64,000 bases of DNA from Pseudisothecium myosuroides (Eukaryota; Streptophyta; Bryopsida; Hypnales; Lembophyllaceae), in the NCBI GenBank assembly GCA_951799445.1, contig OX637288.1:11658501-11722500 (forward strand), written 5' to 3'. This document shows, piece by piece, positions 1-64,000 of this stretch (position 1 is the stretch's first letter; each line of letters opens with the position of its first letter). The notes below the pieces were generated by a model that saw only the letters and a program-made list of their open reading frames with translations, searched no databases and was not told where the DNA came from. The translations under genes were made by a program, and so were the position numbers.

Positions 1-628
1 AGAGCATGGGCTTATAGTTAACCCCAATGAAGCAAATTGTATTTTTTTCAAAATCTAACCGTATAGATGTTTGAAGAGCTTGATTACTAGTATGCATACC
101 AATTTTGAGTGCGAAATTGCATAGGAGTTGTGAGATTATAACGAGAGAAATGTATGCTTTCTATTTTTAGTACGCTGCCATGTTTTAGAAATTTGCATAT
201 AAAAGTTTTTTGAGATGGGAAGTGACATGAATGACTACAAATAATGTTAGCACACTAAAATGCACTTTCAAAAAACTTAATTTCACATGAAAAGCTATCA
301 AACTTATTACACAATCCACCTTGCAATTGGTAAAATGTAATTTTTTTTATAAGTGTAAATCGCAAATAACTCCAAATCAACACTTGCATGTTTAAATTTT
401 CAATGGTGAAAATCATGAAAACACTTTACTCTTTCCATTGGGACCATTTTCAAAGCAAATGGATAAGTACAAGTTTTTAGATCTCAAATCAAGTGAAATT
501 GGCAAAAGTTGGGAAATGAAGTAAAATTAGGAAATTTTACTCTTCCACTTTGGGACATATATGGCTTTGAAGACCTCTCAAAAATCAAATGTTTACCTTT
601 TGCAGTGAAAAATGAAAGTTTTCAATAG
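1..628. other. AT-rich intergenic DNA, no gene seen
   Basis: No exon, RNA gene or clear repeat boundary is supported here. A TTAACCCC motif at 18-25 resembles the ends of the TTAA elements described below, but I found no partner end. Confidence 0.5.
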
Positions 629-750
629 TTAACCCTAAAAACTGCCCGAAAAAAATTTTAAAATGGTCAAACGAATTTAACTGCCCATACCAAAATGAGC
701 CTGAAATTTCAGCTCGACCATATATGGTCGCCGAGGCAGTTAAGGGTTAA
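629..750. mobile_element. Short TTAA-flanked MITE (122 bp, piggyBac-like ends)
   Basis: The left end reads TTAACCCTAAAAACTGCC. The right end is the inverted counterpart, GGCAGTTAAGGGTTAA. Both outer tetranucleotides are TTAA, the expected target duplication of piggyBac-type elements. The interior has no coding capacity. It is the shortest complete member of the TTAACCC group in the window. Confidence 0.65.
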
Positions 751-1187
751 GATTAAACAAAAGCTTTTTATTCAATTCCATGGTAGCAACCATGCTCATA
801 AAATTCTTTGGAAGAAATGATTTGTTATTACGTGAACCCCTAACTAGCGGAGGCACCAAATTCTAGTGCCGCCAATACTTTGAAGTTAAATAAAACCTAA
901 TCAAGTTACTATTTTTAATAGTTTATTTTTTTGAAAAATTCTTTTCAAGTCTAGTTTTAGCATCAAAAATTTGATTTTGGAAATGAATGATTATAATTTT
1001 TCTCTTCAAGATTTTGTGCAAGGGTGTGCATTGCAAATCATGATTTTCTAGTATTGAAGGCTCTTGGAAATGAGCCTCAAATAGACTAGATCTTGGAGAA
1101 AAAATCACAATAGAAATTCATTTAAAATAATTGTAGAACACATTTTGAGAAGATCTAAATTGATTGGAATTATGCATGTTATATCCT

Positions 1188-1486
1188 TTAACCTCATATT
1201 TTTTTGGTGACCATTTTTTAGATTTGACATATGAAAAGAGGATTGAAAGACTTCAAGTCACTTTCACAATTTTAACACCCTCCCGATCAAACATTATAAT
1301 CTTTCAATCTATGAGTGATATAGTTGGATTTTCTTTTCCAGTCATATCTCTAACATGCCTACATTCAATTTGTATGGTCACAATTCCAAAAAAAATTGAT
1401 AAAACTTATCAAAATGTCGGCATTTTGTTCAATATAGAGCAAATTTCAAGAAGCTCAAAATTGGCCTTTGGGCATTTAGGGGTTAA
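1188..1486. mobile_element. Probable degraded TTAA element next to the peroxidase relic
   Basis: The right end, GGCATTTAGGGGTTAA (ending at 1486), is a clear TTAA-element terminus. The left end at 1188 (TTAACCTCAT) is only weakly similar, so the left boundary is uncertain. The element lies just beyond the recognisable part of the peroxidase pseudogene and may have truncated it. Confidence 0.4.
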
Positions 1487-1593
1487 GAGAAGTAGCCATC
1501 AATGGTGACTGAGAATCAGTTTCTCTTGTTGTGCTTGTCAGAAACTTCATCTGCCGCAGGAGTAGGACACACACGCAGCACTCACACTCACAG

Positions 1594-1793
1594 ATCCTGA
1601 GGAAAGAATTTAGAATAATTTGAAAACCTTTGAAGTTGTATGAACCACAGCCAATTTGAAAATGCATGACAATGAAATTTGCTCTGCGCTGGGGCCCAGA
1701 TCCGGAGGAAAGAATTTAGATTAATTTGAAAACCTTTGCAGTTGTATGAACCACAGGCAATTTGAAAATGCATGACAATGGAATTTGCTCTGT
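1594..1793. repeat. Direct tandem duplication, unit about 100 bp
   Basis: Two copies share GGAAAGAATTTAGA at the start, then a nearly identical run up to AATTTGCTCTG. The lag is about 106 bp with a few mismatches. The duplicated piece is the decayed peroxidase exon, so the duplication post-dates or accompanied its loss of function. Confidence 0.75.
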
Positions 1794-2815
1794 GCTGAGG
1801 CTGTCGAGGAGGACGGACGCGTCGCAACCCTGCACAGAAAGTAACGGAACACGCATTAGCAACTGGCATTCAATGTTGGTATCAGTACTTGAGACCTTCT
1901 GGAGCATGTGCACAGTAATTCGTTAAATTGGTGTGATTCCAAAATACCGTAACGCACACCATGCAAGTGGTAATGCTGTTATCACTCCCTCGTAACCTTC
2001 AGGAGTATGTTCGCATTCGTTCTTTAAGCAGGTGTGACTAGCCTTCAATAATTATCTCCAGTACATATGCTCATCTCATATTCAAACATATGACTTACCC
2101 GTGGGAGTCAACTGAAGCAAGCGTTCTGTTCAAAGTTAGATGATTACAACTAAGAATGATATTAAGCAGTAAGTGTAATCAATAGTTCCTCTTAATCACA
2201 TAAATATCTGGTTACATAAGCTAAAGAATGAGAAGCAATACTATTTTAAGATTTTCTTAGTTGTCTAAATGTATCAATCCAAGGAATTAAGGCTAGGTCT
2301 AAGTATGTAATGTTTGATGGCTTAGTTTAGTTAAAGAGTGATACTCCACTTTTGTGATCAGGATTCCAAGGCTCAAGATGAAATTGGACCGCCTAATAAA
2401 TCTCAGGCCCCCCAAAGCTCCCAGAAATGCAAATGTAACCAGCATTCCGTAATTTAGCAAGCAATGCGATCAATCGACAACAATATAGGATTTAGCAATA
2501 ATGAAACAGTTCTGTCATACTTATTAACCAATTAATCCAAGCCACATGTACCCGCTAATCAATTACAATTGGAGTCAGAGTCAAAAATACTCACCCTCAC
2601 GAAGCAGTCATGGAAAAACAGGCGAAGAAGGTCGGCAGGCAGACCCCGCTTTCATCTTCCTCATTTGCGACATTGTACTAAAAATAATCTGGTCTGCACG
2701 AGGACAACTAATGGCGTAGAAATTCTCGGCCAGCTGCGCTTCGACGCCATTGAGCATACTGCATGCATGACGGCCACAACAATGCCACGACCAACAACAA
2801 ATGCACTCTCGCCAT
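1594..2815 (-). pseudogene. Class III (secretory) plant peroxidase pseudogene, 5' exons only
   Basis: Class III peroxidases are secreted haem enzymes that oxidise phenolics with hydrogen peroxide. On the minus strand an ATG at 2815 opens a signal-peptide-like MARVHLLLVVALL. After a frame change comes QLAENFYAISCPRADQII, the family's mature N-terminus. A second frame change leads to LLRLFFHDCFVR, the distal-histidine helix. A GTGAGT donor follows at 2594. The next exon begins at 1829 after a good acceptor with GCDASVLLDSLSTEQ, the family's conserved calcium/haem-pocket segment; an intron between HDCFV. and GCDAS is typical of the family. Downstream sequence decays into a tandem duplication (about 1594-1687 and 1699-1793), and no proximal-histidine exon was found. 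At least two frameshifts plus the missing 3' half make this a pseudogene; assembly errors could mimic the frameshifts but not the missing exons. Confidence 0.75.
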
Positions 2816-3274
2816 GATATTCAATTCGAAAAACCACTCGATCGATCGATCAAGACTCACGGATATATGGATTGACTATCACAATATGTACTTCGATCAG
2901 AATCCCTCACAGCTAGTCGAACTGCAATCACTACAAACAATACTACTGCACTGTCGCTTGCATTCGTTTGCATACTAGCCGTAGTTGTTGTATTGACTGT
3001 TGCAAAACGTTAAGGGGATGAAAATTCTACAGTAGGAGTAGGGTTTGGTGCGCAAAGATGGGGTCCCTAGGTGCGCAGTGCAAGGAGTCTGCAAAACAAT
3101 AGGGCTCTGTACCCTAGATATTACTAGGATGAGTTCTCTACTTCCCTACCAGGAGGTGAAATCCTTTGCCACTGTCAAGTGCAATTCATCATTGTTTCAG
3201 GCCTCTTCTTTCACAACCAGGTCAGCAACAATTGAAAACACCTTCAAAACAAGACCCAATGAAGCAGATCACTA

Positions 3275-3907
3275 TTAGTGAAACCGTCCACATTTTGGGC
3301 ACGCCTTCCTCTCGTACCCAACGCTCGGCTCCGGTCTCTTGAACCCACTCTCCACCAGCGGCCTCCACAGCTGCAAAATCCTCTCCTTGTTCTGCGCATC
3401 CCGACTCGGATCCTCGATCATCCACAGCTTCCCATCCCTCACCAACTGCACTTCCGCATGGCCAAAGTTTGTCTCCTGATACTCCCCCAGTCCCCCATAA
3501 TCACTCCACCAGAATATATTCCGGTTATATACATACGGGTTATCGTCGAGGAGTGGCACCATATCTGCATGCTTGAGAGTGTAATTGAGCTCTTGTTGGA
3601 GCAAGTTGTAGCATGTAACATGGCAGGCGTACCCGTCGGCTAATTTCTCATCAATGTAGTCTTCGTTGCGGCTACCAATGTAAAAGGAGGCGTAAGGGCT
3701 CTTGTCAGATTGAACGCCGAATTTGCCGTAGTCGTCGTAGGAAGTTAAGGGGATGAGTTCTTCCTTGCTGGAAATGCCGATGAAAGACTCCAGCCAGGTG
3801 TAGTCTGCAGGATTGGGTAGAGGGGGGGGCAATGGTTCGCCCTGGTCGAAGGAGGGGAGGAAAGGAGGACCGCCACATATCGTGCAATACTCATCCCACC
3901 CGCCCAT
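3275..3907 (-). CDS. Uncharacterised 210-residue protein with CxxC pairs at both ends
   Basis: Function unknown; I do not recognise a named family. The chosen start is the ATG at 3907 (MGGWDEYCTICGGPPF), because the upstream in-frame extension to 4159 looks like leader sequence. The protein is 210 residues with no signal peptide or membrane segment. Near the N-terminus CTICGG has a CxxC pair, and the C-terminus ends ACPKCGRFH, a second CxxC; together they could bind one zinc ion (inference). The middle is acidic and aromatic, with WWSDYGGLGEYQ followed by HAEVQLVRDGKLWMIEDP. That uninterrupted, well-composed reading frame argues for a real intronless gene or last exon. It lies about 0.46 kb from the peroxidase pseudogene on the same strand. 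An unseen upstream exon cannot be excluded. Confidence 0.7.
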   Translation of the reverse strand: MGGWDEYCTICGGPPFLPSFDQGEPLPPPLPNPADYTWLESFIGISSKEELIPLTSYDDYGKFGVQSDKSPYASFYIGSRNEDYIDEKLADGYACHVTCYNLLQQELNYTLKHADMVPLLDDNPYVYNRNIFWWSDYGGLGEYQETNFGHAEVQLVRDGKLWMIEDPSRDAQNKERILQLWRPLVESGFKRPEPSVGYERKACPKCGRFH

Positions 3908-4904
3908 GGCGACTAATTGAACGAAGCCCAACAAATGGAACGAAACCTGCAAGTCTGTCCCAGCAAAACCCCAAGAGTCTGTTGTGATTCTGGATGGAGA
4001 ATAAGGGAGTCGAGAGTCGAGAGTTCCAAGAAGGACGAGGCAAGTTTCAAATGTGATTTGAGGCTCTTGCAGGGGTAGTCTTTCTATCCTGAGGGGCTGG
4101 AAATTGAGACAAGGAAGGGAAATCTCACAGTCAAAGTTCCGAATTCTCAAGAAGACCAAAGCTCAAACTTTGCAATCAGGGACCTGTCGACAAAGATCGC
4201 AGAGTAGTTCACAATTTTGATGGAGAAATTCCTAGCTCTCAAGACAACAAAAGCTACACTCTCGTACAGAATGAAAGTAAGGAGCTCGTGATGAAGGCCT
4301 CGCACAAGATGCTGAGAAATGTGATGGGGAAATTCCCAACAATCACAACAGCAGAAGACTCCAGCTACGGCCTGATGTCTGAACAATTTCTCAACTCTCA
4401 TACACACTACTGAAAGTAGAGATTACACGACGAAGAAGGACAGCGCGAAAGCTAAGAATTTGAATGATGGAGATGAATGAGATTCGAGCTTCTGTAGTGA
4501 CGTTGAAGCTCCATGTTGCTGGCTTGTTTTACTTCGTCTCTTTGTGGAGGTAACCGACAGCAAGCTTCTTCTGCAAGGGAGCGTGGCTTTTTTTTGAAAC
4601 AAATGAAACGGGATTTCATTGCAAAAGACAAGTCACAGAGCGTGTTTTGACATTTCTTCCTCTGAGAGGAATCCTCTGCCGAAGACTTCTCCTCCAAGTC
4701 CGAGGCGAACGTTGGACAGACTTCATACCCCTAAAATTGGCCAAGCCGTTTGCATAAAAGACAACAGAAAATTTTGGAGTTCTACATAGAAGTAACTTGT
4801 GCAATGTTTGCAAGAGGAGAGTTGAAATTGTTAGCAAGCAAAAATTTTAGAGGAGACTCGCGAAAAAGCAAGGGAGGCAAATTTCCAACTTCTAGAAAAC
4901 TATT
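3908..4904. other. Upstream flank of the unknown gene
   Basis: Probably leader and promoter sequence of the minus-strand gene at 3275-3907. Open frames of 70-90 codons occur here but have no family resemblance or splice support. Confidence 0.4.
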
Positions 4905-5553
4905 TTAACCCTTAAAGGGCTTGAAAATACTTTGCAACCATATCGTATATTATGAATTCGATGGTATTTGATCAGACAAAACATTGACCAAGTACTTTAT
5001 AGTACAAAGTAAATTAATGATTATGATAGTTTGTAGATAACAATAGTTTTTTTTTTGACCAAGTACTTTTTAGTACAAAGTAAATTAATGATTATGATAG
5101 TTTGTAGATAACAATAGTTGTTTTTTTAGGCCTCATGAGGCCCAATTGCTTCTAAAAAAAATGGACAACTTCAAGCCTATAGAAAAAAAGGAGGATAAAT
5201 ATGTTAAAAAATGCCAGATTGTAACTGTGGTCTTGCACCTTGATGCCACAATGCTTCCAAAACCTCATTTCATTTGAAATGTGGAGCTAGAATATTCAAA
5301 AATTGCATACAAAAATTACATATTCAAAATTACATACTCATAATTGGCCTCCTTCAATTCAAGCCTCCAAAATTAAGGAGCCAGGTAGGTCATAACCTTC
5401 TTGGAATAAAGGCCACATAAACATTGGTCCAAAAAACAAAAAACAAAAACTGGATAACAATGCATTACAATTCATATATCAAACCACAATTGAAGAGTTA
5501 TAAGGTTGGATATGGGTCGTGTAGAGAGACTCCAAGGGCCTTTCGAGGGTTAA
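4905..5553. mobile_element. TTAA-flanked non-autonomous element (649 bp)
   Basis: The left terminus is TTAACCCTTAAAGGGCTTG. The right terminus is CCAAGGGCCTTTCGAGGGTTAA with matching inverted sequence (a few mismatches). Both outer edges are TTAA. No transposase frame lies inside, so it would depend on a trans-acting enzyme. It carries an internal tandem repeat, listed separately. Confidence 0.7.
4984..5117. repeat. Two-copy 71-bp tandem repeat inside the TTAA element
   Basis: The copies begin TTGACCAAGTACTTT at 4984 and 5055 and end with AACAATAG at 5046 and 5117. They differ by essentially one base plus the length of a T run between them. Confidence 0.85.
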
Positions 5554-6414
5554 ACTATAGACTTGAAGTTTTTGGTGTCTTCTAGTTTGACAACAAAACA
5601 AAGCTCCTTCTAAAATTTAGGTTCTCCCTACTTGCATAGAAGTGAAAGTTTCATAAAACTTGGAGGAGGCAATTCCAAAAACTGATAAATTTGTTTATAA
5701 TTCCAACACAATATAAAAGTTTGTTCTTGCAAGTTGTACGTGCTCGCAAAATGACCACCTAAAATGTCTAAACATCATTAATTTCAAGGTGGCTATAATG
5801 GATAGGAAATTCAAATTGGAATTATTTTGCAAGAATGGTGGAAATGAATTCAAAAAATGTATATGTGTAGAATTTTGCTACTAGAAATGTACACATTAAA
5901 TCCATCTCAAGTAGAGATATTGGATGTATATACTTTATATTTAGAATTCATTGTAATGAAGTGTAAGGGAAGCAACAAGCTTGTACATATATGATACAAA
6001 AGAGATGTGTAAAGGCAATGCTAAAAAGACAAACATATCACCATAGTCATCACCCATGCATTTATCAATTTATCATATAAATATTTGCATTTTTGTCACA
6101 TGCCAAAAGGAATATTTGTTCGCATGATTCTTGGGATTCACTAGAATTTAATCCTTGAATTGGTGTCATTGGACTTGTGATTCATGATTTTTTTAGGGCA
6201 CTTCCTTCATTTGAGATAGTGAAAAGGAAGTCTGTCCTTGCATTGGTCAAGAATGTTATGAGGCAAGATCCTTTGTTTGGATTCCAAAAATAAACTTTCT
6301 TCTCCTCATTCTTACTCTTTACACTAAAATGAACCATAAGTCATTCAAGTACGTTCATTCAATTAAACCCGTCACCGCCCAAGTGGACCAAAAGTGTCCT
6401 CATAGTCCAATTCA

Positions 6415-6920
6415 AAGTGCTGTAACTTTTGCATCCGATGTCCAAATTCAATAAAACTTGTTGGAAAATTTGCACTCTTTCTTTTATTTTTTGTGGTAAA
6501 TTTTTCAGATGAATCCAAGATGTATTGATTTTTTGGAAGCCAATCGAAGTTTACAGGTTCAATTTCAATTCACCAAATTTCGTTGGATGGTTGCAACTTT
6601 GGGGGCTTGTATCTCCTTCATCCAATGTTCATTTTCAATAAAATTTGTTGGGCTATGTTCCCCATAAAGTTTGGTTATTGTGGTAAAAATTTCATGTCAA
6701 TCCAAGTTGTTTTGAATGTTTGGGAGCAATTCAAAGTTCAAAACCCTAACATTTTTGGATTACAATGAATTTCAGCGGCTTGTTGCTTCTTCATATAGTG
6801 TCCAATTTCAATAGTTTTTTTTAGAAAAGTTGTGTATACTGGTCTAGTTTGTGTGGCCAAATTTTCATATCAATCCAAGAAGTTACAAGTGATTGAGAAG
6901 CATTTGAGTAGAAGGAGGTT
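6415..6920. repeat. Degenerate tandem repeat, three units of roughly 150-190 bp
   Basis: Three successive blocks each contain a CCAATTTCAATA-like segment. Each is followed about 60-70 bp later by AATTTTCATATCAATCCAAG or a close variant. Blocks start near 6418, 6590 and 6770. Divergence is substantial and no frame is conserved across units. Confidence 0.5.
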
Positions 6921-8414
6921 CGACCTTAAATGTGGTTTTGCAACTTTTCTTGCTATTTTCTGACATTTCAAAGCCATTTTGCAAACACGGTGAGTCAATT
7001 GAATGATGATTTTTTTCACCACTGTGTTTGTATGTTGGTTAATATGAGTCACCCTATAATTTAAAGTTCTTTCATTTGAGTAGGTTTAGAAACCAATTTT
7101 CACCTCCAAATGTGTTGCTAGGAAAATTTTAGTATCCTTTTGAATACTGAAACATTAAAATCTTGCAATCTATGTGGCCAAATGATTCCAAATTTGATTC
7201 ACGTCATCTACAACACATACACTACAAGATTGTACAGTTGAGATCTCTATACCTTAGAGACATTTAGATCTATAACACTTTAAAAGCACTGATGTTTTTG
7301 AACCCAAAAAGGCCTTGGGATTTTGGGGATCAATGCTATCAAGAGGACTTCGCTACATTTTTGGCAGCTGTCATCTACCGCAACAATTCCACAGGCTACC
7401 TATTCTACTGTGTTGCAAAATTGTGGGCATACTTAATCAACTTATCCAATAAAGTTATTGATAGCTTGTGATGTAATTCTTGGGACTCTCTTGGGCAATT
7501 GGGTATTGTTAATATTACTGGTGATATTAGGAGGGATTTATAAAAAGATTCTTGGTCAAATTTTTTTTTTTTTCTTTCAAACGAGAAGTTATAATCAATA
7601 AAAATCAATAAAAATAGTCATGAAAATTGAATTAGTAAAATATTAATATGTAGATGAAAAATGATTTCTATAACCAAAATGGCCGCGTGATAGATTTTGT
7701 TGTCATTATTCTAAAGTTTTTTAAGAATATCTATATAAATCTTGATTTCAAGATATATCCATATGTTGTAGGAGAGATTGGTAGGTCTTGAGCAAGATGG
7801 GTTGGTTTTGGAAGACACTAGTAGATTTTATGTTGTACATCTGTACTTTTGAAGTTAGAATTCAAGGTTCACTTTTTATAACTACATTTACAGTTGTTTG
7901 AATAAGTGTGTGAAAATGATTTCTATTATTGAATTGTCTAAGTTTTTGTTTCAAGTCAAAATTGACTCCAATTTCTCTTTATCTATTTTTGCTCAATTCT
8001 ATAATAATGTACTATAAATTTTCAATTTGATGAAATAGTTGTACGTAAAATCAATGTAACTGAACTCTCATGAATATTGACTATCCATTAGAGTATGTAC
8101 ATTTGATAATATTGGTTATACATTCAAAATATGCTTATGAATATTAATTGCATCACAATATTGAGAATATGTTTCAAGGTATTTATATGTGATTGGAGTA
8201 CTTCTTCATATTGAATGTTTTGAACAAATGTGATAGAATATTTGCAAAGGGCATATGGTATGTGCATTGCCTTTTGTCAATGGAAAATAGTAGAAGGTAG
8301 AAGGTCCTAAAATTGACTAGGCTCTAAAAGCATCTTATAACGTAGAGGTACATTTTGCTTTCTTCATTACACCATCAATGCATCAATTATGTGCATTTCA
8401 AGATGTAGATTATT
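6921..8414. other. AT-rich intergenic DNA, no gene seen
   Basis: Only short chance frames are present. No splice-consistent exon, RNA gene or bounded mobile element was recognised. A lone TTAACCCCTAAACATCC at 8415 looks like a TTAA-element end without a visible partner. Confidence 0.5.
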
Positions 8415-8902
8415 TTAACCCCTAAACATCCAGAGCCTTCTCTAAAATTCAGGATATGAGAAAAATCATTACAAAGAATATTTTGGAAATAATATACAAA
8501 TAGAAGTTGTAGACTTTGAATTGTAGATTCCATCCTTACGGTAAAAATATTCAAGTAGTTTAGCTTCCCTTAGCTAAAATGTGATCAACTTTTGAAGGGA
8601 CACATTTTAGATTTCTTACTTTAAATTGTTTGCGATGGTAGAGGAACATGCTTCAACATAAAATGTGATGAAAAGTGAAAGGTGGAATATGATCCAAAGA
8701 ATTATTCTCAAGTTCATGGAATGTCAATTTTTATACTATCTTTCTCCAATACCTATTCCAAATTGCATTTGAATTCATATTCATCTTTTTATTAATGACA
8801 ATATAGTACAATTGCATATAAACTAATCACTTTGAATTGTCTTCTCATTCAAATCAAAGTTAATGTTCCACCTTGGAGTTCTAACTAAGCCACAAAGGGG
8901 AG

Positions 8903-9096
8903 TACAATAGAACCTCCCTAACTTGTTCCTCTAAAAGCCGATAAACCTTTGTAAGCTAATGTTGTCAGACGGGTCTTGGACTTGTCCCCAATACAAAGGC
9001 TATGACTAAAAATGACCTTCCATAAACAAATAAACCTCTCTAAGCTCATCTTGTCAGACTGGCCTAGACCTACCGGTTTAGAGAGGTTCTACTGTA
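8903..9096. mobile_element. Pogo/Tc1-mariner-like MITE, copy 1
   Basis: The ends are TACAATAGAACCTCCCTAA and its inverted form TTAGAGAGGTTCTACTGTA. The outer TA dinucleotides fit a TA target duplication. The core CAxTAGAACCTCY resembles termini of pogo-type MITEs such as plant Emigrant elements (established knowledge). A second copy lies at 58649-58853 and shares internal blocks such as TATGACTAAAAATGACC. Confidence 0.75.
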
Positions 9097-9828
9097 AAGG
9101 TTATTGTGCATCTCTAGTGGTGTTGACAAACTAACTTATTGTAGATCATAGTTGCAATTTAAAGGGGGGCTAAACGTCAATTCAAGTAGAAGACAACTTA
9201 GTATTGTCCAATTGCATGCACCCATACATGGTTGATTCAAAAAAATAAAAAAATTAGACAAGAATTAAAATTGTATGTAATTTCTTATAAGTTAGTGTTG
9301 AAACAGAGACCACATAGAGGACAACACTTCATAACTTTTAGGTTAACCTACTATTGTTTGATATTTGAATATGTTAATGCAAATCATTCCTTATGGCCAC
9401 AATTTTCATTTTGAGTGGTAACTTATTCATTAGTGATACATAATAGTTTAGTAAGATATTTATCAAGAAATTCCTTATTCCTTGAAGGATAAAATCACTA
9501 ACTTACTACAAACTCTTGTAATAGTATCACTCATTTTAAGATGAATGTACATACTTTAAAATGAATAATTAATTATTCATCCTTATTCTAAATACTTCAG
9601 TTACAAATATAGAGGTAAATAGCTTCATCAACCTATTGACAATGTGGATGGCGAAATCAATTACGGTATGTGAAGCTCTGATTTGGCACTTTAGGTGCCA
9701 AAATCTAATTTCCTCAACAGATTCTCAGAGGTCCATGTCACCTCACACCACTCACAAGATGACGTGTGGCGCATTTCCTTTTTTTTTAAAACACAAATGA
9801 CTAAATTTATGCTGAATCTGACTTCACG

Positions 9829-10082
9829 TACACAAAATAGTGAAATTAGGTTGCCTTAACAATTAGCTTGCCTTACCTCAAGAAAGTTACTTTACAAGCC
9901 ATCAAAGTCAACAAATATTTCTACAAATATTTTTATTTGTACACGTGGAGGTTCACAAGTCCCAATTACAACAAAATCCTAATTCAAAAGTGGTGCATTC
10001 TTGTAAAGTTATATGAAATATTTATATTGCGTCAAATGTCAAGAAATTAGTATGGGGCAACCTAATTTCACTATTTTGTGTA
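9829..10082. mobile_element. 254-bp MITE with perfect 27-bp inverted ends (family F, copy 1)
   Basis: Positions 9829-9855 and 10056-10082 are exact reverse complements (27 of 27), beginning TACACAAAATAGTG. The interior is non-coding. A copy of identical length lies at 16470-16723, so this is a genuine mobile family and the perfect ends suggest recent activity. Confidence 0.85.
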
Positions 10083-10555
10083 GGGTAAATTTTTTTAAAT
10101 CTAAGTATTTCTGCTCCAACTGTAGAATACTGGAGATGGGTCTTTATATGAATACACGTACAATACAGTACCGTACCGTAAATTTACCAAATCTTTCAGC
10201 CCATACCTTCCGGCCCATGTTTCCCTCACGTGGCTTCACCAATCCCATGATCCCTTGTTCAAAAAATAAAATAAAAAAATAAAAAAAATCCCATTATGCC
10301 TTCTTCGCCCATCATGTTTTCATCAATTGGTCATACTATATCCCCCCCCCCTTAGTAAATTATGGAGCGAATTCTGCTTCTTGTGGGAATATTAAATTTT
10401 GTAATGTATTACTTGTTGCCAGGCTACCAGCCAAGACAATAATAAGTAATAGTCCACTTGCACCAATGTAATCATCAATTTTCCTTAATTAAGGAATTTG
10501 TATAATAAGTTTAATAAAATCAGAGTTTTACTTTGAAATGAGGCAGCCATTGGTC

Positions 10556-10969
10556 TAAGGTAGTAGTCTCAAAAAGCAACCCTTTAAGGGCTGGTCCACC
10601 TTTTTCATAGGTGAACATGAACCAAAATATTTTTAGCTCATTTTTCAAAGAAAGAACAATAGATGTGGAACGTAACACAAGTGGTTTCATATTTTTTGAA
10701 GCATTTTTGAATTAGTTATGAATTTTCAAAGATTTCAGTAGTAGGTATCTATTTGTGACACTAGGTCTCCCAAAATCCGTCCCCTTGCAATTTTGAAAGT
10801 GATTTCAGGAAATCAAGGCCAATGATTGGCTCTCACAATAAAAAAACAACTTTTTCTTGAATCATTCAATAGCAAAAGTGGTCCTTTTAAGGATCACCTC
10901 CAATCCATTCTACAGCTAAATATAGGGACGGTTTGAAGAAGAGGGTCGCATTTACAACCTCCTACCTTA
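10556..10969. mobile_element. TAAGGTAG-ended MITE (family E, copy 1, 414 bp)
   Basis: The left end TAAGGTAGTAG pairs with the right end CTCCTACCTTA. The interior contains AAGTGGTTTCATATTTTTTG and CCAATGATTGGCTCT, which recur in the copy at 16104-16784; the first block also appears, diverged, in the copy at 46001-46320. No coding capacity. Confidence 0.75.
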
Positions 10970-11533
10970 TTTGTTCCCACTCAGGAATTGAAAAGTACGT
11001 TGTTCCTCTTTCGAAAATGAAAAATAAAATAAAATAATGAACAAGGTTTTATGCCTAGTTACTATTATTAGAATGATCAAATTTTCATATTTTTCTTGTT
11101 ATTGGCAAATAAAAGGAGGTTCTAAAGCACCAAAAGAATGTGATGTTTATATTCCATATGCAAAAGTTATGAAGGGTCAAAGTTTTTTCTTGTAAATGTT
11201 TCAAAATTGTTTTTTCTACATATGTTTATATTGAATTTGGAGATGTACAAAAAGTAATGACGGTGGTTTGGGGTCGATGGTGCATTTTTGGGTGCCTACT
11301 TCAAGCCATTATGGGGCATTGGAGTTACAAATAGTATTCCAGAGACCATCGGAGTATCTCATTTATAAATTAGTGTTGTAAATTCTCAGAGAGAATAAAT
11401 TAGGATAATCAATAGTTTCTTATAAAATTCTACATTGCATCCAATACCACTATTTTGGCTCTAGACCACTCTTTAAAATTTGAAAAGTATTTCAAATTCA
11501 GCAAATGTCTTCTAAATTGAGAATGGATTAGTA

Positions 11534-12444
11534 TTAACCCTTAAAGAACCAAGTATTCCCTCAAGGGATACTACAAGGTTTGGGTAGGTTTCTATGATTA
11601 CAAATTTTCACATGATAATCTCAAAATTTTTTTTAAAGATAAGGAACCATATTAGCCTTTGGGAATATAATTTTTATTCCAATCAATGTCTAGGAGCAAA
11701 AGTTATGCCATATTGAGCTGAAAAAGCAATTCGCCAGACCGTAGTACAAAAAAAATTAAAAAAACTCAAAAAGAATTTGAAATTTTTTGTTTCTCATGGA
11801 AAATGTTTTTGTTTGTATGAAAAGATTTGATTCAATTTGGATTAGTAATGAGAAAGTTATAGGTAGTATTGTTTTTTGGCTATCCGAGCATCTTTTTTGA
11901 AAAGGAACTTGTAGGATTTATTTTTGGACTCAATTTTCACAATTTAAAAAAATTCCACATGGTTAAGTTTAATTGCTAGAACAATCTCACTGTTGCAATA
12001 AGTGTGTTTAAATTCCATCTTAAAATTATAGTTTTTCCTTTTATTTTGTGTCTACTTGTACATAATAATTTTTAAAAGGATGAAAATTAAGTGCTTAATT
12101 TTATTATTTTCCAAATCCTCAACTCAATTCTTCAACAGTTAAAATTTAAAATGCAAAATTTGTAGTGCAAAAAAATTTAATTAAAAAAGATTCAAAGTCA
12201 AAAAACCTAGTCACGAAAGGTGCCAAAAAATCCTTTATCTTCACTTTCAACACAGATATCTTGCAATTTACGTCATCAAAGTTTCTAAAATTTCTTCGAC
12301 ACATTCTTATACTCATCTAGTGCAACTTCCTACAATTAAATATGCAATTTTTTTTTTATATTATTAAAGTTTTCCACCTTGCAATAGAGATGATTGATTT
12401 GAATTTTTTGACAAAAAAAAGGTCTCGGCTCCTACAAGTGTTAA
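11534..12444 (-). mobile_element. Family A TTAA element, inverted copy (911 bp)
   Basis: The left end TTAACCCTTAAAGAACC matches the inverted right terminus of the complete family A element at 57117-58056. The interior matches that element in reverse orientation over most of its length, for example the AGTTATAGGTAG and CAGATATCTTGCAAT regions. The far end (TTAA at 12441) has lost its CCC terminus. Divergence indicates an old insertion. Confidence 0.6.
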
Positions 12445-12914
12445 ACCCTAATGACCAAAGTAACCATTTTTTGGTCACTACGCTTCTTTTTTGAGCTGCC
12501 CGTTCTCAAATTTTAAATTTTTGAACTCTCTTGTCTTTCATTGAATACAAAAGTTCATCATTTCAAAATATTCTAACTAAGGTATGTTCCTTCAAAGTAT
12601 GCCACCTTGTTTTTCCATTGACCCAAATAGAACTTCAAACTTAACCCCTTAAGTTCCTTGACCACATTTTCCCCCAAAACGCTTGAAAACTACCATTTTG
12701 AGTACAAGTACCAAATTTTGGATGAAAATAATATTTTTGGATACATGTAACTACAGGATCTTGTAGTATGCTAGTTTGAAAAGATGAGGAAAAAATTTCA
12801 GAAATTTCCACATTAGAAGGGATTTGGGGCCAAGAAAGGGCCGTTTCAGGCCCGTTCCCCAATCTGTCCCCATGCTATGAATAGTGGTATGGGCTATCCG
12901 AAAAATATATTTTC

Positions 12915-12963
12915 AAAAAATAAATAAATAAATAAATAAATAAAAATTTACCAAATTTCATTT

Positions 12964-12998
<35 letters not shown>
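12915..12998. repeat. AAAT microsatellite and long T tract
   Basis: About six AAAT/AATA units end near 12945. About 30 consecutive T residues follow near 12969-12998. Confidence 0.9.
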
Positions 12999-13493
12999 CG
13001 AAAATCTGATGTGGCCGAGTCCCGACCACGTCACCTTGCTGCGGTGGCGCAGTTTCAACAGTCAGGAACTATTCAAACCTTGTGGAGAACTCATGGGAAC
13101 TCGCGGCCCTTTAGAGGGCCCAAATTCTCTCTAATGCCATGTGGATTGCAAGTTATGAGTGTTTGAATTGACAAAAAAGTTTTTTTTGCCTTGCGAAAAA
13201 ACGTGCAGCTGCACTTCACAAGGTCACATTTGTATGAAAAAAATATCTAAAATGGTGGTTATTCTTTGGATTCATTCTTCAAGTCTAGATGGCTACATGC
13301 TTGAAAATTTTCACATCATTTGGAATTTTATAATATATAGGAAAAAAATAGTACTAAGTAGAAAGAAGTAAAGAATGATTCAAAACACTAAATTGTTAAG
13401 AAGTTAATTATGGAATTGAAAAATGCCAATCCCAATGGTTGTAATGTTGTAATAAACAATCTACATCCTAATTTTATTTTTTTGACAAAAATA

Positions 13494-14095
13494 TTAACCC
13501 CTAAAGGACCATAAGGCCACCACATGGCTTCTACAACTACATTTGTAAAAAATTTGATATGTGAACCTCACTAACAGTTTGTAAGCAACAAATAGACCCT
13601 AGATGAATCTTCTCTATTGAATCCATTGGCGCAATCTGATCGAGAAATGATTGAGTGTGCAATTTTTGGTGAATTTTTTGAGAATGAAAAGGCATTGTGG
13701 GTTGTTACTTCACATTCTCATATCTTTTTTTCTACACCTCAAAATGATTTGTAAAAAAATTCACATCAATATTATGATGATGTATATATGTGGGAAAAAA
13801 ATCAAAATTTTTGGAGCACTTTTGAACATTCCGATTCCAACATTTTGATTTCAGCGTATATAGAAAGTATTCCCTAACCGAACATCTTTCATCAATCTTG
13901 TCAACAGCGGCATTTTCTCAAAAATTATGTGATTTTGTTGATTTTTTCCCATAGGAAAGCTAAATAAGTCTTGTTTCATTTCAATGGTGGCGATCATCAA
14001 AATTATTCCACACAAATGAGGAATTATGCTTGTTACAAGAGCTAGTCAAGAAAACAAGGACTATGCTCAAACACCCCCGGTCCTTTAGGGGTTAA
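13494..14095. mobile_element. TTAA-flanked element with 17-bp perfect ends (602 bp)
   Basis: The left end TTAACCCCTAAAGGACC is exactly inverted at the right end (GGTCCTTTAGGGGTTAA, ending 14095). TTAA borders both sides. The interior is AT-rich without transposase motifs. The perfect ends suggest a comparatively recent insertion within the older composite. Confidence 0.8.
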
Positions 14096-14513
14096 AAATC
14101 AAGTGAAATAAACAACTTCAAAGTTTATTTTAGATTAGAGAATCTATAATTGCCCGCAAACCAAAATTCCTTGTAACTTTTGACTCATTGATCGAAATGG
14201 AATGATTCAAAGCTTTATAAATGTATATATATATATATATATAAATCTAGATAACCGATTTCAAAGTTTTGTTTTTGAAAAAAAGTGATTTTTCATATTA
14301 GCCCAAACTGCCTGGCTAAGAAAAAAATAACATATTAGGCCATAATTTTTACTCATATTTCCAAATGTTATAAAATTTTGTTCATATGAAAGATATTCCT
14401 TGTCCACATCTTCTAATAAAATTTGAGCCTAAAATATGCAAATTTCTAGTTACACGCACCTGTCCAAAATTGCTATGTTGCTAAAAATAGCAAGCAGGTC
14501 CTTTAGGGGTTAA

Positions 14514-16103
14514 ATATCTACTAAATTGTGCAATTAAATAATATGAAATTTTTGGAAGTGCTCACTCTCAATATGAATTACAAGATCCTACAATTATATT
14601 CTCTCCAATCTCAAAGAAAAATAATGAGCAAACAAATTGCTCAAGTTGTTAGCAGTTTTGACACATTTTGAAAGTACACCTCCTTTAGATTATTAGAGGT
14701 TAAATAAATTGGTAGTAGATTGAGGGTGAATTTTAAAAAAATGCGTAAACCTCAAATTGTAATACAATCCCCCCCCCTCCTTTTCAACTTCCAGAATACT
14801 TAGTTACTAATACAAGACGCTAATCCCATCCCACGAAGTAGGCCATGTAGGGTGAATGCATGATAATTGTAAAAAAACAGACCCCTATTTAGTGCCACCT
14901 TAATTCTAAGTTCTTCACCTCCCCTAAGTAATTTGGAGCCCCCCCCTTTTTTGGTAACAAATGGAGAACCATTGCATTAAGAGGAACCAATGTAACAACC
15001 AACTTGGAAGGCTAGACAAATGAAGAGAATATGAGCATGAAAAAGAGATCAGGAACGAACTAGAAAATAAGTAAGAAGGGGGCCTCTTTGCTCCAACTAA
15101 CAGAACCTCCTATCCTACTGGCAAGCACCGGGGAGTGAAGCCAATTGCAATCAAATTTAAACCAAATTCTATCAGACTGTTGAGGGCTATGTCGAACTGC
15201 AATCACTACCCTAAGAAGAGCTACTCGACCAATATCTAATAGTGCATCCCATAATGCGTTATGGAGAAGCTGTGTCGGCCAACTATTCTGAGCAAAAACG
15301 AGGTGATTATGCATAATCCATCAAAGCCAAAGCCAATTTGGAGCCTTTGATTGCAAATATGAATTCAAAATTTCCAAATTTTATAGCGTGTGAAAAAATA
15401 AAAAATTCCTACGTTTCTCCCAGGGATAAATTCACCCAGCATGAGTGGTCCACTTTGTAGAATAGGTTTAGACGTTTTGTGTTTTGCATTAGTTACTTTT
15501 TCACCACACCAAGGAAGTGTCGGTCGGCCGATCTCAATAAGGAATGGATCTTTTTGTCCCCAACTCTATAAGGCAGAAGCACCAGTAACAAATCACGCCT
15601 AGTACCCAACCTATAGGGTGCGCTGTTTCCAACCAAGGTTGAAACTGAAGCTTTGAATGTGTACTTTTTGTTCCTTTCAAGATATAGACTAATAAGGTCA
15701 TGACACATGCCCTCTAAATAGTGAGCAAGAAAGTAGTTTGGCTATGATTTGAATTGAAAGATTCTAGACATTTGCTATTGATGAAATGCACTTTTTGATT
15801 CCCAAAATTCACAGTAATTTCAATTTTGGGAATAAAATTCTGAAAATTTTGATATCCCCATATTTTTTATCTTCCTACATGGGAAAATTTTCCATCACCT
15901 CATATTGCGTACAATCTGCTCCAAAATTGCTTAAATTATCGGTTACTGGTGCTTCTACCTTAGACCTACATGAATTAAATCACAATCATTAGAACTTGAA
16001 AACCACAATTATTAATATTATTATTTTTCGACACAAATGAAAATGAATACAAAACCAGAATTATAATTGTGTCATCAGCAGGAGCCTTCAGTTTGTACAG
16101 TAG
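14514..16103. other. Intergenic DNA, no gene seen
   Basis: A short minus-strand frame at 15060-15314 has protein-like composition but I could not tie it to a family. C-rich runs occur at 14769 and 14940. No splice-consistent gene was found. Confidence 0.4.
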
Positions 16104-16784
16104 TAAGGTAGTATGGCCTAAAAGCGACCATTTAAGGGTTGGTCTGCCTTTTTCACAGGTTTCCATGAACAAATATATTTTTGGATCATTTTTCAGAGAA
16201 AGAAAAATGGATGTGGAATGTAACACAAGTGGTTTCATATTTTTTGAATCATTTTTGAATTACTTTTGAATTTAAAAAAAACCCTTGTTGTAGGCACCTA
16301 TTTGTGATCCTAGGTCTTCCAAAATTGGACCACTTGCAACTTCTAAAGTGATTTGAGTAAATGAAAGCCAATGATTGGCTCTTGCAATAAATAGAACTTT
16401 TCTCTCGATTCTCTCAATGGCTTAACTTGAGAGGTCCATTTAAGGACCACCTAATGTTCATTTCAGATCTACACTAAATAGTGAAATTAGGTTGCCTTAC
16501 CAATTAGGTTGCCTTAGTTCAAGAAAATCACTTTACAAGCCAACCAATCAACAGATATGTCTACTAATTTTTCTGTTTGTACACATAGAGGTTCATGAGT
16601 CCCACATGCATAAATTTTTAATTCAAAAAAGTAATAAATTCTTGTAAAGAAACAATACATATTTATATAGTGTAGAATGTCGAGAAATTAGTGTGGGGCA
16701 ACCTAATTTCACGATTCAGTGTAAATATACAGTAGGGTCGATTTGAAGAGGCCGCTCGCTTTTAAAGCAGACTACAGTACCTTA
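16104..16784. mobile_element. Family E MITE (copy 2) interrupted by a family F MITE
   Basis: The ends TAAGGTAG (16104) and CTACAGTACCTTA (ending 16784) match the copy at 10556-10969, as does the interior. A complete 254-bp family F element (16470-16723) splits it. The flanks carry a shared AGTTTGTACAGT just outside each end, which could be a long target duplication or a chance repeat. Confidence 0.75.
16470..16723. mobile_element. Family F MITE, copy 2, nested inside family E
   Basis: Inverted ends TACACTAAATAGTGAAATTA and its partner are near-identical to copy 1 at 9829-10082, with exactly the same 254-bp length. Its host copy reads continuously across the insertion point when compared with the uninterrupted family E copy at 10556. 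Confidence 0.85.
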
Positions 16785-17414
16785 GTTTGTACAGTGCCTC
16801 CACATGCTCGGTGGGAATACCCATTTTGTTTGTACATCAACTGAACTGAATGCAGCTCAGCAGCTCCATTACTTATTTATTTTTATTTTTCTGAACGAAT
16901 GGGAAGCCATGCAATCCATTATCTGTACACGTAGACAGGGGACTGTACGACCCGAGTACAGCACCCATGCCGCTCATTATTAGGACATAAAAATCCACAG
17001 TAATTCAATGCAGACACTATTAATACGATAAGAGCCGGCCTCTCATCAGTCATCAGTACTGGTCTACTGGACAAGCGTGATGATGTACGAACGTCCAAGA
17101 TGTCCGGATGTCGCTCCAGTTCTGAATTTTTCTGCCCCGAAAAAATTGAAGTAAAAAAAAAATTGAAGTAAAAAAGGGGTACTGTAACCAAAGTCAAAAT
17201 TAATAATGGGAGTGGATTGGAAAAGTACTGTGGTGATGAGTCATGGGCTCATGGCTTGATTGGCTTTAGTTGAGTGCCAGCCAGTTGTGTTGACCTCCTA
17301 TTGGTCCATTCCTGGGTAATTGCCGTATCTTGGTCTAAATCCCCATAATAAAAGTAAGGTGGAGGCACCCATAACCGACCACTTAATAAGGTAACTACAT
17401 CTAAAATCGCACAC

Positions 17415-17647
17415 TTAACCCTTAAACGACGGGCTCATAACGGTGGAAATCATCTGTTTTGTTTTGTCACCGTGTGGATTGGTGGATTAAAATAATGCAA
17501 AAGCACTCATTGGAAGTCAAACTACTGTAGATTATCTTCTCTTTCCCCACAAAATTTGGAGGATGAATAGTTGCACTTCTGTCCTACACACGAGATTCTC
17601 TTGTCATTCATTGGCCTCAAAACGTCGCCGCGTTGTTCAAGGGTTAA
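17415..17647 (+). mobile_element. Family B TTAA MITE, copy 1 (233 bp)
   Basis: The ends are TTAACCCTTAAACGACG and the inverse of TTAACCCTTGAACAACG. The interior contains GATGAATAGTTGCA and CATTCATTGGCC, shared with copies at 43658-43886, about 29390-29557 and 62543-63610. Non-coding. Confidence 0.8.
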
Positions 17648-18411
17648 ACAACTCAGCTGATTTCAACAAGGTTCTCATTATTATATTAGAATTTTTTTTG
17701 TGGGTCTCATTGGTATTCCAAAGAGGATTCTAGACTCTTTGAGAATGCATTTTTTGGACACCGTATGAATAAACTATGAATATTCAAAGTGCTAGGAATA
17801 GGTGTTTCTAAAATCAACCCTAGACTCTCATGAATAGTGGGAGTACATTTTAGGCAAGAATCTGTAGGGGACGATTTTAGAAAGGGGTCGAAATTGGGTG
17901 TAATTACTTTAAGCAATTCTGGACATGATCTGGAGCAGTACGAGGCGAAAGAAAGGGTTTCCTATGTGCAAAGATAAAAATGACGGGGATTGCAAAAAAA
18001 ATTGGTGATTTTATTGCTTCAACCAAAATTACTATAACTTTTGAAAGCTAGAAGTTGGTTTGGACCCATGTCCAATGTCTAAACTATTCTGAAACCGCTC
18101 ATTTAAGAGACTAATTCTTGTTCATTTTTGCAGTCTAAATCAAGGACATGTGTCATGACAAGAATGAAGGAACTGATGGTTGGAAACCAAGAATTGATGA
18201 TTGAAAATTAGTCCAAGCCTCTCCTCAACTTCAAACATCTCTATATGCATTGAGCGGTTATATGAAGTAACTTTTGACTCTACCATTTTGCTGGCTCTAG
18301 TCTTCACCAGGTTTCAAGAAATGGCTAACCTTCATACCGCCAGCATCACGCTTTGTAGATCATCAAAATCCAATTTGTACATATATGGATAAAATGAGTT
18401 TAGAACATCTA
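17648..18411. other. Intergenic DNA, no gene seen
   Basis: Only chance frames are visible, without splice sites or family resemblance. Confidence 0.4.
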
Positions 18412-18661
18412 CATGCCACATTTAACTACTTTTGGACTTTTGAAAGTCCAAAATTAATAATGGTCATCGGGAGAAAAAAAATGGTCATCTGGAGATAATC
18501 TAAAACATCAAGAAATTTGTGCAAAACATCGAGAGATCAATACAAAACATTTGAAGATGGCTATACAAACATTGGGAGACCTCTCGATGTTTTTTTAGGA
18601 GATTTTGGGATGTTTAGTCCAAAATTCATTGAGTAGTTCAAAAGTAGTTAAATGTGGCATC
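18412..18661. mobile_element. Foldback/MITE-like element with about 25-bp inverted ends
   Basis: ATGCCACATTTAACTACTTT near 18413 pairs with the inverse copy ending GGCAT at 18660. ATCTAC occurs immediately outside both ends and may be part of a target duplication. The interior contains several variants of CATCGAGAGA / CATTGGGAGA in both orientations. Confidence 0.6.
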
Positions 18662-19985
18662 TACCAAAAAAAACTTTTATCTTTTATAACTTTGCATATT
18701 ATATTCGAATGCCAAGAAAAAAATATGAAAATTTGACCATTTTAATAATGACAACCACCAAGTATAGTAGCAAAAAGTGGCGGTTTTAGAGGATGCTGAC
18801 ATTAGTCCCAACTTACACACTTGCTTCCAGCCTCTCCTAGTGAGTCCCCAGCCAATCACACTATACCTACAACTACCATCATCACTCCATGTACATCTCC
18901 CAAATCAATGTGTACTTTGACTGGAGAAACAATTTCAGAACATCTACCCCAAAAAACTTTGGCCCTTCGTAACATTTGCATATTGTATCAAAATGTCGTG
19001 TTCATTAGTGCGTTGGTAACTCTTTTCACTTGCCAACAATAAGATATGAAAATTTGACCAACATAATTACTAGGAATATCGGATTTTGATAGCATGTTCA
19101 TCTTAAAATAATTTTAAAATAAAATTGCCAATTTTTTTGCTAATTATGGGACTAAATAGCTAAATCTTCAAATAAATGTAAGGATAATTTGCTGAAATCT
19201 AAAAATTCCAATAACAATTCATTGAGTCAAATACTAGTTTATTATTTGACCATATACCATAAAACAAAATTAAATGGCTAAATGAAGGAATTAGTTTATT
19301 GACATTTAGCGAGAATGAAGGGTGGAGAGGCTGTTTGTATAATAAAATCCATTGTTTGTTTTGAATCCTCAAACAATGTGGAATGATTTGAAGATGAGAG
19401 TTTGATTGCTCATTGTTAAAACATAGGAATTGTGCTCAAAGTAGAATCATATTGTCATAGTACAATAACTTTTTTCACAAACTTTTGAACTAAAAAAAAG
19501 TTGGAAAATCACACTTTTATCTCCCCAAACCCGTTTATGATTTTGAGCCTGAAAGAAAGTTATGGGCAAAATTTAAAGAGGATGTTTGAAAATGTCAAAG
19601 AAAATGTTCCTTCCAATACCTCTTGGAACTTTGTCCATAACTTTTGATTGGAGACTTGAAATCTCAAACGGATTTTTGGAGATGAAATTTAGCTTAATTT
19701 TCTACATTGACTTAGCTCAAAGTTTTTTGAAAAAAAATATTCTACATTGCTTAAATAAGGTCCAAAATTTTACTTTGAACACAATTCCTGCTTTTTGACT
19801 TGACTATGAATAGTTGAGCTCTAATTATATATCCCACATGGATTGTCTTACCTCCTACCACCCCACGTGTATAAAGAGCTTGTCTTCTCTTCTTCCTCCC
19901 ACATGAAGTGACATGTGATGTTAACGTATGTGAAAGACTCATGCATAAGGTGAGTAGCATGTTAGTTGTCAAATATAATTTCTTT
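18662..19985. other. Intergenic DNA, no gene seen
   Basis: No coding exon could be supported. Low-complexity AT-rich sequence dominates. Confidence 0.4.
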
Positions 19986-20150
19986 CCTTGACTTGATTGC
20001 TGAATCTTTGGAAATTATAATTTAAAGTGCTGAATCTTATTCTTGAACTTTAATTAAATATTCAGCCCTGTGACTTGAATGCTGAATCTTGGAAACTATA
20101 TTTGAAAGTGCCGAATCTTATTCTTGGACTTTAATTAAATATTCGGCACC
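19986..20150. repeat. Two-copy tandem repeat, unit about 80 bp
   Basis: Both copies contain GAATCTTATTCTTG followed by ACTTTAATTAAATATTC and end in CAGC or CGGC. The second begins near 20073 and differs from the first by scattered substitutions. Confidence 0.8.
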
Positions 20151-20539
20151 AAAGTGGCGAATGTGCTATCCAAGTATGGAGTAGCAAAAAGTGGCGGTTT
20201 GAGGGGTACCCACCAGTGTTGGGCGGGTATTGACAGAATGTAACTGAAATGGACATTTCAGAAACTACTGTTACACAATGCAATGTTCACAGGAGTTTAA
20301 ATTTTTTTTTTTTTTAACAAATGGCAGAGTTCACAGGAGTTGCTGCCCCATTTACCGGTTGTCTGGAACCATATCATGCCGATTTCATTAAAAAAATCAA
20401 TTTAAGATAAAATTTCCTTCCAAGTTTAGCCATTTTTTTCTAATTTATTTTGTTTTCTTCATGCATCAACCGCCGCTGGGTTGCCTTCCTCAATTTCCTG
20501 CCGATTTTTGACGACATCTCCCCCAAAAGCTGGTGCCAG

Positions 20540-21010
20540 CCTAATCTAAATATAATCTAGATTCCATACCGCAAATCTACAACTGCAATGTAAATCTTTT
20601 CATCCTCCCCATAAACTCAACGAGCCGCCTCATGATATGTAACTTCTGAGTAGATTTCACACACTAAATCTACCATTAAAACGTAAATCTTCCCCACGGA
20701 GCCTCTCCCTGAGTAAAACCTAGATCCTACCCCACAAAATCTACTAAGGCAATCCAGATCTACGCATATTCTCAAAATATACTACCTGAACCTAAATCTA
20801 CCTATATTCTCAAAATCTACTAATGCAATCTAAATCTACCCACACCGTCGAAATCTAGCATCTTAACCGAAATCTACACGCACTCTCAAAATCTACTTCT
20901 GTAATAAAATGTACCCACACTCTCGAAATCTACTTCTGCAATCAAAATCTACTCACACTCTCAAAATCTACTCTTTTAATGTAAATCTACCCTCCCCCTC
21001 AAAATCTAGG
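20540..21010. repeat. AATCTAC-rich minisatellite upstream of the ARF gene
   Basis: AATCTAC or a one-base variant recurs more than fifteen times, often as CTCTCAAAATCTACT followed by a variable TNNTGCAAT spacer. This forms a degenerate tandem array with a period of roughly 35-40 bp. It ends about 0.2 kb before the presumed ARF leader and could influence its promoter (inference). Confidence 0.75.
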
Positions 21011-21199
21011 AACCGACCAAATTCCTCCTGGCAGCCACCCACTTGGGTCGAACCACCACCGAGGAGATGGTCAAGATGGCTGTCTGTGATTGCCATTGTC
21101 CATTACTGCCCACTGTTGTAGCCATGTCCGCTTGCTGCTGGCTGTAAGATCCCGCTTTCACGTTTTCATTGCAGTCGCTCGTGTCTGTGTCTGACTGTG

Positions 21200-23400
21200 C
21201 AAGCACGGATGCAGAGAGTATTGTAATAAGCTTAGGTTTTTTCCTTTGCTTTTCGGTGTCTCCTTTTTCTCTGCAAGCACGAGGAGCGTCATCAATTGCC
21301 CTACTTTAATCGTAGCGGTGATGATGATGATGATGGTGCGTTCGCTGCTACTTTAGTAGCGCTGATGATCAACTCGATTTCCCCTTACAACAATGGTCCT
21401 GTCAGTGCTCTTGTCTGAATGATCGAGCTTACTTGCTTGCTTGCTTCCCGTTGTAGGTCGTTGTGAAGAGGAGTGCATTAGTTGGGAAGCACAAGCCACA
21501 GTCTTATCTTATCTTTGTTTTTGTTTTTGTTTTTGTTCTTGTGTGGTTGTGAGTTTTTTGTGGATATTGATTGTTTCGTGGTTCGCACACTGTTTGAGAA
21601 TAGAGAGTGTGAGGAGAGAGCCTAAAGAAACAGTGTGAGCGTTGTGTGGAGAGAGACGAGAAGTTTGTGGCGAATCATCGATCGAGCGCTTGGTGGAGAG
21701 CGAGAGCAGGTTTTGTGGCTGAGGTACAAATTTCTTACTTGCGAATCAGAGTGCTGCTGTGGAGGTGGGTGAGGTGTTAGGAGGTATTAGGTTCAATGAT
21801 CGATCAATTAGGTTCCTGTGCTTGTCCTCTTTTTCTTGTGTGAGTAGATGAGATGATAACCCGATTTCGAATCTACAGTTTTTGGTATTGAGCAATACGC
21901 TCGAGTATCTCCTTGGATGTGGGTATGTTATACCTGGTCCGAATTTGTATGCTTGTTAATTTGCCTTTAGCCTCCGATCTCTCGCTTTTGCTTGTGATGA
22001 AATGGATCGTGTGTAGGTTCTGGTTCGTGCGTGTGAGTTTTGTGAATTGGCTATCCAGCAGGGATGCGTTTTATTTGAGTTTATGATTGTTGTGCCGTGT
22101 GTTTTGTGAAATCAGTAGTGCGATGTGGAGATAGGATGAGTGAATTGTTGGAAAATGAGGAGCTGGAGCGTGTGTGTGTAAGGATGTGTGATTGTTGTGT
22201 GTGAGATGATGCTGAATATGAGAAGGATATAGAGGCCATCTTACGAAATTTCGGTGTGTGTGTGTGGTGTTTAGCGCTGTCAGCAAACAGATGAATCAAA
22301 CAGATGCGCTAGGAGTGTATTATTTGTGGAGTTCGGAGAGTTATTTCTATCTGTGGAATTTGTCTTTCTGCGGCTCACAAGTTGCTACAATTCGGTTGTT
22401 GTCACAAAGTACGTTTTTTGCATCGGTCATCAGATACATTTCCGACTGTTTCCTTGTAACGCGTGTGTGTTAAGGGTCTAATACAGAATCAGCCATTCCG
22501 ATTGGCAATAGTCCATTTCAGTGGGTGTACAATCTTCTCTTACAATGACTTTGAATGCTTTAAAGTGATATTGCTTGCTGACTTGTTGGATTAATTTCGG
22601 TCTTGTAGATGTCGATGCGAGAGTAAAGAGCAAGTTTGAGGAATCAGAAGGGTGATCATCAAAGCGAATTGCACAATTTGGGACCTTGACATTGACTTAC
22701 AGAGGAAGCTGCCAGCCTTCACAAGCAATCGGTAAGCACGATTCACAATGTGTTTGGTTTTGTTCAGGTATTGTAGTAGAACCCAAGGAATTATTTGCAT
22801 CTTCTGCCATTTGATAAATTTATAAGTGCATCTCTTTTAGAATCGCCACCCTGGGCGGAGAGTTTTTGTGGCGTTTTCAAATATGGTTCACAATTACAAA
22901 GGAATTATGTATTTGTGCTTGAATTTCAGGAGCTTGGGTGTTCATTTATCTCAGTTTGAAGTAACTGGCCGTGAAATGCAAAACTTCATTTCATGACAGC
23001 GACTATTAGAAGAAGTGATGATTTAGGGTTAACTATAATGTCAAAGAAGGTTACAGATCTGTTAACCAGAAAGCGGATAATTGTGTGTGCAAACAGCAGG
23101 AGATTTTGAAGCGAGTGAAGCTGGAACTTGCATCGTGCCAAATTTAGAACCCACCAGTCATTCAATGGTGTATTTCGGTGGTCAAAAGGCTCATCTATCC
23201 GGAATGCATCCTCTCAGAGCTGCCAACCATGGACTGCATGTTACTCTGAGCTACTCCCGATCTCCTATCTTTGCTTGAGTGCAAATTGGTGATCGTGAGT
23301 GACCTGGTTTAAAATGTTGCTCCAGTCCCCAATTCCCTGGAATTCTTAGTAGTTAGCCGATTCAAAACACAGGATTACATTGCTTTCCCATTCCTTTTAG
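21200..23400 (+). promoter_or_regulatory. Promoter, leader exon(s) and leader intron of the ARF gene
   Basis: A strong acceptor (CCATTCCTTTTAG, AG at 23399-23400) lies seven bases before the ARF start codon, so at least one intron interrupts the 5' leader. The GAGAGA-rich and TG-rich stretch at 21590-22260 looks like leader sequence. A TGTCTC auxin-response-like hexamer occurs at 21257-21262. I cannot place the transcription start or the leader donor; GAG|GTACAA near 21722 is one candidate. Confidence 0.5.
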
Positions 23401-23407
23401 ATTTGGA

Positions 23408-26400
23408 ATGCCGAGCCCAGTTCCGCAGTTAGCCATGAGTGTCAACACAGAGGATGACATTGGAGCTCCAGTGACAAGATGCTCCATCACAGGGACAGAA
23501 CTGGGTGGCCTGGATGCGCAGTTGTGGCACGCCTGCGCGGGGGGTATGGTTCAGCTTCCGCGGGTGGGCTCCAAAGTGGTCTACTTTCCACAAGGCCATG
23601 GTGAACAAGCTGCCTCCTCTCCTGAATTTCCCCTTTCTTTGGGTCCCTTGGGAACTGTCCCCTGCAGGGTGGTTTCAGTGAACTTTCTTGCGGATGGCGA
23701 AACAGACGAAGTCTTTTCTCGCATCTGTCTGCAGCCTGAAGCTGGCTCTCCCTCTCATGATCTCATGGACGACGCTCCGGCTTCGCCACCAGCCAAGCCT
23801 GCGGCATTCTCCAAGACGCTCACTCAAAGTGATGCAAACAATGGTGGCGGGTTCTCAGTCCCTCGCTACTGTGCGGAAACTATTTTCCCTCCCCTTGACT
23901 ATGCCACCGACCCCCCTGTGCAAACTGTTCGTGCGAAAGACGTCCATGGCGAATTGTGGAAGTTTCGTCATATCTATAGGTATGGAGTTTCGTTACTTCA
24001 TCCCACTCTAATTCCTGTTTCTCTGTCTCGGTGAGGTAAGCATACTTTAAATGTGAGCAATTTGGGTTTAGGGTTTAGGGTTATTCGCAATCAAAAGCGT
24101 GTGGGCTTTACGCACCTACTTAGGTCAATTGTGAATGGGCAATAATTTAGCAATAGAAAGGATCACAAAGTAGCGCAGTTTGAGCACAGCAGTTCATTAA
24201 ATGAAACTTCAAAATCACTGGTTTTGATTGTGAAAGCCAGTTTTCCAGAGCCGTCATGAAATGCCTCATTATGTAGTGTTGAGAGTATCTAGAGTCAGCA
24301 TAGCATTTTACTGAGTGCAACCGTCATTGCTCCCAATATGGGCATTTTTACTGCGAATGGTGATTTGAATCTCTTCGCTGTCCATTTTGATTCTCTTCTC
24401 TGTCACAATTAGGGTGGTGTAATTTATAACATGTTGGCTTAGGTTCCATATTTGCTGACGGTTTCCACACCATTGTGTGCAGGGGAACGCCTCGGCGACA
24501 TCTGTTGACAACAGGGTGGAGCACATTTGTCAACCAGAAGAAGTTAGTGGCAGGGGATGCGATTGTGTTTCTTCGCATCGCATCTGGAGACCTTTGTGTG
24601 GGAGTGCGTCGTTCCATGCGGAGTGCCAATTGTGGAGAATCCTCCTGGCACGCTTCACTCTGTGGGGCCTCCGCAATCCGGTCCTCTCCATTCTCGGATT
24701 TTCTAGGCGGTGAGAATGGCTATGGGCTCAGCAGGTCTGAAAATCAAAGCTCACCGGGCTCCAGCTTTGCACGGGACCGCGTCCGAGTGACTGCCAAGTC
24801 TGTTCTCGAAGCTGCTCAACTGGCCAGCGCTGGGAAGCCTTTTGAGGTGGTGTATTACCCTCGGGCTAGCACAGCGGAGTTCTGCGTCGAAGCTGGTCTG
24901 GTGAAAAGCGCTCTCGAGCATTCTTGGTACGCTGGAATGCGGTTCAAGATGGCGTTTGAAACCGAGGATTCCTCCAGGATCAGCTGGTTCATGGGCACCA
25001 TTGCTGCTGTTCAACCCGCAGATCCAGTTCTTTGGCCGAATTCACCCTGGCGGGTCTTGCAGGTTAGAGCTCAATAAGTAACCTGGATTTTCTCATGCCT
25101 TTATTTTGAATATCATATGTTCTTTATTGCCTCTGAACCGAAGGAAGGAGGCCTTGCATTGACAAATAATTCATCCACCGTGAATGTAAGGAAGTTTGAG
25201 TTGGTTGCCGCTCCAATTGTAAGCCAGCGCTACAGGGACAGAGCCTCTCTTAACACAGCTGCTTGTTTTTATTCTCTTCGTGAAATATGCACAAAGCGCA
25301 TAAACGTTTGTCTTTCTGACTAGAAGTTAAGGGTATTATGAATAAGAGTCTCATTGACGAATATTTTGGTGGTGTCATAGAGGTCTGGGCTGCATCGCTA
25401 TCCAAATTTTTGGATGGACAGATGGGCTGCCTAGTTGGTAATTTCAGTGATTACTCATATTAGGAGATTGATGATGGTGCAGGTGGCATGGGACGATCCA
25501 GACTTGCTGCAAGGCGTGAGTCGAGTGAGTCCATGGCAGGTGAAGCTCCTCGCGACATTTCCCTGCCCCCTGCAGCTCCCTCCATTCTCCCTGCCCAAGA
25601 AGAAACTGCGCGCTGCCTTGCCTCAAGAGCTCCAGTTTCAGGCGCCGGGCCTGCTTGGTCTGCCACTGGCAAGCACTAGCCATGGATTGCCCGCCATGCC
25701 CTGGCGGAGCAGTTCAGATCTTGTGGACGACTCCTCTGCTGGCATGCAGGGAGCCAGGCATGATCACTTCAACGGGCTTCCCACAGTGGATTTCCGAAGT
25801 TGTAATTACAAACGTCCTCGAGAGTTCAATCAAGAGAATCAACAACTGTTGCATCCTCAAGCTGAGGATTCCCACATTGCGAATACGAATCTCCACAACT
25901 ATTTTTCTCCGCTGCCCAGACGCCCTGATGTTCCGGTCCCAAGTATCCAGTCTCCGGCCTTCATTTCGGCTTCGGTGAGCGCACAGCTGGAGCCGCCTGT
26001 GAAGAAGACCTCTGCAGCTGCCACCTCCTTTTTCCTGTTTGGTCAGTTCATTGACCCCTCTTGTGCCTCCAAGTCGCAGGAGCGTCCCAATGGCCAGCAG
26101 GTGATGGAAACCAGAAACGCATCCTCGGAGAAGGACAAGGCCAGGGATTCTTCGCGCGGCAATATGCTGAAGTGGTTGCATGCCAACGACGAGGGCGCCA
26201 CTACTAGTCCTCAATTCAAAGTGTCCATGGAGGGTGATGATGTGGGGCGCACGCTAGAACTCTCATTGTTCAACACCTATGATGAGCTTTACAGTCGTCT
26301 GGGTGCAATGTTCAGTGTTTCCCAGTTACAAGACTGCGTGGTATATCGAGACGTGAGGGGATCCATTCGGCGAATTGGAGATGAGCCTTTCAGGTCAGTT

Positions 26401-27110
26401 CATTATGCCCTACTCTCGCTTTCTCTCACTTTGTCCCTCAAGGTAGGGATCTCATTCCCGTAGCTTTTGAGGGGTTTGTCTACTAGAATACACTCTTGTT
26501 TGTGTGTCACACTATATGTGAGAGGGTTCCAGTGCACTCAAATATGAATTATTTGGATACCGTATGAACAAGTCATAGGTTTGTATGAAGGTCTCAATTA
26601 TGAACCTAGAGTACCCTTTAACGCATTTCAAGGGATCTCTTGGAAGGACCTTGTCATGGGAGCTTGAACATCTCATCATAGCAGTTAGACGTAGATACCA
26701 TATGAGTAAGATTTTAGATGTTGGAAGTTTAAGGTATTAGGGCCTCAATCATAAGCGTAGACTACCCGTAAACCATGAGTGTTGCATCTACCTCATATCC
26801 CATGGTTGCATCTTTGGTTGTGATGGAACCTCCTTTGATTGTGATAGCATTTTTGATTGTGATTGAAGTATCTTTATATCTTACAAGTTATATCTTGCAT
26901 TGGAAGCCGCTTGTATTGTAAATGGTGACCTTTCAAGCCACTCTATTGGAATGGTTTCCCTGCTTTAGTTGCCTAATGGGAGCTGATTCATCTCATTAGT
27001 AGACAAGCCTGACTGATCATGAGTCCATTGCACATGGCAGGAGCTTCGTGGAAACTGGGAGGCATCTGACGATCCTGCAGCAGGGATTTGACAGGAAGAC
27101 TGCTGAATAG
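23408..27110 (+). CDS. Class C auxin response factor (ARF10/16/17 type), miR160 target
   Basis: Nuclear transcription factor binding auxin-response elements; class C members are generally repressors. The CDS joins 23408-23979, 24483-25062, 25483-26393 and 27041-27110 (2133 nt, 710 residues), with phases agreeing at all junctions. Residues 40-130 include LDAQLWHACAGGMVQLP, the N-terminal dimerisation flank. The B3 DNA-binding domain spans about 134-235 (TLTQSDANNGGGFSVPRYC, then RHLLTTGWSTFVNQKKLV). The ARF ancillary domain spans about 295-400 (FEVVYYPR, SPWRVLQVAWDDPDLLQ). The middle region holds AGMQGARH, encoded by the miR160 site. A PB1-type end follows (about 636-710: RTLELSLFNTYDELYSRLG, GDEPFRSFVETGRHLTI). 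A second in-frame ATG at 23435 is possible, but the first follows the leader acceptor. The tiny last exon is supported by its PB1 ending and phase. Confidence 0.95.
24063..24082 (+). repeat. Short interstitial telomere-like motif in ARF intron 1
   Basis: GGGTTTAGGGTTTAGGG, about two and a half plant telomere units, sits in the first coding intron. Such telo-box-like motifs are common near plant genes and need not mark a chromosome event. Confidence 0.8.
25740..25760 (+). promoter_or_regulatory. miR160 target site in the ARF coding sequence
   Basis: The 21 bases, with core GCATGCAGGGAGCCAGGC, pair with miR160 along their whole length except for one G:U wobble (knowledge of mature miR160). They encode AGMQGARH, the signature found at this point in class C ARFs, downstream of the ancillary domain. 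Cleavage would be expected near the centre of the site. Confidence 0.93.
26394..27040 (+). other. Third coding intron of the ARF gene (647 bp)
   Basis: The donor GTCAGT follows GATGAGCCTTTCAG. The acceptor CACATGGCAG precedes the final 70-nt exon. The intron is longer than the other coding introns but holds no recognisable element. Confidence 0.85.
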
Positions 27111-27331
27111 CGATCATAATAGCTCCATTCTTACGGCAATGCCAAGGTAACACACTGTAATATACAATAGTCCCGGCTTGTTTGAATTTCCTCCATCTCT
27201 GCGCCACTCCGCACCAAGTTGATAACTTCCAGTCAAGCAGCTTTGATGGTAGGCCACTTGTAACATGGAACACGCAGCTTTATCTAGGAAGGAAAGAAAT
27301 CTGTACTCAGTTTTGTAGAAACTCTTATCAG

Positions 27332-27600
27332 TTCTTAAGATATCTACACCTAAAACCAACGCAAATTCAATGTTGACCCCTACTTTTGATGAAAAATGAG
27401 CAAGCAGATTATCCAGCGTGGTGAGTAGAAGGGCATTAACAATGTGGAGTTGGGAACCATTTCATTTAATGAATGGTCAAGATTTTAGTTTATGGTAATG
27501 TGGAGGTGGCAGTTTTGTAAGGGGACAATTTTTGATGAAGTTTTTATTTATCAATTTATCCTCTTGCTTGAGCAATATTTCAGTGTTGTGAATATCTTTT
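27332..27600. repeat. Dispersed repeat in the ARF 3' flank, copy 1
   Basis: Shares TACACCTAAAA, TGTGGAGTTGGGAACCATTT and a CTCTTGCTTG segment, in the same order and spacing, with 32470-32715 downstream of the F-box gene. Boundaries are approximate and no terminal repeats were identified. Confidence 0.6.
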
Positions 27601-28646
27601 CTTAATGTGCCTCAAATGTATTTTGGATTTTAGGTTACACTTATTACCTCTTACAGCATTTACTTTTTAGAAGTTGTAACTATTTGATCATGCCTTCAAA
27701 GTTTAGGCAACCGCTTGAATTTTGGTTTGTAAGCATTTGCCAATGAATGGGCTAAAATTCATAATCATTTTTTCTTGTATGCCAACGATGTTGTAGAGCT
27801 TATTGGGTTGGTTGAATGCAGTGTTTGGTGCACATTAGAACTTGTAATAGGCTTGGTATCAATATCACCCATATTTTCTCTTCATTTTAAGTTCTCTGGG
27901 CAATTAATAGGCTCTAAGTTACCTTTGTCTATTGTAATTTTTCAAAACGAGTGAACTTTTTAATATTTAAATCAAGCACAAAAGTGAAATACAATCTAAT
28001 TTTTTGAATAATAGAGAACCACAATTTTTGTTAGTTTTAGAATGGATTGGTTTAGATTTTATATATTGATCTACTTTATGATGTTTGAAGGGTTGTTTTG
28101 AATGGTGCTTTTGACTTTGTTAAACACTTGGGATGAAAAACAACTTGAGCCAAGATAATTTCTATTGGTTAATAATCAAATCAATCTTGGTTGAACTTAC
28201 ATTTGGACATAAGAAATATCTATTAAGTACTTGAAATAGGAAATGAGGAAGGTATGATTGTAAAAAATTGAAGACCATACTACAAAATATGTGATGAACT
28301 TTAATAAGAATTTTACTTCCAAAATAAACTCTACTAAATTAAAAATCATTTAAAAAAATTCAAATTTTAGTTTTAACTAGGTTCAAATACTAGTAAGCAT
28401 ATTTTAGCTAATTGAAGATTGATAGGAATTAGTCACATTTCAATGCCTAGGATGGAAGGCTGAAATATGGATTTGGTTCCAATTTTTATGTCTATTGTAT
28501 AACTTTTCAAAAGTTGGTCTTCCATTTGTAATTTTCTAGAATCTTTTGGTTGGACTCATTCTTTCAATTGTCATTATCAAACTATGCACCAAAATCAACA
28601 TTTAATGGATATCACTACTATCTAATTACAAGAGAGTTGAGATGAG
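27601..28646. other. Intergenic DNA, no gene seen
   Basis: AT-rich sequence with no supported exon, RNA gene or bounded repeat. Confidence 0.45.
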
Positions 28647-28892
28647 GGTTGCTATTATGTGAGCTTAGGAGTGTGAGCCCATGAGCCTAGAATACTACAC
28701 ACCTATGTTATAGGTGTATAAACTAGAGAAACCATCTACGATTATGAAATATATATGTTACAAATACCCATATTATAGGTGTTTATGATACATACACCTT
28801 CTATAGTGTGTGGTATTTATACTATAGGTACCTATATTGTAGGCTCAATGTTCACAAGCTCGTATTCTTGGGCTCACATATTAGCATCGTTG
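28647..28892. mobile_element. Foldback element with about 60-bp imperfect inverted arms
   Basis: The left arm contains GCTATTATGTGAGC, TGTGAGCCCATGAGCCT. The right arm holds the inverse of the same blocks (AGGCTCAATGTTCACA, GGGCTCACATATTAGC). The centre is rich in short palindromes around CCTATATTATAGGT. Boundaries are approximate. Confidence 0.55.
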
Positions 28893-29045
28893 GAGTTGAG
28901 ATGGTAATAAATATGCAAATTGTCGAGCAAGATTTAACCTTAAGGTTTGGCATGCCGCAGGAAGAGACATCAGAGTTAAGCCTTAAACATTGAGGTGGAC
29001 GTTTTGCGTCTAATGAATGAAATGTGACAACTATTCATCCTTAGA

Positions 29046-29337
29046 ATCAGTTTTTTTTTCATTTTTAATGGTGCCATAGTGGTGATATTGAATGTTATAG
29101 TGGTGCTCCAAATTTCAACATTCATCCACATGTTGGATAGAAAATATCATATTAGCACATAACACATATAAATAATTCAATTTTCATCCAAAATCTGGCG
29201 ATTTTATCCAAGTTTTTTTTTTAATTTGAAGTTTCTGGCGATTTTCCACCTTTTTAGTACCATTTTTTTTCTGTAGGCGTGGTGCCAAGCCATAAAATTT
29301 GGTGCAATTTTGCACCAAATCGCCGGAAAAAAAAACA
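29046..29337 (-). mobile_element. Family C MITE, copy 1 (about 290 bp)
   Basis: Blocks such as TTATAGTGGTGCTCCAAAT, CATCCACATGTTGGATAG and ATTAGCACATAACACAT recur in the copies at about 43930-44215 (opposite strand) and 47016-47305. The ends are poly-T and poly-A rich (CAGTTTTTTTTT and AAAAAAAAACACTG). Non-coding. Confidence 0.6.
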
Positions 29338-29389
29338 CTGCTTGGAATGTGCAACTAAAAGGATGAATAGTTGCACAAATGTGTAGAAT

Positions 29390-29557
29390 AAAAGTGCAAC
29401 TATTCACTTTTGGAATTTTGTTGTAAAAAGGGAAGTTCTTCTACAATAAGCTAGTTTGACTTCCAATGAGTGCTTTTGCTATTTCTTAAGCCAATGATTC
29501 ACACGGTAATGAAAAAGGATGATTTCCATGGTCATCCCTTCGTCCTTTATGGGTTAA
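29390..29557 (-). mobile_element. Family B TTAA MITE, truncated copy 2
   Basis: Reading on the minus strand from TTAACCCATAAAGGACG (29557) it follows the family B consensus to about 29390, where similarity stops beside the family C copy. It contains an uninterrupted TTAA at 29486-29489, the position occupied by a large insertion in the copy at 62543-63610. Confidence 0.7.
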
Positions 29558-30185
29558 TTAGTAGAATAAACTTCATTTAAGAATCATCCAACTATGACTA
29601 AGATACTATTGCGTAACAATTAGACCTTTTTATTGCCTAAACCGACAAAAGCATCAAACTGATAAAATAATTGTGGCCCTCCATACACTATTGATTTTCC
29701 AAAATAATGCAATCCTTGAAGTGAAATCTTCACATAACCGGTTGTTGACTTTCCAATGCTAATGTGGTACCGTCCCATTGGCAACCCGTCACCATTGTGA
29801 TTACAAGTTACCACTCATAACCTTCTTTCCTTTCACCTTGCTTCCTACACCCTTGCATCATAAAGATCAAAGGTTGTGATTAAATAATGTACAACCGGTC
29901 ATGTATGATAACTGATGAGATCTAATAAGTTACATAATTGTGTATTTGGCTTCAAGCCAATATTCACACAATTGGCCATTGTTTTGGAAACAAGGCCCCT
30001 TCACTAGTTTGTTACAGCTTCTACAAACCCTAATTGTGCCCAGCGCTCCGTGAACGAAGAGGACGACGATGGAATGCAATGCCCTCAAACCCTAATTTTG
30101 CTTTTCGCGAGGACAGAGATGGAGACACTGTGAAAGAGCTGCCAAAGGGTTGCGCAGCGATGGAGGGGCGTTGTTGAGAGAGACG
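29558..30185. promoter_or_regulatory. Upstream region and leader of the F-box gene
   Basis: Includes two AAACCCTAATT motifs (near 30026 and 30089), telo-box-like elements often seen close to plant transcription starts. The leader probably begins between 30000 and 30100 (inference). No other feature seen. Confidence 0.4.
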
Positions 30186-31898
30186 ATGGCGATGGCGATG
30201 GCGATGGAGGGGAGGCCCCGGAACTCCACCACAAGCTTAACGAGTTTACCTCTTGAGGTTCTGGTTCGCATTCTGTCTCCCTTGCCCCGCCAAGACTGGG
30301 CTCGCGCTTCCCAAGCTTGCACAGTCCTCCGCGCTGCTTGCATCAACTCCCTGGCCACAGTCACCTCTCTCGACCTCAAGAACGCCGGCGCCTCTTTAGA
30401 CGACTCCTGTTTCGCCCTCCTGTGCACCCGCTTGGGCAATCACCGCCTCCACCGCTTGGAACTCGATTGCTGGCATTTGAGCGATGGCGCTTTGGCGAAT
30501 CTCCCCGAGGGTTTGGAGGAGCTCGCGCTCTGCGGGTGTTACCGTCACAGTGATGAGCTTCTTGCGAATGTCGCTCGCAGGACGCACGCGACGCTGTGGC
30601 GGTTTGCGTGGTCGGGGTTTGGAGGAAAGGTGACGTCGTTAGGGTTTCAGGAAATAGCGCGCGCGTGTAAGAATATTACGTCGTTTTTGATTGATAGCGG
30701 CGATGGGACGGATGTGAACGCTGTGGTTTGCGCTGTGGCGAGTAATTGCCCTGCGCTTTCGGAGCTTAGTGCGTATGATCTGACGACGAAGACGTTTCTG
30801 CATATTAGTAGTTGTAAAGTGAGGTTGAAGAGGTTAAGGCATAAGCGGAGAGTCGGGGGAGCCCTTGCTGTGACCGATTTCACTTTGTTTTTGCTGATTA
30901 ATATGTGCCCGTTGCTTGAGGAGCTCCAATTGGTGGACAAGTCGGATGTGGACGATACCAGAAATTTGACGGATATTGGTTTGCTGGCTTTAACCGAGAG
31001 GTCTTCGACGCTGCGGATTTTGAAATTGAAGCTGGCGTCGTCGAGCTCCGCGGAGCATTGCAGCGAGGTAGCCGTCATGGAATTAGCGAGCAGTTGTAAC
31101 CATCTGACGCACGTGGAGCTGAGCTACTTCAAGAGGTTGAGTGATCCGCCGGTGTATGAGCTCATTCAACGGTGCCCGAAGCTGGTGGACTTGACCTTGG
31201 ATGGGACGCCCATTACGGATGCGTCACTGGACTTATTGGCTTCGCACTCGCGATTCCTTCGTTGCATTTCGATCAAGGGGTGTAAGAAGCTGAGCGAAGC
31301 GGGGTTGAAAGCGTTAGGGCAGTGTGGGACTCTAGAGTCGGTGAATGCGGGTCAAGCTTCAGGGGTGACGGATGCTGCATTGACTGCCATTTGTGAAGGC
31401 AATCCTGGCTTGAAATCCTTGGTGTTGAGTCACGGGAACCTTTCGGATGTGTCCCTGCAGTCTGTTGCTATGTGTACACACATGGAGGAGATGGCATTAC
31501 ATGGTTGCTCCCGTATTACAAATGCTGGACTGGGTTTTATTGCAGCGAAGTGCGCATATCTCCGGTTCGTATCGTTCAGCTATTGCGACCATATCTCGGA
31601 TTCAGGAGTGATCTCCTTGGCATCGGGATGCCCTCGTCTTCTCAAGGTGCGCCTGGACGGATGCCGTCTTCTTTCCAACCCTTCAGTACGCGCCCTCTGC
31701 CAGTACTGCCCCAAGCTACGCCATCTGAGTTTGCAGTATTGTGTCAAGTTGTCTGACAATGTGTTCCAGCACTTGCTGTCCGCACCTTCGCTTCGATTTG
31801 TGGACTTGGGCCGGGCGAAGTTGACTCCGGGTGGGATTTCGAGCTATCGGCAGCAGAAACCGGCGGTGGAGTTGTGTATAAATGGAATTCCAGGATAG
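30186..31898 (+). CDS. Intronless F-box/leucine-rich-repeat protein (AMN1-like LRRs)
   Basis: Predicted substrate-recognition subunit of an SCF ubiquitin ligase. The start is the first in-frame ATG (30186), giving 570 residues; the frame stays open to 30150 but without an ATG. The N-terminus is MAMAMAMEG, produced by a GATGGC microsatellite. The F-box lies at about residues 20-62 (LTSLPLEVLVRILSPLP, WARASQACTVLRAAC), which would bind a SKP1-type adaptor. The rest is a cysteine-containing LRR solenoid of roughly 15 or more repeats of the LxxLxLxxCxxITDxGL type, for example MALHGCSRITNAGLGFIA and FSYCDHISDSGVISLA. It ends VELCINGIPG. No transmembrane segment. The GC content is higher than the surrounding DNA. 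The target is unknown; hormone-receptor F-box families such as TIR1 look different at the N-terminus, so I do not assign a symbol. Confidence 0.93.
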   Translation: MAMAMAMEGRPRNSTTSLTSLPLEVLVRILSPLPRQDWARASQACTVLRAACINSLATVTSLDLKNAGASLDDSCFALLCTRLGNHRLHRLELDCWHLSDGALANLPEGLEELALCGCYRHSDELLANVARRTHATLWRFAWSGFGGKVTSLGFQEIARACKNITSFLIDSGDGTDVNAVVCAVASNCPALSELSAYDLTTKTFLHISSCKVRLKRLRHKRRVGGALAVTDFTLFLLINMCPLLEELQLVDKSDVDDTRNLTDIGLLALTERSSTLRILKLKLASSSSAEHCSEVAVMELASSCNHLTHVELSYFKRLSDPPVYELIQRCPKLVDLTLDGTPITDASLDLLASHSRFLRCISIKGCKKLSEAGLKALGQCGTLESVNAGQASGVTDAALTAICEGNPGLKSLVLSHGNLSDVSLQSVAMCTHMEEMALHGCSRITNAGLGFIAAKCAYLRFVSFSYCDHISDSGVISLASGCPRLLKVRLDGCRLLSNPSVRALCQYCPKLRHLSLQYCVKLSDNVFQHLLSAPSLRFVDLGRAKLTPGGISSYRQQKPAVELCINGIPG

Positions 31899-32469
31899 AT
31901 TTCGGCAACACAAGACGATTCGAAAGGTGATCCCCCCCTCTTGTACCATAGGAAGGAAAGCCTTCCATTCACTTCAGCAGCTTCACACATCGTTCATCTA
32001 TTTATCAGCTTCTTGACTGGAAGTGTCCCTTCTTCAGCCTCTCCTCTGTGCTGTTGTAAGTAGGAGCCACCATCTGGTGGATATTCCTGGGGACTAGTGT
32101 ACCTTTTGTAAATACTGTTCATTTTAGTTCAATTGTCTCTCTGAGTTTCCAGACGATTCTTACAAGTGGAAGCTATTTTTTCAATGATGCATGACTTATT
32201 CCGGATTTCAATTTGTTCTGGAATTGTGAAGCGGGGTGGTTTTCAAGTGTTTAATTAGAAACGTGCGCCAGGATGTTAATGTGGAATATTGACCGGACTT
32301 TCATTTTACTTGGGAGCTTATTGTTTCTATGTAACCCACCGGAATTGTCAACAGCAATTGTTGCATCACTAGATCGATTGACTGTTTGATTGCCAAATGG
32401 TTACACGCAGTACTTTCTCTTGATAGGACAATTTATTTTGGTGGGAGTGGAAGCATGTCATTGGTTTTT
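31899..32469 (+). other. 3' flank of the F-box gene
   Basis: Probable 3' untranslated region followed by intergenic DNA. The polyadenylation site cannot be placed with confidence. Confidence 0.4.
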
Positions 32470-32715
32470 TCAGATAACTACACCTAAAATCGACCCCTCT
32501 TGAATTTGAAAATTGAGTTGACCTGATACCCAAAATGGTGAGTACCAAGGGCAATAAGAATGCGGAGTTGGGGACCATTTGGGGATAACAAATGGGTCCA
32601 TTTATGGTATTGCGGAGTTGGCGCTTCGGTAGGGGATACCGTAGTGTTTTGGTAAAGTTTCCTTCAATTTATTCTCTTGCTTGGCCAACAGTACCGTATA
32701 TTGTGTGTTTTTATT
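32470..32715. repeat. Dispersed repeat, copy 2 (see 27332-27600)
   Basis: Same order of blocks as the copy behind the ARF gene: CTACACCTAAAATCGACC, ATGCGGAGTTGGGGACCATT, GGGGATACCGTAG and TTCTCTTGCTTGG. Confidence 0.6.
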
Positions 32716-33462
32716 GTGTAAGCTTACTTCAAAAGGTGTTCGAAAACTGCCATGTGCATGATAAGTCTCGTAATTCACAGTTCATTGATTTCAGTAGGTC
32801 AGAGGTCTTAATGTTGTAGGGTGTGATTAGAATGAAATTCAGGGTGACACAATTATTGTAAAAAAGGTTGTCTTTAAAGGAAATCACTCGAGCGCACTTT
32901 GATGTAGTTCAATGGTTGGAAAGGACAATGCATTCATGTAACAGATTGTGCAATTTCCTTCGTAATTTGAATCACTTCTGATTAGTAGATTCCTGTACGT
33001 TGCAAGGAGTCGTATTCACACTCAAAACACATACCGAAATGGTTCGATTGACAACGGCATTTGGCATTGGCATGTACGGTGGAATAAATAGATCCGCTTT
33101 CACACCTCTTTGGCGAACATACTTGGCGAAGATTGGTAGTGACGCATAAGCCCCCAGAATCGTGTGCACTCAGAATCGTCACCTGAAATGTAAACAGGAC
33201 ATTCATTTCAAGTGGCGATTCTGGGTACACATACCTTATTGCAGTCCAAATCAAACTGCTTTGCAAAGAATTATGGTCCAAGTCTATTCCTAAATCAGAG
33301 CAGAATTTCCTACTATTTCAATATTTATTAGTGAGTTTCTCTATGTTACAGGGCTCGTAAAGCTGCAACTGCTGTCTCTTAGTAGCAAACACTGCATAGC
33401 TTACAGTATCTGGAGCTGAAAGTGAAATTCTTGCAGCCGCACCGAGTCGGGGACAAATTCCC
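32716..33462. other. Interval between the convergent F-box and EDR2-like genes
   Basis: No gene is supported; this should contain the 3' untranslated region of the minus-strand EDR2-like gene. Frames at 32972-33281 lack splice or family support. Confidence 0.4.
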
Positions 33463-36400
33463 TCAAACTTCGACTGCGGACTCCAACGTCATACGGTCTA
33501 TCCTCACTGTACCCAGTACATATTCTGGAAGTTCATCCGCAGTGGTAGCCTATGACAACCACAAAGAGAGACGTAAGAGTTGGTTCTTCGGAGTTCATGC
33601 TGAACACGCCAGGTGCCCAATCTGTGATAGTAGGAATGTTCTACGGGACCTCAGACTGGACGAATGCTGAAATAAAGGACACTAACTAGAACTCGATAAC
33701 ACCGCCGCAATTGAATACAACCTCGCAGCTTTAAGATAAAATGACACGTGAAACAAAATGTTTTAACTCATACAATATGACTGAAATGAAGCACGCCTTA
33801 TCCATAAGTTGTAACTCATACAATAAAATTATTACGAATAACTGAAAGATAAATGCCAGAAGGAATCGTAGGAGGATACCTCGATCAAAACCGCAAGGTC
33901 AACGACAATGCTGGTTACGTAGCCCAATACCAGACCCACAACGTTGCGGGCAACAGCTGACGACCCAATATTCACATCAATCTGGAACATTATCCAACAC
34001 CATGAATTAAAGGACTAAGTAATAGGGGCAAGCTTAAGAATTGGACGGAATACAAGGGCACCCATTGGCTTCAACAGGCGACGACTATGAGACGACGAAA
34101 ACGATCACATAAAATGATGAAATTCCATCTTGTAGCAAGGTGTTAACTGACGTACCTCAAGAAAATTATGTTGTCGTAAGTAATCACAAGTGACAGCTTT
34201 GCCTAAAAGACATGCTTTAGTGCCAACAGCACGCTTCACAACCCAATAACCCTGCATCGTAGAATTGCAAAAGTCATGCAACCGCTTGTTCACTACAGAG
34301 TACAAGGTGTATTCTATTCTACCTCAAGAGTGATGCAACGGTAAACCTTGTGAAGCTGTTGAATCAGGATCATGATTGTACGAAGAAAACATAACCATTA
34401 AACTGCATGAGTCTTACCTCCACAATGCTGGGAATAAGCTTAAACCGAGAGTTTCGGAAACAATTGTCACCATTGACAAACCGATCCAGCAGTGAGCCAT
34501 GACGGATTGGCCTGTCAGCTACGAAATACAAGACTAAGCTATAGTGGGGCTTAGCTGGTACCTGTCCGCAGGACTGAACTTGTTAGGCCGAAAATAGAAA
34601 AAGCTAAAACGCTGCTTATGGCAAAGACGCAGTTAGCGTCACAGACTAACATGGTATCATAATCTAGTCGCAGCAGAGGAGAAGCATTGAACACGAACAA
34701 GTAAGCAACAGCCAAACGAAGAGACGCATTCCCCAAAGATATGAATGATGGTTACCTGTAAGTTGATTACAAGGATGAAAGGAGCTTTCCTGCCTTCCTC
34801 AGACTGGTACAGCATAGCACATACGATGCACAAGAGCTTAGAATTGATGTAGATTCCCCAACAGATGTAGCAGATTGCGAACTGGCACTAAAACTGACAT
34901 TACTACCGTCTATCAACATATGTACCAAAACAGTCAACTTAAGTGGGAAGCAGCTCAGACGAATGAGGTCTTTTCAAGACTATCGGTATCCTATGGAAAG
35001 ATCTATAGAATGTCTGGGAGAAATAAATCAGGAATATCTCTTTCAGCGACAACAATGCACAGCAGGTATACACACGTTATAGCGTTATTTTGGCATTTTT
35101 TGATCAAAGATCATGCTTAGTTTCAGTTCTTTCAATTAGTTCTACTTAGCTTCATTAAATGGAGATCTCAAATCGTTGGCGAAAGAAGATCACAGAATAG
35201 AAGAGGGACAACGAGAGTTGCCTCACCTGCACGCAGCAGTTAGGTTTTCTCGCAATGTGGTCAATCCTACTCTCCGATTTCAGCCAATCCACAGCAAACA
35301 GTTTTAACAGCGGATCCCCTCCTGTAATCTGTGACCATAGGCAAATATCAGCTGAGAGGGACATGTGATCAACGCACTGTGCAGGTAGAAACGAGTAATA
35401 ATAACTTGCAAAAATGAATGGAAAATTCACGTGAGACTTACCATCAAATCCACGACATGAATTTCTGGCTTTGAATAAGACAAAATGTGATAAACACTAC
35501 CATTGAAACTACTAATCCAACACCTTCCAAATTGTGACAGACAAGTCATTCAAAAGAAGACACCTAATTATCCACCTCGCCATCCTTCCTTCTTGGATAT
35601 CAGGTAAATTGACTAAACGTAAGGAAAGGTTGTAATGCAAACCTTAAGACTGTCATCGTTATAGGTACGACTTCGAACCATGAAGCCCTTACCCCCAGGA
35701 TCAGACCACCCATGAGGATCATTTGGGCCAACGCTTCTCCTCAATGCTGACTGAAACAATCCGTCGTCCAAATTCACAGCTGGCATATGCCAGTCTAACT
35801 CTTGTTCCACTTTAGTCGCTGCAAAAGTTGTAGGCGATCTTGAGCATTAGGAATGATAAGAAGAAGGTCTCGACAACGGAGAAATATCCAATAACTCGGG
35901 AGGAGGCAAGACGAATATGCGAACTGAAAAGGCTGGCGGTTGAACTATGTAAACAATATCACAAAGATTAGAATTACTACACATTGGCCAAGATCGCCGA
36001 ATGCTATTCACCACGTGGACCGCTTCCAGTTTGAACGATTCAAACTTTTTCCTTCAATTTGATATGGAGACATTTATCAAGTGAAGGATAGTGTACCTGG
36101 TGTTTTTTTGCTTTTGGAGAGGCTCAGCATGACACTCCATGATGCTCCCTTAAACTTCTGGCTTGTGGTCTGTCACATGCATGTACATACTCAGCCATCG
36201 CAAAATCATAAGAAGGTAAACGTTCACCAAGAAAACTCCGATTCCGTCACTGGAGAACACAGAGGATACAAAGAGCCATAAGATGGGAAATATTCAAATA
36301 CTTGTCATCAAATTGATAAACATTTGTCAACAATAAAGAAAAGGAGTTGAACATGATCACTTCTGAAAGTCTTGTATCTACATTTCCATCCTGACCAGAT

Positions 36401-39400
36401 TTTCTTCATTACGCTAAATTTCAGATGCAGCCAAAATTTTACATCAAAACGGAGTGCCGTGAGTAACTGACTAAAAACATTGCACCCACGAAAACGAAAG
36501 ATTGATGGACTTAGCTTTCCTAACGCTTAATTTATCAGGTTCAGTGCCTTATCCGTGATACATTGTTAACCTTTTTGATTTCAGAAATCTCGTTGTTCCT
36601 TCTGGCTTGTGGACTGTCTTATAGAATGGCAAACTCTCAATTCCTTGCAAATTAGAACCCTAATCTCTTGCGCCAATAACTGAGTAGGCTACCATCACAG
36701 CTGCTGAATTAACAAGCATAAATACAATCAGTTTCTTTAAATTGCACTCCAAAGATTCTTAAATTCTTGAGAAGTTAGGCCCACCATTCTAGGATCTGCA
36801 GGTGTGTTTTGCACAAATTCTTGGCAGCATCTGAATGTTGCCCATCAGAAGCAGCGAGACAGAAATCGACTCAGTAAAGTTGATAAGCTGTTGAGAAGTT
36901 GAATTACTGAATTAAAAGTACGCAAAGGTTTGTCACCTACCCTTTGCTTGGAAAACAACTTCTGCGCTTGATCATCCTCCTCGTCTTCCTCAGGATCTTC
37001 GACCATTAGTGCATCATAAAACTCTTCTTTTGTGTCCAGCACGAGAGAATCAGTAGGTTGCAACAAAATTGAACCTGCAGCACTCAGTCCTGACTCCGCC
37101 GCCAGTTTCTTCTTTTCTTTGGTCTTGGCGTGCGCTTCTAGATGAGTATGATCAGGATTTGCTGCTATCAATTCTCTTAGGCCTACAGTTGCCACCCCAC
37201 GGTTAATGAACAAGATCAATAAGATACGCAAATGGATACTCAGCGTATCCCATGCCACATTTCAGTCTTATTTGGAAGCGGATTCAGAGGCGCTTGATTT
37301 TTCTCACCAGCAGTACGACTTAGTAAGATGTAGGGAATGGTCCTATGGAACTTGGAATATGAATTTTTCTTCCAGCGACCCCATCCTGTCGACTTCACCT
37401 CTATTATTTGCGTCACGAGACATCGAGGAGTTCCTGTAACGGGCTTTGCTGGTAACGGCGTAATCTCCCAAACACCCGCTGTGAAAATTCTGACAAGTCA
37501 GCACCTCGAGAGAAATCATACATTTTTAAAGAAACAATAAAAAAATAGAACACCTGCATCTATTACTACCGATTGCTGCCAGTGTACAAGAACATTAATA
37601 TCAAATCAAAGTCGAAGTATCAATGTTTTGAACTGTAATAACCTATTCTCGTGTGTGACCCTCGCACACTTAAGTCCAACGGAGAGCAGGAGTACTAACT
37701 TACGGCTAATAGTAACGCGATTGAATCCACTTTGCGCAGGCCACGTTTTATGAATAGTGGAGATTTGAGTAATTGCTGCAAACATCCGCCATTTCAGCAT
37801 TTGGTAAGGGAATCTACCAGATAAGTCAGATTAAATAGCACTTCTGAAGTTCTACCCTCTGCATTGACAAGACATCAAATCAACGACACAGGACAGGGTC
37901 ACTACTTAACCCCAAGCACACAAGCTTTAAATCCACATGCAAATCTTTTAGATGACAGTTGACGGTATCAATCTACAATGAAAATTAGTGTCTCCACACA
38001 TCTCTTTGGTCCATATAACTGGGAAAGGAGCTCACAATAGGACCCATCCTGGTCACGACGCCAGTTTCGCGAAAACAGAAAGTCCGATTTCTTTTGAAAC
38101 CTGAACGAGCAGTCACGCCCACAGATCAGTAATAAAAGCCATTTAATCCTCCCTACCATGGCCCCGAAACGAAGTACTTACGTCTAAGAGTGCATTCCGC
38201 CTTGAAATGTTCAGAATGGCACGAACTCGGATTATCTGAAAATAATAAAATGCATAATTCAAAGTAATAAAACACTAAAACTACGTTCCAAATCAGAAAA
38301 CTGTGACTTAATTTAAGTAAAAAATTACCACTGAAATATTGAAATCACGGGAACCAAGGTAATAATATCTTCTGAAAGGTTCAGCCTTGTGAGCAGAGGT
38401 TTTGTATAACCCAACAGAAAAAAGGTAAAAGAAGGGAAGAAAAGAAAACTCCTAGAAGTTTCATACCTCTTAAAATATATGGGATCGAACGAGCCGTGCA
38501 CGATGTCAGTATGCCCATCAATCTGCTGAACAAGCTGCAGATTGCCCATCAAAAGATCCCATCTGGTCCAATGCACTAAAACACGTGAGAATCTACTAGC
38601 TGTTTCATCCTTTCGTAGTTCCAAGTTATTCATGATTGAGACATCTCTTACTGTCTTTGGAAACTCTCTGGCAATCGTCGGAGTGTGATTTAGATGACAG
38701 TTTTCACGAGATTAGTGTGGCCATATACCATTTCCATAATAGGAGCTGTTTGCACCAAGTTCCTAATACCCAGCACTTGGTTAGAAGGGGTACACATATT
38801 CAGAGCCTATGTTTGAAGAAAATCTCGACCAATAAAAGAGGGCAGGTACCAACCCTCCAAATAGAAAAGATGTGTCAACATGGAGGTTCCTATCATGCAG
38901 AACTCCCATAAAGCCTGATGACTGCATGAGTTTTCACTTTAGTTATGCTATGATCTGATTTACAGAACCTGCAGGGGTGACTTCTACATTGAAACCCTTA
39001 TCCAGTAATTCCAATAATCCAGGTTGCAACTCATTTGCTGGCACAAGACATATCAAATGCATAATGACTTAATTCGTACACAGCGTAAATCTATTTTGCA
39101 TTCGGAGAAATAAGCCACGTCATCCTTACTGGTATCGAATTGACTTGTCCAAGCTCATGATGAACTCAAAGATTATCTCTGGTGTTGCATCCACAACTCC
39201 GACAGACTTCATGATGGTAGCTTTCTCTGCCTGCACATATCCAAAGCAGAAAATTGGTACACTCTTCTTCTGATATCAATACCTCAATTGGAACCCCTCA
39301 CATTATAAAATCGAAACCTGCACATATACTAGAAAGTATCCCAATCAAAGCTTCTGGTACCTTCGATGCGGCAAAATCCTCAAAAAATCGAAGACCTGGG

Positions 39401-41555
39401 CAATCAGCAAATAGTCAGCGCACCAGTCAGAAAATAGTAAAACTTCAAACAAGCAAACGACGGAATATTTCCGATTCTTAATACTCACCGTAAGATCTAT
39501 TTGACACTTCGTGCTTTACTTACTGACTTCATTTGCACCAACAAACTCTAATTAGGCGATCTTCAATACTATTTGTAGATAGTCAAATAAGGATTTCGTG
39601 GGCGAAGAGTTATTCACCATTGACGGTGTAAAACAATCTCCAATCTACTTGTTCGAATGTATCTCCCTCGCGATGATTGTACAGACCATCTGAATCAGGA
39701 TCTTGTGTCACTATAGATGGTCGTCTCAAAAGTGCTTCAGGACCTGCTCACAACTTGAAAGAAACTGAAGTGAGTCACTTCTCGCCGAATTTGTACACCA
39801 ACACTCAAAGAACGCATAAAGATGACGAGCACTTCGCATATTCCGAACACTCATTCTGTCTAAAATAAATGATACTACGTAGTAAATAGGCAGCAACGAA
39901 AGTCTTCAGTTCAAGTAGAGCAAATGTTCTCTATTTAGAACATACCTCTTCCGATGGTAATCAGTTTTCCAATGCCCCTTGAGATGGTTCGTGAGTCTTT
40001 TCGAGGACCATTGATATCAAACCTGCACATTGCGAAGTATTGGCCAGAAATAAGCTTATATTTCAAATAAAATCGACTACATTGACCATATGTAAAGAAT
40101 CTGCGACTTGATAGCTTATTTCAGCAAGGACGCTTGGTATTTAAAGAATCGCTTAGAATAGGCATTAGTACAAAAATGAGGAAATTCAGACATAAAACTT
40201 ACTCTTCCTTGCTGCTCATAATTCTGTGACCACTTCCGATTTTGATACTGGATAATTCTGCCTGAAGCACAAGTAGAAAATCAACCACATACTCGACAAA
40301 CAGTGGAAGAAAGTGTATCAGCTACAAAGATCCAACACCTGAAATATGTAAATGAAAGTGGTCCTTCCAGAGAACTACATCTGACGAGCACATTTCCTAC
40401 ATCTGACAGCTCGTACCTCTTCCTTCGCATGTCTGAAAGCAGATATCCATTTCTCAGTTTCCTCAGCAGTGTTGCAAGCGAACTGCCCATAAAGCCAGTA
40501 AACAGTAAGCTGTAAGGGTGTCATCAACATCATTTGTAGTACCTACTGTTTAAAACCTCCAGGAATCCCGAACAAAATTCACGATTACGAAAATTTTACG
40601 TACCTCTCCTTGCCTGCTATCATCCAATCTGCTAAAGATCCTCATAACATAGAGAGTCTGAGCAAAGGCCAACACTGTATCAGAGTGGGACGACACTACA
40701 CCATAGGGAGAAGAAAACCTAGAAAAGCTAGGTAGTAAGGAAGTGTTCAATTACAACACAATGCGGTAAATTGGCGAGTGCCACTAACACAGCAGTCTTA
40801 CGCAGTTGCTAAGAATATTAAATTGGTCTGCAAGTAGACAGTCTTGGACACGACGGTGCCAAGCTTAAGATCAATTTCACGCTCCGCGAGCCAGTCTTTG
40901 AGTGATTACCCTGTTGTGATAATCTCGGCGGCCAACTTCCTCCACCATCAGATGAGTCCCCACTAGGCCACTTCTCATGGGCAACTGAAAGCAAACAGCG
41001 GCAGAAACTAATGGATCATGCTCTCGATTCACAGCATAAACAATTCGGGTGAAAAATAAATGGAAACATGAGTCTGTTACTTGGGATCCCAAGCAATGAG
41101 TAAAAGTAAAATTCTCACAGGCTAGTTCAGTGAGTAATGTCAAGGCAACCAATTAGCAGAACTTATATAATAATCAACAGGATTAGGCCATCAGAGCTTG
41201 TGTTCACAAATTGATTTTCTTCGTAGTTCCATTCTTTCGACAATACAAAAGTTGCTCATTCAGAGCAAGCAATTCAACAATCTTTTATTGAATAGCGCAA
41301 TGCAAGTGGACATTGGCAAGCTAGGGAGCTGAGTTTCTCATATGATTCAGAAAACAGACAGAGGAATAGGGAGTATCAACGTACAGATCGGGGGGTTTCG
41401 TTGGGATTGCTCTTGAACATGGTCACATATTTGCTCTTGATGACCAAAAAACGAGGTCGACAAAATTGGAACCCCAAAGAGCTTGTCCCAACATGATACA
41501 CCCACCCAGCGTAGGCAGGAACTACCCTCTCATCACTGTGGCCTCCAGACCTCAT
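33463..41555 (-). CDS. EDR2-like protein: PH, START and DUF1336 domains
   Basis: Family members such as Arabidopsis EDR2 bind lipids and restrain cell death and defence. I trace 22 coding exons on the minus strand: 41555-41385, 40984-40910, 40657-40604, 40482-40417, 40261-40203, 40022-39946, 39743-39618, 39395-39361, 39230-39130, 38562-38467, 38100-38036, 37775-37704, 37478-37308, 37182-36941, 36169-36097, 35818-35643, 35328-35227, 34803-34756, 34561-34418, 34251-34156, 33981-33880 and 33549-33463. All phases agree (2238 nt, 745 residues). Markers in order: PH (AGWVYHVG, FCRPRFLVIKSKYV, ETEKWISAF); START (VDWRLFYTVNG, MKSVGVVDATPE, WDLLMGNL, NWRRDQDGSY, GVWEITPLP); an acidic linker (VEDPEEDEEDD); DUF1336 (SDPGGKGFMVRS, AVDWLKSESRIDHIA, APFILVINLQ, YWVVKRAVGTKACLLGKA, ADELPEYVLG). 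The first exon stays open upstream to about 41662 without an ATG, so a further 5' exon may exist. Confidence 0.92.
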
Positions 41556-43223
41556 ACTCGCTGAGTTCCACTGCCTATGCTTTGGCAACTTGTCCGCCAG
41601 GTGTAGTTTGTGAATATATCTCTGGCCGTAAACTGTGTCCTCCGTATCCTCCGTAATACCAGATCTCTAATGTGCAGGCTCTTCGATTCTCTGGGAGAAC
41701 TCTACGGAGACGGGCAAAAGAAATTCTTCCTCGAAAAACTTCAATCCCTCCTTATTACAAGTCTCCCTGCCCCAATGGCAGTCCGGCTAACCTCTCTCAT
41801 CGTCGAAAATGATGATAGTAATCCTGAACTGCTTTCAAAACAGATATTCAATCCTCAGTCATCCCTCTCATCACAGTTTCAATATAGAATCTCACGATAT
41901 TATCAGCAGCTCACGTAATCAACGGTCCGACCATCTGTCCTCCTGTGCAATTCAAAATGCGATTTCAATAATCATCAACCGGCAACAACTGACTAAAGTG
42001 CAAAACGGCTTTCAAATCCACAGCGTATTCCGTCCTCAGCGGGTCAGAAAAAGGCGCACACGACGCACAAAGGAACCAATCACGTCCAAGTCATAATTGC
42101 AAAATGTCACATCCACAGTCTTATCAACGTCTAAACCTAAACCAAGACCATGCGAAAATATTAACTCGCAAGCACAAAGGCATTCAACTCACTTACTCAC
42201 TCACAGTCAATGAAAACCTGTTTCCAAACGAAATTCAAAATAAATCTGAGACTTTACAAAGCAAGAACACAGGATGACGAAAAAGTCACAACCGCAGCCT
42301 CACTAATCTCCACACCTAAATCAATCCGAGTAAGTTAAAGCCAAACTTTCAACTCACAAGCACAAGAACACTCTCGCTTACTAGCTCAGCGTCAATTTCA
42401 ACACTGTTTTCCACGTTAATCAATTACACTGGAGAGGTCACAACCACAGCCTTATTAATATCAACACCTAAACCAAAACAAGTAATCAAAAAATTCACCT
42501 CACCAGCACAACGGCATTCAAGAAAAGCTCGCCCGTACTACCTCAGCATCAATTAGAACGCGTCTCTAACGTTTTTTCCAATTAGATCTCAGAGGAAGGA
42601 GCTAAAAACCATAGGATGTTGAAAAAGGATCGGATGTTAAAACAAGAGAAGACAAAAACACAGTCTCGAATTCGGAATATTTGACAATGCTCCCTAAAAA
42701 GCGACTAAAGTCACTAGAGTCACCAAAGTCACCAAATCGATCAAGCCAGAAGTAGGTAAGGAGGAGGTACAAAATGGATCGCGAATCAGAAAAAACACGC
42801 GTACATGACAAAAAAAACGGAAGCATTCCTGTGCGTGAGCTACGAAAACAGGAAGTAGACTAAAACGCACAAAAACGAAGTAAACAGAAGAAAAAAAAAC
42901 GTGAAACAGGGATTAAAGAATCGGAGAAGTCAGTCGTCGAAGCGTGTTACCGACCGCATCGAATGCGACGTTGAAGCTCGAAAGAATCGATGGAGGTGAG
43001 AGATGGAGGAAGCAAGGAGTATGAGAAGTGAGGGAAGATGAAGGTGATGGCGATCCGGAAGAGGAAAGATACAGGGAAAGGGCAGGCAATGAAGGACAAT
43101 GAAGACAGGCTTCGGACTTGTTGGGGCTGGCCAGTAAGGAAGTGCCAGCGTCGGGCTTCTGTTCAGATTTTCTTACTACTGTTGCTTACCACGATTTTTC
43201 ATCTCAAAATTTTAAATTTGTAT
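41556..43223 (-). promoter_or_regulatory. 5' region of the EDR2-like gene
   Basis: The frame of the first exon continues to an acceptor-like CATTAG near 41663, suggesting a spliced 5' exon or leader. GC content rises and GAAG/GAGG-rich sequence lies around 42900-43100, a plausible leader and transcription start. The intron-like stretch 41700-42900 shows repeated CACTC/CTCACAAGCACA motifs but no bounded element. Confidence 0.45.
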
Positions 43224-43374
43224 TTAACCCTTGAAGGATGCTGAGGTTGAGAAGTGGTTGATTGTCAATGGATGACTTCATTGTTCACTATTGAAAAAAA
43301 AAGAATGCACCTCTTGATTCAATGATCAGAGCGGTTGTAGTGACTACTTTGGTCATGCATCATAACATTGTTTA

Positions 43375-43412
43375 CCAACGTTGGGGGGGTTCCTTTTGCT
43401 CCCCCCCAACAT
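43375..43412. repeat. G7/C7 hairpin
   Basis: ACGTTGGGGGGGTTCC is followed after a short CTTTTG loop by CTCCCCCCCAAC, a strong stem-loop in otherwise AT-rich DNA. No function assigned. Confidence 0.7.
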
Positions 43413-43657
43413 GGAACCCCCATCAGTGGTCCGCATACTATAGCCAGTTATACTATGAGTTTTGAGTTGCCATGTGGCTGATCAGTACGCCCTACCAATG
43501 GCTTGCTTCCGTCTTTTCACTTCTCTGATCAAAATGAGCCGTTAGCATTCTTTCCATTTTAACTAAATTGAATTCAAGGTATCCAGGGGGGAATGGTCCT
43601 TCCTCCAGGGGGGGAAGGCTCAACCATGTTAGTAATGTTATATGGGAGTTGCGGCCT

Positions 43658-43886
43658 TTAATCCTTGAACGCCGGGCTAGTGATCATGGAAATCCTGACT
43701 TTTGGCATTGTATGACATCATCTACTTTGAAAAAAACAAAATTGCTCACTAGAGGTCAAACTATTGTTCGTGATCTCCCCTTTCCACACAAAATTCCAAA
43801 GATGAATAGTTGCAATTCTATCCTACATAGAAAGATTCCCTCTCATTCATTGGCCAGAAAATGGTTGTGGCGTCATTTATGGGTTA
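43658..43886 (+). mobile_element. Family B TTAA MITE, copy 3 (229 bp)
   Basis: The ends are TTAATCCTTGAACGCCG and ATTTATGGGTTAA. The interior shares GATGAATAGTTGCAATTCT and CTCATTCATTGGCC with copy 1 at 17415. TTAA borders both ends. The left terminus carries one substitution in the CCC triplet. Confidence 0.75.
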
Positions 43887-43929
43887 AGGATTAAGGTCAA
43901 AGTTGTTGAACATGCTAGTAAAAACAATA

Positions 43930-44215
43930 TTGTCACAAAGGCTCTTTTGCGGGGCTTTCAAGTGCCAAATTGCACCACAAAAAATAATTTGGCTAAAAAA
44001 TGGCAACAAATCATGAAGTTTTCGCCAAAATTTTTCAATTTAGAAAACAAATCTTGGATGAAATTGCCAAATTGTGAATGAAAATAGAATTATGGACATG
44101 TGATATGTGCTAATGTGATATTTTTTATCCAATATGTGGATGAATGTTGAAATTTGGAGCACCACTAAACATTTTATATCACCACTTTGGCACTTCATAA
44201 AAAATGAAAAACAAA
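43930..44215 (+). mobile_element. Family C MITE, copy 2
   Basis: Opposite orientation to the copies at 29046 and 47016. It shares ATGTGATATGTGCTAAT, TCCAATATGTGGATGAAT and TTTGGAGCACCACTAAACA. Boundaries are approximate. Confidence 0.6.
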
Positions 44216-45661
44216 CAAATTGTCACCCTCTTTTAAAAAGGTATAAGGTGGATGGTCCATGGCAACCTTTCCTTTATGGAATGGTTGAATTTTGTATTTA
44301 TATTTATTTTTTATAAATAGGTAAATGAAAGTGAAATTAATAGCAATTGAAATTATAAAATTTTGATAAAGTATGCATTTATCATGAATTTTTTAAGTAT
44401 ATTGTTTAAATAGGCAAAAGAAGTCACTAGGACCATCCAAAAATAATATTTAAATATGCCCTAATTGTGCCAAAATATCAAATTTAGCATTTATGTGTTC
44501 ACATTTTTTGTACCTATTGTATATACATAACATTCTTAAACTATAGAAAAGAGGACATGTTTTTTCTATAGTATCATACACTTCTATATCCATTAGATGG
44601 CCATAAATTTCTTGAATCAATAGTTGTCTTTGATTGACAAGTGATTGTAATACAAAATAATATCCAAAAAGAGGAAAATAAAGGTATTATGTAAATTTCA
44701 TGGAAGAAGTCAATTTAATAATTATAGCCATGACTGAGAATTCTAAGAGGAGTCACAACTACATAAATACTTTATTTTCCATTCTCCAAGACTACAATAT
44801 TTGGATTTGGATTAATCAATATTTGGATTTGGATGATACTCAATGGAGTTTTCAATTATGACCACCTCTACATCATAAATTTGGATGGAAACATATGGTT
44901 TGCCTTCAAAGCCAATCACAATGAATTTCAATGAGTGTATTCTTATTTCACCAATTTTAGAGAAGATGTAATCTTTGATTTGCGTGACAAAGAAAGTTCA
45001 ACAAATTCAAAGAATTTCACAACGTGGCCCTTCACGAGTTTGACACTCAACAATGTTCATTAAGTTGGGGGAGGGGAGAATCTAGAACTAACAATTGTGA
45101 CTCCCTTTAGGCTTACTAAGGTAGTCAACAAAAATACTCTTATTATTGGACCAATAGAAGCATTTTTTATTTCTTCAATGAAATCATCCATTGAATTCCT
45201 TTCAGGTCCACAACATCTTTAGACAATCAACCTTATAAAGATGTCATGGCCAAAAAGTAGCCAATGGATGATTTTCTAGATCATTGTAGAAATAAGGAAT
45301 GCACCTATTGGTCAAAGAATGAGATCATTTTTGGCAAAGTACCTTGGTCATAGACCAATATCTTTCTAGGGTTAAAATCTAGTTATTTTTTAGCTTGAGG
45401 TCACCTTCGGCACATTTTTGTTGAATGATTATTTAAAATTAGAAGGTCCAGTTCAATAGTTCATATTTTTATCCATAATTCATTTCGCAATCATTGAATA
45501 GTTTATTTGAAAGGTTTATTTCACTGCATAGGAAGGTGATAGTGATGGCTCTCAACGAATTCATTATTTTTCATAAAGTTCCTATTTAGAGTGTTGTAAA
45601 GTTAGAGGAACGAATTTAAATTCCTCATTATTTAACAAATATGTTATAGTGGATCAAGTTG
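44216..45661. other. Intergenic DNA with one orphan TTAA-element end
   Basis: No gene seen. At 45361-45375 the sequence TCTTTCTAGGGTTAA is the inverse of TTAACCCTAGAAAGA, a TTAA-element-like terminus without an obvious partner. Confidence 0.4.
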
Positions 45662-46345
45662 TAAGGTGGGAGCACCCATAACCATTTGTTTCTGCCATGC
45701 TCAGCAAACCATGAAGCCGGTGTGGAAAATAAATGTATAGAATGGAAGGCAAACGAGAGAGTGGAAGATGCCAAGAAAAACAAATTCAAATTTAAAAAAA
45801 TTGTTTTCAGAAAGCTTGGTCAAAGTGCAGAGACGAGAAGCACCTATTGCCCATTCTCAGAGGGTCCCATTTCCAAACAGTATCCGCTCCTACATGCACC
45901 AATCTGCAATTGCCACAAAACCACCAAATCATTGTAGCTTGGTCTCCTAATGAGCGGATTGGGGAGAGGTGTTGTTGCAGGGAACGGGTAGTTTGGGATG
46001 TAAGGTAGGAGGTCCATAAAGCGATCATTTAAGCGCTGAAACTGAATTTTGGGGAGGTAAAACATCTTCAAATATTTTTTTAATAAATTTTCCTTGAAAG
46101 ATAAGAAGAAATGACATCTAACCCAAGTTGTTTCATATTTTTTGGAGCTTTGTGGAATTAGTTATGAAATTTTGAAGTTAAAATGCCATAGGGCTTTAAA
46201 AGCGACCACCTCCTAGAATGTACACCTTTTTTACGTTTTGGTAAATTGAAGAAAGCAAAATGTACCTCTGTATCATGTTTGGTTCAAAATGCCCGGTCGG
46301 AGTTCAAACCTCCTACCTTAGTGGGAAATGGGTGCTCCTACCTTA
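45662..46345. mobile_element. Family D MITE (copy 1) interrupted by a family E MITE
   Basis: The left end TAAGGTGGGAGCACCCATAA and right end GGGTGCTCCTACCTTA are imperfect inverted repeats. Most of the body matches family D copy 2 at 47388-47740. A family E element (46001-46320) sits just before the right end. Confidence 0.8.
46001..46320. mobile_element. Family E MITE, copy 3, nested inside family D
   Basis: The ends TAAGGTAGGAGG and CCTCCTACCTTA are exact inverses over 12 bp. The interior carries GTTGTTTCATATTTTTTGGA and AAAAGCGACCACCTCC, as in the other family E copies. Confidence 0.8.
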
Positions 46346-46417
46346 CATGTATTTTTTGCAACATTTTAACTTTCTTTATGTTAATTTTTCTATGAATTTG
46401 GCAAACCTGAAGTGACT

Positions 46418-46775
46418 TAAGGTAGCAACACCCATAACCGTTAGTGTACCCATAATTGATAGTAGAGTTCCCTTAAAGTGTCTTCAAATGTACTTTGAAA
46501 CCGTGCCCAATGCTTAATTGTGGTTGGTGGGCTCTGATTTTTTAAGATTTTGGTGCTAGTATCAAGGCAGATTTACTAGACTGTGGTTTAGAGTGCCCTA
46601 GGGAGTTGTACTTTGAAAATTCATAAAAAATAGATGCCTTATCTAAAAATTCTATTTTTTTTTTGAAAATTCATGATTTTCAGTTGCTAATACTAAAAAA
46701 ATATCATTTCTACAAAAAGGTGTCTCCAATTATGCTGAATTGCTTATTTTGACGGTTATGGGTGTTGCTACCTTA
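46418..46775. mobile_element. Family G MITE with 24-bp perfect inverted ends (358 bp)
   Basis: Positions 46418-46441 and 46752-46775 are exact reverse complements, beginning TAAGGTAGCAACACCCATAA. The interior is non-coding. The terminal sequence is related to families D and E (TAAGGTRG), so all three may answer to one transposase type (inference). Confidence 0.85.
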
Positions 46776-47015
46776 TTAATTTCCAAAACTGTTTGGCTTC
46801 AAAATTTTCATTATTTTTTGACGAAGGTGACCTCCGGCTATGGTACTATCGGCTACTTATTGCTGAAATTCTGGATTCTTTCGGTTGTTTCCGAACTACC
46901 TGATGCAGTGCTGTATTGATGACCTGGCCTGCAATACTCACATGCGCTTCATTTTCCATGAGGTACTTTACAGGCTTTCATTTCGTTTTGTTTTTCACTG
47001 GGTGGCTACCAGGGC

Positions 47016-47305
47016 TTTTTTTTTTTCATTTTTTATGAAGTGCCAAAATGGCGATATAAAATGTTATAGTAGTGCTCCAAATTTTGGTATTCATCCACAT
47101 ATTGGATAGAAAATATCCAATTAGCACATATCACATGTCTACAATTCTGTTTTCATTCACAATCTGGCGATTTCATCCAAGGTTTTATTTTAATTTGAAG
47201 TTTTTTGGCAAAAAACTTTACAATTTTTTGCCACTATTTAGCCAAATTATCTTTTTCTAGTGCAATCTGGCACTAGAAAGCCAAAAAAAAAAGCCATAGT
47301 GGCTA
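47016..47305 (-). mobile_element. Family C MITE, copy 3
   Basis: Shares CCACATATTGGATAGAAAAT, TTAGCACATATCACATGT and GGCGATTTCATCCAAG with the copies at 29046 and 43930. The ends are poly-T and poly-A rich (GGGCTTTTTTTT and AAAAAAAAAAGCC). Confidence 0.65.
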
Positions 47306-47387
47306 CACTCTTCATTTTATTTTAATTAGTGTTGCTTCTCAAATAGTGTTACAGTACCTCTACAAACAAACATGGGGCCACACTAAA

Positions 47388-47740
47388 TAAGGTGGGAGCA
47401 CCCGTAGCCGTCCATTTAAGCCATACTAAGCAGACCATGAAGCTGGTGTAGAAAATAAATGGATACAATGGAAGGCAAATGAGAGAGTGGGAGATGCCAA
47501 AAAAAAAACCTTGAATTTTAAAACTACGTTTAGAAAGCTTGGTCAAAGTGCAAAGATGGAAAGCAGCCATTGCCCATTCTCACGGGCCCCATTTCCAAAC
47601 AGTATTTGCTTCCACACGTACTAGTCTGCAACTGCCATGAAACCACCTAATCGCTACAACTTGGTCTCTTGATGAACGGATTTTGGGTGTTGCAAGGAAT
47701 GGATTTTAGGACGTGGAAGGAAATGGATGCTCCCACCTTA
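47388..47740. mobile_element. Family D MITE, copy 2, uninterrupted (353 bp)
   Basis: The ends are TAAGGTGGGAGCACCCGTAG and GGATGCTCCCACCTTA. It provides the empty-site comparison for the nested insertion at 46001-46320. Non-coding. Confidence 0.8.
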
Positions 47741-47934
47741 GAGTTTTCATCATTAATTATTTGAGAATGTACTTTCACCCCAACTTTTATCATCAATTAT
47801 TTGAGAATGTACTTTTACCCTAGCTTTTATCATCAATTGTTGCACATTGTACTTCACCCCAAGTCAAGTCCAAAGGTTGCTAAGCATTCCCAAGGTCCAC
47901 ACGTACAATATACGGGTACTAATTGTAACACAAT

Positions 47935-48640
47935 TTAACCCCTGAAGTCCCAAGGTCTTTTTTCCATTGAAAAACAATCAAAATTGTCATTTATATTGAA
48001 AAGATAAAAAAACTCTTGAAATGTTTTTTTTTTTGCATATCTAACCGTAGGATCTTGTATTAGACTATTGTAAACATATGTGGAAGAAAATTCCAAAAAC
48101 TTAGATTGCGTAGATTGCAAGATAATTGCATTTAAAGTGAAGAAAACAAATTTTATACACCTTATTTGACTAGATTTTTGGGCTTTGAACCTTAAAATTT
48201 TTGAACTATCAATTTTGAATTTCTAATTTTTTATGTTAAAGAATTGACTTGAGAGACTAGGGAAAAAAATTCAAAATAAAAACACTTAATTTTCACTCAT
48301 TAAAAAATTATTAAACAAAAATAGTTTCAAGAATTAAGGGAAAACTAAATTGTTAATAGATCTTAGATAGAATTGAAGTACACTAATTTCAACGGTGAGA
48401 TTGTTCTAGCAAGAGATCTTAACCTTGTGAATTTTTTTTTTTTTTTAAATTGTGAAATTGAGTTCATAAATGAATCCTACAAGTTACTTTTTCAAGAAGA
48501 TGCTTTGATTGCCCAAAAAACAAGATTGCCCATTACTTTCTCATAACAAATCCAAATGGAATGAATCAAAGCTTCCCATGTACATAAAAATATAATCTAT
48601 CTCCATTTGTTAAAAAAATTTAAAATAATAATCTATGAGA
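47935..48640 (+). mobile_element. Family A TTAA element, 3'-truncated copy
   Basis: Begins TTAACCCCTGAAGTCCCAAGG and follows the family A element at 57117 through GGTGAGATTGTTCTAGCAAG and TTTCTCATAACAAATCCAAA. Similarity is lost near 48640 and no right terminus is seen. Confidence 0.65.
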
Positions 48641-50131
48641 AAAAAAAGAGTTATTGGCTTGAAAGGGAAGATATCAGGATTCAGGGAAATAATATTCAAA
48701 AACTCAAATCAAACAGAATAATGGAACTGAAGTGTGTATTGACAGTGGACGGTACCAAGGTAGTGAATGTGTCGGTGCTGGCAACCTGGCAATCTGGCTG
48801 CTACTGGTAACTTAATTGGTTTGGGACGGATCCAGCATGGATTCCCTAAAAAGCAAAGCCTAATTTTTGCAGTAGGGACCGTTTCAGGGTGACTTATTCA
48901 ACTCCCGTTCCACTCAATCCTACTGTAGCTTACAACATGTCTTAAAGCAGAAGATATATTTACACTGAAATTACTAAATTTATGCAGAAAATACGGTGCC
49001 AATGAAATCCTATTTGAACTTCAAGTCTGAACCACCCAGTTTCTGACTTACCAAAACACCTTGAGAGAACTGTGTGTGACAGGATCCTGTTCTTGTTTTG
49101 TTTTTAGAAAAAGTAGCCGCCTGTATTGAAAGAAGTGAAAATACAATTCAAAAGGATTCTAACTGTTGGTAAGAGACAGCTGAGCAGGGAAGGAGTGATC
49201 ATCCAACCAGCGGAATTAAAGGAGAGAGCCACTAACTTACAGAAGACTGAGTTTTTACATTGAATAAGTTACAGGAAAAATCATTAATCAAAGCAGCCTG
49301 TTGTTCTTCTCCTCTGAAAGGATCATGGTTTTGCAGTCTCACCTTTCGCAATAAAAGCCAGTGTGTCGTGTAAACGTTGCAGTGTCGTGGTCTTGTGTAC
49401 ACTTGAGGTTGTTGAGAAAAGCTTCAGTTGTTGGGTGGGTGGTCGACTCTTGGTCGTTTCGTGTCGACCAGCTAAACAGTGACAAGCTTCAGTTAGTTCA
49501 GAAACAGTGGCAGCTTCAGTTTTAAGGAAGCCGTTGATGAATGGAAATGACCTGATTCCAAACAAAGACCTGGTTGTGGCAGCTGAAACGAGTATTAAAA
49601 ATTGTACCAAGTACAAACTCAAGAGCATGACATGAAAGTTAGCAGAGTATCCAAAATTCAAGGTTACGTAACTGTGACTTATTTGAATGTCAAAGTAGTG
49701 ATGCAGAAGTCAATGCTCTTTCCCCCAATCAAACAACTTGTCAATCTCAAAACTCTGGATTCAAAGCCCATGGTGAAGCCTATGGTCATTCAGGTTTTTG
49801 AAAATTTCCTCTCTCTACCAAATCTAGCCAGAATGGCAAAAGATAACTGCATCTATCTTTTTAAAGAGATTGAACCATGCTGATACTTCGAGAAATGAAC
49901 TCACCATCACTAGAGGCGTAACATTTGCAAACTTCTGGATACCAAATTTTAATGTTTTGAAAAATGGAAATGGTATTTTGGACCTATAACCGTTCAAAAT
50001 CACTGCTTCAATGTATTGTTTTTCAGCTAGATTGAGCAGAGTGTTGTTCTGATACAATTAGTACGGAGGTTCACATGTAAAACAAAACAGGGCTTGAAGG
50101 AAAACTCATGGTTGTTGCCAGTGTATATAAC
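48641..50131. other. 3' flank of the methyltransferase gene
   Basis: A minus-strand frame at 49323-49661 is long for this AT content but has no recognisable domain or convincing splice sites. It may be 3' untranslated sequence or chance. Confidence 0.35.
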
Positions 50132-53100
50132 CTATTCATCATCATCGTCATCGATGATAATGACCTCCCCTGCAGATGTGTCGAATTCTGAGTCGCTTTC
50201 TTCACGTCGAGTATGTTGACATTGGCATCCCAGATCCACCTCGAGCACACACTCCTGGTCTTCTTGAGGACTATGAGTGACATCTGCGACAACATCCTCG
50301 TTGAATGCCTCCCCTTCCTCCACCAAAATTTCCTCCTCTTTCTCTGCTTCATCAGAGGATGACTCCTCTTTTCGCTTCCTTTTCCTCATCTTACGAATAT
50401 GACGCTCAATTTTCTTGCTCCTCCTCCCTCCGGTGCCGATCTCCACCTTCAGTAGATCGGCCTGTTGCTTGAATGAGTACGGCACTTGAAAGCAGAACAT
50501 CGACAGGTCTTCGAGTTCCAGCACCTTTTCGGTTCTCCTGAGAACCGACTTCAGTCAGTCTTCTCAAGTAGTACCAAAATAACTAATAGAACTAACTGTA
50601 ATATGTTTGAAGTGCAATTAACCCCTAAAGAAAGCACCCAAGGATTCTTAGTTTAAACTGACCAATTCTGAGAAGTAAACTAGCGAATACGACCAAATTT
50701 TATATCACAGGAATTAGTGAAGAACAATGCATGTGTTGATGCGAAAAAGAGAAAGAATTAGACAAATGAAAGTCCCTACTCAAGATTACTACAAAAATGA
50801 GGAGGCCGAATTTGGACTTCTTGGTTCATCAGGGGTTTATAACTAGAATCCAACTTCATTGTATAGAATTCTGGATGGTGTTGACCTGTAAGTTTCGTGC
50901 TCTCCAGTCTTGATTACGAGATAACACCGAGCGGAAAACCCTTCCGCATTAGGACTTACAGACGATAAGGAGCTGATATTAACTGTGCTCTCTATCACGT
51001 ACTGTTTGAAGCCCACAAAGAACAGTTATACGTTATTTGTTCATGCTTTCAAATAACATAACCAAAGATTAATACATTACGGTATCAACATGAAAAGGTA
51101 CAATAGATCAACAGTACAATTTCAGAGCTTCGGAACATACCACAAAAAACGGGCTCCAAATTCTCTGGCAATAGACAGTCCACAGTTCATGTTTCCCTGG
51201 AAAAATGAAGAATTTGTTGCTCTTCCGTATGAAACTGGTAACCCTGTGAGGATGAGAAACACTGATAAGAAATTGTGAATAGAATACTATTCTTTGTCAA
51301 GAGCGACGAGTTGGAGGTGAACTTGCATACCTATGAGAAAAGGCAGTCCAAGATTCTTGGATGTCAACCTCTCTCCGCGCTTCATACAGTCCTGTACCTC
51401 TTAAGGGATTCCATTTATCCTGTTCGTCCCAAGAGTAAGCTGGTGTAATCTCCAAGTACTTCCTGTGCCATGTCGGAGTTAAGTTTGTGCCATTCAAGAA
51501 AGCCTTTAGAACATCAAACAAGGACTGGAGAAGAACAAGTCAATGCCAATGAAATGATAGTCTTTACCCTTACATTTCAACTTGCAGAGGTAATCTCATT
51601 GTAGCTTTTCCGGAGGGTGCCATTTTCTGGTCAGAAAATCGATCACCAGTTCTGTTGACGATTAACGCATACCAGTTCGGTCGCTCTTGCTCGTTGTACA
51701 GTGCCCATACCTTCACAACAACAACAACAAATTAGATTTGTCTGTGACAACGTTTGTTGAAATAGAACCTCTGTGACTCTGTTCATGATTGTCCACTTAA
51801 CATCAAAGTTTTGATCTTAATTTTGACCACATGTACAGAAGATTCAACGATTAGTTTCTGATTAAGCTATAATTAGGATATGATTAGGGTCACTCTGATT
51901 AGACTGTAATCATCAGATCATCCTCCAGCACAACGAGATTAGGGTTGCAGAGGTCTCAGACATCAACAACTTACATCGCCAACTTCCATAACCGAACAAT
52001 CCTTCTCCGAAGTGGACCTGGAGCTATGAACTGGTTGACCCAGATCCCGCACCGATCCTTTCAGAAGTGGACTTAACAGGTACGCAATAACTTGTACCTG
52101 CACCACACAATTGCAATGGAAATGACTTAAGGAAGTTTCATGTCCTGATCCACCACAGATAGTAAGAAACACCTAAAAGACCAAGAGATGCATGGTCTTA
52201 CAAATGACCAATTTGATTGATCATGTTGTGATCAGATAAAGACACATTTTTATATCACCAGAGTCAGTGAAGAACATTGCATCTCGTGGGTAAAAACAAA
52301 CAAAAGATATTCCCCACATAACCTACTCAAATCTGCAAAAAACGAAAGCGCGAGGTCTCTTGGACCGCAGTCCTTACAAATGACTTACAGACGACTTACA
52401 CTGAACGTGTTTCCCAACAATAGCCACCTCACGGCGGCCCTCAATGGCTCTTTCCGGGCATCCTTTTCGCCACCAGCACCCTTCCGAATTCGTCCTTTTT
52501 TTGCAGCTTTTGAGCTCTTGGCCCTCCTATGCAAACGAGGAAAAAATGGCACTATAAGTAAGCTGTTCCGATGAGCTAATATTTGCACAAAAAAGACATC
52601 AAAAAGACGATGCCAAGTCTCGTTCTTCCAGCATTAGCATTACAAAGAGCCATTGAATTCCACTACCACGGCTTGTTCTCCTAGCATTAGCATTACCAAA
52701 TGCTATTGATTTCCACTACCGAGCTTCACAAACTGCCAGTTGGAACTGTAGTAATGCTTTGCTAGCTTACGTGATATTCTGAGACACGAGAGTACTAGTC
52801 AGGGAATTGGCTCCTTCATGCACCAGCACACTGGTGTGGTGAGCTGGGAATCCCAAGAGCAATTCCAGCTCAAGGGGACTAAGATAGCGCAGGCGGTGGG
52901 TTCCGTTGTTTTCCATCACTAGCTCCAACTGGCAGCAGTTGTTCTCGGTGGAGTTAGTCGATAAGATGACCTAAAATTCAGCAGACACGGAAATGCAATT
53001 AATTAGAGAGACTCATGTACTGTCTTCTGTGCTTGCTTACTCAATGTGTGTGCAGTAGTAGTTATTGAAGCCTTCCTGAACGCTTATGGCAGTGTGGTGG

Positions 53101-56083
53101 GGCAAGAATCCCAGCATGCATTCCACTTCCGCCTGCACGAGCTTGCGGAACCCCTCGGATTGGTTCACATAGGCTTTCTCCAAATTGTAGCTGTTGCTGC
53201 TCTCGGAGGTGTTGCCGAGAATGACCTAAAGGGGGTGGGTAAAGGGCTGATTAGGGCTTATTATTCCGTGGTTTGTTAGCCCCGAAACGACCAAGGATTC
53301 ATGGGTTTAGAATTCCTAAGTTAAATCAGTCGATCGCGTTGTGGGAAACAGGGGCCAGATTTGAATTATCACCAGAATTAGTGAAGAACATTGCATGTGT
53401 AGGTCAAAAAGTCAATTAAAATTGGACAAAAGTCTTCATATGATCTACGCAAAACTGCTCATAAATATGAGACCAGATTTGGGCCAATTGGGGTTGGGGT
53501 TTTCTGGTATTGTCCTCCGAGATGGGGCCCTGGGGGTTGTCTACACAGACTACAAGGAAAATAGTAATACTCAAGGAAGGAAGTCCAATTGAACAGGAGG
53601 ACGCTGTCGAAGTACCACTGAAGAAATTAGGGTTTAGGGTTTAAGGCTTACCCCTGTTTTCTCCTCAAGCGCAATGGCATTCTGAAGGCAGCTTTGCACC
53701 AAAGTTGAAGGGTGGTCTCGCACGCTAGGCAACTTCATTGGATGCGGAATGTTGGTCCAGTACAACCTCCTTCGCCGGGTGGGTGTGAGCTCAATGGAGT
53801 CCAACTCAAGTGGCCGCACCCCAGTATACTTGGAAATCTCCAGCCGGTCAATCCATGTCATCGACGCCACATTCTCAACTAGGAACCTGTAAGAGATTTC
53901 AATTCAGTCACGCTCTTATAGAGATTAGAATACTGCATCGACCCTGTAGCAAATCGAATTGTAATTGTACAGCAAATCTTTGATTCACAAACGTAATAGA
54001 AATCCCACATTGGCACATCTTGTTCACCAATTGATTAGACTCCTCCTCAATCCCCAGTCCATAAATTTCAGAACCAGATTCTAACCACTGCTATTCAACA
54101 TGGCTCTCAAGACAAAATCCTCATATTTTTTGCATCATCTTCTTCATGAATCCCAAAACAGTATCCTTTGTGGTCTGCATGCAGCTTTAAATTAGGGTTA
54201 CCTACCATTTGGGTTGGAAAACTTTCATGGCTTCCAGAAGATCGAAAAACAGTCGACTGCGTTGTCCATGAAGCCTGCATCATCGACACAGCCACTATCA
54301 ACTCCATAGCACAGATTCTAATGCACTATCGTTGCGAGGATGGACAGTAGAGTGTAGACCTAAAACATACCCTTCTCGTCTGCCCATGCAACTGAGATCT
54401 TGACAAGGAAACCCGCCCACGAGCAGATCCACATCTTCCCCAATAAACTTCCTCTCGAGTTTCCTCACATCCCCGAGGTGCTGCACCTCTGGAAACCTTG
54501 TCTTCACAACTTCCACTGCTGGCGCACTCTGCCATCCATTGTTAACACAGCGACGCAGCAGCCAGTTTACAATCAGTCTTCTTCTTCGTCACTGTGACCG
54601 AACTCTAAACCTTAATCAAGATTATGAACCATTTCAGAACAACCAAAGTGTTTTCGATACCCAAACTAGTTGCTATGGAGTCGATTCAAGATTGAGGATC
54701 ACTGACCACCTCGGAGCTGTAACCACGAAAGGGGATTCCCAGGCGTGTGAGAGCTGCCCAGACGCCACCAATTCCATCAAATAGGCTTAGTACCACCAGT
54801 TTGTTCCCATTCCACTTGCCTGCCTCCTCCTTCATCCTTCTCACCCAATCTCCATCTCCGCTTGCAAGAGGCTCCTGGGAAGTACTACTCTGACATGCTC
54901 CCACATTATCATTGTTAGAATAGTCCCATATTCATTTACGTAGCAGATTTCAAGAGATAGACCGACCTTTATCTAGACTCGTATCTAAATCTTTCATAGG
55001 TTTGAGAGCAATGTCGCAATTCTGACGCTTTAAAACACGCCATTACGAGTATGAGCATTATGGTAAAATTTCAAAAGATAGACCGACCCTTGTCCAGACT
55101 CCCGTCTAAATCTTAACTCTAAATCTTTCATGGGTTTGAGAGCAATGTCAAAACCGTGGTTCCATTTTAACCAGTATGAGAATTGGTTTATGCGATTTTC
55201 GCCGAGAGAATGTTCATGAATCTTCCTTTGATTCAAAATTGGTTTCAGTTCTGTACCTTTGGTGTCTGGTTGCCATCTTCCAAGGCTGCTACATTGGATT
55301 TACCAGCAGTGGACAGCCGAGGCGAGAATCGTGGCTCCTGTTGCACTGCTTCCTTGCATTTCTGCTGCAGTTGCAGTGGCGAAGGGATGCTGTCATTCAT
55401 TTGCATATTCATTTTGCATGGCAAATTTTCAAGAGATTCAAACCTTCTCCAGACTCCCATCTAAAACCTCAAATCGAAATCCTTCATAGGTTTGAGAGGG
55501 TTGTCACAATCGTGGCTTCAATTTTACCAATATGAGCACATTGGTTGTGCGAAATTCAACAACAGAACATTGATAGATCTTCCATTGATTCAGAATTGGT
55601 TACAGTGTGGTACCTTCAATGTCTGCTTGCCATCTTCCAAGGCCACTACTACTATTTGCATATTCATTTACATGGCAAAAAATTTCAAGAGATAGACCGA
55701 TCCTTCTCTAGACTCCCATCCAAAACCTCAAAAAGTATTTCTTTCAAAATTTGAGAGCAATGTCACAACCATGGTGCCATTTTAACCAATCTGAGCATTA
55801 GTTGTGCGATTTTCGACTACTGAACATTGACAGAACTTCCATTGATTCAGATTTGGTTACAGTGTATTACCTTAAGTGTCTGGTTGCCATCTTCCAAAGC
55901 AACTACAGTGGATTTGCCAGCAGTGGAGAGCCGAGGCAAGAATCGTGGCTCCTGTTGCACTGGATTCTTGCATTTCTGCTGGAGTTGCAGTGGCGAAGGG
56001 ATGCTGTCGCTGCCAGGCTCCTGGTCGATCAAAATCTGGGCTTCTCTCTCAAGCTCCCGAATCTTGAGCAACAGTCTCTCCAT
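50132..56083 (-). CDS. DNMT3-like cytosine-5 DNA methyltransferase with alternative catalytic exons
   Basis: Predicted nuclear enzyme transferring methyl groups from S-adenosylmethionine to cytosine C5. Exons traced: 56083-55871, 54889-54707, 54528-54371, 54274-54206, 53886-53652, then either 53225-53041 or 52970-52771, then 52526-52400, 52097-51975, 51710-51582, 51524-51331 and 50537-50132. Either choice keeps frame: 673 or 678 residues. Motifs in canonical order: I (VLSLFDGIGG), IV (GGFPCQDLS), VI (FLVENVASM), VIII (RRRRLYWTNIP), IX (LGFLPHHT or LGFPAHHT), X (LLLGNTFSVQVIAYLLSPLL). This order excludes the permuted DRM class. No BAH or chromodomain separates I and IV, unlike MET1 or CMT. A short coiled coil (MERLLLKIRELEREAQ) precedes the catalytic domain. 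After it, VWALYNEQERPNWYALI and ESWTAFSHR faintly recall DUF3444, followed by basic RKMRKRKRK and acidic VIIIDDDDDE, a possible SUMO-interacting motif. The donor at 51582 (GTTGAA) is the weakest junction. Confidence 0.85.
50618..50840. mobile_element. Degraded TTAA element inside the last methyltransferase intron
   Basis: The left end is TTAACCCCTAAAGAAAGC. Near the right, GAGGCCGAATTTGG followed by TCAGGGGTTTATAA resembles the right end of the element at 62701-63549 with a decayed TTAA. It lies wholly within the intron between 51331 and 50537. Confidence 0.5.
52771..52970 (-). other. Alternative motif IX exon, version B (200 nt)
   Basis: Acceptor TGAATTTTAG, then coding VILSTNSTENNCCQLEL, RYLSPLELELLLGFPAHHT and SVLVHEGANSL, ending in a GTAAGC donor. 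Enters in phase 0 and leaves in phase 2. This version is closer to the usual methyltransferase motif IX (ExExLLGFPxxHT). Confidence 0.85.
53041..53225 (-). other. Alternative motif IX exon, version A (185 nt)
   Basis: Acceptor CCCCCTTTAG, then coding VILGNTSESSNSYNLEKAY, RKLVQAEVECMLGFLPHHT and AISVQEGFNNYYC, ending in a GTAAGC donor identical to that of version B. Same entry and exit phases (0 and 2). Joining A to B would read into a stop after about 15 codons, so the two cannot both be retained. Confidence 0.85.
54940..56000. repeat. Tandem array containing copies of the first methyltransferase exon
   Basis: AAGAGATAGACCGAYCC-type segments recur near 54951, 55074, 55430 and 55687. Exon-like segments (GTCTGGTTGCCATCTTCCAA on the + strand) recur near 55264, 55623 and 55879. 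The exon-like copy at 55600-55690 is truncated; the other two keep an open frame. The unit is roughly 300-370 bp with deletions. Confidence 0.8.
55257..55412 (-). other. Possible alternative first exon of the methyltransferase
   Basis: An ATG at 55412 opens MNMQMNDSIPSPLQLQQKC and runs 52 codons to a GTACAG donor at 55256, in phase 0, compatible with the exon at 54889. It repeats the C-terminal half of the 56083 exon but lacks its coiled-coil part. It may be an alternative start or an unused duplicate. Confidence 0.55.
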
Positions 56084-57116
56084 TTCCACAGTCGGAAACA
56101 ATTTTCGATCTCCTTGCAAGATTCAAGAATGGCAGTAACTATATACAACCTTGACTGAATGCGCGCTGTAACCACGTTGTAACAAGTTATAGTCGCACAC
56201 GTAGCCTGGAATCAGAAGCCAAATGTCTCACATGACGCAAAACAACGAACGTGACTGAATTCTTCTTCATGATCTTGCAAGGCGCAACTGGCCGAATGCT
56301 CTGAATCTAGTGCCATGAGTGGCATGTGCTCCGGGAAAACTGAAAAAACAAGCCAAGGATGAAACAGAGGAGATTCCAACGCTTCCACTTCCCATGAATT
56401 TATACAGGAACATGAAATTACGGAGAATGCCAAGAGATGGGACTCACGGATTCAGAACTGCTTATCATTCATGGCCTTCACCAGAGATTTCTAATGAGTC
56501 TATAGACCCACAGAATCTCACAGCTGGAGTTATGGAATTTTGGACTATTAATATTCCTACTCAAGCTGTGAAATTTTATAGAAAGGTGCATTAATTTGGG
56601 GAATGAATTGGGTTCATGGTGTTGTTGAATTTTTTAATTTTTCTGCTTTTCTGTTGCTTTGTATGAGAGAAGAAAGGGGCTCTCCAGTTCATTAGCTAGA
56701 AAGTAATTTTGTCACGTCCCATCTGGTCCGATTTGTGAATAACTGATTGTCAGTGCTTGGAATGGGCAGAATTGACAAGCAGGGCTGATGAGCATGACGG
56801 TCACTTCGTCTGCAACCAGGCTCTGTCTGTCACTTTGTTATTTCATGCTGTCAATTTCATGAAGTGAGCGACTCGACAAGCTCCACTCAGTTCGAACTTG
56901 AATTTCATTCATTCTTGGTGTTGGAAGAGACAAGGTCATGACGTGTTTGTAAGCTTAGTTCATATAGACTAGATGTAACTTGCCATGTGTATGCTACAGG
57001 AAAAATATGAACAAGGATAAGACAGAATAATCAACCTCATTCTGTCCTTAGTTATAGTGAAAACACCCCCAAAAAAATGTCAAAAGAAGTCATTCACCAT
57101 AGTTGGAGGCACCTTT
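56084..57116. other. 5' flank of the methyltransferase gene
   Basis: Probable leader and promoter; the first-exon frame stays open to 56119 without an ATG. Frames at 56212-56594 lack support. No mobile element seen before 57117. Confidence 0.4.
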
Positions 57117-58056
57117 TTAACCCCTAAAGGCTCAAGGCCTTTCTTCTGCCAAAAAACACTCAAAACTGCCATTTATATAGCAAGGAGTAAAAAAATTTGA
57201 AAAATGTTTTTTTTGCACATCTAACAATAGTATCTTACACCTAACTAGTATGAGAATGTGTGGAAAAAATTTCAGAATTTTTGACCGCTTAGATTGCAAG
57301 ATATCTGCGTTTAAAGTGGAAGAAACAAGTATTTCAGCACATTGCGGGACTAGATTTTTTTTACTTTAAACATTTTTAACTTAAAAACTTTTGCACTATA
57401 GAGTTTTGAGCTTCAAATCTTTATAGTGGAGAATTGAGTTGAGAGTCTAGGGGAAAAAAAAATATTCAAAAAAACTTAATTATCATTCCTAAAAAATTTA
57501 TTGAGTAAAAGTAGGTACGAGATAGAAGGAAAATCTAAAATATTAATATATTTTAGATGGAATTAAAATACACTAATCCCAATGGTGAGATTGTTCTAGC
57601 AAGTAAACTAACCATGAGAATTTTTTTTTTTGAAAAATTGCAAAAATAGCATTTAGAAATGAATCCTACAAGTTATTTTTTTCAAGAAGATGCTCTAACT
57701 GCCCAAAAAACAAGAATGTCCATAACTTTCTCATAACAAATCCAAATGAAATGAATCAAAGCTTTCCAAATAGAAAAAAATATAATATATGAGAAAAAAA
57801 TATTTAAAAAAAAATCAAATTTTTGCCAAATTTTTTTTGCTGCCCGGACTGCCCAATTATGGAAAAAAGTAACATATTTGGCCATAACTTTTGACTCCTA
57901 TTTCCAAATGTCCTGAAATTTAGTGCATATGAAAGACATTCCTTGCACCTACCTTCTATTAAAATTTCAGCTTAAAATATGGAAATCTCTAGTCACACAT
58001 ACCTGCCCAAAATTTCTATACAACCAAAATACACATGCCGGTCCTTTAGGGGTTAA
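57117..58056 (+). mobile_element. Family A TTAA element, complete copy (940 bp)
   Basis: The ends are TTAACCCCTAAAGGCTC and CCGGTCCTTTAGGGGTTAA, inverted repeats bordered by TTAA. This is the reference copy for the related sequences at 11534-12444, 12641-14513 and 47935-48640. Short frames inside are AT-rich and transposase motifs are absent. Confidence 0.8.
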
Positions 58057-58648
58057 AGACGAAGACGTTTTTGTGGTATTAACAATTGAGAATCATGAAT
58101 TTTTTTTAAAAATAATAGAATTTTTGGATATGACATGTAATTGTTAAGAATTTTCAATGTGAAAGCTCCTTGGGCCTTAATTTGAAACCATCACATAGAT
58201 TGGTCATAAAACTGAAATTTAGATAATCAACAAGCAAACAATTGCAATTAAGTGGAGGAACAATTTGAAGGCACTTTGAGGAACACTTTCAATAGCAACC
58301 TACTTGTCAAGAATGGGTACAAGGATGTTTTGGGATGTTTTCACCCTTGTTTCAAGCATGCTAGCTAGACAAAGTGAAATTCCTGGTAAGCTTATTGGAT
58401 ACTTTTTTTTTACCAAAAGAATTATTTCAAACATACTTATATTAGTGTGCAACTACAACAAAGGATACAACATATGCAATTTCCATGACAATTGTTTGCA
58501 TAAATATCTCTATACTAGCAACTTCAAATTGCAATGAATTGTTGCAATTATGAACTTTGGATGAAATAATTGGATGATATTTTTCCTAAATGAAAATGTG
58601 ATGGATTTTGTAATAGGAGTCGTGACAAGATTTGTGATATTAAGCGCG
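58057..58648. other. Intergenic DNA, no gene seen
   Basis: No supported feature between the family A element and the pogo-like MITE. Confidence 0.45.
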
Positions 58649-58853
58649 TACAATAGAACCTCCCTAAGTTGCCTCCCTAGTCCTCATAAGCAAATAAACC
58701 TCTGTAAGCAAATCTTGTGACCAAACCAGTTACAGACTTGTCCCCATAACAAAGGTTATGACTAAAAATGACCCTCCATGAGCAAATAAACCTCCCTAAT
58801 GTAATCTTGTCAGACCAGTCCCAGACCTACCGGTTTAGAGAGGTTCTATTGTA
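58649..58853. mobile_element. Pogo/Tc1-mariner-like MITE, copy 2
   Basis: The ends are TACAATAGAACCTCCCTAA and TTAGAGAGGTTCTATTGTA, with TA at both borders. The interior matches 8903-9096, including ACCTACCGGTTTAGAGAGG. Confidence 0.75.
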
Positions 58854-59169
58854 TTTAATATAATAGATGTATATATCTCTGAAAATGTTCTTTTTACGTA
58901 TTTGAATGCAAATATCTTGTAAATTACACAATCAAAGTTTTGTATATATTCATATCCATATATTTGCATTTGTAAATCCATTATAGACCATATATCATAT
59001 CCATATATCCATAACAAATCCAAAATAATTTATTTTTTAAGTAACACTAGCCATCCCAATTTCCAAGGTAGAAGGGTGGTTGGTATTTTTTAGGAGATAG
59101 TGGAATGATCCAATCCGATAAGTAAATGATTGATTTTACTAATATATTGCTCTATATAGAAATATTATC

Positions 59170-59860
59170 TTCTAATTCAAACCTTGAAACTCCTGCAAAG
59201 TCCACCAATGAATGAACAAAAAAAATTTGGAAGACAAAACAAATCCATTGAGATTCAAGTTATCAATAACTCCCAAATCCTGCAAAGTACCACAAGAGAA
59301 AGGGATGTTTTAAGTGAATTTTTAAGTATAGTCCTAAACATAAGATTATAAATAATGACCTTTAAGAAGATTTTCAATAAACATGTACTAGAAATACATG
59401 TGTTTCTAGTAAGATTTTACTGAAAATCTCCTTAAAGGTCATTACTTATAATCTTATGTTTAGGACTATACTTAAAAACTCACTTAAAATATCCCTTTCT
59501 CTTGTAGTAAAGCCAATATGAAGGCAACAAAAAAAAATGAGAAGCGAAAGAAGTCATTGTGTTTGAAGTCAGGATAATCTTGCAGCTCTTGTAAAGCCAT
59601 TGTGACGCCAAGAAAAAAAAATTGGAAAAGAAAAGAAGCCACTATGAAAGCAATGAAGACTACAATGCAATAGAACGTAAACCTACACTCCAGGAGATTT
59701 AATTACAGAGCTCCTGCAAACCAATCTGAAACCACTCAAAGAAATATACTAGAACCTAAACCAACCTTTTTTAGTTCTTGCAAAATGAACCTAAAACCAA
59801 CAAAGAAATGAATACAAACACCACAAACTCACGCTCCTGCAAAGCCATTGACCTACCCTC
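59170..59860. repeat. Degenerate repeats of a TCCTGCAAA-containing unit around a hairpin
   Basis: CTCCTGCAAA or CTTGTAAAGCCA-type motifs recur near 59191, 59275, 59505, 59590, 59705, 59775 and 59835, often followed by a GAA/AAG-rich stretch. The spacing is irregular (about 65-80 bp where regular). Confidence 0.45.
59291..59505. repeat. Long near-perfect inverted repeat (arms about 95 bp)
   Basis: The left arm runs from ACAAGAGAAAGGGAT through AAGTATAGTCCTAAACATAA and AATGACCTTTA. The right arm is its inverse, with only a few mismatches. The loop holds a smaller palindrome around ACATGTRTTTCTAG. Transcription from either strand would give a stable hairpin. Confidence 0.85.
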
Positions 59861-60079
59861 CAATGCACTTGCCGCAACACTAAGAGCAGCTAAGAACGTA
59901 CAAGTTCAAAAAATAAGCGCTGTCCAAAATAAAGCAAATATGGAATTATTAAACAAATTGGACCCAAATGTAATGCAACCAAAATTGGGAACTAGAAATG
60001 AAACCAAAAGAAAGCCTCCAAAAAATTAGAAACTAAAGAAATTAACCTGAAAACTGCTGCTTTTTGTTGTCATGAAGTC

Positions 60080-61330
60080 AATTAAATTCTAACTGCATGA
60101 CAAAGTGGTTTCCCATTTGCTTATTGTGGCACCTTACAAACACATGGGTGTATTCAGAATCAAATAGCAAGTGGAAAATACCACTGTCTCCAAAAAGTGC
60201 CACCACTGCAAAGGAATCTCATCATACAACAATAAAATCAGTTCACTGTAGTGCTGAAAATTGGCCTTGCTATAGGCTGTGGTAGCGTTGAAGAGCATTT
60301 AGGCAAGTTCACTATGGCATAACTTCACCGCTTGCATAAAATTGCAAATGAATATATCATAGGCCTACGACAACTTTAAAATCAAACAATGCACAACATT
60401 CACAAGAGGAATGAAACTAACTAGAGAAAGGAGCAACTCAACACCAGCTAGCAGATCAAAGTTTTTGGCAATTCCAGCGTGTGGTTTGTGATCAAGAGCG
60501 GCAGTCATCTTAACCCCCATCTTGATCAGAAGGGTCTAGTACTCAGATATAATTCTGGTGGTTGGACTTCTCATAGAAATCTAACGAATATCTTTATTTC
60601 TTGTACCATCTCGTTTCCTAAGTTAGTTTCCATGAGATCAATAAGCCTCTACAACTCAGCATGATATTTGTTATTGCGCCAATAGTAAACATAAATGGAT
60701 TGGAAGAGGCCTTCAAATCATGACACCATTGAAAATTTGGATATGGTCTCAACCACGAGATTAAAACGATGACTTACACAACTAACACTAATAAGAAATA
60801 ATGCTAGTAGCCTGAATAACACCCTTGAAGGCGGTAAGAATAAATCCATGCAAGTATTCACTCATTTTCCAACCCGTAGACTCAAATCAATATTTTCTTG
60901 GGAGATTTTTTACTTTAAGCTGTCAGGGCAACTGCTGCTGATGCTCATAATCACACATTGGACAATCATAAATCAAATTATAGAAAAGGGTTGAGAATTG
61001 AACTTCCTTTTTTCATGTTGCCCTTTAAACCTCCAAGCAATTACTCAGCCACGGTGCCTACGTACTTCCATCCTGCCCACAGATTGCACAATTGCAAGTG
61101 GCTACAATCATGCTTGATGAAAACGTTGTCCTTCTTCAGGTGAGGTTCCGGGATGCCATCTTCTTTGTAGGTGTGCTTGCCTTCATGTTTCTCCAAGCTG
61201 TTCAACTTGGGAACCCTGATTTTGTGCCTCCTCATGACCATTGTACAGTTGCGGCAAACGACCCCAACAACATTGCCATCATAGTTAAATTTGCCTTTAG
61301 CCCAAGAAAATTTACAGACCCACACTTCTT
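60080..61330 (-). pseudogene. Decayed hAT-like transposase
   Basis: hAT transposases cut and paste DNA through an RNase H-like catalytic core. On the minus strand 61325-61041 encodes a zinc-finger-like segment (FNYDGNVVGVVCRNC, then LNSLEKHEGKHTY). Further on, 60790-60720 encodes CVSHRFNLVVETISKFSMVS, matching the C.AHR.NL.VQTLSK.P.V block of plant hAT-like zinc-finger transposases. At about 60670-60580 RLIDLMETNLGNEMVQEIK matches the next block. The pieces are in the right order but separated by stops and frame changes, so the copy is dead. It could be an old source for hAT-type MITEs, but not for the TTAA elements. Confidence 0.55.
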
Positions 61331-62542
61331 ACCAACGGCAAGTGATCATACTAAAGATGGTCTTTGTCTTCTTCTACCTTGTCACTGCCATCGATTTGGT
61401 TTTCTTCCCTACCAAAAGACCCTTGCAATTGCTTGCACTTACAGTAATCAGTGACACGATAGTCACCTCCAAAGTCAGGCTATCACAGGATGCAAGATGT
61501 AAAACGGACTCCTCCAAGCGCGTCTCTAAAATGTGGATGACGCTTGACATCACATATTTTCCTAGATTGTTGGTATTGCAACTAGATCCACAAGTGCGGA
61601 CACGGAAATTGTCTAGCAATTTCAATTGGCGTGCCATCAGAACACAGTGCAAGCTTGCACCTCAATACCTCAAGCCAACAACATCGCAAGTACAAACAGT
61701 AAGAGCGCAACCCAAATACAAACGAGATCAGTGAAAGCAAATGCTACAGTGTAGAAGAATCAATTGTTGATACACAATAGCAACAACAAGAACAATCAAA
61801 ATTCATCAAAGGCACAAGTCAAAGCAAAAGTGCACGTTCAAGAAACACCACCAATTATATTTCCGCTTTAGAGATCTAATCAATCGCTGCCTCCATTCCC
61901 AAATTGCAGTGAAAGTAGGAATCAAGAGACCATAAACCTCCAAATCTTATAGAATTCCACCGCAGCATGGAAGTGGCACAGCACATTCGGAAGCCAGCAA
62001 GGAGGGAAACAATTTTCAAAAAACAAGTGTCATTACATGAATCCAAGGCACTAATTTCAAGAGCGATAAGAACCACAAAGGGCAACAATGGTACCATGCC
62101 CTCCATCAAAATTAATGCTAAACAAGGAGAATTAGGAGTGTCAATGCTATTAAAACGGACCACAATGAAAAAACCAATGCTATTTGCCCAGATTTGTGGT
62201 AGCCTTTCTAAATTCTAACCTTGCTAATCCCCACCCCACGATGCAGCTGCTAAGCAAAAAGATCAACGGCCTAGGACACTTCAATGCTCTTGGATGAAAA
62301 AAAATGGCAAATATGTGAGTGCTATTCTCTGTTTGGATGAAAAAAAGTCCAAACTACAACATTTTTTGGCCAGGCCTTCAAGATTTTTTTCAAAATCTAA
62401 TTTCAGAGGTCATTTCTACAATGTATATTTAACACATGTTAGTAATAGGTAAAAAACTAGTGCATATTAGCCAATTTTACTGGTGGCACATTTCTTCTCT
62501 AGACCTTTGTGATGCCGCCATCGCGTATTCCTCGTGGCGCTA
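61331..62542. other. Intergenic DNA, possible extension of the transposase relic
   Basis: Frames at 61374-61652 and 61876-62163 (minus) could be decayed N-terminal parts of the same transposon, but I see no motif to prove it. Confidence 0.35.
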
Positions 62543-63610
62543 TTAACTCTCAAATGTAGAGGCGGACATTCCTTGTCCAATGAATGATAGAGAATCTCTT
62601 GTAAAGGACAGAAGTGCAACTATTCATCCTCAAAATTTTATTATAAAGAGGAGAGATCTTCTACAGTAGTTTGACTTCCAATGAATGCTTTTGCTATTTC
62701 TTAACCCCTAAGCGCCCAGCTCAGAATTGACGAAATGAGGCCACAATGGACCTGTTGCCACTCAGGTTGGCCTACACGACGGAAAATTAAGATCCGAGTG
62801 AGCTGACCGTTCCAAGTGGGAGAGTGTTAGCAGTTCTAAGATGTGTAAAATTTTCAGAATCTTTTACCGTATAAATTCAGAGATTATAAAGGTCAAACGT
62901 GGGTTGACTATGACCTCAGCATTGATTTTTTGGTGGATCCGGCACTTTGAAAATTCGCCAAAATTTAGGCAAAGTGATTCTTCCACTCAATTTTGGCCAG
63001 GGGGTGGGGTCAGTTGCTCTCTGATACTATACCAATTTATGAAATTTTTGGATGCATCAATTTGTCGAAACTCGGGCCATGAAATACGAGGTAGCTGCAA
63101 ACTGACCGGGAGCAAAGTCCGGTGACTGCTCACATGTTGGACGTGTTCTCGGTGGTTGATCCCATTGCCTCTTGCCAACTCATATCTCCCGCGGCTTCCT
63201 TGCAAAACCCTGGCTTTTTCTCTCACATACGATGAGCTCCAGATGCGTGAAGTCCCAGTCACCCCTGTTGCGCCAAATTGCCCGATGGCCGCAGCCGGTG
63301 CTCCCGGTATTTGGCCCGAACACAATTTTCTAGAAAGTGTGAAAACCCTGTACAACTCCCCCAAATTATAGCCCCTACAAGCACGTCCTAGTCCAAAATC
63401 CGTATCGCCCACTCTCCCATATCACTCTAGCACGACCTTCCTAAAGTGTACTTGTTTTTTCGTGAGTACAACAATGACTTGGTCCACTTTAGATTCTCTG
63501 GAAAATTAGGGGAGGCCGAAATTGGGGCGCTGGGGCGCTCAGGGGTTAAGCCAATTATTCACATGGTAATGAAAAGGGATGATTTTTAGGGTCATCCTTT
63601 CTTCCTTTAA
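62543..63610 (-). mobile_element. Family B TTAA MITE, copy 4, split by a TTAA element
   Basis: From TTAACTCTCAAATG (62543) the sequence follows family B (inverted) to CTTTTGCTATTTC at 62700. It resumes at 63546 with TTAAGCCAATTATTCACA and continues to about 63606. Removing 62701-63545 restores a continuous copy like that at 29390-29557. The terminal TTAACCC at 63607 appears to start another element. Confidence 0.8.
62701..63549. mobile_element. TTAA element (849 bp including both TTAA) nested in family B
   Basis: The ends TTAACCCCTAAGCGCCCAGC and GCTGGGGCGCTCAGGGGTTAA are near-perfect inverted repeats. TTAA is duplicated at both borders and present once in the unoccupied copy at 29486-29489. 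It contains a 141-codon minus-strand frame (62987-63412) with no recognised domain. GC content is higher than in the flanking DNA. Confidence 0.88.
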
Positions 63611-64000
63611 CCCTAGAAGGCCACCCTAGACACTAAGTGTCCGATGGACAATTTTTGACAGCTTTGCAGAGGACAAAATAGTAGATATTCATCCAATTTA
63701 ATTTTTTGACAATAATTGAGGTAGTAGCAAACAAAGCATGGCTGTTTTTTTGGCTCATTAAAGGCCCTTGTTTTTGTATGTAATTGTAGATTCTAAAAAA
63801 ATGGCAAAATGGAATCTTTGGAACGATAGTAGGCTATGATGCCCTAGTCAAAATTTAAGTGCATGGGCATTTGCTTATCCAAAAAAATTCAATTCCGAAT
63901 TTTCCAAATTTGGAGTATTATCAAGAGGCAGTTCCTTAGAGCATGACAAAAATGGAGTAGTTGTGCCTTCCAACAACAGTGACAAAAATAGAAGTGACTT
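63607..64000. mobile_element. TTAA element beginning at 63607 and running off the window
   Basis: TTAACCCTAGAAGGCC is a typical left terminus. The element continues beyond the window, so its length and right end are unknown. Confidence 0.5.

Follow-up and report, generated by a model that had tools for sequence, protein, structure and literature searches.

A DNMT3-type DNA methyltransferase gene of the moss Pseudisothecium myosuroides carries two adjacent, homologous exons, A and B, and at the modelled splice sites a productive transcript holds exactly one of them. The pair encodes the target-recognition (TRD) loop through motif IX, the TRD loop being one of the DNMT3 parts that read the target site. 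Judged from predicted splicing, A and B most probably form a mutually exclusive pair, peculiar to this lineage, that swaps this loop. The best overall explanation, which we consider slightly more probable than not, is that the TRD/motif IX exon of a moss DNMT3 was duplicated in tandem, that either A or B is spliced in, and that the A-form would read DNA in an altered way or serve as a weak, regulatory subunit.

The gene lies on the minus strand at 56083-50132 of the window, the whole 64,000-nucleotide stretch that was analysed, and comprises 12 constant exons plus the A/B pair, with GT-AG boundaries at every modelled intron. Exon 1 (55871..56083; 71 codons, ATG at 56083, donor GTAATA) was modelled from its open frame and donor, and its N-terminus is similar to those of homologues (for example, MERLLTKIRDLEKEA in P0008). 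Exon 2 (54707..54874) encodes SLFDGIGG, which we take to be methyltransferase motif I, and exon 3 (54371..54528) encodes GGFPCQDLS, presumably motif IV; exon 4 (54206..54274) follows in the exon model, and exon 5 (53652..53886; donor GTAAGC), strongly matched by homologues, carries the ENV motif and what we take to be motif VIII (TRRRRLYWTNIP). Exon A (53041..53225), a 70-nt intron (52971..53040), exon B (52771..52970) and a 244-nt intron (52527..52770) come next. The presumed motif X starts in exon 7 (52400..52526; RWLLLGNTFS) and ends in exon 8 (51975..52097), where a DUF3444 match begins that runs through exons 9 (51574..51710) and 10 (51331..51462) and ends in exon 11 (51141..51243). Exon 12 (50886..51001) and exon 13 (50132..50537; an open frame with an acidic tail and the stop) both match the paralogue L023. 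With A or B alone the product is open over 723 or 728 residues; the original prediction gave 673 and 678, lengths that the model with exon 1 (56083-55871) replaces.

By architecture and tree, the gene is a plant DNMT3, with predicted de novo methylation activity. A domain scan that took in the whole B-form and part of the A-form matched the product to PF00145 (C5 methyltransferase; E 2.6e-26) and the B-form C-terminus to PF11926 (DUF3444; E 2e-8, over the cut-off), and a match to DNMT3B (E 2.6e-27) identified the methyltransferase domain as DNMT3-type. The closest protein, the best of 492 found, was Ceratodon purpureus M758_UG166500 (63% identity), followed by proteins from Sphagnum, Physcomitrium and Marchantia (MpDNMT3a) and by fern and lycophyte sequences; all 29 of the 29 best-listed homologues contain both domains. 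In a tree of 19 sequences the gene grouped with DNMT3 proteins of mosses and other land plants, nearest to the Ceratodon UG protein. This N-terminal methyltransferase and C-terminal DUF3444 layout is shared by PpDNMT3a/b and MpDNMT3a/b, and a study of the Physcomitrium proteins describes the same layout for PpDNMT3a/b and attributes CHH and de novo CG methylation to PpDNMT3b (PMC6453930). We read the UG locus tag of the closest relative (P0001) as denoting the Ceratodon female sex chromosome; the moss gene is on a 50-Mb contig (C2), and sex linkage may differ.

Several repeats and fragments accompany the locus. A 257-bp unit made up of the 3' part of exon 1 and the intron behind it occurs in tandem (55065-56008, minus strand), in two copies about 80% alike, and a third copy is about 82% alike to the first. 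An open frame at 55397-55257, 85% identical over 47 residues and followed by a GT donor, could be an alternative first exon. The same contig carries an exon-1-like fragment (63% over 43 residues) at a distance of about 2 Mb (L026, G000:C2:9718000-9727000, positions 3752-3880). Exon 3 has an isolated copy with an open frame elsewhere (L009, G000:C10:5796000-5805999, positions 8282-8440; 87% identity over 53 residues), and the 20 kb covered there contained nothing else that matches the gene. Three introns (53355-53430, 52248-52296 and 50693-50766) share a short element, ATGCAATGTTCTTCACT or variants of it. The window also contains a likely auxin response factor gene (23357-26463, plus strand; AUX/IAA over the cut-off, B3 and ARF below it). 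Its other neighbour is an F-box LRR gene in a single frame (30096-31898, plus strand).

Exons A (185 nt, 61 full codons) and B (200 nt, 66 full codons) share 38% protein identity over about 60 residues. The original prediction had proposed this pair, and its exon coordinates, VIL starts, phases and GTAAGC donors were all reproduced, as was the GF.xHHT motif (GFLPHHT in A, within VILGNTSESS...LGFLPHHT; GFPAHHT in B, within VILSTNSTENN...LGFPAHHT). Both exons enter in phase 0 and leave in phase 2, share the acceptor TTTAG|GTCAT and lack in-frame stops. Their local alignment score was 88, compared with 23.4 +/- 4.5 for shuffled sequences (best, 50), and none of 2000 shuffles reached 88. Both strands of the 64-kb window were scanned for AG..GT segments without stops and with suitable length and phase, which gave 924; A scored 0.231 of the self-score of B, and none of the 915 that lie outside the A/B stretch scored above 0.021. 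Published criteria for mutually exclusive exons ask for lengths within 20 amino acids and a relative score of at least 15% (PMC3228551); the pair has 61 versus 66 codons and a relative score of 0.231. Similarity extends 3' of the donors, where A and B match at 11 of 15 bases from +3 to +17 (rank 1 of 78 donor pairs in the gene); 5' of the acceptors, their match was unremarkable (rank 34 of 78 pairs in the gene). On a small leave-one-out matrix built from the other exons of this gene, the donors of A and B scored in the middle of the range (4.9 and 5.5), and the acceptors scored -1.4 for A, the lowest of 13, and -0.3 for B, with those of exons 2 and 3 low too.

The case is firm where it draws on the reading frame. 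When A is joined to B, translation ends within exon B after 359 codons, with seven exon junctions downstream, and when both are skipped it ends after 347 codons, so the earlier claim that including both or neither breaks the frame was confirmed at the modelled sites. The stronger wording, that exactly one exon must be chosen, holds for these sites and not beyond them: 36 stop-free in-frame joins across the A/B stretch are available through other GT/AG sites. Some of these simply begin at a GT on the first base of A and, among 25 joins listed of the 36, three pair the real donor of A with acceptors inside B. In-frame double inclusion by such routes is possible on paper and not favoured. What the DNA supports is an either/or choice between two exons of a plant methyltransferase, predicted to be imposed by the reading frame.

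Exclusion may additionally be aided by the intron between the two exons. At 70 nt it is the shortest in the gene (the others span 87-996 nt), and its only YTNAY matches, the candidate branch points CTAAT and TTAAT, would put the branch A at a distance of 38 or 42 nt from the donor, leaving 32 or 28 nt to the acceptor. Since short introns are spliced in plants, the 70-nt length would be a plausible aid and no proof; if the branch point does lie some 38 nt behind the donor, steric exclusion of direct A-B joining is plausible. Two reports quote about 50 nt as the steric limit, a threshold not derived from plants, and cite alpha-tropomyosin and OGDH as pairs enforced in this way (PMC7969005, PMC6692369). 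Complementary docking sequences in the introns, which the original prediction had suggested looking for, gave no signal beyond shuffles in this one sequence: fold and duplex energies lay within the spread of dinucleotide shuffles (z, +0.6 to -1.6), 24 of 300 of which equalled the strongest signal, with folding of the 244-nt intron likewise within chance. Competing RNA structures are not supported as the exclusion mechanism by this single-sequence test. By eye, a repeat of about 50 nt is visible in that intron at 52710-52620, on which the tandem-repeat program was silent; the flank of the B donor can pair with the repeated GTAATGCTAATGCT element there, not beyond chance.

Judged from homologues and three paralogues, exon B is the ancestral type. 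Among the 32 aligned homologues (P0001-P0029, P0033, P0035 and P0036, from 120 listed and 492 found), 31 were nearer to B than to A; a Sphagnum DNMT3 (P0007, representing 41 member sequences) was equidistant (18 of 55 each) and also lacks the conserved TRD Asn (VVMGFGS). Exon matches revealed three further DNMT3 genes in the same genome, L023, L024 and L025, whose identities to B (54, 40 and 38%) exceed those to A (35, 23 and 23%). No second TRD/motif IX exon appeared among the best four segments of each paralogue scan, the L025 rows consisting of its own exon only. The second version is likewise absent from all 32 aligned homologues, Physcomitrium and Marchantia included, which were compared as proteins, not genomic DNA. 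Across the 388-Mb genome exon A is single-copy, its three matches being A itself, exon B (39%) and the B-type exon of L023 (34%), and an A-type exon was thus found nowhere else in the homologues, paralogues or rest of the genome. A protein search with the exon A region returned 12 candidates and no match at E <= 10. A fragment search returned 16 proteins, which we read as mostly moss genomic DNA (12 with exon 5 and 4 with later exons); exon 5 runs on into a B-type exon in P0130 and into intron or the end in the other 11, and exon A occurred in none of the 16, fragments that say little. Scans of viral and prokaryotic contigs gave no relative. With only these three genome matches, the idea that exon A is a dispersed repeat is not supported. 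Nor is derivation from a paralogue supported, the best match after A itself being B and then L023, yet grouping A with L023 was just 1.0 log unit worse. The topologies A+B, B+L023 and A+L023 fell within 1 log unit of each other, and A+B had a bootstrap of 59 in the protein tree, so the trees do not separate the orders of the duplication and the splits from L023 and from Ceratodon.

Whether both copies are selected, as the original prediction had argued, was clear for B and partly borne out for A. Exon A bears traces of coding constraint: its 61 codons contain no stop, its GT donor and AG acceptor are intact, its length in the compared core equals that of the paralogues (B has one extra codon there), and its GC3 is 0.754 beside an intron GC of 0.394. 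From A-B identities we estimated a neutral divergence of A of about 0.58 changes per site, at which a neutral exon would escape stops with a chance of 0.125 (intron composition) or 0.20 (unbiased). In neutral simulations starting from exon B, the GC3 of A was reached in 0 of 20000 runs with intron composition and in 0.09% with unbiased change. The joint chance from a starting GC3 of 0.90 was 0.0008 or 0.019 at 0.58 changes per site and 0.07 or 0.22 at 0.3 (intron composition or unbiased, respectively), and the GC3 test is weaker if the ancestor was near 0.90, with unbiased P values of 0.18, 0.07 and 0.54 at 0.45, 0.58 and 0.3 changes per site. A codon model fitted over 52 codons to A, B and the exons of the three paralogues, with A and B given equal ages, put A well ahead of B in rate (omega_A of 0.50 versus 0.16 for B); equality was rejected (p = 0.001) and omega_A = 1 was not rejected at the 5% level (p = 0.08). 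With free branch lengths, omega_A was 0.16, like the background, and 1 was rejected (p = 0.019), in a fit that makes the A branch four times that of B (9.2 versus 2.2), which is unexpected for two exons of one gene. Stop codons lie outside the codon model, so the open frame of A is additional evidence. An apparent retention of residues relative to column entropy (p = 0.0009) was set aside as confounded by changes in B itself.

These figures bear most directly on the strongest rival, that A is a duplicate in decay which splicing seldom or never includes, and whose frame stays open by chance or after a recent loss of constraint. Such decay would account for the very long A branch in the protein tree (1.46 substitutions per site, versus 0.07 for B), for an omega that the equal-age model does not separate from 1 at the 5% level, and for the absence of A from the homologues, paralogues and two further protein searches examined. 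It would also suit identities at codon positions 1 and 2 (0.54 and 0.65) that appear to lie near the neutral expectation, and the change of three nearly invariant residues, N to T (94%), V to A (97%) and P to L (91%). Set against it are the open frame, the paralogue-like length, the intact splice sites and the coding-like GC3. We consider decay unlikely, while taking it as a serious contender; a wholly neutral relic in particular seems unlikely, and rapid change in a frame that is still intact and rich in GC3 speaks for a new role more than for decay, short of proof.

Under the preferred explanation, of tandem duplication and exclusive splicing, the upstream copy A would have kept its open frame, its phase and its flanking splice sites as it diverged. 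The original prediction had labelled the pair as motif IX exons lying next to the target-recognition region. Mapping onto DNMT3B bears out motif IX and moves the start of the pair into the DNMT3A/B TRD loop, so that the exons encode the loop itself as well; a structure model of a relative was built from a 53-sequence alignment. The B-form would be the canonical DNMT3. The A-form would retain the catalytic core, with motifs I, IV, VIII and X in shared exons, together with another DNA-reading loop without the conserved Asn, which corresponds in position to DNMT3B N779; it would thus be expected to read targets in another way or to serve as a weak, regulatory subunit. Tentatively, the moss may swap its DNA-reading loop by splicing, with B reading through the Asn and A (GNTS for STNS) preferring other CpG/CHH contexts or flanks, giving two patterns by tissue or stage.

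A special case that overlaps with the preferred explanation, and that we regard as rather improbable, makes the A-form a catalytically dead accessory subunit by analogy with human DNMT3B3. Among human DNMT3B isoforms, alternative splicing changes the stretch that separates motifs VIII and IX; DNMT3B3, which lacks it, is inactive yet modulates DNMT3A/3B (PMC3716610). The predicted moss splicing alters the same stretch, and A has lost the Asn and the motif IX Pro; unlike DNMT3B3, however, A shows no such deletion, replacing the stretch with a homologous one of nearly the same length, and it keeps R, E, E, G and T, residues that are nearly or fully invariant.

Poison-type splicing is common in plants, and the early stop of an A+B transcript could mark it for degradation, with A regulating the amount of DNMT3 and encoding no isoform; this is the least probable reading, in that A alone preserves the frame, a poison exon would need none of the open frame, coding GC3 and DNMT3-like residues that A has, and the 70-nt intron disfavours joining A to B.

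In kind, the arrangement is ordinary (tandem exon duplication with exclusive splicing); what is unusual is where it lies, in the loop with which a plant de novo methyltransferase reads DNA. Alpha-tropomyosin and the OGDH exons 4a/4b, the latter having arisen by exon duplication, are described as adjoining alternative exons whose intervening intron has its branch point no more than about 50 nt from the donor (PMC7969005, PMC6692369); splicing was measured in those animal pairs and is predicted in this plant. A 2014 survey predicted 99 candidate mutually exclusive exons in Arabidopsis with no internal one annotated as exclusive, reported that PubMed and ArabiTag describe no genes spliced in this way in that plant, and counted 14 internal ones in TAIR, of very different lengths (PMC3923563). 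Among the titles and abstract beginnings listed from an open-access library, none reports such an exon pair in a plant DNMT3.

If the swap is real, a single gene would write two methylation patterns, selected by tissue or stage, and would provide a clear plant case of internal mutually exclusive exons. It would also amount to a natural domain swap on a de novo methyltransferase with all else identical, a pair that allows a direct test of how TRD loop sequence relates to methylation context.
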